The translations under genes and the position numbers were made by a program. Below the pieces are notes generated by a model. That model searched no databases. It worked only from the letters and a program-made list of their open reading frames with translations, and was not told where the DNA came from. From NCBI GenBank assembly GCA_014381545.1, contig JACNLL010000089.1:1-41839 (forward strand): a stretch of 41,839 nucleotides of DNA, read 5' to 3'. Each line of letters opens with the position of its first letter. Position 1 is the first letter of the stretch. Source of the DNA: Candidatus Desulfaltia bathyphila. Lineage in GTDB: Bacteria; Desulfobacterota; Desulfobacteria; Desulfobacterales; ETH-SRB1. Below, in pieces: positions 1 to 41,839 of this stretch.

Positions 1-223
1 GTTTTTAAGTCCATTTGACACCTTTAACATAGGTGCCATAACTTAATCAATTACCTAATTTTAATATATTTTTTTGCTGTTTCATGTCAATAAACTTTAT
101 GTAACTTGATAGTATAGGAAACAGGAAAAACAAATAAAACTTTTTGAATAATTATTTGACTTGAGCAAGATTATCCTTTTTATTGTCATCTGTCTAAATT
201 AATCGACCAAACAGGAAAAAAAC

Positions 224-1552
224 ATGGCTAAAATTATACCATTTAAAGGAATTTTTTATAACCCTGACAAGACTCATAACCTGGGGGATGTTACAATACC
301 CCCTTATGATGTTATCTCAGAACAGGAACAGCTCGATTTCCATAACCGGCATCCATACAATATTATCCGGCTGACACTGGGCAAACAGGCTGAAAATGAT
401 ACAAATAAAAACAATTGGCACACAAGAGCCGCTGGTCTTTTTAATGACTGGCTCTCAAAAAATATCCTGGTTCGGGACAACTCACCTTCGCTGTACCTTA
501 CAAGTGTGGAGTTTTCTTCAGAAAATAAAACTATTACACGCTACGGCCTGATTGCTTTAGTCGGCCTTGAACCTTTTAACAAGGGAATAATTATTCCACA
601 CGAAAAAACCTTCTCCAAGGTAACAGCCGAAAGATTTGAACTTATAAAGGCATGCCATGCCAATTTCAGCCCGATCTTTGGAATTTATTCCGATCAAAAC
701 GACATTCTGGGTTCATTAAAGGATGCGGCCGGCGCTAAAGTGCCGGATATGGAATTTATTGACAGCAACAGCCTGAAGCACAGACTGTGGCGCATAACCG
801 ACACATCTATGCATAGTCATATAACCGATGCAATGAAGGAAAAAAAACTGCTCATTGCCGATGGTCACCATAGATATGAAACAGCTCTTAAATACAAAAA
901 GCGGATATCTGAAATTAAACCCGGTTTCAGCGCCGACCATCCGGCCAACTATGTAATGATGTATCTCAGCAGCATGGAAGATCCGGGGCTTATTATACTT
1001 CCGGCACACCGCATGCTGAAAAAGGTTCAGGATTCTGATCTTGAAACGTTTATTCAAAAAGCCGAAAATTACTTTGAAATAACAACTATCCCGTTTGATG
1101 AAAAAAGCAGGGAAAAAGCCCGCGTGCAATTTATCTCGGCTCTTAGATTAAACAACTCAAAAAATATAATCGGGGTTTTTATAAAAAATCGGCAGGAATT
1201 TTATCTGCTGAGACTAAAGCCACAAATCATGAAGCAGATGTTCGGCAAAGAAATTTCAGCATCTTTAATAAACCTTGACGTTACTGTGCTGACACGCCTA
1301 ATTTTAATGGAGATCCTCGGTTTTGATCAATCAATGCTGGATAATGAAAAACTGATTGCCTATTCAAGCAGCGAAGAAAAGGCGATTCAGGAGGTTGCCT
1401 CAGGCAGATGCGATATCACCTTTATTCTTAACCCGACAAAGATTAATCAGGTGCGTGAAATAGCCCAGCAGGGGCTGATAATGCCGAGAAAATCAACCTA
1501 TTTTTATCCAAAGGTAATAACCGGCCAAGTGATAAACAGGCTAATCCATTAA
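224..1552 (+). CDS. DUF1015 family protein
   Basis: The 442-residue protein matches the DUF1015 family in length and layout. It opens with the family's N-terminal segment (PFKGIFYNPDK, then IPPYDVIS near residue 27) and has the conserved motif ADGHHRYETAL near residue 212. The biochemical function of the family is not established; members are soluble and often lie beside serine-biosynthesis genes in other bacteria, but no such neighbour is seen here. The ATG at 224 follows ACAGGAAAAAA, an acceptable ribosome-binding site. The gene stands alone and converges on the methyltransferase gene at 1702-2484. Assignment to the family is firm; the role is unknown. Confidence 0.85.
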   Translation: MAKIIPFKGIFYNPDKTHNLGDVTIPPYDVISEQEQLDFHNRHPYNIIRLTLGKQAENDTNKNNWHTRAAGLFNDWLSKNILVRDNSPSLYLTSVEFSSENKTITRYGLIALVGLEPFNKGIIIPHEKTFSKVTAERFELIKACHANFSPIFGIYSDQNDILGSLKDAAGAKVPDMEFIDSNSLKHRLWRITDTSMHSHITDAMKEKKLLIADGHHRYETALKYKKRISEIKPGFSADHPANYVMMYLSSMEDPGLIILPAHRMLKKVQDSDLETFIQKAENYFEITTIPFDEKSREKARVQFISALRLNNSKNIIGVFIKNRQEFYLLRLKPQIMKQMFGKEISASLINLDVTVLTRLILMEILGFDQSMLDNEKLIAYSSSEEKAIQEVASGRCDITFILNPTKINQVREIAQQGLIMPRKSTYFYPKVITGQVINRLIH

Positions 1553-1554
1553 AA

Positions 1555-1757
1555 AATGAACATCGAACATATTAAAAGATGAACGTCCAACATCGAACAT
1601 CCAACGTCGAACGTCGAATAATGATGTCGCTCTGCTCTTTAAAATTATTTTAAAATCGAAAAAAAACCAATGCCGAATCTTGAGTGACTATTTCTGTTTC
1701 TTCATCTTTTCCCATTCAACATTCGATGTTGGACGTTCGATGTTCGATGTTCATTTT
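1555..1757. repeat. Inverted repeat of AACATCGAAC-type units between convergent genes
   Basis: Several copies of a short unit (AACATCGAACAT and AACGTCGAACG variants) lie at 1555-1615. The reverse complement recurs at 1714-1757 (for example ATGTTCGATGTTCATT). The two arms could form a long imperfect hairpin between the DUF1015 gene and trmN6. The right arm overlaps the 3' end of the trmN6 reading frame. It may act as a bidirectional transcription stop, but there is no clean U-tract. Confidence 0.6.
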
Positions 1758-2484
1758 TTTCAGTCCCTCCCATCATCTTTTTGACTTCATCTGTATAGGA
1801 ACCATCTTTGCAATAGATGACAAGGGGTGGGCCAATCTTTGTGCCGGGACGGCCGCCTTTAATCCCTTCCACTAAAATAAGTTTTGCTTCCGAACTCAGG
1901 TCTGAATAAATCATGCGGAAAAATTTAGGCTCAATACCATTTGAACGCATTTGGGTGAGCATATCGGTTATTCGCTGGGCAGGGTAAATCATAACAAACC
2001 TTCCTGAAGTTCGTAACATGCGGCGGGCTGTTTCAATAACACCATTGAGATTAATCTTAATTTCGTGCCTGGCAACCGCTTTTTGTTGATCCGGGTTCAT
2101 CCTTCCCGACCTGGCCTTCCTGTATGGGGGATTGCATACAATCAGATCCACGGGACCGGAAACCATATCATGTTTCAGCTCTTTCATATCACAGCAGAGA
2201 ATGGTAATTCGATCTTCCATACGGTTTTCTTTAACATTTTCGGATGCAATATCAGCAAGCTCCTTTTGAATTTCAACGCCATAAACTTTTACTTTTTTAT
2301 GCCTATGCGTAAGAATCAAAGAAATAATTCCGCATCCTGTTCCAAGATCAAGTACCTTGTCACCCGGCCGCAACATGATATGGGATTCTAACAAAACCGC
2401 ATCAATCGAAAAACGGTAGCCGGACCGATTCTGTTTGACCTGCAGACGGCCGTTAAAAAAAGTATCTGTGGTTAAAGTTTTCAT
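1702..2484 (-). CDS. TrmN6-like tRNA1(Val) adenine-N6 methyltransferase
   Basis: This class I SAM-dependent methyltransferase has 260 residues. The SAM-binding loop is LDLGTGCGIIS (about residues 46-56) and the catalytic motif is CNPPY, the NPPY signature of amino-group methyltransferases acting on adenine N6 or glutamine. The N-terminal segment, with GYRFSIDAVLLE, is typical of the YfiC/TrmN6 group, which modifies A37 of tRNA-Val. The start is 3 nt after the dciA-like stop codon, so the two genes are probably cotranscribed. The last roughly 16 residues are translated from the dispersed repeat at 1714-1757 and look like a foreign tail. The substrate is inferred from family only. Confidence 0.8.
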   Translation of the reverse strand: MKTLTTDTFFNGRLQVKQNRSGYRFSIDAVLLESHIMLRPGDKVLDLGTGCGIISLILTHRHKKVKVYGVEIQKELADIASENVKENRMEDRITILCCDMKELKHDMVSGPVDLIVCNPPYRKARSGRMNPDQQKAVARHEIKINLNGVIETARRMLRTSGRFVMIYPAQRITDMLTQMRSNGIEPKFFRMIYSDLSSEAKLILVEGIKGGRPGTKIGPPLVIYCKDGSYTDEVKKMMGGTEKNEHRTSNVQHRMLNGKR

Positions 2485-2487
2485 CTT

Positions 2488-2808
2488 TTAGGTTAAAGGA
2501 CCGATCTTGAATTTTATTTCTCCGACCATATCCTTGCCAAGAGCATCATTTATCTTTCTTAGAATATCTGTTTTTAAAAATCGAAGCTGGTGCATCCATG
2601 TTGAACTGGCCACATGCACAAGAAGAAGCCTTCCTTTGAATGCGGCAGGCCTAGTATTTTCCGCAACAACATCTCCTACTGCGCTATTCCACAAATTCCA
2701 AACCTTAATTAGCTCTTCATCAGATTCATGCCGGCATGTTTTCAGCACCTCATTAATAACACTGCCTATATGTTCAAATTCTTTGATATTTTTTCTTTTT
2801 TCCGCCAT
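2488..2808 (-). CDS. DUF721 / DciA-like protein
   Basis: This 106-residue protein matches the DUF721 domain. It has an N-terminal helix, then the segment LIKVWNLWNSAVGDVVAENTR, then a LLLVHVASSTWMHQL strand-helix section and ILRKINDALG. In many bacteria this domain is the DciA protein that helps load the replicative helicase DnaB. The single-domain form seen here is common in Deltaproteobacteria. It lies directly upstream of trmN6 on the same strand. Family assignment is good; the DciA role is inferred from homology to the domain. Confidence 0.75.
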   Translation of the reverse strand: MAEKRKNIKEFEHIGSVINEVLKTCRHESDEELIKVWNLWNSAVGDVVAENTRPAAFKGRLLLVHVASSTWMHQLRFLKTDILRKINDALGKDMVGEIKFKIGPLT

Positions 2809-2820
2809 AATAATAAAACT

Positions 2821-2982
2821 GACGAACTCGTAAAAAGTCCCTTTGGCCTGTCATTTCGAGTGAAACGAGAAATCCTTGTTTCGACGACAGGAGAAATCTT
2901 ACTGCAACCTATTGAAAAGATAAGATTTCTCCCTGCGGTCGAAATGACACATTCGATGAATTCGACTTTTTACGAATTCATC
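2821..2982. repeat. MITE-like palindromic element, GTAAAAAGTC family
   Basis: The left end GACGAACTCGTAAAAAGTC (2821-2839) is matched in inverse orientation at 2964-2982 (17 of 19 positions). The interior also carries an inverted pair (TGTCATTTCGA near 2850 and TCGAAATGACA near 2939). It has no credible gene; an open frame through it is a by-product. A related element sits at 5400-5587 and single ends occur at 3150-3177 and 31294-31312. This element and the solo end fill most of the gap between dciA and hflK. Confidence 0.65.
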
Positions 2983-3057
2983 AAAACTATAAAGGGATAA
3001 GTTTTATTGTCAAGAAAAACAGTTTTGTCAGGCCAACATCTTTTTTCTGCTTTTAGC

Positions 3058-3086
3058 TTGACTTGGAATGACTTGTAATTTATATT
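3058..3086 (+). promoter_or_regulatory. Candidate sigma-70 promoter for hflKC
   Basis: TTGACT at 3058-3063 and TATATT at 3081-3086 are separated by 17 bp, close to the housekeeping consensus. It lies about 115 nt upstream of the hflK start, on the same strand. Confidence 0.5.
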
Positions 3087-3149
3087 CTAATTTAATCTTA
3101 TCAAGATAAATACTTTATCCTAACACCTATCACCTAACACTTAACACCT

Positions 3150-3177
3150 GATGAATTCAACTTTTTATGAATTCATC
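3150..3177. repeat. Solo end of the GTAAAAAGTC-family repeat
   Basis: This 28-nt palindromic block matches the right end of the element at 2821-2982 (positions 2955-2982) at 26 of 28 positions. It lies just 24 nt upstream of hflK, inside the predicted leader transcript. Confidence 0.5.
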
Positions 3178-3200
3178 AATATTTACAGGATATTAAAGCT

Positions 3201-4238
3201 ATGAATTGGGATTGGGACAAACTTAAGCAGCGGCAACAGAGTGTGGGCGGAAGCGGAATGCAACCGGGTGTGGATGAACTTGTGAAAAAATTTAAAGGGT
3301 TCAAATTACCCGGCGGCCCGATTATTATTCTTATTCTAATCGCCCTGTTTTTCGGCTCTTCGATGTTTTATACTATCGGAGTGGATGAGGTCGGAGTTAT
3401 CCAGCGGTTTGGGAAATATATCCGCACCAGCCAGCCAGGGCTTAATTTCAAGCTGCCTGCAGGAATTGAAAAAATAACAAAGGTAAAGATAAAACGTGTC
3501 TATAAAGAGGAGTTCGGCTTCCGTTCAGCAGGAAGAGACATTAGAGAACGTTTCCCAACCGGCGGCAGTGATATCAACGTATCTCTTATGCTTACCGGAG
3601 ATCTTAATGTGGGGCTGGTTCCATGGATTGTCCAGTACAGGATAAAGGATCCTTATAATTATCTGTTCAAAGTGCGGGGTGTCCCCAAACTGCTCAGAGA
3701 TATGTCGGAAGCAGCGATGCGTCTTGTAGTGGGCGACAGGAGTATCAACGAGGTTATTACAAAACGTGAGGAGATCGCAATTGAAGCCAGGCACATCCTG
3801 CAAAAAGAGATGGATAATGCAGAAGCCGGCATTAATATTGTAACAATAGAAATGAAAAAGACCAACGTTCCCGGGCCTGTACAGTCGTCCTTTAACGAAG
3901 TCAACCAGGCGGTTCAGGAAAAGGAACAAATGATTTATAAAGCCAAGGAGGATTACAACAAGGCCATACCTGCCGCCAGGGGTGAGGCGGAAAGAACCAT
4001 CAAGGCGGCAGAAGGCTATGCTTTAGACAGGATAAACAGGGCTAAGGGTGATTCCTCAAGGTTTACGGCCGTTTATAAAGAATACATAAAAGCAAAGGAT
4101 GTTACTAAAAGGCGACTTTATCTTGAAACGATACAGGAGCTGCTTCCAAAGCTTGGCCAGAAATATATTATAGATTCTGAACAAAAGAATCTTTTACCCT
4201 TACTTAATCTTGGAAAACAAATAGGTGTGCAAAAATGA
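3201..4238 (+). CDS. hflK: HflK, SPFH-domain membrane protease modulator subunit
   Basis: HflK with HflC forms a large membrane-anchored complex that surrounds and modulates the FtsH protease. The 345 residues show a short charged N-terminal tail and a single membrane segment near residues 38-58 (GGPIIILILIALFFG). The SPFH/band 7 domain follows, starting at YTIGVDEVGVIQRFGKYI. Helical, charged segments lie in the second half. The start at 3201 begins MNWDWDKL, as in HflK proteins. The gene overlaps hflC by 4 nt (ATGA), indicating translational coupling and one operon. Confidence 0.93.
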   Translation: MNWDWDKLKQRQQSVGGSGMQPGVDELVKKFKGFKLPGGPIIILILIALFFGSSMFYTIGVDEVGVIQRFGKYIRTSQPGLNFKLPAGIEKITKVKIKRVYKEEFGFRSAGRDIRERFPTGGSDINVSLMLTGDLNVGLVPWIVQYRIKDPYNYLFKVRGVPKLLRDMSEAAMRLVVGDRSINEVITKREEIAIEARHILQKEMDNAEAGINIVTIEMKKTNVPGPVQSSFNEVNQAVQEKEQMIYKAKEDYNKAIPAARGEAERTIKAAEGYALDRINRAKGDSSRFTAVYKEYIKAKDVTKRRLYLETIQELLPKLGQKYIIDSEQKNLLPLLNLGKQIGVQK

Positions 4239-5185
4239 AACCTAAAAGTATGATTTTAATTGTCGCTGCAATTGCATTTTCTCTTGTTGCATTTGCCTCA
4301 GCTTATACTGTCGATGAAACCAGGCAGGTGATAGTTACTCAATTCGGGAAGGTCGTCGGCGATCCAAAAACAGACCCGGGTCTTTACTTCAAAATCCCTT
4401 TTATCCAGCAGGCCAACTCTTTTCCAAAAAACATTCTGGCCTGGGATGGGGATCCGGGGCAGATACCGACCCTGGAAAAAACCTATATATGGGTTGACAC
4501 ATTTGCCAGGTGGAAAATTGTCGATTCCATCAAATTTTTCCAGACCGTAAACAATACTGTAAGCGCTCTGGGAAGGCTTGATGATATCATCGATCCGGCG
4601 GTAAGAAACTTTATAACCTCCCACGAGCTTATTGAAACCGTTCGTAAGTCAAACAGGAGGATGGAAGCGCTTGAAGAAGACATGGAAGGTGAAAAGAAAA
4701 AAGAGCGTGACACATACTCAATTACTACGGGCAGGGAAAAGATAACTCAAGGGATATTGGAACAGGCTCGACCCAAACTCGCTAAGTTCGGGATCGAACT
4801 CGTCGATGTTAAGATCAAGCGTATTAATTATGTAGAAGAGGTTAGAAGAGCTGTTTATGGCAGAATGATTGCGGAACGCAGTCAGATAGCAGAAAAATTT
4901 CGTTCCGAAGGAATGGGGGAATCCCGAAAAATTTTAGGCGACAAAGAGCGGGACTTGAAAAAGATAACATCGCGGGCTTACAGAACCGCCCAGGTAATAA
5001 AAGGAAAAGCCGATGCAGAAGCAACTAAACTATTTGCAGAAGCATTTGGAATAGACCCGAAGTTCTATTCATTTGTCAAGACCCTTGAAATTTACAATGA
5101 GGCGCTTGATGAAAACTGCTCTGTTGTTCTTTCAACAGATTCAGAATTTTTTAAATATCTTAAAGGGGATTTTAATTTTAAGTAG
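4235..5185 (+). CDS. hflC: HflC, SPFH-domain membrane protease modulator subunit
   Basis: This is the partner of HflK in the FtsH-modulating complex. The 316 residues comprise an N-terminal membrane anchor (MILIVAAIAFSLVAFASA), the SPFH domain with the typical VDETRQVIVTQFGK strand, and a long charged helical region with RSEGMGESRKILG. The start overlaps the end of hflK by 4 nt. Downstream, at 5186-5278, is an inverted repeat of CTTAATCC-type units that may end transcription from both this gene and the small gene on the other strand. Confidence 0.93.
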   Translation: MKPKSMILIVAAIAFSLVAFASAYTVDETRQVIVTQFGKVVGDPKTDPGLYFKIPFIQQANSFPKNILAWDGDPGQIPTLEKTYIWVDTFARWKIVDSIKFFQTVNNTVSALGRLDDIIDPAVRNFITSHELIETVRKSNRRMEALEEDMEGEKKKERDTYSITTGREKITQGILEQARPKLAKFGIELVDVKIKRINYVEEVRRAVYGRMIAERSQIAEKFRSEGMGESRKILGDKERDLKKITSRAYRTAQVIKGKADAEATKLFAEAFGIDPKFYSFVKTLEIYNEALDENCSVVLSTDSEFFKYLKGDFNFK

Positions 5186-5278
5186 GGGATTATTAGAGGA
5201 TTAAGGATTAAAGTATTAGGCTGCTGTTCACTAATCCCCTAATCCTTAATCCTTTAATCCTTATTTAATCCTTAATCC
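5186..5278. repeat. Inverted repeat of TTAATCC units between convergent genes
   Basis: GGATTAAGGATTAAAG at about 5201-5216 is complementary to several CCTTAATCC and CTTTAATCC units at 5241-5278. The block lies exactly between the stop of hflC and the stop of the small COX24-like gene on the minus strand. It could act as a terminator for both, though this is not shown. Confidence 0.5.
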
Positions 5279-5377
5279 TTATTTACCTTTTCTTCTCTGG
5301 TGGCGTGTACGTGCCAAAAGCTTTCTGTGTTTATGTTTTCGCATTTTCTTTCTCCGTTTTTTAACTACACTACCCAA
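5279..5377 (-). CDS. AURKAIP1/COX24 domain (mS38-like) microprotein, 32 aa
   Basis: The translated product reads MGSVVKKRRKKMRKHKH followed by RKLLARTRHQRRKGK, 32 residues. It is extremely basic and matches the AURKAIP1/COX24 C-terminal domain, whose mitochondrial member is small-subunit ribosomal protein mS38. Short stand-alone bacterial versions are annotated in several phyla. The TTG start at 5375-5377 has GGAGG at 5384-5388 with a 7-nt spacer. An in-frame ATG farther upstream would place the ribosome-binding site inside the gene and is less likely. A role on the ribosome is inferred from the domain. Confidence 0.8.
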   Translation of the reverse strand: MGSVVKKRRKKMRKHKHRKLLARTRHQRRKGK

Positions 5378-5399
5378 CAAATCACCTCCAATCATAATT

Positions 5400-5587
5400 G
5401 ATGGTTTCGTAAAAAGTCGTCACTCCGGTGAAAACCGGAGTCCATAGTAGTTGCAACTACCTGAAAATACTGGATAGCGCTAACGGTTAGCGCTGATGCT
5501 TCACTTCGTGTCACTACGTGCCCGGCTTTCGCCAGAATGACAAAAAATGTGAAAAAATGTGTCTTTTCGACTTGTTACGAGACCATC
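5400..5587. repeat. MITE-like element with 20-bp inverted ends
   Basis: GATGGTTTCGTAAAAAGTCG (5400-5419) is matched inversely by 5568-5587 at 18 of 20 positions. The interior holds shorter palindromes (CACTCCGG...CCGGAGT; GCTAACGGTTAGC). It belongs with the element at 2821-2982. No gene is seen in 5378-5926; this stretch consists of this element, the one at 5716-5906 and about 130 nt of AT-rich spacer. Confidence 0.65.
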
Positions 5588-5715
5588 ATAATTTAATTAC
5601 ATAAATTCTGTTTTTAACATTATCTATTATTATTTGTCCACAATTTTATTAATAGTTTACAATATTTTAATCCTATGCAACAAACTATCTACAATTGCAA
5701 AAAACAAACGCGAAG

Positions 5716-5906
5716 TTATAAGGTCATGTATTTTTTTAAAAAGCGATATGCTTATCAAGTTCTCAATATTTGGCAGTAACTCAATATTTGGGATTGACTG
5801 CACATTATTTATCAAACATTTGTGATTTTTATCCAATCCCAAATTTTGGGGCACGCAGCGCAAAAATAGTTCATATCGCTTTTTAGAAAATTATATGACC
5901 GTATAA
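5716..5906. repeat. AT-rich MITE-like element with ~35-bp inverted ends
   Basis: The segment TTATAAGGTCATGTAT running to AAGCGATATG (5716-5750) recurs in inverse orientation at 5872-5906, with CATATCGCTTTTTAG leading to ATGACCGTATAA. The interior has the repeated phrase CTCAATATTTGG. The open frames crossing it on both strands are accidental. The family is different from the GTAAAAAGTC repeats. Confidence 0.6.
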
Positions 5907-5926
5907 AGTAAATTTGATGGTTTCGT

Positions 5927-6454
5927 ATGGAAAAATTCAACCCGGATCAGCTCAAAGTGGTAAACAATTCAGTCGCAATGGCAGAAGAACTTGTCAGCAA
6001 CTCTTACAAGATGTCGGAAGCTCAGTGGCTTCACCGCAGGTATGACGTCAAAACTCTGGCTGATCTTTGCCAAGAGGAAATAATTGATGACCCTTTTGCA
6101 CAGATCATCCGCTACAAAGGCCAACTAAAAAATACATCTCTCAGCTCATCAACATATGATTTTTATAAAATATGTCTTCAGGACCATTCCATTCTTGCAG
6201 CATTAAAACAATCACCCGGTATGGAACTCTTTCCATTCATACTATATATTGTATCCCATGAATTAATTCATATTGTCAGGTTCAGCAAATTTATCCAGAG
6301 CTTTGATGCTTCATGTGAAGAAAAAACTGCTGAAGAAAAACGTGTGCATGAAAAAACCCATGAAATTTTAAGGCCTGTAAAGGTTACGGGGCTGGCAGAT
6401 GTCTTAAAGTTTTATGATAAATGGCGCACGACCTTTGATGAATTGCGGAACTGA
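5927..6454 (+). CDS. Unrecognised protein with an HELIH zinc-protease-like motif
   Basis: I do not recognise this 175-residue protein. A hydrophobic stretch (MELFPFILYIVS) leads into HELIH at residues 111-115, the HExxH pattern of zinc metallopeptidases. Thirty residues later comes a second His/Glu-rich segment, EEKRVHEKTHEIL, with H141 and H145 as possible further metal ligands. There is no signal peptide, so it is probably cytoplasmic. The ATG at 5927 is preceded by no ribosome-binding site but by GATGGTTTCGT, the end sequence of the repeat family at 5400, so the true start is uncertain. It is followed 86 nt later by the fmdB-like gene. Peptidase activity is inference. Confidence 0.6.
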   Translation: MEKFNPDQLKVVNNSVAMAEELVSNSYKMSEAQWLHRRYDVKTLADLCQEEIIDDPFAQIIRYKGQLKNTSLSSSTYDFYKICLQDHSILAALKQSPGMELFPFILYIVSHELIHIVRFSKFIQSFDASCEEKTAEEKRVHEKTHEILRPVKVTGLADVLKFYDKWRTTFDELRN

Positions 6455-6540
6455 TAAAAAAACCGATAGCCACCCACTTGACAATGGGGAAACACTTATT
6501 ATAATACAAAACAAAGCTTATGTAAGGAGGTTGTTAGACA

Positions 6541-6813
6541 ATGCCGGTTTATGAATATGAATGCACTCAATGCGGCAGGATTAAAGAGGTAATACAAAGA
6601 TTCTCCGATAAACCGTTAACTAACTGTGATCACTGTGCAGGAAAGCTTCAAAAGTTTATTTCGCAAAGCAGTTTTCATCTAAAAGGGACAGGGTGGTATG
6701 TAACGGACTATTCAAACAAATCCCAATGCTCTGCTGCTTCAAGTAAAGCAAAGGACAAAACATCGACTTCAAAAACCGACAAATCAGACAAATCAGCTAA
6801 AAAAGATAATTAA
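6541..6813 (+). CDS. FmdB family zinc-ribbon protein
   Basis: This small zinc ribbon has 90 residues and starts MPVYEYECTQCG. C8 and C11 form the first knuckle and C29 and C32 the second, as in the CxxC_CxxC_SSSS / FmdB putative regulatory family. The C-terminal 30 residues are low-complexity Ser/Lys/Asp. A strong AAGGAGG lies 10 nt before the start. The function of the family is unknown; the name FmdB comes from a gene near formamidase/amidase operons. It lies between the HELIH protein and groES. Confidence 0.85.
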   Translation: MPVYEYECTQCGRIKEVIQRFSDKPLTNCDHCAGKLQKFISQSSFHLKGTGWYVTDYSNKSQCSAASSKAKDKTSTSKTDKSDKSAKKDN

Positions 6814-7006
6814 AGATGGCGACTTTTTAAAAAAGTCCATCCAATGCGCCGTAGAGACCTTTGAATGTATTTTTTATAAAGTCGTCTTATTTTTGACCTT
6901 TTAAAAAATTAAATTTATTGCTCTTTACAAATTTAAATCTGTAACTATTTTATTAAAATATAAAACTTTTAATAATTCGTGAAAAGAAAAAAGGAGATTG
7001 TAAACA

Positions 7007-7294
7007 ATGAAACTCAGACCATTACAAGATCGAATTTTAGTACAACGTGTTGAAGAAGAAGCCAAGACCAGGGGGGGAATTATTATTCCCGATACAGCTA
7101 AGGAAAAACCGATAGAAGGAAAGGTCGTTGCTGTTGGTAAGGGTAAAATCGGAGATGACGGCAAGAGAATTGCTCTTGAGATAAAGAAAAATGACAAGAT
7201 TCTATTCAGCAAGTATGGCGGCACCGACATAAAGATTGAAGGTGAAGAATATCTCATCATGCGTGAAGATGATGTTCTTGGAATAATCGAATAA
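7007..7294 (+). CDS. groES: Co-chaperonin GroES
   Basis: This is the 95-residue lid of the GroEL folding chamber. It begins [14 protein letters not shown] and has the mobile loop with [13 protein letters not shown] near residues 24-36 and the C-terminal [16 protein letters not shown] lies 10 nt upstream of the ATG. No CIRCE operator is found upstream. A weak TTGACC-17-TATTGC promoter candidate is at 6893-6921, in a very AT-rich leader. It is the first gene of a two-gene operon with groEL, 34 nt ahead of it. Confidence 0.97.
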
Positions 7295-7328
7295 TAATAT
7301 TGATACTATAAATGGAGGATTGATCAAG

Positions 7329-8975
7329 ATGTCTAAAATTATAAAATATGATATGAAGGCCCGTGAAGCTATGCTTAACGGGATTAAAACCCTCTCTGAT
7401 GCTGTGGTTGTGACTCTTGGGCCAAAAGGAAGAAACGTTGTTATTGATAAATCCTGGGGTTCTCCCACGGTTACAAAGGATGGAGTAACCGTAGCTAAAG
7501 AAATCGAACTGGAAGACAAGTTTGAAAATATGGGCGCCCAGATGGTGAAAGAGGTTGCCAGCAAGACAAGTGATATGGCCGGCGACGGGACAACAACTGC
7601 CACAGTGCTGGCAAGGAGTATCTATGAAGAGGGACAAAAGCTGGTTGCCGCAGGCAACAACCCTATGGCCATAAAACGTGGTATTGAAAAAGCCATTGAT
7701 GTTACGGTCAATGAGCTTAAAAATATGAGCAAACCGACCAAAGATCAGCGTGAAATAGCCCAGGTAGGCACCATTTCCGCAAACAACGATGAAACAATAG
7801 GCAATATCATTGCCGAGGCAATGGGCAAGGTCGGCAAAGAGGGCGTTATCACCGTTGAAGAGGCAAAAAGCATGGAAACCACACTTGAGGTGGTAGAAGG
7901 CATGCAGTTTGACCGTGGATATCTTTCTCCATATTTTGTTACAGATCCGGATAAGATGGTTGTTTCACTTGAGGATCCTTATATTCTCATCAACGAGAAA
8001 AAGATCAGCACCATGAAAGACCTTCTTCCCATACTCGAGCAAATCGCAAAAATGGGCAAACCTCTTGTAATCATTGCAGAGGATGTGGACGGCGAAGCTC
8101 TTGCCACTCTGGTTGTAAACAAGCTGAGAGGAACGCTGCAGGTTGCCGCTGTTAAAGCTCCAGGTTTTGGCGACAGAAGAAAAGCCATGCTTGAGGATAT
8201 AGCGATTCTTACCGGAGGCCAGGTTGTATCAGAAGACATTGGAATCAAACTGGAAAACATTACGCTGCAAGACCTTGGCAAAGCTAAACGAATTACCATT
8301 GACAAGGATAATTCCACTATCATTGACGGCGCTGGAACTCGCAGCGATCTGGAAGGCCGCGTAAAACAGATTCGCGCTCAGATAGAAGATACAACCTCTG
8401 ATTATGATCGTGAAAAACTCCAGGAACGTCTGGCCAAGTTAATCGGCGGGGTGGCTGTTATTAATGTAGGCGCTGCTACCGAAACTGAAATGAAGGAGAA
8501 AAAGGCGCGTGTCGAAGATGCATTAAACGCTACACGGGCTGCTGTTGAAGAAGGTATTGTAGCCGGCGGCGGCGTGGCGCTGGTACGCTGCCTGAATGCT
8601 CTGGGCAAGATTAAAATCAAGGCTGACCAGAAGCTGGGCGTAAAGGTTGTTATGCGCGCCATAGAAGAACCTCTGCGCCAGATCGCGAACAACGCCGGCG
8701 TAGAAGGCTCTGTTGTGATTGAAAAAGTCAAAAATGGCGAAGGCGCCTTTGGATACAATGCTGAAACCAACACATACGAAGACCTGATTAAAGCAGGCAT
8801 TACCGATCCTACCAAGGTGGTCCGTTTTGCTCTGCAAAACGCGGGAAGTGTTGCTGCATTAATGCTGACAACAGAAGCCATGGTAGCGGAAAAGCCTGAA
8901 GAGAAAAAAGACATGCCTATGCCGGGAGGCGCTCCTGGAATGGGTGGAATGGGTGGAATGGGCGGAATGATGTAA
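7329..8975 (+). CDS. groEL: Chaperonin GroEL
   Basis: This chaperonin subunit has 548 residues, the family's standard length. It shows the nucleotide-binding segments [10 protein letters not shown] and [11 protein letters not shown], and ends in the Gly-Met-rich tail ([10 protein letters not shown]) typical of GroEL. The start is set at the ATG at 7329 (MSKIIKYD), which has GGAGG at 7314-7318 with a 10-nt spacer. A TTG three codons earlier lies too close to that site. Strong terminator downstream at 9017-9050. Confidence 0.97.
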
Positions 8976-9016
8976 AATAAAGCCGTCTTTACACCGGTCA
9001 TCTCAAAACAAAAAAA

Positions 9017-9050
9017 GCCCTTATGCTGTTGCAGCATGAGGGCTTTTTTT
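9017..9050 (+). terminator. Rho-independent terminator of groESL
   Basis: GCCCTTATGCTG (9017-9028) pairs with CAGCATGAGGGC (9032-9043), giving a 12-bp stem with one G-T pair and a 3-nt loop, followed directly by a run of T. It lies 40 nt after the groEL stop codon. Confidence 0.9.
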
Positions 9051-9082
9051 TGAAAAGATTGACAAATTAACAGGATATAAAT

Positions 9083-9180
9083 ATTATAACGGTTCACGGT
9101 TGTCGGTTCACAGTTCACACAGTTCACACTTTTTTCAACCGTTAACCGTTAACTGTGAACCGCAAACCTGACAACCTGAG
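9083..9180. repeat. GGTTCACAG-type dispersed inverted repeat
   Basis: GGTTCACGG, GGTTCACAGTTCACA and the inverse AACCGTTAACTGTGAACCG occur within about 100 nt. Related strings recur at 18040-18075, at 25112-25135 and at 27270-27297, always between genes; the phrase GAGTAGTTAT follows GTGAACCT at 25130 and occurs again here. They form imperfect hairpins. Confidence 0.5.
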
Positions 9181-9216
9181 TAGTTATGAAAAAATAACAA
9201 AGCCCGGGAGTAATAT

Positions 9217-10254
9217 ATGAATTACAATACAAATATCCGGCTAATTACCTTCCTGTGCATATTTACAGTAATAATTGCTTTTCCCTTATATCTTTTTGCC
9301 GAAAATGAAAAGGGAATCGAACATGAGACAGGCTTTTATTATACTATTCAAAAGGGAGACACGCTATGGGATATTTCAGAGCGATTCTTTGATTCAGCAT
9401 GGCAATGGCCTGATTTGTGGGAAAAAAACAGCCAGGTTTCCAATCCCCATCTTGTTTACCCGGGCGAAAGGATACGCCTGTTTCATAAAGGATGGGTTAA
9501 AACAACGGCTAAAACAGATGTGACTGAAAAATCCTTGCAAGTAAAAGAGCCGCAAAAAGAACCTCCATATCTTCTTTATAAGGCAATTGACAGCATTGGT
9601 TTTATAAAAAAGGAACCTGTCACCTCCTCCGGCTACATATTAAAGTCATATGAGGATAAAATTATGATCAGTCATGGTGATAAGGTTTACCTAAGGCAAA
9701 ACAATAACACATCATTTATTCCAGGAGAAAAATATACAATATATAGAACCATACACCCTGTAATAGACAAAAAAACAAAGGCTTTTATTGGAATCCAACA
9801 CTATATAACAGGCATACTCGAAATTACAGAAAAGAAGCCTGATTTTGCTATAGCCAAAGTTCTTAAATCTTTTCGAAGTATTGCGGTTAATGATTTTCTG
9901 ATGCCATATAAACAGCAATCGCCAAAAATATTCATAACCAAAAGCAAAGAAGGGCTTGAAGGAACAATCTTAGGGGCAGAAGAAAAGGCAACCATCATCG
10001 GAGACAGCGCAATAGCCTTTATTGACAGGGGCAATCAAGACGGCGTAATGCCCGGACAGTACTACAGCATATATTACCAGGAAAAAAAGCGGCTCGATCC
10101 CAAAAGTAAAAAATACACCCTTCTTTCGATTGTAGATTTCGGAACATTGTTTGTCCTGCGCACAGAACAGACCACATCCACGGTTCTCATTACAAGGTCT
10201 GATAAAAGCATTACTCCCGGCGCTAAAATTTGCAGCCCTTTGCCGAAAAAATAG
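9217..10254 (+). CDS. Exported LysM-domain protein
   Basis: The protein has 345 residues. An N-terminal signal sequence (hydrophobic core about residues 9-27, ending LYLFAEN) indicates export. A LysM domain follows at about residues 41-89 (YTIQKGDTLWDISERFF ... NPHLVYPGERIRLF), which binds peptidoglycan or other GlcNAc polymers. The remaining roughly 250 residues are beta-rich and unassigned, with no enzyme motif I can recognise. GGGAG lies 7 nt before the ATG. It stands alone between two gene-free regions. Probably a periplasmic or cell-wall-binding protein. Confidence 0.8.
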   Translation: MNYNTNIRLITFLCIFTVIIAFPLYLFAENEKGIEHETGFYYTIQKGDTLWDISERFFDSAWQWPDLWEKNSQVSNPHLVYPGERIRLFHKGWVKTTAKTDVTEKSLQVKEPQKEPPYLLYKAIDSIGFIKKEPVTSSGYILKSYEDKIMISHGDKVYLRQNNNTSFIPGEKYTIYRTIHPVIDKKTKAFIGIQHYITGILEITEKKPDFAIAKVLKSFRSIAVNDFLMPYKQQSPKIFITKSKEGLEGTILGAEEKATIIGDSAIAFIDRGNQDGVMPGQYYSIYYQEKKRLDPKSKKYTLLSIVDFGTLFVLRTEQTTSTVLITRSDKSITPGAKICSPLPKK

Positions 10255-10643
10255 TAATTATTCAGGGGGTACACTGCTAACTCAAAGAATTTATTCACCG
10301 CAAAGCCGCAAAGAGAATTTTATTTTTCTGTTTACCGTTGAGAGGACGGTAAACAGAAAGCTTCAGAAGCTTCGCTTAATTTGATGGTATTATAGAAAGC
10401 TATAATATGACGCTGCCCCAATTACCTGAATATTTTAGTTGATCAAAGTTAGCGTGATCTGCTCGAAGGGCTTGGGTTTATTAATTTTCGCCCTCTCAGC
10501 GAAAATTAATAAGATGAAATCCTCTGCGTACTCTGTGCCTCTAATGAGCGTAGCGAATGGGCGGTAATATAATACCCTCTGAATAGATACAAAAAATAGG
10601 GCAAACATACAGAGAGCAGAGAGCAGAAAGATTGGAGAATCTT
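10255..10643. other. Gene-free stretch with a perfect 14-bp hairpin
   Basis: No gene is supported here. TTTCTGTTTACCGT (10325-10338) pairs perfectly with 10346-10359 around a 7-nt loop. This is followed by AAGCTTCAGAAGCTT and a smaller TATTATA/TATAATA hairpin at about 10387-10408. The text CACCGCAAAGCCGCAAAGAG at 10297 and the following phrases resemble dispersed non-coding repeats. It may hold the terminator of the LysM gene and the promoter of the next gene, neither clear. Confidence 0.45.
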
Positions 10644-11183
10644 ATGAAAAAGTTTATTCTAATAATTGTAACCATCGCCTTTTTCATATATCCCTCTGTC
10701 TGCCTTTCCTCTTATCTTATTAAGTTAAAAAACGGCTCTACATTTATAACCAACCACTATTGGAAGGAAGGGCGGCAGATAAAGTTTTACTATCGCGGCG
10801 GAATTGTGGGAATTGGAAAAAACCTGATCTGGCAAATCAGAGAGTCTGATCTGCCATACGTAAAGGAAGAACCACAACCGGCAAAAGAAGAAGAGACCAA
10901 ATCAGAATCTGAATACAAACCGGAATCGGAGCAGGGAAAAGAGATCAAGCTGTTGACTCATCCTGAAAAAGAAGCATTTCTTAACGAAAAAATGCGTATT
11001 GCAACGGAAATCAAGACTGTTCGTGCCGCTTTCAGAAAGGCTAAAGCAAAAAACGATGCTGAACAAATGCAGGCGGAAGCTAAAACGCTGCGATCCTTAA
11101 AGACCGAGCTTTCAAGATTTCGCAATAAGGTAAAGACCTCTTATGGCGGGGTAATGCCTGCCTGGTGGGATAGTCAGATGTGA
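10644..11183 (+). CDS. Small exported protein of unknown function
   Basis: The 179-residue product has a clear signal sequence (MKKFILIIVTIAFFIYPSVC) with a possible lipobox-like Cys at the end of the hydrophobic core, so it could be a lipoprotein. A short beta-rich segment follows (LIKLKNGSTFITNHYWKEG ... IKFYYRGGIVGIGKN), like the small SH3-like folds seen in such exported proteins. Then come an acidic linker rich in Glu/Lys and a helical, Lys/Ala-rich C-terminal part. The ATG at 10644 has GGAG with a 6-nt spacer and is preferred to the TTG at 10632. It converges on pilX. Function not recognised. Confidence 0.65.
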   Translation: MKKFILIIVTIAFFIYPSVCLSSYLIKLKNGSTFITNHYWKEGRQIKFYYRGGIVGIGKNLIWQIRESDLPYVKEEPQPAKEEETKSESEYKPESEQGKEIKLLTHPEKEAFLNEKMRIATEIKTVRAAFRKAKAKNDAEQMQAEAKTLRSLKTELSRFRNKVKTSYGGVMPAWWDSQM

Positions 11184-11206
11184 CAGTGAGTGATAGGTTG
11201 TTCTCG

Positions 11207-12478
11207 TTAGAAAACCTCATGCCAGTTGGTTATCTTGGCACTAAGGTATGGTCCTTTTTTTCCTAATGCCTCATCATAGTGAAAATCCGAACCACCGCTA
11301 TTTTTGACAGTTTTTCCAAAGACTGAACCATTGATTTCTCCGCCACCCGAGATTAATACATCTGCATTAGGAGCGTAGATGGCTCCAGCGGTGCCAGATC
11401 CCCCAGTTAATTTTGCCTGGGTTCCACTGACATAAACAGCCAGATCTGTAGCATCGCCACTATTGATGACACCCCCTCCACTGATATCATAATCTCCATC
11501 AACATAAATCGTAACCTTTCCACTAGTGGTTATGGTCGATCCCCCACCCAGACTAACATCAGTAAAATAATAGGTTCCGGCAGATAAATCTATGTTGTCA
11601 CCACCGCTCAGGTGCAAGTCCTGACTCCCTGGTGTTTTAAATGGATCTTTCCCTTTATCTGTCAAAAGGGGAATTGTGCCATTATCATTAGTTGATGAAG
11701 CTGTGCTCATCCTTGAGGCAAGATCCAGCGGAGTGCAGTCTTCTGTCTGGGAATTAGGCGTTGTTGATCCTGTGACATCCCCACTTGATGAGACAGAACA
11801 TCCCGGACCTGGGGTGGCATCGCCGTTCACAGCGCTTCCCCCAGTTAACTTGATATCTCCATTGCTCCCCACGTCGCCGTTTGAAAGCGCAATCGTATTC
11901 CCCCAGGGATCCGTATTCACAGCCTGAGACGCATAAGAGCCAAGGGACGAATCAAAGCTATCGGTAACACCACCCCCGCTCATCTGAACCTCATCACAAC
12001 CAAAGGCAGCTTTACTAAAGAGACTTTCCAATTCCACTGTTGCCTTTATCACTTTTTGGGCATTGTTTAGCGCCGTGCCCGTTGAAGTAACTATTGCCTT
12101 ACCATCACTATCAGCAAACAAATCACCATCACCATCATCGTTGTCAGTTACCACAACACTATAATTTCCATCACCAAAGCTGACACTTGACCCAAAACTT
12201 AAGATTCCATCGTCCGCAGTGCTTGCAGTTGCATCGGCGCCTAATAATTCATCGTCCAAACCATTATCACTTCCCTGAAATAAGACCAGCTTGGCCCTCT
12301 CAATTCCCGCCTCGGCATTATAGAATGCCTGTTCGCTGGCCCTGTAATTGCTGCCGATCTTAAGGTCTGTTGTTGTTACTATAACCGCTGTGGTTCCCAG
12401 AATCGCTATAATAGCGAGGAACATAAGCCCAAGAGGAAGGACCATTCCTTTTTCATTTTTATGTATTAAATTTGACAT
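11207..12478 (-). CDS. PilX-like minor pilin with large glycine/serine-rich C-terminal domain
   Basis: The N-terminus (KNEKGMVLPLGLMFLAIIAILGTTAVIV ends a hydrophobic helix) and the AFYNAEAGIERAKL segment match PilX N-terminal pilus assembly proteins, which are incorporated as minor type IV pilins and prime pilus assembly. The remaining about 340 residues are unusual. They are rich in Gly, Ser, Thr, Asp and Asn, with repeated SGGG and LTGGS phrases (LSGGDNIDLSAGTYYFTD, KLTGGSGTAGAIYAPNADVLISGG) that suggest a right-handed beta-helix. It is the last gene of the pilin cluster, after a 174-nt gap. No pilY1 or pilE follows; the next gene converges. Confidence 0.75.
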   Translation of the reverse strand: MSNLIHKNEKGMVLPLGLMFLAIIAILGTTAVIVTTTDLKIGSNYRASEQAFYNAEAGIERAKLVLFQGSDNGLDDELLGADATASTADDGILSFGSSVSFGDGNYSVVVTDNDDGDGDLFADSDGKAIVTSTGTALNNAQKVIKATVELESLFSKAAFGCDEVQMSGGGVTDSFDSSLGSYASQAVNTDPWGNTIALSNGDVGSNGDIKLTGGSAVNGDATPGPGCSVSSSGDVTGSTTPNSQTEDCTPLDLASRMSTASSTNDNGTIPLLTDKGKDPFKTPGSQDLHLSGGDNIDLSAGTYYFTDVSLGGGSTITTSGKVTIYVDGDYDISGGGVINSGDATDLAVYVSGTQAKLTGGSGTAGAIYAPNADVLISGGGEINGSVFGKTVKNSGGSDFHYDEALGKKGPYLSAKITNWHEVF

Positions 12479-12510
12479 TTAAAACCCAGTATTGAGACCT
12501 TTGAAAAAAT

Positions 12511-12652
12511 GTCTGTATTGTCATTGCGAACAAATAAGATTGCCACGTCACTTCGTTCCTCGCAATGACTCAAAAGTTAATTTTGTAAAAATCTCTTATT
12601 GAACAAGCAACCAGTAACGGGTAACCAGCAACGAATAACGAGCAACGAGTTT
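12511..12652. repeat. Palindrome and CAGTAACGGGTAAC-type repeat between pilW and pilX
   Basis: GTCATTGCGA (12520-12529) is matched by TCGCAATGAC (12559-12568), a palindrome of about 50 nt. Near 12605-12650 there follow several variants of CCAGTAACGGGTAACCAGCAACGA. It separates pilX from the rest of the pilin operon and could attenuate its transcription. Confidence 0.4.
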
Positions 12653-13270
12653 CTATAAACCAAGATTCCGCGGCGTTATCAAAGATGTTAGAGTGTGTGT
12701 CCTGTAACCATTATTTGCTGAATAATCAGCATCTGCTTTAGATGTCCTGGCGGTTATTGTAATCCTTATCTGCCGGATATCAGCGGTTGTGGTCGTGGCG
12801 CTGCCGGCGCTGTTTAAGTAATCAAAGGTAAATGTTTGAATGTTTAAGGCAAATTCTTGCCTACCACCGCCCGTGTCTCTCCTGATCTCAAAAGGGTAGT
12901 CCGAGTCCATAGTATATTTTATATGTTCATTTGAGTCGTCAGTATCCCCGTCAGGATTACCTGTGTTATTCGTCTGATACATATCTGCCTTTATCTCCAA
13001 TTGATCGGCATCATACGTAATACCATCAAAACCTGCGCCTGTCGGATCATACCCTGCCATCCTGATCTCTCTGGTCATCATATCCATGGCAGCTCTTGCG
13101 GTCTGCACCATCTCGACAATCTGTTCCTGGACATCATAGATTTTGCGCTGCATAAGGAAAGTGCTCGACAATGCCGCCAGGATAATCAAGCCTATAGTCA
13201 TGGCAATCAGCAGTTCTACCAGGGTAAAACCACCCTCTCTATTTTTAGGCAAATAATACAATAGGTTCAC
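12653..13270 (-). CDS. PilW family minor pilin
   Basis: The protein has 205 residues with a class III prepilin signal, EGGFTLVELLIAMTIGL. PilD-type peptidase would cut after the Gly, leaving an N-methylated Phe. PilW-like features follow: ALSSTFLMQRKIYDVQEQIVEMVQTARAAMDMMTREIRMAGYDP. The start is a GTG at 13270, and the first codons overlap the end of pilV by 4 nt. It acts with FimT, PilV and PilX in type IV pilus assembly at the inner membrane. Confidence 0.82.
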   Translation of the reverse strand: MNLLYYLPKNREGGFTLVELLIAMTIGLIILAALSSTFLMQRKIYDVQEQIVEMVQTARAAMDMMTREIRMAGYDPTGAGFDGITYDADQLEIKADMYQTNNTGNPDGDTDDSNEHIKYTMDSDYPFEIRRDTGGGRQEFALNIQTFTFDYLNSAGSATTTTADIRQIRITITARTSKADADYSANNGYRTHTLTSLITPRNLGL

Positions 13271-13683
13271 TCCGCAAGAATCGTATTTAAAACAACAGAA
13301 TGGTCATCAGAATCCCAATATACGGTAACGGTTATCTTTTTCATGCCTGCCGCAGGATCACCGGCAGCTACGGCTGTGATCCTTTTGTATAAAAGATAAT
13401 TTGAAATATTATTATAGTCTTCTGTCCCGTCCTCGTCTTCTGCGTCATCGTATCCAACCCCTCTAATCTTTTCCATCTTATCCTGCGCCAGAACCGTGGC
13501 AGTGCTAATCCTGTTGCTTAGCTTATTGCTGTTAATTATCCCTGTTATCAGAGCCGCCATTCCAAGCAATCCTACTGACAAAATAAGCATGGCAACCAGA
13601 ACTTCCATCAGGGTAAAGCCATTGCTACTGCGTAGTCGAGGCGTTACTTCAGGCCTTTGGTTATCATAATTATGGTGTATCAT
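13267..13683 (-). CDS. Type IV pilus modification protein PilV
   Basis: The protein has 138 residues. SSNGFTLMEVLVAMLILSVGLLGMAAL is the prepilin cleavage site and N-terminal helix characteristic of PilV (the VGLLGMA segment in particular). A short C-terminal domain follows (ITVTVYWDSDDHSVVLNT). The start overlaps the upstream fimT-like gene by 14 nt and its end overlaps pilW by 4 nt, so the cluster is tightly coupled. Confidence 0.8.
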   Translation of the reverse strand: MIHHNYDNQRPEVTPRLRSSNGFTLMEVLVAMLILSVGLLGMAALITGIINSNKLSNRISTATVLAQDKMEKIRGVGYDDAEDEDGTEDYNNISNYLLYKRITAVAAGDPAAGMKKITVTVYWDSDDHSVVLNTILAE

Positions 13684-14152
13684 CTATCTTTACCCGCCCG
13701 GTAATAGCAACTTTGACATATTTAATTAAGCTACTGTCACTGGTACTGCTCAGAGTTATTTTGGTCGTCGGGCTCACCGTACCGCGAGGCTGAAATACAG
13801 GGTCCGCACTTTTAGTCAAGGTTACATCGTGGTATTCGTCCTGAATATCTTTAAGCTGAACATCACCTTCTCCGTCAGCTACTGTTCCATTATTATTTGC
13901 ATCATCGCATATCTTGTACTGATTGACGGGATCATTATAAAAGAATACTTTTACTCTTCTATTCTGACTAACCGCCTTCATCCTCGCCGCCATCAAATCT
14001 CCCATTACCTGCCTGGCCGCTCCATTTAACCGGTGTTTTGGCATATAAGACAGAAAATTTGGAACGGCAATGGCCGCAAAAACTGCCACGATAGCAATGA
14101 TAACGATCAGTTCAATGAGTGTGAAGCCCGATTGTTTATTAAAAAGCCGCAT
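13670..14152 (-). CDS. GspH/FimT family pseudopilin
   Basis: The protein has 160 residues from the chosen ATG at 14152 (MRLFNKQSGFTLIELIVIIAIV), with the cleavage site after SG. The segment AAIAVPNFLSYMPKHRLNGAARQVMGDLMAARMKAVSQNR is typical of GspH/FimT minor pilins. The start has AGAGG 4-5 nt upstream and lies only 7 nt after the purQ stop codon. A longer in-frame start would lie inside purQ and is rejected. It is the first gene of the minor pilin set. Confidence 0.82.
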   Translation of the reverse strand: MRLFNKQSGFTLIELIVIIAIVAVFAAIAVPNFLSYMPKHRLNGAARQVMGDLMAARMKAVSQNRRVKVFFYNDPVNQYKICDDANNNGTVADGEGDVQLKDIQDEYHDVTLTKSADPVFQPRGTVSPTTKITLSSTSDSSLIKYVKVAITGRVKIDDTP

Positions 14153-14159
14153 AGATCCT

Positions 14160-14981
14160 CTAATATCCGCCGCAAATAAAATCCACACCATTTTGAAACA
14201 TGCGTATGCCGGCTGTAGTCCCTGGTTTTACCGCACCTCCGCGGCGCTTTATCTTTTCCTTGTCACGCGTCCAGTCAGGATGATTTGTCCAGTGGTTAAA
14301 AGCTTCAGGATGAGGCATAAGTCCGAAGATCCTGCCGGTGGGATCGCATATGCCGGCAATATCATTTATTGACCCGTTTGGATTAAATGGGAACCTGTTG
14401 TTAGCAAGACGGCCTTTTGACATGGCATACCGGACAACCACCTGGTTGTTCTTAAATAATTGCTCAATTACGGCTTTGTCTGAATAAAACTTTCCTTCCC
14501 CATGTCTTACAGGAAGCTCCATGGTGTCAAATCCTTTTGTAAATACACATGGAGATGAAGGATTAACCTTCAGCATTACCCAATCATCCCTGAAATTTCC
14601 ACAATCATTAAATGTAAGAGCAATGGATCGCGTCTTGTAATCGCCTCTGAAACCAGGCAAAAGTCCCAGGTTGACAAGGGTCTGGAATCCGTTGCATATC
14701 CCAAGCACAAGATTTCCCCTGTCAACAAATTCAAGCATTTTATCTCCAAGATTTGTCTTCAGGCGAACAGCCTGGATTACACCGGCGCCATGATCATCTC
14801 CCCAGCTGAATCCTCCTACAAAGACCATTATCTGAAAATCATCAAGGCCTACAGAACCGTCAATAAGGGAATTTATATGCACCTTGATAGCTGAAGCGCC
14901 GGTCAGTTCAAGGGCATAAGCTGTTTCATTGTCACAGTTCAGGCCGTATCCAGCCAGAACAAGAGCATTTACCCTCTTCAT
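14160..14981 (-). CDS. purQ: Phosphoribosylformylglycinamidine synthase, glutaminase subunit PurQ
   Basis: This class I glutamine amidotransferase has 273 residues. It supplies ammonia to PurL in the fourth step of purine synthesis. The nucleophile elbow is GICNGFQTLVNLGLL, with the catalytic Cys. The oxyanion-region FVGGFSWGDDHGAG and the C-terminal MPHPEAF (His and Glu of the triad) are present. It overlaps purL by 4 nt. The pilin genes follow after 7 nt. Confidence 0.92.
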   Translation of the reverse strand: MKRVNALVLAGYGLNCDNETAYALELTGASAIKVHINSLIDGSVGLDDFQIMVFVGGFSWGDDHGAGVIQAVRLKTNLGDKMLEFVDRGNLVLGICNGFQTLVNLGLLPGFRGDYKTRSIALTFNDCGNFRDDWVMLKVNPSSPCVFTKGFDTMELPVRHGEGKFYSDKAVIEQLFKNNQVVVRYAMSKGRLANNRFPFNPNGSINDIAGICDPTGRIFGLMPHPEAFNHWTNHPDWTRDKEKIKRRGGAVKPGTTAGIRMFQNGVDFICGGY

Positions 14982-17900
14982 ATCAACTCTCCAAACGGTT
15001 TTTTCCAGGCAGCCTTCAAGTCTTGAACCGGAATGGAAATAATGGTCTTGCTTTTCCCCCTGTTTTTAGAATCGCTGATAACCAAATCGCCGGATTTATC
15101 CGTTATAACCCCTATGCAGGAACAAGGAAGCCCTTTAAAAATATCTTCAAAGGTCTTTCTGTTTTCAGGATCTATTGTCACTATAAAGCGACCTGCGGAT
15201 TCTGAAAATAAAATGGTGTCAATGCGATTAACACTGTTGGAAGGAACAAGAGCAAGATCAACTTTCATGCCCAGGCCCCCGCCCATGGCAACCAGTGCTA
15301 AGTGCAGGCCCAGACCGCCGCGATATATTCCATGGGCAGATGCGACAACCTCTTTTTCAATAGCGCTGCCGAGCGCCCTGTAAAGTGTGGCAAACTGCCT
15401 GGAATGCACCTGCGGGACATTCAGGCCGACATATCCATAATGCTCGTAGTATTCTGAGCCTCCAAGCTCGTTTCCTGTTTCTCCAAGAATATAAACCAGA
15501 TCACCAGGAATCTTGGAGTCCATTGTAATGCATTTGTTTATATCATTGATAACAGATATGGTTGAAAACTGAATGGTTTCAAGAGCGGACACCTTGTGGG
15601 TTTCACCATATCGGCCTGCAAGATATCCATCAATATACATGCTGTCTTTCCCTGAAAGGAGTGGTATCCCATATGCCAGGCAGATATCCCGAAGAGCACG
15701 GCATGAGCGCACAAGTTGCGCAGCCTTGAATTTTCCGTCAGGATTATCTTGAGGATGGTATTGAACATTCGGCCAGCAGAAATTATCCACACCGCCTATC
15801 ATGTCCAAATCAGCCCCGACAGCAATTAGTCTGCGAACAGCCTCATCAATGGTGCAAGCTGTCATGTGATAAGCATCTATTGCCGAATATGCCGGCAACA
15901 GCGCCTGGGCAAAAGCAAGCCCTTTTTCAGAATCAAGCACAGGCCTTATAACGGACGCGTCACTGTTAACATCGCGGCCGGCGCCTACAAGAGGTTTAAT
16001 AACGCTTGTTCCCTGCACTTCATGGTCATACTGCCTGACTATCCATTCCCTGGAGCATATGTTGGGACGCGACAAAATGTCTGTCAGTAAAGCTTCATAG
16101 TCGCCGGGTTCCCTGATAACCGGTTCAAAAAGTCCTCTTTTATCAGGCTCCTGCCAGTGCGCATCAAATTCCCACTGGGGGAAACCTGAACTCAACAAAT
16201 CAAGGTTTATATAAGCACAGGTCTTCCCGTTATAGGTAATATGAAGTTTTCCTGAATCTGTATATTTGCCGATAACGGTGCTCTCAACAGCATGCTTTTT
16301 TGAAAGTGCGAGAAAACGGTCTAAATCCTCCGGCCTTATGGCCACAGTCATACGCTCCTGGGATTCTGAAATCCATATTTCCCATTGATCAAGGCCTTCG
16401 TATTTTAAAGGAACCTTTTCAAGCTCAATCTCGCATCCGTTTGAAAACAGAGCCGATTCCCCGACAGATGATGAAAGCCCTCCACCGCCGTTATCTGTAA
16501 TAAATCTTATAAGCCCTTTGTCGCGGGCCTCTAATATAAAATCGTGCATCTTTTTCTGCGTATATGGATCACCTATCTGTACATGACCGGCAGGAGTGCT
16601 TTCAGAAAAAACCTCGGACGCTGCGGTCACGCCATGAATCCCGTCTTTGCCGACCCTTCCGCCGCACATGATGACCAGATTTCCGGGTGATGTTTTTTTC
16701 TGTTCCGAAGGCTCTCCATTTATCTGTGCAGGCATTATGCCGACTGCTGTCACAAAAACCAGGGCTTTCCCCATGTAACCGGGGTGAAAAAGGAGCTGGC
16801 CAAAGGTTGTGGGGATCCCGCTCTTGTTGCCGCCGTCCCGCACACCTTCTATAACCCCGTCCAGAAGACGTCTTGGATGAAGATGCGGAGTAAGATCGCC
16901 GGCATAATCCCTTTGCCCTACACAATAACCATAGCCCCCCATAATTAGCTTTGCGCCCTTGCCAGTGCCCATGGGATCGCGATACACGCCGACAATGCCG
17001 GTTATTGCCCCGCCGTAAGCCTCCATGTTGGATGGAGAATTGTGGGTCTCACCTGTGATGACGTAATAGTGGTCGCCATCAAATTGTCCTGCACCGGCAT
17101 TATCCCACAACACAGATACAACCCACGGCTTTTTCTCCTTTAATGAGAGTGTCGGCTCCTTGATACAGGTTTCAAAAATATTGTCCACAACCTCTGCATG
17201 GCCTGTTGAAAGATCCTTATAATGGAACAACCCCTGGAAGGTATTATGGTTGCAATGATCGCTTCTTGCCTGGGAAATATATTCAAGTTCAACATCTGTG
17301 GGTTCTGCAAGACCGACCAGCGCCCGCTCTGCCTGAACCTTGCTGTCTAAAAAATAGGCCCTGATGGTTGGAATATCATTTGGATTTAAAGCAAGGTTCC
17401 GCTCATCGCTTATACTTTTCAGTGTTTCATCGGTGTCAATCGGGATCGGCTCAACAACCGGCTTATGATCAAGCCTAACCCTGGGAATAATAATTCCAGT
17501 TCCGGTTTTATTGTCCCAGTTGCGTTGTGAATATATCTTCCATCTCTGTATAATGTTGTTGGCTAACAGTTCACCGGCGATTTTATCCGCATCTTCGGGT
17601 CTCAGCCCTTTTCCTTTCAGGCAATACCGTTTTGAAGTATAGATCGCCTCCCCGGGCTTAAACTTTATTCCCAGAATATCTTCTACCGCCTCAACAGCGG
17701 TGCTGCCTGGATTGTCCCTGACACCCGGCCTGAAGCCGACCCAGATAATCCAGTCAAACTCAATCGGAATAGGATCAAAAGAGGATGTCTGTGTTACAGG
17801 GTTTGTGAAAATTTCCGTTTGAATGGTTTTTAACTGGTCGGCAGTTAGGTCAGCATCAATGGTAAGCACGTTAATGGCACGTACCTGTGAAAGTTTCAGG

Positions 17901-17989
17901 CCAAAATAATGGAAAGCCTTCCGGCGGATCCCTTCCCCTTCGGCACCAAAAAGATCCGGGTTAAGCGCTATTTCGAGTCGATACGGCAT
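14978..17989 (-). CDS. purL: Phosphoribosylformylglycinamidine synthase, large-type PurL without amidotransferase domain
   Basis: This enzyme converts FGAR and glutamine-derived ammonia to FGAM using ATP. At 1003 residues it is longer than the ~740-residue small PurL and shorter than the ~1290-residue single-chain enzyme. The N-terminal ~170 residues look PurS-like. The FGAM synthase signature is SDHCNHNTF at 243-251. The nucleotide motif reads ETHNSPS at 314-320, where most PurL have ETHNHPT. Two AIR-synthase-like halves follow. The layout equals a large-type PurL whose glutaminase domain is the separate, overlapping purQ. The ATG has no ribosome-binding site; a GGTTCAG repeat array ends 2 nt before it. 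Confidence 0.9.
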   Translation of the reverse strand: MPYRLEIALNPDLFGAEGEGIRRKAFHYFGLKLSQVRAINVLTIDADLTADQLKTIQTEIFTNPVTQTSSFDPIPIEFDWIIWVGFRPGVRDNPGSTAVEAVEDILGIKFKPGEAIYTSKRYCLKGKGLRPEDADKIAGELLANNIIQRWKIYSQRNWDNKTGTGIIIPRVRLDHKPVVEPIPIDTDETLKSISDERNLALNPNDIPTIRAYFLDSKVQAERALVGLAEPTDVELEYISQARSDHCNHNTFQGLFHYKDLSTGHAEVVDNIFETCIKEPTLSLKEKKPWVVSVLWDNAGAGQFDGDHYYVITGETHNSPSNMEAYGGAITGIVGVYRDPMGTGKGAKLIMGGYGYCVGQRDYAGDLTPHLHPRRLLDGVIEGVRDGGNKSGIPTTFGQLLFHPGYMGKALVFVTAVGIMPAQINGEPSEQKKTSPGNLVIMCGGRVGKDGIHGVTAASEVFSESTPAGHVQIGDPYTQKKMHDFILEARDKGLIRFITDNGGGGLSSSVGESALFSNGCEIELEKVPLKYEGLDQWEIWISESQERMTVAIRPEDLDRFLALSKKHAVESTVIGKYTDSGKLHITYNGKTCAYINLDLLSSGFPQWEFDAHWQEPDKRGLFEPVIREPGDYEALLTDILSRPNICSREWIVRQYDHEVQGTSVIKPLVGAGRDVNSDASVIRPVLDSEKGLAFAQALLPAYSAIDAYHMTACTIDEAVRRLIAVGADLDMIGGVDNFCWPNVQYHPQDNPDGKFKAAQLVRSCRALRDICLAYGIPLLSGKDSMYIDGYLAGRYGETHKVSALETIQFSTISVINDINKCITMDSKIPGDLVYILGETGNELGGSEYYEHYGYVGLNVPQVHSRQFATLYRALGSAIEKEVVASAHGIYRGGLGLHLALVAMGGGLGMKVDLALVPSNSVNRIDTILFSESAGRFIVTIDPENRKTFEDIFKGLPCSCIGVITDKSGDLVISDSKNRGKSKTIISIPVQDLKAAWKKPFGELI

Positions 17990-17991
17990 AA

Positions 17992-18257
17992 TGGTTCAGG
18001 GTTCAGGGTTCAGGGTTCAGGGTTCATCTGTCTCTAACTTGGAACCGTGAACCGTGGAACTGTGAACCTAAATAGTTACACTCTTTGAACTTATAAAATC
18101 CCAAATTTCAAGCATCAAATTACAAATAAATCTCAAATCTCAATATTCAATGACCAAAACATATACGGGTTTGGGATTTTGAATTTTGGTCATTGTAATT
18201 TATTTGATATTTGTGATTTGTTATTTGTTATTTCAGGAAAGGAAATTCCTATACAAT
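17992..18257. repeat. GGTTCAG tandem array and large imperfect palindrome upstream of purL
   Basis: Four tandem copies of a 7-nt unit (GGTTCAG) begin 3 nt from the purL start codon, followed by the inverse GAACCGTGAACC and ACTGTGAACC at about 18041-18070. At about 18096-18232 lies an AT-rich imperfect palindrome centred on 18165 (AATGACCAAAA and TTTTGGTCATT, with AAATTACAAATAAA and AATTTATTTGA further out). No gene is seen. Any purL promoter must lie in or beyond these repeats. Confidence 0.55.
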
Positions 18258-19325
18258 TTAATTAAAAAATATGCGTGAAATATCGTTATAAAACACGAAG
18301 ATCATCAGCAATATTAATATTAAAATACCTGCCTGCTGTGCGATTTCACGTATCCTTATGCTTACCGGATGTCCTATAACTGCCTCAATAAAAAAGAAAA
18401 TCAGATGGCCGCCATCTAAAATCGGTATTGGAAGTATGTTTAAAATGCCAAGATTGATGCTAAGGAGAGCGATAAAAAAAATAAAGCTGGTCGCTCCTTC
18501 CCTGGCCTGCTGGCCTGCCATCTCGGCAATCATTATCGGGCCGCCCATGGTTTTTACAGAGATAGTTCCCTGTATCATTTTAACAATACTAATTACAACT
18601 AATTTTGAAATTTTCCAGGTTTGGATAATACTCTCTGAAAAAGCCTGAAACGGATTCAAATCCCTTGCAAATGTATCACCGGAGGATTTAATCCCGATTA
18701 CATATCGCTTGATTTCATCGCCGAATATATTTTTTGCCGAAATTTGCTTTGGGATAACGTTTACAGCAAAGGTTGATTCTTCCCGACGAACTGTTAAAAT
18801 AAGATTTTTACCTTTGCTGTCGGTAATAATTCCGGCCATCTCCTCCCAGGTTTTGATAGCAAACCCATTAATCTCTATTATCTGATCATCCTTCTGCAGC
18901 CCTGCCTGATGTGCCGGCAAACCCTCGTTAACATCTCCGATAACAGGTTTTAAAACAAAGGAACCATAACCTTGAAAAATTCCAAAAAATATTATTACAG
19001 CAAGAAGAAAATTAAAAAAAGGACCTGCCGCAACGATTAAAATCCGTTTAAAAACATGCTTATGTGTAAATGAAACAGGCAGGTCAACAGGAGATATATC
19101 TGCATTTGGTTCTTCCCCCACCATCTTAACATATCCGCCAAGCGGCATTATAGAAACAATGTAATCGGTTCTGCCTATCTTTTTTCCGAACAGTTTGGGG
19201 CCAAAGCCCAATGAAAACTTTTCCACCCCCACTCCAAAAAGCCTGGCAACAAGGAAATGGCCGAGTTCATGGAAAAAAATGAGTATTCCCAAAACCACGA
19301 TAAATGAAAAAATAGTAGTAAACAT
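18258..19325 (-). CDS. rseP: RseP-type site-2 protease (M50)
   Basis: This intramembrane zinc metalloprotease cleaves anti-sigma factors and signal-peptide remnants. The 355 residues carry HELGH at 19-23 in the first membrane segment. A central periplasmic PDZ domain (PVIGDVNEGLPAHQAGLQKDDQIIEIN starts it) and the second active-site motif LPIPILDGGHLI follow in a late membrane segment. The length is that of single-PDZ RseP. It is the last gene of the rpsB-rseP block. A hairpin (19349-19391) separates it from dxr. Confidence 0.93.
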   Translation of the reverse strand: MFTTIFSFIVVLGILIFFHELGHFLVARLFGVGVEKFSLGFGPKLFGKKIGRTDYIVSIMPLGGYVKMVGEEPNADISPVDLPVSFTHKHVFKRILIVAAGPFFNFLLAVIIFFGIFQGYGSFVLKPVIGDVNEGLPAHQAGLQKDDQIIEINGFAIKTWEEMAGIITDSKGKNLILTVRREESTFAVNVIPKQISAKNIFGDEIKRYVIGIKSSGDTFARDLNPFQAFSESIIQTWKISKLVVISIVKMIQGTISVKTMGGPIMIAEMAGQQAREGATSFIFFIALLSINLGILNILPIPILDGGHLIFFFIEAVIGHPVSIRIREIAQQAGILILILLMIFVFYNDISRIFFN

Positions 19326-19329
19326 AATT

Positions 19330-19391
19330 ACAATAGTTCCTATTGTGAGCTGATGAGCTGATGAGCTTTAACAGCTCATCAGCTCATCAGC
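19330..19391. repeat. Hairpin with perfect 19-bp stem at the dxr/rseP junction
   Basis: GCTGATGAGCTGATGAGCT (19349-19367) is perfectly complementary to 19373-19391 around a 5-nt loop. The right arm encodes the last residues of Dxr (ADELMSC) and the stop codon lies at the loop. A smaller palindrome, ACAATAG-TTC-CTATTGT (19330-19346), lies next to the rseP start. There is no U-tract, so it may process or attenuate the transcript rather than end it. Confidence 0.6.
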
Positions 19392-20522
19392 CATTTCCCT
19401 GGCCCACCTGTCAGCTTCGATAATATCGGACAGCTCCGGATTTGCGACAACAGAGTGTATCTCCATTATTCTGCCGATAACCTCAGATATTTTGACAAAC
19501 GGAATGCGTCTGTCTAAAAAAGCCCGCACAGCCATCTCATTTGATGCATTTAAAACCGCTGGCAGAGTTCCACCTTCCCTGCCAGCAGCGTAAGCCAGAG
19601 CAAGACAGGGAAACTTATCTAAATCAGGTTTTTTAAATGTAAGAGGATCTATATTTACAAAGTCGGGTATCGGCTGCCTTAGAGGAAGACGCTCTGGATA
19701 TGACATGGCATATGCTATCGCCACCTTCATATCCGGTATGCCAAGCTGAGCAATTATTGATCCGTCCCTGAAAGAAACCATTGAGTGAATCATGCTTTGC
19801 GGATGAATCACAATTTTTATCATATCCATAGAAACCTTGAAAAGGGATTTGGCCTCTATTACCTCAAGCCCCTTGTTCATAAGTGTGGCCGAATCAACGC
19901 TGATCTTTTTGCCCATCTGCCATGTTGGATGTGCAAGAGCATCTTCCGGCGTTATGTTTGCAAATTCACTTGCCGGCCGGTTCAAAAAGGGGCCTCCGGA
20001 GCCTGTAAGTAAAATAGAGTCAAGATCCTCTTTTCGCTGGCCGACAATACATTGAAAGATAGCGCTGTGCTCGCTATCGATCGGAAGTATATTAATCCCT
20101 TTTTCATCAGCTCTTTTTGAGACAATTTCGCCTGCCATTACAATAGATTCTTTGTTGGCCAACGCAATGTCCTTGCCTGCCTCTATTGCTGCCAGAGTCG
20201 GCACAAGACCTGCTGCGCCCACTATTGCAGACACAACCATATCAACAGATCCATGTGTGGCCGCAGCCCTGTATCCATCTTCCCCATACATTATTTCAAC
20301 GCCGGACATTGAAGGAAGTATTCTTTTCAGTTCAAGCGCCCTGTTTTCATCAATAACAACGGCAAGCTCAGGGGAAAACCTCTTGATCTGATCGGCTAAC
20401 AGTTCAACATTGGTTCCGGCTGCAAGGGCTTTAATACCAAATTGCTCTGGGAACATTTCTATAATTGCAAGAGCATTGCAACCGATTGATCCGGTAGATC
20501 CAAGTATTGAAAGCTGTTTCAC
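19368..20522 (-). CDS. dxr: 1-deoxy-D-xylulose 5-phosphate reductoisomerase
   Basis: This enzyme is the second step of the MEP isoprenoid pathway and makes MEP using NADPH. The 384 residues have the nucleotide-binding GSTGSIGCNALAII at the N-terminus, the LANKESIVMAGE segment and the metal-binding IDSEHSAIFQ with SVDSATLMNKGLEVIEA downstream. The start overlaps cdsA by 4 nt. The C-terminal seven residues come from a repeat arm. The product feeds UppS, encoded two genes upstream in the same operon. Confidence 0.95.
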   Translation of the reverse strand: MKQLSILGSTGSIGCNALAIIEMFPEQFGIKALAAGTNVELLADQIKRFSPELAVVIDENRALELKRILPSMSGVEIMYGEDGYRAAATHGSVDMVVSAIVGAAGLVPTLAAIEAGKDIALANKESIVMAGEIVSKRADEKGINILPIDSEHSAIFQCIVGQRKEDLDSILLTGSGGPFLNRPASEFANITPEDALAHPTWQMGKKISVDSATLMNKGLEVIEAKSLFKVSMDMIKIVIHPQSMIHSMVSFRDGSIIAQLGIPDMKVAIAYAMSYPERLPLRQPIPDFVNIDPLTFKKPDLDKFPCLALAYAAGREGGTLPAVLNASNEMAVRAFLDRRIPFVKISEVIGRIMEIHSVVANPELSDIIEADRWAREMADELMSC

Positions 20523-21340
20523 AGCAATATATATTCCTTAAAAAAATATGCGACAGGAGCCGCAAACAAAAGCGCATCAATTCGATCAAGGATGCCGCCG
20601 TGACCAGGCAGGATTGAGCCTGAATCTTTCACGCCGGAATATCTTTTAAGTTCGGATTCAAACAGATCGCCGACCTGCCCGACAACTCCGATGGAAAGAA
20701 AAAACAGGATGCCTGGCCACAAAGGCAACGATTTTAAAAAATAATTCATAAAGATAAGACCTGCCCCCAAAGTCGCTGTAAGTCCACCAATAGCACCTTC
20801 AATAGTCTTTCCCGGGCTAACGGCAGGACAAAGTTTATGTCGCCCAAAAAGGCGGCCCACATAGAATGCGCCTGTATCACCCGCAAAAACAAGAACTAGC
20901 AAAAAGAAAATCCAGGCTATGCCGTCGGCATCATTTCGTATTAACACCATGCAGGAAAGAAATAATGGAATGTATATAATGCCCAGGACCTGTCTTGCAG
21001 TTAGCTCTATAACCGAGGGGTTTGTCTTGAAGTAGCTCAGGGAAATCAGTCCGGAAAGAATAAGGTTTAAAATAATAAGGCCGAAAATAATATCAAAGGA
21101 GTTTATATATGCGGCCAAAATAATCATAAGGCCAAAGACATAAGCTAAAATCTGAAAACTGAAACTGTTTGAGCATTCAGATTTGCCCCTGATATTGAAC
21201 ACTATGCGAAAATATTCCGCCAGTGCCAGCATGCATACTATACAGATAAATATAGCAAACAGAATTGATCCCCCTTTGCAAATCAGCAAGATAACAAGGG
21301 GAAGAGCCACGATAGCTGTAATCCAACGTTTAAAATGCAT
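20519..21340 (-). CDS. cdsA: Phosphatidate cytidylyltransferase
   Basis: This enzyme makes CDP-diacylglycerol for phospholipid synthesis in the inner membrane. The 273 residues hold about seven to eight hydrophobic segments. The family signature is SELKRYSGVKDSG with ILPGHGGILDRID near the C-terminus. The gene ends in a 4-nt overlap with dxr and starts 2 nt after the uppS stop codon, so all three are coupled. Confidence 0.94.
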   Translation of the reverse strand: MHFKRWITAIVALPLVILLICKGGSILFAIFICIVCMLALAEYFRIVFNIRGKSECSNSFSFQILAYVFGLMIILAAYINSFDIIFGLIILNLILSGLISLSYFKTNPSVIELTARQVLGIIYIPLFLSCMVLIRNDADGIAWIFFLLVLVFAGDTGAFYVGRLFGRHKLCPAVSPGKTIEGAIGGLTATLGAGLIFMNYFLKSLPLWPGILFFLSIGVVGQVGDLFESELKRYSGVKDSGSILPGHGGILDRIDALLFAAPVAYFFKEYILL

Positions 21341-21342
21341 AT

Positions 21343-22056
21343 TCAGACCTTGCCGAATCTGCGTTTTCGGTGTTGATAATTTTTCAAAATCTGCACAAAC
21401 TCATCCTTGCTAAAATCAGGCCACAATGTATCAGTAATATAAATTTCAGTATAAGCGATTTGCCACAAAAGAAAATTGCTTATGCGCATCTCGCCGCTGG
21501 TTCTTATCAACAGATCAGGGTCCGGCATCCCTTTTGTATAAAGGGAATCAGATATAATATCATCTGTTATTGAATCAGGATCGATTATGCCCTCTCTAAC
21601 CTTTATTGCAACATCTTTTACCATCCTGACTATCTCAGCTCTGGCCCCATAACTCAACGCAAGGTTTAGAAGCATGCCATTGTTTTTTTCCGTTAAAGCC
21701 ATGGTCTTATGCAGCGCATTACGAACATTTTTCGGCAAACGCTCTATCTGCCCTATTGCATTAAGCCGGATATTATTATCCAATAATTTTTTTTGCTCTG
21801 ATTTAAGAAAATTTACAAGGAGGGTCATAAGAGCAGCAACCTCAACTTTTGGTCGCTGCCAGTTTTCTGTGGAAAAAGCATACAGGGTCAGGATGGAAAT
21901 TCCGATTTCACGGCAGCACTCAATAATTGTTCGAACCGTTTCAGCCCCTTTTTCATGACCTTTTATCCGGTTTAAAAGGCGCTGTTTCGCCCATCTGCCG
22001 TTCCCATCCATAATGATGGCCACATGAGAGGGATTCGAGGGGTCACTAAAATTCAA
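21343..22056 (-). CDS. uppS: Isoprenyl transferase (undecaprenyl diphosphate synthase)
   Basis: This cis-prenyltransferase makes the C55 carrier lipid for peptidoglycan. The catalytic loop is HVAIIMDGNGRWAKQR, then LTLYAFSTENWQRP, and near the C-terminus DLLIRTSGEMRISNFLLWQ. I set the start at the TTG at 22056, giving 237 residues, the family's usual N-terminal length, with GAGAAAGAG just upstream. An ATG at 22110 would overlap frr by 65 nt and lacks a ribosome-binding site. Confidence 0.9.
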   Translation of the reverse strand: MNFSDPSNPSHVAIIMDGNGRWAKQRLLNRIKGHEKGAETVRTIIECCREIGISILTLYAFSTENWQRPKVEVAALMTLLVNFLKSEQKKLLDNNIRLNAIGQIERLPKNVRNALHKTMALTEKNNGMLLNLALSYGARAEIVRMVKDVAIKVREGIIDPDSITDDIISDSLYTKGMPDPDLLIRTSGEMRISNFLLWQIAYTEIYITDTLWPDFSKDEFVQILKNYQHRKRRFGKV

Positions 22057-22603
22057 GGATCTCTTTCTCTTTTTCGTTATAGATATCGTCGATTTGCTTG
22101 ATATGCTCATCTGTTATTTTCTGGACCTGATCCTGAGCCCTGAAAGCATCATCTTCCGCAATCTCGCCATCCTTTTTTAAACCTTTTAACAGATCGTTTG
22201 AATCACGCCTTATATTACGCAGCGGAATCTTATAATCTTCGCACATTTTATGCACGATCTTTACAAGCTCTTTTCTTCTCTCCTCTGTAAGCGATGGAAT
22301 TGATATTCTTATTATCTTGCCGTCATTTGAAGGCGTTAGACCGAGATCTGATTTCAATACCGCCTTTTCAATCTCCTTGATTACAGAAACATCCCAGGGC
22401 TGTATTGTAATAAGACGGCTTTCAGGGACTGAAATAGATGCAATCTGGCTAATTGGCGTCGGAGTGCCGTAGTAATCAACCCGGATGCCGTCAAGCAGCG
22501 ACTTGGAGGCACGCCCTGTCCTGACTCTTTTTATTTCATTTTTCAGGGCTGATATCGACTTGCCCATCGAATCTTTTGTTTCCTTATAAATCGAATCAAT
22601 CAT
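22046..22603 (-). CDS. frr: Ribosome recycling factor
   Basis: With EF-G this factor splits post-termination ribosomes. The protein is 185 residues from the ATG at 22603 (MIDSIYKETKDSM), the standard length. RTGRASKSLLDGIRVDYYGTPTPI and VRNIRRDSNDLLK-like segments are recognisable (here IPLRNIRRDSNDLLKGL). AGGTG lies 6 nt before this ATG; the GTG three codons upstream is less likely. Between pyrH and uppS in the conserved order. Confidence 0.95.
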   Translation of the reverse strand: MIDSIYKETKDSMGKSISALKNEIKRVRTGRASKSLLDGIRVDYYGTPTPISQIASISVPESRLITIQPWDVSVIKEIEKAVLKSDLGLTPSNDGKIIRISIPSLTEERRKELVKIVHKMCEDYKIPLRNIRRDSNDLLKGLKKDGEIAEDDAFRAQDQVQKITDEHIKQIDDIYNEKEKEILEF

Positions 22604-22624
22604 CTCTTTCACCTGCTTATACCC

Positions 22625-23341
22625 TCAATTGTCAATTCGTGTTCCAATCTCCTCTCCGCATATAATCTTTCTGAAATTTCCTTTTTTTTTCAGATTAAAA
22701 ACAATAATTGGAAGCTTATTGTCCATGGCGAGAGAAATAGCTGTCGTATCCATGGCTTTGAGCTGTTTTTCAAGGACTTTCATGTAAGTTATTTTTTCTA
22801 TAAATTTAGCATTCCCGTTAATTTCAGGATCTGAATCATAAAAGCCGTCGACTCTGGTAGCTTTTAGTAAAATTTCAGCATGAATCTCCTGGGCCCTTAA
22901 TACAGCGGCAGTGTCTGTAGTAAAGTACGGGTTGCCGGTGCCGGCTGCAAAAAGCACAACACGCCCTTTTTCAAGATGACGTATAGCTTTGCGAAGTATA
23001 TACGGTTCAGCTATTTCATGCATTGATATGGCCGACTGTATGCGGGTTTGAACCCCTCTTTTTTCAAGAGCATCCTGCAATGCAATACTGTTGATCACCG
23101 TAGCAAGCATGCCCATGTGATCAGCAGATGTTCTATCCATGCCGAATGAACCTGCGCTAACCCCTCTGAATATATTGCCTCCGCCGATAACTATGGCAAT
23201 CTGTATCCCGAGATCAAATACCGAGCGGATTTCATCAGCCATATATTTTATCCTTTCCTGGCTGATTCCAAAGTTCCTATCTCCCATAAGGGCTTCGCCG
23301 CTAAGTTTTAACAAAACTTTTTTATAACGAGCTAATGCCAA
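22625..23341 (-). CDS. pyrH: UMP kinase
   Basis: This hexameric kinase phosphorylates UMP to UDP. The 238 residues show the amino-acid-kinase fold motifs: [12 protein letters not shown] at the start, [31 protein letters not shown], and [20 protein letters not shown] (20 residues or fewer shown). The start codon appears to be a TTG at 23341, preceded by GGGGAG at about an 11-nt spacing. Only 4 nt separate it from the tsf stop codon. Confidence 0.95.
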
Positions 23342-23345
23342 AGTT

Positions 23346-23945
23346 TCAAGACTCCCCTACCTGGAACCGTACAAAACGTTTAATCGTAATATTCTCGCCG
23401 ATCTTTGCAATCAAGCCGTTTAAAAGATCGTCAATAGTTATATTGGGATCCCGTACGTATGCCTGGCTCATGAGACAGTTGTCCTTATAAAATTTCTGTA
23501 GTTTACCCTCTGCTATCTTATCTACAATCTTTTCAGGCTTGCCTGTTTCTATGGCCTGCGCACGATAGATTTCCTTTTCCCTGTTAATTACCTCTTCGGG
23601 AATATCTTCAGGCCTAATCCCAACAGGATTGGTGGCTGCAATATGCATTGCTATATTTTTTGAAAATTCAAGAAAATCATCATTTTTTGCGACAAAATCG
23701 GTCTCGCAATTAATCTCAACCAACACGCCAAGTTTGCTGCCCATATGAATATAAGATTCTATTACGCCTTCACTCATAACCCTGCCGGATCTCTTTGAGG
23801 CTGTAGCCAGTCCTTTTTTTCTTAAGAAATCAATGGATTTGCTTATATCCCCATCGCACTCTGTAAGAGCTTCTTTACAATCCATCATACCTGCTCCTGT
23901 CTTTTCACGGAGCTGTTTAACCATTGCTGCGCTAATTGTTGCCAT
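23346..23945 (-). CDS. tsf: Elongation factor Ts, short form
   Basis: This nucleotide exchange factor for EF-Tu begins with the UBA-like N-terminal helix region ([19 protein letters not shown]) and continues with [20 protein letters not shown]. It has 199 residues rather than the ~283 of E. coli, matching the short form also known from Thermus and from many Deltaproteobacteria. AGGAG lies at ideal distance before the ATG. It lies 14 nt downstream of rpsB. Confidence 0.95.
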
Positions 23946-23959
23946 TCTTTTTCTCCTGT

Positions 23960-24862
23960 CTATTCTGCCTCGGTAATATTTATCAATTCTTCGCTTTCAG
24001 AATCATCTGCGGGCGTTGGCGAGGCTGCAGGTTTTGCTTTTTTTATTATCTCTACAATCGGTCCATCTGAACCGTCTGAAACAACCCTCCTTTGGTCTGG
24101 TTCTAATTCTTCAACAGAAGACACTTCTTCAGGTTGCTCTTCGATTTCTTTGTCGGCCTCTGCCTGCTGTTTCTCTAACATTTGCTTTCTACCCTCGATG
24201 CAGGCATCGGCGATGCTGGCTGTAATCAGCCGTATTGCCCGTATGGCATCATCATTTCCAGGTATGATATAATCGATCTCATCAGGATTGCAGTTGGTAT
24301 CAACAATAGAAATAATAGGTATATTGAGACGTTTTCCCTCACGCACTGCAATTGCCTCATTCTTAGAATCAACAACAAAGATAGCACCTGGAGCCCCGTT
24401 CATGGTCCGGATCCCGCCAAGATTATTGTCAAGCTTTACCCTTTCATGCTCAAGTTTCAGTCGCTCCTTTTTGGGAAACAAATTTATGGATCCATCATTC
24501 ATTATATCGTTAAGATGGTTAAGACGATCTATACTCTGTTTAATGGTATGAAAATTTGTCAGCATTCCACCCAGCCACCTGTTATGCACATAAAACATTT
24601 CGCATCGATTAGCCTCTTCATAAATAGATTCCCTGGCCTGCTTTTTGGTGCCGACAAAAAGAACCGATTTGCCGTCTGCGACAATCTCGGTTACAAAATC
24701 ATATGCTGTTTTAAACATGCGAACAGTTTTTTGGAGATCGATAATATAAATACCGTTCCTTGCTCCGAAGATGTATGGTTTCATTTTTGGATTCCAGCGC
24801 TTTGTCTGATGCCCAAAATGTACCCCAGCTTCAAGAAGCTCCCTCATTGTAAGATAAGCCAT
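23960..24862 (-). CDS. rpsB: 30S ribosomal protein S2 with acidic C-terminal extension
   Basis: The protein has 300 residues. It opens [20 protein letters not shown] and has the family segments [16 protein letters not shown] and [19 protein letters not shown]. The S2 core ends near residue 230. The remaining ~70 residues are rich in Glu, Asp and Pro ([18 protein letters not shown]) and form an extension beyond the usual 230-260 residue protein. It heads the eight-gene block that runs to rseP. Confidence 0.95.
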
Positions 24863-25132
24863 AGTTTTTCCCTTTCTCTTAATCGGTTTTTTCCTTCACC
24901 TCCATCATCCCTGTTTCCGACCCTCAAAAAAATGAAAGCACCAGGAAACAGGTCCAAAGGTGTGTGAACTGAAACAGCGAGCGCATCCCCCGTAGTCCCG
25001 CTTTAGCGGGACAGGAAATCTTCAATTATTTTAAACTATTTTTTGTATCAAACTTAAATAAACTTCGCAACATAAATTTGATAGCGTTGTAAAAAATCGA
25101 ATGCATCAACCTTGAACTGTGAACCTGAGTAG
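24863..25132 (-). promoter_or_regulatory. rpsB leader with candidate promoter
   Basis: On the minus strand TTGCGA (25065-25070) and TACAAA (25042-25047) are 17 bp apart. Transcription would start about 175 nt upstream of rpsB. The leader carries a 7-bp hairpin (GTCCCGC/GCGGGAC, about 24993-25010) and the paired strings GGAAACAGG/CCTGTTTCC around 24915-24955. Ribosomal operons are often feedback-regulated through such leaders; an S2-binding role is only a possibility. Confidence 0.4.
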
Positions 25133-26044
25133 TTATCTTTTTTTCATCTGAACTACACGTGGATGTCCGCTGTAATCCTTTGTAAACACGACCTGTTCAT
25201 AATGACCACAGGAATTTACAATCCGGCGGATATCCTCTTTCTGGTCATGACCTATCTCTAACAAAAGGCTGCCTCCCGGCTTAAGATAGGTATGAGCACG
25301 AAATATGATATGTTCGAGTCGGCAAAGGCCGTCCTTACCTCCGTCAAGAGCCATAACCGGTTCATACATGGAGATTTCAGGCTGAAGTTTATTGATAAGC
25401 CGGGTATTAATATACGGCGGATTTGATATTATCATATCAAACAGATGAGTATCATCCTTTAACGGCATAAACCAATCACCTGAAAAAAACATGATTTTCT
25501 TATTAAGATTGTGATGTTTTGCATTCTTTGCGGCCAGTTCAACAGCCTTAAATGAACGGTCTGAAGCAATAAAAATATGCTCGGGGCGATGCGATGCAAG
25601 AGCGCAAATTATTGCTCCGGAACCTGTGCCAAGCTCTAAAATACGTTTTGGGATGTTGCGAGAATCAAGCGCTGAATCTATCGGCAAAAGAAAAAGGGCT
25701 GCCTCAACAAGATGCTCGGTCTCGGGACGGGGGATAAGAACATCCCTTGTAACAGCAATATCCATCGACCAGAACTCCTTAACTCCCACAATATAAGCAA
25801 TAGGCTCTCTGGCTATCCTCCTTTTTATCAAAGCCTTAAAAAGCGCAAGCTCTTTTTCGAAAAGTGGCTGATCGTAACGCATATACAGTTCTATTCTATT
25901 TTTTAATTTTAAGGCATGCGCAAGAAGTATTTCGGCTGCAGCCCTTGGGCTGTCTATATCGTGGGTTTGAAAATAGGAGGTAGTCCACTTGAGGATGTTA
26001 AGTATGGTCCATTCATGGGCGCTGGTCTTTAATTGATCCTGCAT
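25133..26044 (-). CDS. prmC: Release factor N5-glutamine methyltransferase PrmC (HemK)
   Basis: PrmC methylates the Gln of the GGQ motif in release factors. The 303 residues have an N-terminal helical domain, the SAM loop [16 protein letters not shown], and the NPPY motif in [11 protein letters not shown]. The gene overlaps prfA, its substrate's gene, by 32 nt. Its reading frame begins inside prfA without a strong ribosome-binding site, suggesting coupling. The pairing of prfA and prmC is conserved across bacteria. Confidence 0.93.
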
Positions 26045-27098
26045 TCTGTAAAGCCTGGCTCTGATAAAATGTTGAAAGCTCGTCTATTATTTTGTCTATA
26101 TCACCCTGCAAAATACTTTCCAGCTTGTATAATGTCAGCCCGATACGGTGATCGGTAACCCTTCCCTGGGGGAAATTATAAGTCCTGACTCTTTCGCTCC
26201 GATCTCCGCTGCCTATCTGGGTTTTCCGCTCTTCGGATCTTTGTTCATCCTGTTCTTTGATGATACTGTCAAGAAGACGAGCCCTGAGTACCTTCATCGC
26301 CTTGTTTTTGTTTTTTAGCTGCGATTTCTCATCCTGGCATGTAACTACCAACCCACTGGGAAGATGGGTAATACGTACTGCGGAATCTGTTGTATTAACC
26401 GATTGCCCTCCCGGACCGGACGACCGAAACACATCGACCTTAATATCAGCAGGATCAATGTGAACTTCAACATCCTCTGCTTCCGGCAGTACCGCAACAG
26501 TAACGGCAGATGTATGTATCCTTCCCTGAGCCTCTGTTGTTGGAACACGCTGAACACGATGAGTGCCGCTTTCATATTTAAAACGGCTGTATGCTCCTTT
26601 GCCGTGGATCATCGCAACAATCTCTTTTAAACCGCCGACACCGGTTATGTGATGGTTCATGATCTCCACTTTCCAGTTCCTGGCTTCAGCATACCTGGTG
26701 TACATCCTGAAAAGATCGCCTGCAAAAAGACCCGCCTCTTCACCGCCTGTACCGGCCCGTATTTCGATAATAACATTTTTCTCGTCAAGAGGATCCCTGG
26801 GAATAAGCAGCCTTTTTAGTTCATCCTCATAACCGTTCTTTTTAATTGTAAGAGCATTAACCTCATCACGGGCCAGATCTTTTATATCAGAGTCTCCATC
26901 CCTTAACAGCTCCATGCTGTCATCGAGATCCGTCAATGTCTGCTTGTACAACCTGAAAACCGTGACAATCCTGTTTAAATCAGCATGCTCCCTGCTATAT
27001 TTCTGGTATGCATCCTGATCTTGCAATATCCCAGGATCGCTTAAAAGTTTTTCAATCTCTACAAAGCGTTCTTCAACACCTTTTAATTTATCAAACAT
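26013..27098 (-). CDS. prfA: Peptide chain release factor 1
   Basis: This factor recognises UAA and UAG stop codons. The 361-residue protein shows the GGQ loop [17 protein letters not shown] and the family segments [20 protein letters not shown] and [20 protein letters not shown]. The codon-recognition tripeptide region would lie near [10 protein letters not shown]. It precedes prmC with a 32-nt overlap and follows rpmE after about 195 nt. Confidence 0.96.
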
Positions 27099-27184
27099 AA
27101 GTTTAACTACATATCCCCATACGGGAACAAAATAAATTGAACCGCGACAGCAAGCTCATTCCATGTAGCTTGTGCTACAGGGCT

Positions 27185-27297
27185 CTTCAATTAAACCACG
27201 AAGGACACGAAGAAGTTATTAACTAATGTTATCTTCGTGTCCTTTGTGGTGTGATTTTCTAATATTGTAGCCGTTAACGGTTCACAGTAAACGGTTA
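27185..27297. repeat. Long palindrome between rpmE and prfA
   Basis: ACCACGAAGGACACGAAGA (about 27195-27213) pairs with TCTTCGTGTCCTTTGTGGT (about 27232-27250) with one mismatch, a 19-bp stem with an 18-nt loop. GTTAACGGTTCACAGTAAACGG, of the GGTTCACAG family, follows to the rpmE stop. No U-tract. It may partially separate rpmE from prfA expression. Confidence 0.5.
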
Positions 27298-27513
27298 CTT
27301 TTTTTGATTGTTCTGAAATTTTTCATATTTTTTGCGGAAACGCTCAATTCGACCGGCTGTATCTATGAGCTTTTGTTTACCTGTAAAAAAAGGATGGCAT
27401 TTTGAACAGATTTCAACTCGAATATCCTCTTTGGTAGAACCAACCTCAATGACATTTCCGCATGCGCACTTTATTGATGTTTCATAATATTCAGGATGAA
27501 TCCCGGTTTTCAT
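27295..27513 (-). CDS. rpmE: 50S ribosomal protein L31, zinc-binding form
   Basis: The protein is 72 residues from the ATG at 27513 ([20 protein letters not shown]). Four cysteines, in KCACG and [10 protein letters not shown], mark the zinc-containing (C+) type. A GGGGG tract lies 10 nt upstream; the TTG three codons earlier is too close to that site. It sits directly after rho (27 nt), a conserved rho-rpmE order. Confidence 0.95.
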
Positions 27514-27540
27514 GTTTTCCAAACCCCCTGTTTCTTAATT

Positions 27541-28788
27541 TTATGAATTCATAGCAGCCAAAAATGATTTATTATCCTTTGTCCCGCTCATTTTTTCAAG
27601 CAAAAATTCCAAACTGTCAACAGAATTTAATGAAGAAAGAACCTTTCTCAATATCCATACGCGGGTAAGTGTTTCCTTATCAAGAAGTAATTCCTCTTTC
27701 CGTGTGCCCGATTTCTTGATGTCAATCGCAGGAAACAGCCTTTTATCGGAAAGCCTGCGATCTAATACAAGCTCCAGGTTCCCGGTGCCCTTGAATTCTT
27801 CAAAAATAACTTCGTCCATGCGACTTCCTGTATCAATTAAAGCAGTTGCAATAATAGTCAGGCTTCCGCCCTCCTCAATGTTTCTGGCAGCCCCAAAAAA
27901 ACGTTTGGGGCGCTGAAGCGCATTTGAATCAACCCCGCCTGACAGGATCTTTCCGCTTGGCGGCATAACGGAATTATAGGCCCGCGCCAGTCTGGTTATG
28001 CTGTCAAGAAGGATAACCACATCCTTTTTATGTTCCACCAACCTCTTTGCTTTTTCAATAACCATTTCAGCTACCTGGACATGTCTTTCAGCAGGTTCAT
28101 CAAAAGTTGAGCTGACAACTTCAGCATCTACCGATCTCGCCATATCTGTGACCTCTTCGGGCCGTTCATCAATAAGAAGCACAAACGGAATAATATCTTT
28201 GTGACTCGCAATAACGCTGTTCGCAATATTTTGCAGCAGCATTGTCTTTCCTGATCTGGGCGGCGAAACGATCAACCCTCTCTGACCAAACCCGATAGGA
28301 GTCATAAGGTCCATAATACGCATAGAATAATTGTCGGAAGAGTTTTCAAGAAGCATCTTTCTGTCCGGATAAAGCGGGGTCAAGTTATCAAAAAGTATTT
28401 TTTCTCTGGCCTTTTCCGGATCTTCATAATTAACTGCCTCGACTTTTAATAATGCGAAATACCGCTCGGTTTCCTTTGGCTGACGGATCTGCCCTGATAT
28501 GGTATCGCCTGTCCTGAGATTGAATCGACGTATTTGTGATGGTGATACATATATGTCATCAGGCCCAGGCAAATAGTTGTAATTAGGCGCTCTTAAAAAT
28601 CCAAAACCGTCAGGCAGTATCTCCAGTGTGCCTTCTCCAAATATCTGCCCGTTTTTCTCAATCTGTGCCTGAAGTAATGCAAAAATAAGCTCCTGCTTCC
28701 TCATTCCGGCAGCGCCCTCAATCTGAAATTTTTTTGCCATCTCCGTAAGTTCATTTATTTTCTTGTCTTTTAGTTTAACTACATTCAT
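27541..28788 (-). CDS. rho: Transcription termination factor Rho
   Basis: This hexameric RNA helicase ends transcription. The protein is 415 residues from the ATG at 28788. An N-terminal helical domain is followed by the RNA-binding cold-shock-like domain ([17 protein letters not shown]). Walker A is [13 protein letters not shown] and Walker B is [16 protein letters not shown]; the Q-loop and R-loop region [19 protein letters not shown] is also present. GAGAGG lies about 10 nt before the chosen start. Upstream in-frame TTG at 28806 is an alternative. Confidence 0.95.
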
Positions 28789-29131
28789 TAAATCTTTACC
28801 TCTCAAAATATTTTATCCTCTTTGCTTTTAATCGATATAATAACAGTTAAAGAAGGGTTTTGTGAAGATTTTTTTAGCGAACCGTTTTTCTCTATATATA
28901 CCCGATTATGAGCTGCGACAGCTTAAAACCATAAGGCTTTGGAAGCATTTTGCAAAGGTCTCAAGCTTTGCATCTTACATAGAGATCAGACAAAAAAACG
29001 GAATCTGTCAAAAGTCTCAAAATGGAATTAAATCAAAGGTCTTAACTGAAGGAATTAACGAGGTATTCTCTCCAACACGCGGACTTAATGCCTTAATTTT
29101 GAGGAAAAACTATATCATGATTTTGCGTTTG
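28789..29131. other. Spacer between coaE and rho, no supported gene
   Basis: About 340 nt of AT-rich sequence. A plus-strand open frame from a GTG at 28862 runs 84 nt into the antisense of coaE. It has no ribosome-binding site and no recognisable domain, and I do not call it. The rho promoter probably lies in its left half (AT-rich strings around 28830-28860), without a convincing match. Confidence 0.4.
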
Positions 29132-29752
29132 TCAAGCACTTTCAAGCTCTTTTACATATTTTTGAACCAGGTCTTTGTAAAGATGCTCAACAGATCGTAT
29201 CATCCGGGCAAATGAACCGTCATTTTTTATTACAAATTCAGCCAGCCTTGCCTTATCCTCATCCGGTAATTGATAGTTCAAGAGGGCTTCGGCATCTTCG
29301 CGGGAAACATCATCACGATCCATAAGCCTTTTTACACGCAGTTTACGGTCTGCAATTACAGCAATAACTACATCGAAGCGATCCTCTATGCCCAACTCAA
29401 AAAGAAGCGGGACCTCTACCAGCACAACATGGTTGCCATCCTTTTCTGCTTTAATCATCTGTGAATGCATCAGTTTTATTATTTCAGGGTGTACAAAACT
29501 CTCAAGAGCCTCTCTTGCAATATTATCATTAATGATAATTCTGCGCAGCTTTCTACGATTTAAACTGCCATCCTCTGTTAACATCTTTTTGCCGAAATAA
29601 TTAACAATCTTATTATAAGCAGAAGAGTCCTGTGCAACCGCTTCTCTTGCAAGAACATCTGAGCTGATGACCTTTACACCCAACTCTTTGAAACGGTTGC
29701 AAACAGATGTTTTGCCGGAACCGGCGCAGCCTGTCACCGCAACTTTAAGCAT
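29132..29752 (-). CDS. coaE: Dephospho-CoA kinase
   Basis: This is the last step of coenzyme A synthesis. The 206 residues have the P-loop GCAGSGKTS at 8-16, VEVPLLFELGIEDRFD and RKLRVKRLMDRDDVSREDAE of the family. The ATG at 29752 follows AGG at a suitable distance. It is divergent from the CCA-adding enzyme gene across a 168-nt AT-rich promoter region and upstream of rho on the same strand. Confidence 0.93.
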   Translation of the reverse strand: MLKVAVTGCAGSGKTSVCNRFKELGVKVISSDVLAREAVAQDSSAYNKIVNYFGKKMLTEDGSLNRRKLRRIIINDNIAREALESFVHPEIIKLMHSQMIKAEKDGNHVVLVEVPLLFELGIEDRFDVVIAVIADRKLRVKRLMDRDDVSREDAEALLNYQLPDEDKARLAEFVIKNDGSFARMIRSVEHLYKDLVQKYVKELESA

Positions 29753-29920
29753 AGATTTTTACCTGATTTCTTTTGTTTATTACGCTTCATTGAAAAAAAT
29801 TAAATTTTAAGATATATTATATAAATTTAGCTTTTTGAAACAAATCAAATTTAATTATACCTGAAGCGGCAATATTTTTAAAAAGCTAAAGTGTTATGAT
29901 ATATTGAATGTAGCAGCCTT

Positions 29921-31306
29921 ATGATTCAAATCAATTCAAATATTATTCCCAAAACAAAAAACGCATATCTTGTCGGCGGTTCAATTAGAGATGTTCTTTT
30001 AGGGCTATCTCCGATTGATTATGACATCGCTGTGTTAGGAAATCCAGAACAATTCGCAAAAAATATTGCCTCTAAAACATCAGGCCGGATTATCATAATG
30101 GGAAAACCCGGGGCCGCCTCAGGTGGAATAATCCGTGTGGTCTCAGACGATAAAATTTTTGATATTTCATCAATAAATGATGCCTCGATTGAAGATGACC
30201 TTAATCAAAGAGATTTTACAATCAATGCCATAGCATACTCTTTATCTTCAGGTAGAATTATCGACCCGCTCGGCGGCATACAGGACCTTGCCGACAAAAA
30301 AATTCGCATGGTGTCAAAACAGGCCTTTATAAAGGATCCGATACGAATGATAAGGGCATACAGGATATGCGCATTGCTTAATTTTAAAATCGATCCGCAA
30401 ACAGTTTCCGCAATTAAAAAAGATGCAAAGCTTATTAAAAACTCAGCCGGAGAACGGATCAGGACAGAACTTTTCAAGATACTCCTATCGTATAAAGCAT
30501 ATTACTATCTATCCCAAATGGCCAACGCAGGGCTTCTTCGTGAAATCCTTCCCGAGCTCGACGCATTAAAAGGATGTATGCAAAACAGGTATCATTCTTA
30601 TGATGTTTTTGACCATACAATGAAGGCTTTTTGCTGTCTTGAAAGAATCCTTAACAATTATTCGGAGTATATACCTGAAATATACAACCAAAACATAAAG
30701 CAGCTTAACAAAAACAAAGAATATCTTCTAAAATTTGCAATCCTTCTGCATGATATCGGGAAGCCTGCTGCGCGAAGCATCGACAGTCAAGGCAATATTC
30801 ATTTTTACGGCCACGGTAAAAAGGGAGCCGACATGGCAAACAAAATCAGCAAAAGGCTGAAACTTTCAACCAGTGAAAGATATTATATAGATTTTATTGT
30901 CCGCAACCATATAAGGCCGTTATTTCTTTTTATATCTCACCAAAAAAAAATATTAACAAAAAAAAGTATAACACGATTCTTTATAAAATGTGGCGATAAT
31001 ACTCCTGCTTTACTCCTTCATACAATTGCTGATATTCAAGGAAAAGGCAACAGAGAGGATATAAAAGACGCGGTGTTTATCGAATTTGCAAAAGCCATGC
31101 TTTTGCGTTTTTTTTCGGATTTTATGCCGGAAAAAATAAAGCCGCCCCTTATAACAGGTTACGACCTGATTCATGAGTTCGGCCTGACACCTTCGCCCTT
31201 ATTTAAAAAAATACTGAAAATTGTTCAAGAAGAAAGGCTGTCTGATAAAATCAACACCAGGCAGGAAGCGCTCAGGCTGGCAAAGAAAATCTTGACGAAT
31301 TCGTAA
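29921..31306 (+). CDS. CCA-adding tRNA nucleotidyltransferase with HD domain
   Basis: This class II nucleotidyltransferase has 461 residues. The head motif is YLVGGSIRDVLLG with the metal-binding IDYDIAV. RDFTINAIAYSL, DPLGGIQDLADKKIRM and DPIRMIRAYRICALL follow. Residues ~215 onwards include an HD phosphohydrolase-like domain (HSYDVFDHTMKAF and LLHDIGKPAA). It adds or repairs tRNA 3' CCA; a poly(A) polymerase role cannot be excluded by sequence alone. The tRNA gene in this window already encodes CCA, pointing to repair. The stop codon lies inside a GTAAAAA repeat end (31294-31312). Confidence 0.85.
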   Translation: MIQINSNIIPKTKNAYLVGGSIRDVLLGLSPIDYDIAVLGNPEQFAKNIASKTSGRIIIMGKPGAASGGIIRVVSDDKIFDISSINDASIEDDLNQRDFTINAIAYSLSSGRIIDPLGGIQDLADKKIRMVSKQAFIKDPIRMIRAYRICALLNFKIDPQTVSAIKKDAKLIKNSAGERIRTELFKILLSYKAYYYLSQMANAGLLREILPELDALKGCMQNRYHSYDVFDHTMKAFCCLERILNNYSEYIPEIYNQNIKQLNKNKEYLLKFAILLHDIGKPAARSIDSQGNIHFYGHGKKGADMANKISKRLKLSTSERYYIDFIVRNHIRPLFLFISHQKKILTKKSITRFFIKCGDNTPALLLHTIADIQGKGNREDIKDAVFIEFAKAMLLRFFSDFMPEKIKPPLITGYDLIHEFGLTPSPLFKKILKIVQEERLSDKINTRQEALRLAKKILTNS

Positions 31307-31312
31307 AAAATC
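31294..31312. repeat. Repeat end of the GTAAAAAGTC family overlapping the CCA-enzyme stop
   Basis: GACGAATTCGTAAAAAATC matches the 19-nt left end at 2821-2839 at all but two positions. It includes the TAA stop of the preceding gene, so the last residues (TNS) come from the repeat. Confidence 0.45.
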
Positions 31313-31335
31313 AAATCGATCAGGTTCATCAACTC

Positions 31336-31364
31336 TTGACAAGATATAGCTATTTTAATAGTAA
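31336..31364 (+). promoter_or_regulatory. Candidate promoter for adk
   Basis: TTGACA at 31336-31341 is followed after 17 bp by TAGTAA at 31359-31364. It lies 108 nt before the adk start. The -35 is perfect and the -10 is weak. Confidence 0.35.
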
Positions 31365-31471
31365 AGCTAAAAATAATGCAATTAATCTATCTGGCTGCTT
31401 ATTTGTAATTAAATCAGGATATGAAGAAATTACCTGAAGGAATCTAATTATAATTGAGAAAGGAGAATTTA

Positions 31472-32146
31472 ATGAACATTTTGTTTTTTGGTCCAAACGG
31501 CAGCGGCAAGGGAACTCAGGGGGCTATTTTAAAGGATAAATACAACACTCCTCATATTGAATCAGGGGCTATCTTTCGTGACAACATTAAAGGAGGAACC
31601 GAATTAGGGAAAAAAGCCAAGGAATATATCGATAAAGGCGTTCTTGTGCCTGATGAAATCACCATACCCATGATACTTGACCGCCTGCAACAGGATGACT
31701 GTAAAAACGGATGGCTTCTTGACGGTTTTCCGAGAAATAAAACTCAGGCCGTAAAGCTGGACGAATCTCTTAAAAAAGCAAATATGAAACTCGATATTGT
31801 CGTAGAAATTATTCTTGACCGTGAAATTGCCAAAAACAGGATCATGGGACGCAGGCTTTGTGTAAATGACAACAACCATCCAAACAACATTTATATTGAC
31901 GTAATAAAACCGGATGGGGACAAATGCAGAGTATGCGGAGGCGAATTAAGCACAAGAGCGGATGATCAGGATGAAGATGCCATCAGCAAACGACATGGTA
32001 TTTACTATGACACCGAAACCGGTACTCTTGCAGCATCTTACTATTTCAAAGACCTTGCCGCTGAAGAGGGCTCTATAAAATATATAACACTTGACGGCAA
32101 ACCAGGCGTAAAGGATGTTACTGCGGAGCTTATTTCAAAGCTGTAA
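31472..32146 (+). CDS. adk: Adenylate kinase, zinc-lid type
   Basis: This enzyme interconverts ATP + AMP and 2 ADP. The 224 residues run from the ATG at 31472, which has AAAGGAGA just upstream. The P-loop reads GPNGSGKGTQ at about 7-16, where most bacterial enzymes have GAPGAGKGTQ. DGFPRNKTQA and the LID-region cysteines (RRLCVND, DKCRVCGGEL) indicate a metal-binding lid. The lid is longer and less regular than usual (DNNHPNNIYIDVIKPDGD). The function call is secure. Confidence 0.9.
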   Translation: MNILFFGPNGSGKGTQGAILKDKYNTPHIESGAIFRDNIKGGTELGKKAKEYIDKGVLVPDEITIPMILDRLQQDDCKNGWLLDGFPRNKTQAVKLDESLKKANMKLDIVVEIILDREIAKNRIMGRRLCVNDNNHPNNIYIDVIKPDGDKCRVCGGELSTRADDQDEDAISKRHGIYYDTETGTLAASYYFKDLAAEEGSIKYITLDGKPGVKDVTAELISKL

Positions 32147-32308
32147 AAATTGACTATGATTTCTAATACCACGGCCCACGAAAATATCTCATTTTTTATC
32201 TTGCAAAAATTTTATAGGTATATTAAAAGTATTTTTTTGCATTATAGTAAACAAATAACCACCGGATAAATATACTTCCTCCGGTGGAACAAAAGGGGGT
32301 CGAGCAAT

Positions 32309-32506
32309 TTGAAGGAAATTCAGGTCAAGGTCTTTGACAATGATCTTGAAAAGGCCATGCGCATTTTGAAAAAAAAGATTCAAAACGACGGGCTTTTTAA
32401 AAGATTAAAACTCAAAAAAAGCTATGAAAAGCCGAGTGAGCACAAACGTCGTAAGCAGCGTGAAGCCTTAAGAAGGCGAAGAATTACAGCTTCGAGATAT
32501 AGATAA
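32309..32506 (+). CDS. rpsU: 30S ribosomal protein S21
   Basis: The protein has 65 residues (MKEIQVKVFDNDLEKAMRIL), with the Lys/Arg-rich C-terminus EHKRRKQREALRRRR typical of S21. The start is a TTG preceded by AGGGGG with a 9-nt spacer. A strong terminator follows 21 nt after the stop, so it is probably a single transcription unit. Confidence 0.95.
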   Translation: MKEIQVKVFDNDLEKAMRILKKKIQNDGLFKRLKLKKSYEKPSEHKRRKQREALRRRRITASRYR

Positions 32507-32527
32507 TACAAATTTGTATGGAAAATT

Positions 32528-32563
32528 AACCCGGCATGGATATTAATTCTGCCGGGTTTTTTT
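32528..32563 (+). terminator. Rho-independent terminator after rpsU
   Basis: AACCCGGCA (32528-32536) pairs with TGCCGGGTT (32550-32558) around a 13-nt loop and runs into a T tract. It lies 7 nt before the folC start codon. Confidence 0.88.
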
Positions 32564-32569
32564 ATTAAT

Positions 32570-33859
32570 ATGCATCTAAAAAGTTCTTATACTAATTGTA
32601 TCAAGGCCATGTACAGCCTCAGAAGGTTTGGGATAAAATTCGGCCTTTTTAACATCGCAAGTATCTTAAAAAGACTAAATAATCCGCAAAACGGTTTTTC
32701 ATGCATACATATAGCCGGAACAAACGGAAAAGGATCAATCGCCTCCGCTCTTTCCTCAATTCTGCAATTATCCGGATATAAAGTCGGCCTATATACTTCA
32801 CCTCACCTTGTAAAGTTTAATGAAAGAATCCGAATAAACAACCTCCCTGTCTCAGACAAAAAAGTTGTAGAATCTTATAAGGCTGTAAATAAGGTTATAC
32901 AAAACGACCTTGAAGCAACCTTTTTTGAATTAACAACCGCAATGGCCCTTTATGAATTCAACAGGCAAAAGGTTGACTGGGCTGTTATAGAAGCAGGCAT
33001 GGGAGGAAGGCTTGATGCAACAAATATCATAAAACCGGTCATTTCTATAATATCCAATATATCTGTTGAACACAAAAAATATTTGGGAAGCACCGTAGCA
33101 CAAATAGCAGGTGAAAAAGGAGGAATAATAAAAAAATCGGTTCCTGTTATTACCGGCGTAAAACAAAACAAGGCAATTTTGGTGTTAAAAAAGATGGCCG
33201 CAAAACAATCCGCCCCTTTTTATCGGTTTGGAGATGCCTTCAGGGTTAGAAGGAGCAAAAACGGAACTTTTACATATTTTGGAATCGACACAGTATGGAG
33301 AAATATGCATACAGGTCTGCTTGGCAATCACCAGGTTGACAATGCAGCCATTGTCCTTGCCGCATGCGAAATACTCAACCAGAACAAAACAAACCTTTCC
33401 TTCCAGAATATTAAACAGGGCCTGGCACAAAACAGATGGCCCGGAAGACTGGAAATAGTCTCCTCCTCTCCACTTATCCTCCTTGACGGAGCACATAATT
33501 TAATCGCCACCCGCTGCCTGGCAAAATTTCTGTCCGAAAATCCGGCTAAGCGGAAGATAACACTTGTCACAGGCATACTAAACGACAAACCCTATGCTGC
33601 AATGCTTGCCTGTCTTCTCCCTCTTTGCAGCAAGGCAATATTAACCCGCCCTAAGATCGATCGGGCTCTATCTCCGGAAAGATTATTCCCGGCAGCAAAG
33701 AAAATCATTCAGGACATAGAGATTATCCCTGACGTCGGCAAAGCCATTAAATACGCAATTAAAACAACATCCGTTAATGATGCAATCTGCATCGCCGGCT
33801 CTCTATACCTTGTCGGAGAAGCAAAAGAGGCGCTTGACTTATCAGCATTAATTAAATAA
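32570..33859 (+). CDS. folC: Folylpolyglutamate/dihydrofolate synthase FolC
   Basis: This Mur-ligase-family enzyme glutamylates folates. The 429 residues start with YSLRRFGIKFGL. The P-loop is HIAGTNGKGSIASALS, followed by the ligase motif GLYTSPHLVKFNERIRI and AGMGGRLDATN. The C-terminal domain includes LLDGAHN. The ATG at 32570 is just past the rpsU terminator and has no clear ribosome-binding site, but the length fits the family. It ends 12 nt before the tRNA-Arg gene. Confidence 0.92.
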   Translation: MHLKSSYTNCIKAMYSLRRFGIKFGLFNIASILKRLNNPQNGFSCIHIAGTNGKGSIASALSSILQLSGYKVGLYTSPHLVKFNERIRINNLPVSDKKVVESYKAVNKVIQNDLEATFFELTTAMALYEFNRQKVDWAVIEAGMGGRLDATNIIKPVISIISNISVEHKKYLGSTVAQIAGEKGGIIKKSVPVITGVKQNKAILVLKKMAAKQSAPFYRFGDAFRVRRSKNGTFTYFGIDTVWRNMHTGLLGNHQVDNAAIVLAACEILNQNKTNLSFQNIKQGLAQNRWPGRLEIVSSSPLILLDGAHNLIATRCLAKFLSENPAKRKITLVTGILNDKPYAAMLACLLPLCSKAILTRPKIDRALSPERLFPAAKKIIQDIEIIPDVGKAIKYAIKTTSVNDAICIAGSLYLVGEAKEALDLSALIK

Positions 33860-33871
33860 TTATTATTATGT

Positions 33872-33947
33872 GCGCCCGTAGCTCAGGGGATAGAGCGTCA
33901 GCCTCCGGAGCTGAAAGCCGCTGGTTCAAATCCAGCCGGGCGCGCCA
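33872..33947 (+). tRNA. tRNA-Arg (anticodon CCG)
   Basis: It is a 76-nt cloverleaf. The acceptor GCGCCCG pairs with CGGGCGC, with G discriminator and encoded CCA. The D arm is GCTC/GAGC. The anticodon stem is TCAGC/GCTGA with loop CTCCGGA, placing CCG at 34-36. The T arm is GCTGG-TTCAAAT-CCAGC. Its 3' 45 nt plus 4 downstream nt recur exactly at 34725-34773. Confidence 0.95.
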
Positions 33948-33950
33948 TTT

Positions 33951-33990
33951 TGTTATTTTAAAAAATAGTGAATGTTCACAGACTAATCGT
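33951..33990 (+). repeat. 40-nt repeat, copy 1 (next to tRNA-Arg)
   Basis: TGTTATTTTAAAAAATAGTG followed by AATGTTCACAGACTAATCGT. It matches 34929-34968 at 37 of 40 positions. Copy 1 lies between the tRNA and the brnT promoter; copy 2 borders the first integron-like cassette. Confidence 0.6.
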
Positions 33991-34029
33991 GGGCACATGA
34001 ATACCTTCCTCATCTCTCCAATAAAAAGT

Positions 34030-34058
34030 TTGACATGTATATTATAGTCATATACGAT
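34030..34058 (+). promoter_or_regulatory. Promoter of brnTA with overlapping palindrome
   Basis: TTGACA (34030-34035) and TACGAT (34053-34058) are 17 bp apart. Between and overlapping them is an inverted repeat, GTATAT at 34037-34042 and ATATAC at 34050-34055. BrnA-type antitoxins repress their own promoter, so this palindrome is a candidate operator. Confidence 0.55.
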
Positions 34059-34066
34059 TATTATTA

Positions 34067-34366
34067 ATGGAAAAGGAATTTATACATTTTGTCGGTTTCC
34101 AGTGGGACCAAGGCAATATCGATAAAAACCTTATCAAGCATGAGGTCGAAAACTGGGAATGTGAGCAGATATTTTTTAATAGACCTCTTCTTGTTCTTGA
34201 TGATCCAAAACACTCAATCTCTGAAAAACGCTGGGCTGCATTTGGCAAAACAGATGCTGATCGTCTTCTTGTCGTCATATTCACAAAAAGGGATAACTCA
34301 ATTAGAGTCATTTCCGCCAGGGAGATGAATAAGAAAGAGAGGAAATTTTACGATGAAAAAGGATAA
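34067..34366 (+). CDS. brnT: BrnT family toxin
   Basis: The protein has 99 residues and matches the BrnT ribonuclease toxin family (RelE-like fold). Family segments are FQWDQGNIDKNLIKHEVE, PLLVLDDPKHSISEKRWAAFG, LLVVIFTKRDNSIRVISAREM and NKKERKFYDE. Toxin precedes antitoxin, as usual for brnTA. It overlaps brnA by 14 nt. The start is the ATG at 34067, 8 nt after the -10 box, so the leader would be very short. The pair lies between two copies of the tRNA-Arg 3' end. Confidence 0.9.
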   Translation: MEKEFIHFVGFQWDQGNIDKNLIKHEVENWECEQIFFNRPLLVLDDPKHSISEKRWAAFGKTDADRLLVVIFTKRDNSIRVISAREMNKKERKFYDEKG

Positions 34367-34679
34367 AACAATACCTGTTTTTAAGAATGAGGATGAGGAG
34401 CGAGAATTCTGGGCCACTCATTCTCCACTTGATTATTTTGATACAAAAGATTTCAAGAAAGCTTCTTTCCCTAAATTAAAACCATCAGTAAAATCGATAT
34501 CGATTCGGCTCCCAAAGGATATGCTTGCTGAACTAAAGACCATTGCAAATAAAAAAGATGTGCCTTATCAGAGTTTGGCAAAAATCTACCTTGCCAGACA
34601 AATTTCTTTAGAGCGTGGCCTATTTCGAATCACCCGGAAAAAAGGGAAAAGGAGAGTAGGTGACCGACATGCCACTTGA
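34353..34679 (+). CDS. brnA: BrnA / CopG-type antitoxin
   Basis: The protein has 108 residues. The N-terminal part, NEDEEREFWATHSPLDYFD, is the toxin-binding segment typical of these antitoxins. SVKSISIRLPKDMLAELKTIAN is a ribbon-helix-helix DNA-binding domain, followed by PYQSLAKIYLARQI. It probably neutralises BrnT and represses the promoter at 34030-34058. The gene ends 45 nt before the orphan tRNA fragment. Confidence 0.88.
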   Translation: MKKDKTIPVFKNEDEEREFWATHSPLDYFDTKDFKKASFPKLKPSVKSISIRLPKDMLAELKTIANKKDVPYQSLAKIYLARQISLERGLFRITRKKGKRRVGDRHAT

Positions 34680-34724
34680 GCCGATTCCTAAAAGGCTAAC
34701 GCATTTCGGAAACGGCTCAGTAGG

Positions 34725-34773
34725 CTCCGGAGCTGAAAGCCGCTGGTTCAAATCCAGCCGGGCGCGCCATTTT
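34725..34773 (+). repeat. Orphan 3' fragment of tRNA-Arg (att-like direct repeat)
   Basis: It is identical to 33903-33951 over 49 nt. The upstream sequence does not complete a tRNA. The following 155 nt (34774-34928) are very AT-rich and hold an AACTTGAT/ATCAAGTT stem near 34880-34915 but no gene. Confidence 0.85.
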
Positions 34774-34928
34774 ATCATTGATAAGAAATTCTTTAAAACT
34801 ATTTCAATTATTTTTTTCACAAGATTTTTTTGTCAAATAAATACTTATACGAATCAGTTTTTTATAATTATTTCGCAATAACAACTTGATTAAATATCAA
34901 TTAGTTATCAAGTTAAATATATAATAAT

Positions 34929-34968
34929 TGTTATTCTAAAAAATACTGAATGTTCACAGACTAATTGT
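34929..34968 (+). repeat. 40-nt repeat, copy 2 (left border of cassette array)
   Basis: It matches 33951-33990 at 37 of 40 positions and ends 1 nt before the first cassette begins. It could be part of an attI-like recombination site or promoter region, or the end of a decayed attC. Neither can be decided from the sequence. Confidence 0.5.
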
Positions 34969-34969
34969 T

Positions 34970-35588
34970 TTAGCTGCATAAAGAGAAGCTCATGAATATT
35001 ATAAAAAAGCTATTTAAAAGAAAGAAAAAATCAAACGCCAAGGTTCAAGAAGACAATAATCTTGAAAAATTCATTACATATTTTGAATCATGCGATGGAA
35101 ATCAAATTAACAATCTAAAGAAATTTCAAAATATCCTAAAAAATCAACCGTCAACAAAATCTGAAATAATTCATGAGTTCATTGAATCAGGAATTGAATA
35201 TTCCAAAGATAAAAAGTATGAAAAAATCGTTAATGAATATGGTGAAGCCTTAATGGAAGCCACCGAACTTAATAGAAGAAAAGTGGAAGAATATAGTAAA
35301 AATATCAATCGAGATTCAATAAACGAACTTGCGGATAAGAAGGCTATTTTCTACCATTTACAGAATAAATTCGATATTCGTTTACTGCCATATGATAAGA
35401 ATACTATTAAAGAAGCAATCGAATCGCTCATTCAGGATGAAACAGATGTAAAGAAAATAGAGCAACTAAAAGTAGGGCTGTCATACCTTGATGATTTTAT
35501 TGACTTTAGTCAATTTGGCCCATAATGGCAGCTAACCATTTAATAAACCCGACCGGGCGATAAAACGTCCGGCCGGCCGGTTTGTTGG
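34970..35588 (+). mobile_element. Integron-like gene cassette 1
   Basis: The cassette starts TTAGCTGC (34970-34977) and the R'' arm of its own attC contains the exact reverse complement GCAGCTAA (35528-35535). It holds a single ORF that begins 22 nt from the left edge, as in typical cassettes, and a terminal attC. Confidence 0.7.
34992..35525 (+). CDS. Cassette 1 protein, unknown function
   Basis: I do not recognise this 177-residue protein. It starts with a very basic segment (MNIIKKLFKRKKKSNAK) and then is helical and strongly charged (LEKFITYFESCDGNQINNLKKF), with no membrane span and no catalytic motif. The last residues DDFIDFSQFGP are acidic and aromatic. GAGAAG lies just before the ATG. 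Base composition is much more AT-rich than the chromosomal genes to the left, consistent with acquisition. It stands alone in its cassette. Confidence 0.65.
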   Translation: MNIIKKLFKRKKKSNAKVQEDNNLEKFITYFESCDGNQINNLKKFQNILKNQPSTKSEIIHEFIESGIEYSKDKKYEKIVNEYGEALMEATELNRRKVEEYSKNINRDSINELADKKAIFYHLQNKFDIRLLPYDKNTIKEAIESLIQDETDVKKIEQLKVGLSYLDDFIDFSQFGP

Positions 35589-35594
35589 TTAGGA
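35530..35594 (+). other. attC-like site of cassette 1
   Basis: R''-like AGCTAAC (35530-35536) and R'-like GTTAGGA (35588-35594) bound an imperfect palindrome: the left arm CCATTTAATAAACCCGACCG can fold against the right arm CGGCCGGCCGGTTTGTTGG. It begins 4 nt after the cassette 1 stop codon. Confidence 0.68.
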
Positions 35595-36367
35595 AAACAA
35601 GAAAGGGGAATAATAAAATGAAAGAAGCATACATCAGATTTATGGCACCAGTAATCCCTCAAACCGCAAATGCTCTATTTCAAATTATTGACGCGAAATT
35701 GAAACAAAAGATAGAAAGGCTTCATGTTATGATTTCTTCTCCTGGAGGGTCTGTTTTCCATGGCTTGTCAGTACACAACTTTTTGAAAGGTGCCCCGATT
35801 GAAGTCTACACCTACAATTTTGGAAGCGTAGATTCAATAGGCGTTGTGATTTTCTGTGCAGGAGACAGACGGTTTTCGGTACCTCATGCTCGTTTTCTTA
35901 TTCACGGTGTGCAAATCAACTTCCAAGGAAATCACTCGCTGGATGAGAAAGGATTGGAGGAGAAGCTGAAAGGTTTGCAGATTGACTATCAGAACATAGC
36001 AAGAGTCATCGCTGATACCGTCCAAAAGCCTGCGCACAAAGTTCAAGACGACATGAATAACCGGACTACACTAACTCCTCAGGAGGCCAAAAACTATGGT
36101 CTTGTGCACGAAATCAAACCTGATCTCTTTCCTATTGGTGCGGATTTGTCAGTCGTGGGCGAAAGTGTCTCACAGCCTCAGCAATTCCAGGTTCAGGTCC
36201 CGCAACCGGGCATGCCTGTTCCCCAAGTCAGGCATATGACGGCTCCAGATGTCAAAGCCTTCACACAGTCGGCAAGCCTTCACTATGGTACTTCTTTTGA
36301 GACGGTTTCCTAACATGCGCCTGGACGCAGACGGGCTAAAAAACGCGCCCGCTGGTCAAGCGCGTCG
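35589..36367 (+). mobile_element. Integron-like gene cassette 2
   Basis: The first 8 nt, TTAGGAAA (35589-35596), are the exact reverse complement of TTTCCTAA in the R'' region of its own attC (36306-36313). It holds one ORF starting 29 nt in. Confidence 0.72.
35618..36313 (+). CDS. ClpP-like serine protease (cassette 2)
   Basis: The 231-residue protein has the ClpP/crotonase fold motifs: HVMISSPGGSVFHGLSVHNFL (the SPGG turn), then VDSIGVVIFCAGDRRFSVPHARFLIHG. The nucleophile is S73 in DSIG, the base H96 in LIHG and the acid D145 in VQDDM, followed by LTPQEAKNYGLVHEI, all aligning with the ClpP triad. The C-terminal ~55 residues are Pro/Gln/Val-rich (QPQQFQVQVPQPGMPVPQV) and not part of ClpP. 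No Clp ATPase is nearby. The ATG at 35618 (AAGGGGAA upstream) is preferred to the in-frame start at 35582. The stop codon overlaps attC R''. Confidence 0.85.
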   Translation: MKEAYIRFMAPVIPQTANALFQIIDAKLKQKIERLHVMISSPGGSVFHGLSVHNFLKGAPIEVYTYNFGSVDSIGVVIFCAGDRRFSVPHARFLIHGVQINFQGNHSLDEKGLEEKLKGLQIDYQNIARVIADTVQKPAHKVQDDMNNRTTLTPQEAKNYGLVHEIKPDLFPIGADLSVVGESVSQPQQFQVQVPQPGMPVPQVRHMTAPDVKAFTQSASLHYGTSFETVS

Positions 36368-36373
36368 TTATGT
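36308..36373 (+). other. attC-like site of cassette 2
   Basis: R'' TCCTAAC (36308-36314) and R' GTTATGT (36367-36373). The arms ATGCGCCTGGACGCAGACGGGC and GCCCGCTGGTCAAGCGCGTC-GTTATG fold into a GC-rich imperfect hairpin with a TAAAAAACGC loop, the usual attC form. Confidence 0.72.
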
Positions 36374-36401
36374 GTCGTCAAAAACAATTTGGTGTTTTTA
36401 A

Positions 36402-37241
36402 ATGAAAAGAAGGTTGGAAAATATAATTGAAGAGAAATTGATAGCAAGCAGTTTGTGGCGCAATGAAATCGAACGGGACTGCAAAAATCAAAACGTATTT
36501 CTTGCAATCAGAGATAATCGCTTCGATCTGTATCATAATGGCGGGAAACTCTTTTCCTACGATCTCATTGGATTTAAAACTCACCTGAAATATGCTTCAG
36601 TGATTACCGAAAGCGAGAAGGATTATCTTACTGAATCAGAATTATCAGCTTATAAATTGGCTTCTAACTTTGAAAATAATTATCAGAGAATCAAAGAAAA
36701 TTGTTCCAACTATTCAGGGATAGAGGCTTTTGGTGTGTCGGAACTATATCACAGACACTCATACTTATCGAATAGCAATATTATCGTTTTGGATATTGAA
36801 GTTTCATTTGAATCACTGAATGAAAGAAACAATCAAGATAGAATTGACATTTTGCTATATAATAAAGACTCAAGAACTCTGCAATTTGTTGAGGCTAAGC
36901 ATTTCTCAAATAAAGAGATATGGTCACGGAAAACTCCAAAAGTGATAAGTCAAATAAAAAGATATGAAATGCAAATAGCAAGACGAAAAGCAGAAATGCT
37001 TTCAGAATACACTGAATATGTAAAAATTATTAACGGAATTTTTAATCTATCACTTCCCGAACCCAAAATTATTGAAGACAAGGTTACACTATTGATTTTC
37101 GGTTTTGATAATGACCAAAAGAATGGCAGATTGAAAAAGTTGATCACAAAAAACAAAGAATATACAGGCATAAAAAATTACTCAATCGGAAACATAAAGA
37201 AAGTAGTGCCAGGCAATCTTTGGAAAGCAAAGGCTTTGTGA
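36402..37241 (+). CDS. PD-(D/E)XK nuclease-like protein (cassette 3)
   Basis: The 279-residue protein is not recognised as a named family. Residues ~145-190 show a PD-(D/E)XK core: D149 in DRIDILLYN, then E164 and K166 in FVEAKHF, then Q184-x3-Y188 in SQIKRYE, the QxxxY helix of RecB/Cas4-type nucleases. The acidic strand LDIEVSFE (~130-137) precedes it. The N-terminal 110 residues have no known motif and may recognise the target. It overlaps the next gene by 1 nt (TGATG), so the two are coupled. Low-GC, with no homology to its neighbours on the chromosome. Confidence 0.7.
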   Translation: MKRRLENIIEEKLIASSLWRNEIERDCKNQNVFLAIRDNRFDLYHNGGKLFSYDLIGFKTHLKYASVITESEKDYLTESELSAYKLASNFENNYQRIKENCSNYSGIEAFGVSELYHRHSYLSNSNIIVLDIEVSFESLNERNNQDRIDILLYNKDSRTLQFVEAKHFSNKEIWSRKTPKVISQIKRYEMQIARRKAEMLSEYTEYVKIINGIFNLSLPEPKIIEDKVTLLIFGFDNDQKNGRLKKLITKNKEYTGIKNYSIGNIKKVVPGNLWKAKAL

Positions 37242-38545
37242 TGAACTTTCAAATTCACAGGGGTACAAAAGAAATTGGAGGTTCCTGTGTTGAGATTTGG
37301 ACGCAATCAACACGGGTAGTTGTTGATTTAGGAATGCCCTTGGTAAATCCCGATAAAACGCAATTTGACTCAAAAACCATTAAAAACTTATCAGTAAATG
37401 AGCTGATTAAAAGAGGAACGCTTCCCAATATTAAGGGGCTTTATGAAAAGAAAGGCGAGACAGCCTTGGTTTTATCTCACGCCCATCAGGACCATTTTGG
37501 ATTTCTAAAATATGTAAATGAAACATGCAGAATCTATCTGGGAAGAGCTACAAAGAAACTAATAGAAATAACAAGTATTTTTACAAACCAAGATTGGAAA
37601 ATTTCAAATTTACAGCATTTTGAATCAGGGGTGCCATTTTTTATTGGGGATATTGAAGTCACACCATACTTGATGGATCATTCTGCATTTGATTCATATG
37701 CTTTTTTAATAAAAGCAAATGGGAAATCATTATTTTATAGCGGAGATTTTCGGATACACGGTAGAAAAACAAAAGCGTTTGATTGGTTCAGCCACAACAC
37801 AGAAAGGAATGTTGACTACTTATTGCTTGAAGGAACAAGTATTGGTCGAGTTGATAAATATTTCCCCACCGAAAGCGAAATAGAAACAGAAATTGTGAAT
37901 ACCTTCAAGCAGAGCAAGGGGATTAATCTTATATACACATCAGGTCAAAATATTGATCGGCTCGTTTCAATTTATAGGGCTTGTAAGAGGACCGGAAAAA
38001 CTCTCGCTATTGATTTTTATATTGCAAATATCCTGAGAGAATTGTCCGAATTTGGTGCTATTCCGTATCCTTCAAAAAGTTTTCCTGAAATAAAAGTATT
38101 TTTCCCTTATCGACTTTCTCGAATGATTAGTAACAAAGGGCAAGAAATGTTGTTGTACCGTTTCAAGGACTATAAAATTACAAAAGAACAAATTGGGGAA
38201 CAGGTCGATAAAACGGTAATGATTGTCCGTCCAAGTATGTTGAAAGACCTTGAATATGTTAAAGGTATTGAAAACGGCATTTTTATCTATTCGATGTGGG
38301 ATGGGTATAAAAAAGACAAAACCACAAAAGAGTTCATCGATTTACTTATTGGGAAAGGAATGACCGAAAAAACGATTCACACTAGCGGACATGCTGATAG
38401 GGCCGCACTCAAAAGAATGGTTGAAATTTTAAAGCCCAAGAAGCTTGTTCCAATTCATACGTTTGAAGGGGATGAATACCAAAAGATATTCACAGATAGC
38501 AACGTGGTTCGAATAAATGATAATGAAATCGTTTCTATAAACTGA
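37241..38545 (+). CDS. RNase J-like metallo-beta-lactamase protein (cassette 3)
   Basis: This 434-residue MBL-fold hydrolase starts FQIHRGTKEIGGSCVEIW. The metal-binding motif is SHAHQDH (H80, H82, D84, H85). H147 in MDHSAFDSY and D169 in YSGDFRIHG follow, and then the beta-CASP-like C-terminal motifs TSGHA (H384) and PIHTF (H406). These are the ligands of RNase J/CPSF-type nucleases. It is shorter than RNase J (~555) and lacks its C-terminal domain. The ATG at 37241 overlaps the nuclease stop. The gene ends 8 nt before the intron. RNA or DNA hydrolysis is inferred. Confidence 0.8.
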   Translation: MNFQIHRGTKEIGGSCVEIWTQSTRVVVDLGMPLVNPDKTQFDSKTIKNLSVNELIKRGTLPNIKGLYEKKGETALVLSHAHQDHFGFLKYVNETCRIYLGRATKKLIEITSIFTNQDWKISNLQHFESGVPFFIGDIEVTPYLMDHSAFDSYAFLIKANGKSLFYSGDFRIHGRKTKAFDWFSHNTERNVDYLLLEGTSIGRVDKYFPTESEIETEIVNTFKQSKGINLIYTSGQNIDRLVSIYRACKRTGKTLAIDFYIANILRELSEFGAIPYPSKSFPEIKVFFPYRLSRMISNKGQEMLLYRFKDYKITKEQIGEQVDKTVMIVRPSMLKDLEYVKGIENGIFIYSMWDGYKKDKTTKEFIDLLIGKGMTEKTIHTSGHADRAALKRMVEILKPKKLVPIHTFEGDEYQKIFTDSNVVRINDNEIVSIN

Positions 38546-38631
38546 AACACATAATCGGGTAGCCGGGGGTTTTTCTCCCCCAGCCCCCACAACACCCCGC
38601 ATGCGGGTCCGCACGGGGCGTTTCACAAAGC

Positions 38632-39972
38632 TTATCGGGCCGTAGCCGGATAGTGAATATTCACCCAAAGTTCTTTGATGGAGATTAACCCCTGTTTCTT
38701 CAACCACTGATTCGTCATGCCGGCCTGTGTTGCTAAAGTCCGTGCCAAATGCCACGGGCCCTTCCGGCTCATTCCAACTGAGATGGCGGCTTTAAGTGAA
38801 ACGCCGATACTTAAAAGATTTCTAACCTTTGTCCGGCAAAGTCGCCATTGTTTCCAATAGCACATACGCACTCGTCTGCGCAGCCAGTGGTCTAATTCAG
38901 GAATGGGCCGGTAATACTCCGAAATTCCAAAATAGTTCATCCAGCCACGGATATACTGCGTAAGTTTCTTAAAGCGATAATCCATCGAGACAAACCAACT
39001 GCGGCCTGTCAGACGTTTTACCTGCCTTATGAACTCCCGGAAGGCTTTATCAGACCACCTTATTTTGGTTCCCTTAAAGGTAAAACCAAGGAAAGTGATA
39101 CGGTCAGTCGGAGACACACTGCTTTTGCCTGCGTTAACCTTGAGCTTGAGCCTGCGTTCAAGAAATCTTTGAACACTGCACATAACACGTTCTCCGGCAC
39201 GCTGGCTTTTCACCAATACGATGAAGTCATCGGCATACCGGACAAACTTGTGACCACGCTTTTCCAGCTCTTTATCAAGATCATCCAACAGGATATTAGC
39301 AAGCAGGGGTGAAAGTGGGCCGCCTTGCGGAACGCCCATACGGGTGTTTTGAAGACGGCCATTTACTTTAACCCCGGCACGTAAATATTTTCCAATAAGG
39401 CGCAATAACCGTTTGTCATGAACTTTTCGCGCCACTTTGTGCATTAACACATCATGGTTTACGGTATCGAAAAATTTCGATAAGTCCATATCTACGGCTA
39501 TACGATAACCCTGCCGGATATATTCACGTACTTTAAACACTGCATCATGGGCAGATCGACCAGGCCTGAAACCATAACTAACATCCGAAAATTCAGGATC
39601 AAAAACTGGTGTCAAAACTCTGGCAATCGCCTGCTGAATCAGTCTGTCTAAAACGGTCGGAATACCCAAAGGCCGGGTTCCCCCGGTCGGCTTGGGTATC
39701 TCGACTCGCAAAACAGGTGAAGGCTCATAGGTGCCTTCCATTAAAGATTCACGGATGCTTTCCCATTTATCACGGGTAATGTCAGGAAACTCCTTGATGG
39801 AAATACCATCAACTCCGGGAGCTCCCTTGTTCGACTTGACCCGTTTCCATGCCAAATGCATGTTATCACGGGAAAGCGCCGGTTCCAAAAGGTTACTATT
39901 TGGGTCGGGCAATTCAATGACGTGCCGCATGTTCACTCCTCCGTTCGGATTCTTCATGTCATGAGAACTCAT
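38632..39972 (-). CDS. ltrA: Group II intron reverse transcriptase/maturase
   Basis: The 446-residue maturase contains the RT palm: AVDMDLSKFFDTV (D161, D163), GVPQGGPLSPLLANILL and YADD at 246-249. The maturase/thumb region includes LTQYIRGWMNYFGI. There is no HNH endonuclease domain, as expected for class IIC. The C-terminus WVNIHYPATAR is like that of attC-associated introns. AGGAG lies at ideal distance before the ATG at 39972. It promotes splicing and retrohoming of the surrounding intron. It appears intact. Confidence 0.93.
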   Translation of the reverse strand: MSSHDMKNPNGGVNMRHVIELPDPNSNLLEPALSRDNMHLAWKRVKSNKGAPGVDGISIKEFPDITRDKWESIRESLMEGTYEPSPVLRVEIPKPTGGTRPLGIPTVLDRLIQQAIARVLTPVFDPEFSDVSYGFRPGRSAHDAVFKVREYIRQGYRIAVDMDLSKFFDTVNHDVLMHKVARKVHDKRLLRLIGKYLRAGVKVNGRLQNTRMGVPQGGPLSPLLANILLDDLDKELEKRGHKFVRYADDFIVLVKSQRAGERVMCSVQRFLERRLKLKVNAGKSSVSPTDRITFLGFTFKGTKIRWSDKAFREFIRQVKRLTGRSWFVSMDYRFKKLTQYIRGWMNYFGISEYYRPIPELDHWLRRRVRMCYWKQWRLCRTKVRNLLSIGVSLKAAISVGMSRKGPWHLARTLATQAGMTNQWLKKQGLISIKELWVNIHYPATAR

Positions 39973-40553
39973 TAAGGCTCCTTTCCCTGCTTCATGTTCA
40001 GCCCTTCACCATGTCCCAACCATTACGTCGGGTGTTCGGCTACTATGGCCTATGCTGACTTCTGCCTGATCACTCTATGAGTTTCCTCATAAAGCGCTGT
40101 CCTCTGGTGCTTCAGCTCGCCATCCTGTTTAACTCCTCTTTGTTTTGTGCCTCGATATCAGGCGGGATGCTTTCCTGATACCGCCGGGACTTGGTTGACC
40201 GGTTGCCCCTGCCGGTAATTTCACTGGATAGATAGTTAAAACAACATTAAACTGCCATCTCAGGCAGATCTCCCCGGATAAGGACATGAACTTTCACTGC
40301 ACAACCGCCTCATTTACCGTGTCCCCTGAACTGCGGGGCTTTGTCATGTTGTGCTGACTTACCCCGGGGTGTTCGGCCTTGTATGAGATTTCTGTCCGTC
40401 GGCTCGCAGTTTTGCCGTAGACTTCCTCCAGACATTACCTCACGATAATGCCCTTGCCTTAAGCTAATAGTTTATGTTAAATGATTAATTTAACAGCAGT
40501 TCAGCTATAGGGGACTTACACCCCATAAGCTCATGCCCATGCCGGGCGTACAC
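39973..40553 (-). ncRNA. 5' ribozyme domains of the group IIC intron
   Basis: About 580 nt without a gene between the intron's 5' end and the maturase start. It contains paired segments expected of domains I-III (for example GGGGACTTACACCCC near 40510 and CCGAACACCCCGGGG around 40360-40375). The structure was judged by eye only. Confidence 0.6.
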
Positions 40554-40618
40554 AAATCACTGCACTGGATTTTTACTCCGCTGCGCTCCGTAAAAACCAG
40601 TGAGTTCAAACGTTGAGC

Positions 40619-41839
40619 CTGTCGAAAAAGTCCTTGAACAACCTTTTAATAGTTGAAACAAAGCCGTACTGTGGTATACTGCTGTTACTGTCATTACGAA
40701 TTAACCAATGGAGAACCACAGATGGCGCGATACAAATATTACAACTACGATCAGCTGATGATGGTGCCTGTATCCTTAGAGGAACAACTGATACCAGGCA
40801 CATTGGAATATGCGATACATCATGTTGTTGAAGAACGCCTTGACATGAGCATGTTTGACGATCGTTATCGCAATGATGAAACGGGTCGCAAAGCGATAGA
40901 TCCGAAGGTGCTGATAAAGATTGTGCTCTTTGGCTATTCACGGGGGCTGATCTCATCACGATCTTTGGAGCGAGCCTGTAAGGAAAATATTACGTTTATG
41001 GCTCTTTCCTGTGGACAAAGACCTGATCACAGTACAATCGCGGCCTTTGTATCATCATTAGATAAAGAGATTGAGCCGTTGTTCACCAAAGTACTGCTAA
41101 TTTGCGATGAAGAGGATTTGCTGGGTGGCACTCATTTCAGTTTGGACGGATTAAAACTTTCCTCGAATGCTGCAAAGGAGTGGAGTGGTAAGTTTGAGGA
41201 TTTGAAAAAGAAACAGGAAGCGCTGGAAAGGAAAGTGAAAGAGGCTGTTCGTGAGCACCGAGCATCAGACAAACAAGAACTCGACAGGTCTTCTTCAGAT
41301 CGGAAACGTCAGGAGAAGCGGATCAAGGGGCTGAAACAGAAAGCGGAATGCATTGAGAAGTTTCTTTCTGAAAACGAACCGAAGATTGGTTCCAGAGGCA
41401 AGGAGATCCAGAGTAATGTAACAGACAATGAATCAGCAAAAATGGCCACTTCACACGGTGTATTACAAGGCTATAACGCCAACGCAGTAGTTGATGAGAA
41501 ACAACAGGTAGTGTTACATGCAGAGGCTTTCGGAAAAGGGGAAGACGCCTCAAGCATGGAGCCGATGCTGGATGGAACTAAGGATAAACTGAAAGCAATT
41601 GGTTGTAAAGACCCTTTGAAGGATAAACAAGTCAGCGCTGACACCGGCTATTACAGTGTAAAAAATCTCGAGGCATGTAAGAATCATGAGGTTGATGCTT
41701 ACGTGCCGGATCCTCAGTTCAGAAAACGGGATGTTCGTTTTGCAGACGCAGGTCGTCACCGCCGCCCTGTAGACAAGCGAAAAGCATATATAGGGGACGT
41801 TCTTCACATTATAAGTTGCTAATGGATGGCAGAAAGATT
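40619..41839 (+). mobile_element. IS1182-family insertion element, right part outside the window
   Basis: It is defined by its transposase. The left boundary is uncertain; I place it at the end of the attC R' (GTTGAGC, then CTGTCGAAAAAGTCC). The right end lies beyond 41839. It interrupts or forms the start of what would be cassette 4. Confidence 0.55.
40722..41822 (+). CDS. IS1182-family transposase, frameshifted near the 3' side
   Basis: The protein begins MARYKYYNYDQLMMVPVSLE, with DUF772-type N-terminal residues (RKAIDPKVLIKIVLFGYSRG). DDE acids are visible in THFSLDGLKL and SADTGYYS. A central coiled-coil, Lys/Glu-rich insertion is present at ~155-235. The frame ends at 41822 after QFRKRDVRFADAGRHRRPVDK. 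A different frame continues as RGRSSHYKLLMDGRK to the window edge, so a small indel near 41775 has probably split the gene. The third catalytic Glu would lie beyond. The ATG at 40722 with GGAG upstream is preferred to earlier in-frame codons. Confidence 0.8.
   Translation: MARYKYYNYDQLMMVPVSLEEQLIPGTLEYAIHHVVEERLDMSMFDDRYRNDETGRKAIDPKVLIKIVLFGYSRGLISSRSLERACKENITFMALSCGQRPDHSTIAAFVSSLDKEIEPLFTKVLLICDEEDLLGGTHFSLDGLKLSSNAAKEWSGKFEDLKKKQEALERKVKEAVREHRASDKQELDRSSSDRKRQEKRIKGLKQKAECIEKFLSENEPKIGSRGKEIQSNVTDNESAKMATSHGVLQGYNANAVVDEKQQVVLHAEAFGKGEDASSMEPMLDGTKDKLKAIGCKDPLKDKQVSADTGYYSVKNLEACKNHEVDAYVPDPQFRKRDVRFADAGRHRRPVDKRKAYIGDVLHIISC

Follow-up and report, generated by a model that had tools for sequence, protein, structure and literature searches.

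Gene-cassette arrays that lack a neighbouring integrase gene are common, with CALINs (2,961) and complete integrons (2,760) about equally numerous in one large survey, and they have been proposed to be degraded integrons (PMC9024848, cited part). The same part of that source states that attI sites other than those of class 1 have been little described and are missed by IntegronFinder, and for that reason dead leftovers are hard to tell from live sites. The array analysed here, within a 41,839-nt stretch of DNA that we call the window, raises exactly this question, and here attI is recognisable without its integrase while related genomes provide a natural experiment. Our reading, to which we give a probability of roughly 0.6, is that the locus is an integrase-less integron whose solo attI sites remain in use, served in trans by a remote integrase.

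The cassette array and its attC sites

The gene-cassette array is genuine (Table 1), and its attCs form the R''-L''-L'-R' hairpin on the bottom strand. Because RF01721, tried as the attC family, turned out to be Pseudomon-groES (and gave no match), an attC covariance model was built in this analysis from eight seeds, all from other contigs, hand-picked for consistent polarity and pairing; the hairpin chain scan behind this choice had a noisy output of 1,474 candidates over 531 kb from 41 sources, and the later steps of a stepwise walk from attI were spurious and disregarded. Run unfiltered over the full 41,839 bp, the model gave attC1, attC2 and attC3 as the top three of 12 matches (E<=10), the same three sites at which the first-pass annotation, which had proposed this check, placed a terminal palindrome. 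A model from other contigs is an unbiased test of the attCs, unlike pairing counts, and a near-identical, uninterrupted counterpart of attC3 in L101 was kept out of the seeds so that the model scoring attC3 would not contain it. Some attCs in L053 and L062 were matched on both strands, so the model alone does not set polarity. The array of L094 (G010), with attC matches opposite in polarity to its attI, was not counted.

Table 1. Features of the window
Feature	Position	Strand	Remarks
folC (host)	32570-33859		NCBIfam TIGR01499
tRNA-Arg(CCG), host flank adjoining folC	33872..33947	+	
Truncated attI copy	33950..33990	+	41-bp attI tail right after the tRNA; 93% to 34928-34968
brnT/brnA toxin-antitoxin pair	34067..34679	+	Pfam BrnT_toxin, CopG_antitoxin
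Repeated 3' part of tRNA-Arg gene	34722..34771	+	joined to attI block; blastn self match 91%/68 bp
attI block	34771..34969	+	conserved core 34920-34969
intI remnant	34771..34821	-	first 17 codons, decayed; tblastn with C106 IntI
Cassette 1	34970..35594	+	177-aa ORF 34992-35525; attC1 35528-35594
attC1 model match	35530-35594	bottom	E 6.9e-4
Cassette 2	35589..36373	+	ClpP-like serine protease; attC2 36306-36373
attC2 model match	36308-36373	bottom	E 5.7e-4
Cassette 3	36368..38553	+	two ORFs; R'' part of attC3 (38547-38553)
Group IIC-attC intron	38554..40551	-	1,998 nt; Rfam RF02001, RF01998, RF00029
RT/maturase ORF of intron	38632-39972	-	YADD; TIGR04416 421 bits
attC3 model match	40546-40618	bottom	E 3.5e-7
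Rest of attC3	40552..40618	+	L'', L', R' GTTGAGC
IS1182-type transposase ORF	40653..41822	+	contig end; NF033551 190 bits, under its cut-off 270

The three 8-nt pairings between unit start and R'' that had been reported are exact. Extended to nine letters, the match is 9/9 for cassettes 2 and 3 (cassette 3 with the intron removed), while cassette 1 pairs at 8/8 with a 2-nt offset from attI: two additional T's (34968-34969) lie between G34967, after which the cut is expected, and the paired start TTAGCTGC, shifting unit 1 by 2 nt relative to the normal cut. As background we took GTT.../...AAC 9-mer pairs lying 80-3,000 nt apart and matching perfectly at the six free positions, of which there were 3 among 3,792 in 34901-40700, including the cassette-2 pair, and 10 among 25,770 in 1-33000; the cassette 1 and 3 pairs escape this pattern through the TT offset and the intron. 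The boxes had been described as RYYYAAC- and GTTRRRY-like, and the strict GTTRRRY form holds for the third R' and fails for the other two.

The place assigned to attC3 was right, but its contiguity was not, as a group II intron inserted at TTTGT/T (junction TTTGT/TATGTGT) separates R'' from the remainder. According to the cited part of PMC7923331, group IIC-attC introns target the R'' box on the bottom strand of attC, insert there at TTGT/T and lie antisense to the cassette genes. The window intron has ribozyme parts, an RT ORF and the bottom-strand TTGT/T target, shares the R'' target and antisense orientation of the known introns and is, as far as tested, an ordinary member with no notable difference. 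Its ends, ambiguous by 1 nt, were placed by the GUGYG...AY convention of the same source and are concordant with those in L182.

Gene functions were assigned from profiles and motifs. Profile searches gave no family match for the 177-aa ORF of cassette 1. The protease ORF of cassette 2 likely runs from ATG 35618 to 36313 (PF00574, E 8e-27), and cassette 3 encodes a PD-(D/E)XK-like protein (36402-37241, 279 aa) and an MBL/beta-CASP, RNase J-like protein (37220-38545, 441 aa). PADLOC recognised no defence family among the six proteins searched, and a consensus promoter scan of 34600-36500 yielded 8 promoter-like sites, with 5.0 expected by shuffling. The first-pass annotation had held that relatives with these genes and no bounding palindromes would speak against an array. 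The cassette-3 gene pair also occurs in G013, with no attC match in that 4.3-kb locus; in G001:C43, the first ORF of at least 150 aa that follows an intI encodes an MBL relative. The transposase ORF is probably shortened, its match stopping at 359 of 488 model positions; one 75% relative was found, covering most of the element. The contig ends in an IS; the array may extend rightward.

The attI block and the integrase remnant

Three features, attI, the intI remnant and the group IIC-attC intron, were absent from the first-pass annotation. A block of ~200 bp beside the intact intI of contig C106 and that of Eth-SRB1 reappears upstream of cassette 1. The window copy is 92% identical over 202 bp to the attI adjoining the intact intI on C106, and the similarity ends at G^TT, as an attI should. 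The remnant has lost its start codon and carries one stop (CEKNN*NSFKEFLINDK against MKKNNSNSFKEFLINDK of C106 IntI, 82%, E 0.008). The window thus holds an attI with a 17-codon stub beside it instead of the intI of a complete integron, and at least two attCs with no intI nearby, which is the definition of a CALIN; the earlier description of an array without visible integrase holds, and of the two options then offered the CALIN type was the better. With attI and 17 intI codons directly upstream, and attI this close to that of C106, the locus is a decapitated integron, its integrase gene deleted and its attI and cassettes retained, and not a distal fragment. Further left, the brnT/brnA pair is possibly an old cassette, with a weak attC match (34663-34725, E 0.2).

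Solo attI copies in the host genome and its relatives

This attI occurs at seven sites on five contigs of the host genome, and intI was found beside one of them. On C106, IntI reads as an uninterrupted 427-aa frame from its first Met, and full-length intI of this type is present in only 2 of 17 family genomes, G000 and Eth-SRB1 (97%). Across 11 attI copies similarity is 0.94 over the last 50 bp and 0.88 over the preceding 84 bp, and past GTT it falls to 0.31 and then 0.23 in two 20-bp steps. Solo attIs stand at the head of proper arrays, in one case on a 1.33-Mb contig of Eth-SRB1. On contig C40 of Eth-SRB1, where intI is reduced to 31 codons, four consecutive R'' boxes fit the preceding boundary at 9, 8, 9 and 9 of 9 letters, 3 of the 9 being consensus. 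First cassettes behind solo attIs match their R'' at 9/9 (G006:C71) and 8/9 (G002:C63); pairing is poor, at most 6/9 as the best of 13 shifts, for C89a, C89b, C71, G006:C198 and G006:C259, and the attI copies C11 and G004:C91 gave no attC match.

Comparison of loci among these genomes, which are drafts, showed that attI sites are shared while the cassettes behind them are not. G003 has its attI at the same locus as the window (flank 2,039 bp at 90.5%, attI 95%), and past attI the intron alone is in common; its first cassette begins GTTATATGT, and the rejoined R'' ACATATAAC fits 9/9. At this folC-tRNA locus the intI stub runs to codon 17 in the window and to codon 20 in G003, so divergence of the two arrays could predate the loss of intI. 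Another common site is that of G002:C63 and G006:C71, where a 1,801-bp flank is 92% identical and the last 255 bp, including an integrase-free junction, 96%, with no match beyond G^TT; between the two blocks ~0.9 kb (G002) and ~0.4 kb (G006) are mostly unshared, leaving the flank discontinuous. The solo attI of G004:C91 was ruled out as a further copy of this locus, the ortholog of which lies on C337. The C106-type intI of G006 is broken by a stop and a large internal deletion, and no close relative was found in G002, G003 or G004, suggesting that the acting integrase there is of another type or has been lost.

A proposed remote integrase and rival readings

In the reading that we prefer, intI was deleted while attI and cassettes stayed, and a remote integrase would act in trans, folding attC bottom strands and inserting circular cassettes at G^TT of the solo attI, which would thus still be used. 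In the host genome this would most simply be the intact C106 IntI, as its own attI matches that of the window, and one genome could run several cassette arrays from a single integrase gene. This recombination in trans is inferred from the sequences. We count for it the identity of attI, the solo attIs that head arrays, exchange without a cis intI and the intact C106 IntI, and against it the differing stub codons, the discontinuous G002/G006 flank, the broken or absent intI in relatives, poor first-cassette pairing, C11 and G004:C91 without attC, the 2-nt offset of array 1 and the draft state of the genomes. Together the data suggest that one enzyme may serve several attI sites at a distance. 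A broader proposal, a distributed integron with one intI, many detached attIs in trans, several independently evolving arrays at separate chromosomal loci and the solo attI as a lasting, locus-inherited unit, is more tentative, and we would put it slightly below even odds.

It is unlikely that the array is a frozen relic, unchanged since intI was deleted and with a fossil attI, as in many Xanthomonas pathovars. The decay of the intI stub and the IS and group II intron within the array would fit, and identical arrays are usual among Xanthomonas strains that share an intI lesion (PMC12444791, cited part); yet wholly different cassettes follow the integrase-free junction common to G002 and G006, the opposite of that pattern, and among the solo attI copies conservation is highest in the core (0.93 vs 0.87). 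Still less probable is a swap of whole arrays between loci by homologous (RecA-type) recombination among the scattered attI repeats: these measure 136-200 bp at several loci, and C89a and C11 have 68 bp exactly in common, but the longest exact matches of the window copy to the three other host-genome copies compared are 34-36 bp, similarity ends at the cut site, and in several first cassettes the start pairs with the cassette's own R''. We give hardly any credence to a CALIN formed without attI at a chance attG-like genomic site, for which the lack of an adjoining intI and the extra TT ahead of cassette 1 might speak, because the intI stub lies within the upstream block, itself homologous to the attI that accompanies an intact intI. 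The other option of the first-pass annotation, the distal part of a larger integron with intI beyond 41839, can be dismissed with similar assurance, for although the contig ends in an IS and the array may continue to the right, the polarity of the array would place intI to its left, where the integrase end lies inside the window with only the stub and host genes (folC and tRNA-Arg), so that intI was lost rather than left off the contig.

Integrase-less integrons with solo attIs in use would differ in the following ways from the closest known systems. CALINs, too, have attC-bearing cassettes and lack a nearby intI, but here an attI can be recognised together with an intI stub, and G002 and G006 differ in cassettes despite their common junction. 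Xanthomonas chromosomal integrons resemble the window in having a fixed-locus array with broken or missing intI, and extra CALINs there were found by their attCs (cited part of PMC12444791), whereas in the window genome and its relatives the attI copies themselves are dispersed and the arrays differ. The Delta-attI-type cassettes of class 1 and 2 integrons contain shortened attIs inside arrays (PMC12901181, cited part), comparable to the truncated copy after the tRNA and the attI repeats on C89 and G006:C259; those are fragments in mobile resistance integrons, whereas the main copies here span 136-200 bp at separate chromosomal loci. Our searches of open-licence PMC papers turned up no report of a dispersed or solo attI, which does not prove its absence from print. 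If the trans model is true, a neighbouring intI is a misleading gauge of array activity. A blast comparison of the sequence upstream of 13 further integrase genes with the 53 sources analysed gave no comparable set of solo copies; one possible case is the G001:C25-type region, 72 bp of which recur at 87.5% in G000:C95 (L049:601-671), a contig without an intI match.

A decapitated integron beside tRNA-Arg

The window (contig C98) is part of a draft genome of 2.07 Mb and 107 contigs, whose family takes in Desulfobacteraceae bacterium Eth-SRB1, and it carries a decapitated integron consisting of an attI, cassettes and a IIC-attC intron. From left to right we found folC, tRNA-Arg, a 41-bp attI tail, brnT/brnA, a repeated tRNA 3′ piece and the attI block, followed by cassettes 1, 2 and 3, with a group II intron within attC3 (the attC closing cassette 3); an IS1182-type transposase closes the contig. 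Over 202 bp the attI block matches, at 92% identity, the region flanking the intact integrase of C106, another contig of the genome; its identity with the corresponding region of the Eth-SRB1 integron is 89%. Aligned attI copies have the common end ...CACAGACTAATTG^TT and diverge beyond it: across 11 copies, mean pairwise identity is 0.94 in the final 50 bp, falling to 0.31 in the first 20-bp step past that end and to 0.23 in the second. The outer part of the block is coding for the first intI codons, and the remnant in the window comprises 17 codons with one stop and no start, so that either the window once held an intI or the 5′ end of intI travelled with the attI, the remainder being gone. 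The 41-bp attI copy is what is left of a first copy that was cut down, and it is apparently joined to native tRNA downstream sequence at a common TTGTTATT.

Coordinates of features in the window and in extracted loci (L numbers)
Feature	Coordinates	Strand	Description
Region around brnT/brnA	33872-34771		tRNA-Arg 3′ part and attI in two copies
Fourth attC-model match	34663-34725		Behind brnTA; E 0.2
attI block	34771-34969
Cassette 2			ClpP-like protease
Cassette 3			Gene pair: PD-(D/E)XK-like protein and RNase J-like MBL/beta-CASP protein
Group II intron	38554-40551	minus	1,998 nt; Rfam parts and RT/maturase ORF; both ends concur with a relative in L182
C106 integrase	L044:5934-7211
Tandem attI pair, C89	L045:4177-3020		About 840 bp apart
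Match to region upstream of G001:C25 integrase	L049:601-671		72 bp, 87.5%
Dispersed intergenic repeat	L054:6385-6507		About 120 bp; terminator-like hairpin
Successive attI cores, G006:C259	L060: 7305, 4636, 3323		Cassette-length spacing

attC sites, intron and cassette genes

The first-pass annotation had described three attC-like palindromes whose R″ boxes pair with the cassette starts, and these are present as described. They were also the top three of 12 matches when a covariance model, made from eight attCs of other contigs and none of the window, was scanned unfiltered over all 41,839 bp. All three are bottom-strand matches, which is what attC biology demands; the fourth match is possibly a decayed attC.

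Rfam recognised three parts of a group II intron between 38554 and 40449 on the minus strand, and the RT/maturase ORF is located inside the intron. The bottom-strand junction in attC3 is TTTGT/TATGTGT; PMC7923331 gives TTGT/T as the target of group IIC-attC introns, which the window intron resembles in both target and orientation opposite to the cassette genes. Rejoined across the intron, the R″ of attC3 reads ACACATAAC and is exactly complementary to the start of cassette 3, GTTATGTGT. A near-identical attC without interruption lies downstream of an intI in locus L101.

Cassette 1 encodes a 177-aa protein of unknown function. The PD-(D/E)XK-like protein of cassette 3 has a weak HSDR_N_2 match, under the cut-off, and contains RIDILL...VEAK, which we take to be a PD-(D/E)XK-type motif. 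The gene pair is also present in genome G013. An MBL match was obtained in 13 of the 241 genomes searched, own genome counted; in one of them (G001:C43) the matching gene is the first long ORF past intI, and in another (G028:C17) an attC match lies nearby. Any defence role would be a guess, and PADLOC detected no defence family among six proteins.

attI sites and integrases in the genome and its family

A 75-bp attI query gave 20 matches in eight of 17 family genomes. With a 149-bp query, for which no more than three candidates were scored in each of 241 genomes of the class, 12 genomes gave matches; five of these lie outside the family, and their matches are weak (E 1.3e-4 to 8.4e-4). The window genome has seven attI sites on five contigs, two each on C98 and C89 and one each on C11, C71 (34 bp) and C106; the second C89 site, in which about 22 bp are internally duplicated, was scored as a single site. 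Beside these seven, intI was found at C106 only (19 kb examined at C71). Full-length C106-type integrase (at least 80% identity) occurs in two of the 17 family genomes, this one and Eth-SRB1 (97%), while the G006 copy is broken and G001:C95 retains a 62-residue fragment (69%). Stubs of intI adjoin attI in G003 (18 codons) and Eth-SRB1 C40 (31 codons), and perhaps in G010 (14 codons, E 2.0). Right-polarity attC-model matches follow attI on C98, C106, C89 and C71 and, among relatives, at G003:C69 (E 0.011), G006:C198, C71 and C259, G002:C63 and both Eth-SRB1 sites; none was found at G004:C91 or at C11, where the contig ends after 1.27 kb.

Proposed cassette exchange at attI sites without intI

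Two pairs of loci have different cassettes behind related attIs. G002:C63 and G006:C71 have in common 1,801 bp upstream (92%) and the last 255 bp (96%), including a repeat-attI junction without any intI, the sequence between being mostly not common, and blastn (E≤1e-5) found no common piece above 60 bp in the 6 kb past G^TT, the cut site. The window and G003 likewise have folC-tRNA (2,039 bp, 90.5%) and attI (201 bp, 95%) in common, and past G^TT no more than two pieces, of 451 and 133 bp, located within the intron or at its edges. The attI tree groups the window with G003 (0.88), G002 with G006:C71 (0.93) and the two Eth-SRB1 copies together (0.96), suggesting inheritance in place for the first two pairs and recent copying for the third. 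In our reading of these alignments, G002 and G006 would have lost the integrase before their split and changed cassettes later; for the window and G003 the order of the two events is uncertain, because their stubs end at different codons.

In 12 attI arrays we scored the pairing between cassette start and R″, taking the best of 13 shifts, three of the nine letters being consensus. The first cassette pairs at 8 or 9 of 9, at shift 0 throughout, in four arrays (C106, G006:C71, G002 and Eth-SRB1 C40), at 7 in Eth-SRB1 C1 and at 6 or fewer in seven (the window, C89a, C89b, C71, G003, G006:C198 and G006:C259). The window scores low because its cassette start is displaced by TT, and G003 because a relative of the window intron interrupts its R″; read across that intron, the fit is 9/9. 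Later boundaries (n = 18, one counted twice) pair at 8 or 9 in eight cases and at 7 or fewer in 10, among them the intron-split attC3. On the 1,330,458-bp contig C40 of Eth-SRB1, behind the attI with its stub, four boundaries in a row pair at 9, 8, 9 and 9 (the model match at the fourth is weak, E 2.0), and the fifth fails at 4/9.

We infer that a remote integrase would recombine cassettes in trans at these solo attIs, which lack an intact intI alongside. Assays with intI1 and attI1 on separate plasmids (PMC9668308) have IntI acting on the attI of another molecule. Many solo attIs heading arrays within one genome appear to be unusual, and we found no description of such a genome in our searches of open-licence literature.

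At its N-terminus the C106 integrase extends about 110 aa beyond its TIGR02249 match, and long forms with 40-47% identity to it are present in MAGs that include Nitrospirae and Smithella. The match in L049, on G000:C95 of the window genome, a contig without an intI match, is possibly a solo attI that belongs to a second type of integrase. The hairpin repeat abuts the solo attIs of G002, G006 and G004 and is widespread in genomes of the genus. The successive attI cores of G006:C259 resemble delta-attI cassettes. Pieces of 119-136 bp (89-93% identity), common to the arrays of the two Eth-SRB1 sites (L058 and L059) and G006:C259, are probably long attCs, and in this the arrays resemble large chromosomal integrons, whose attCs are homogeneous.
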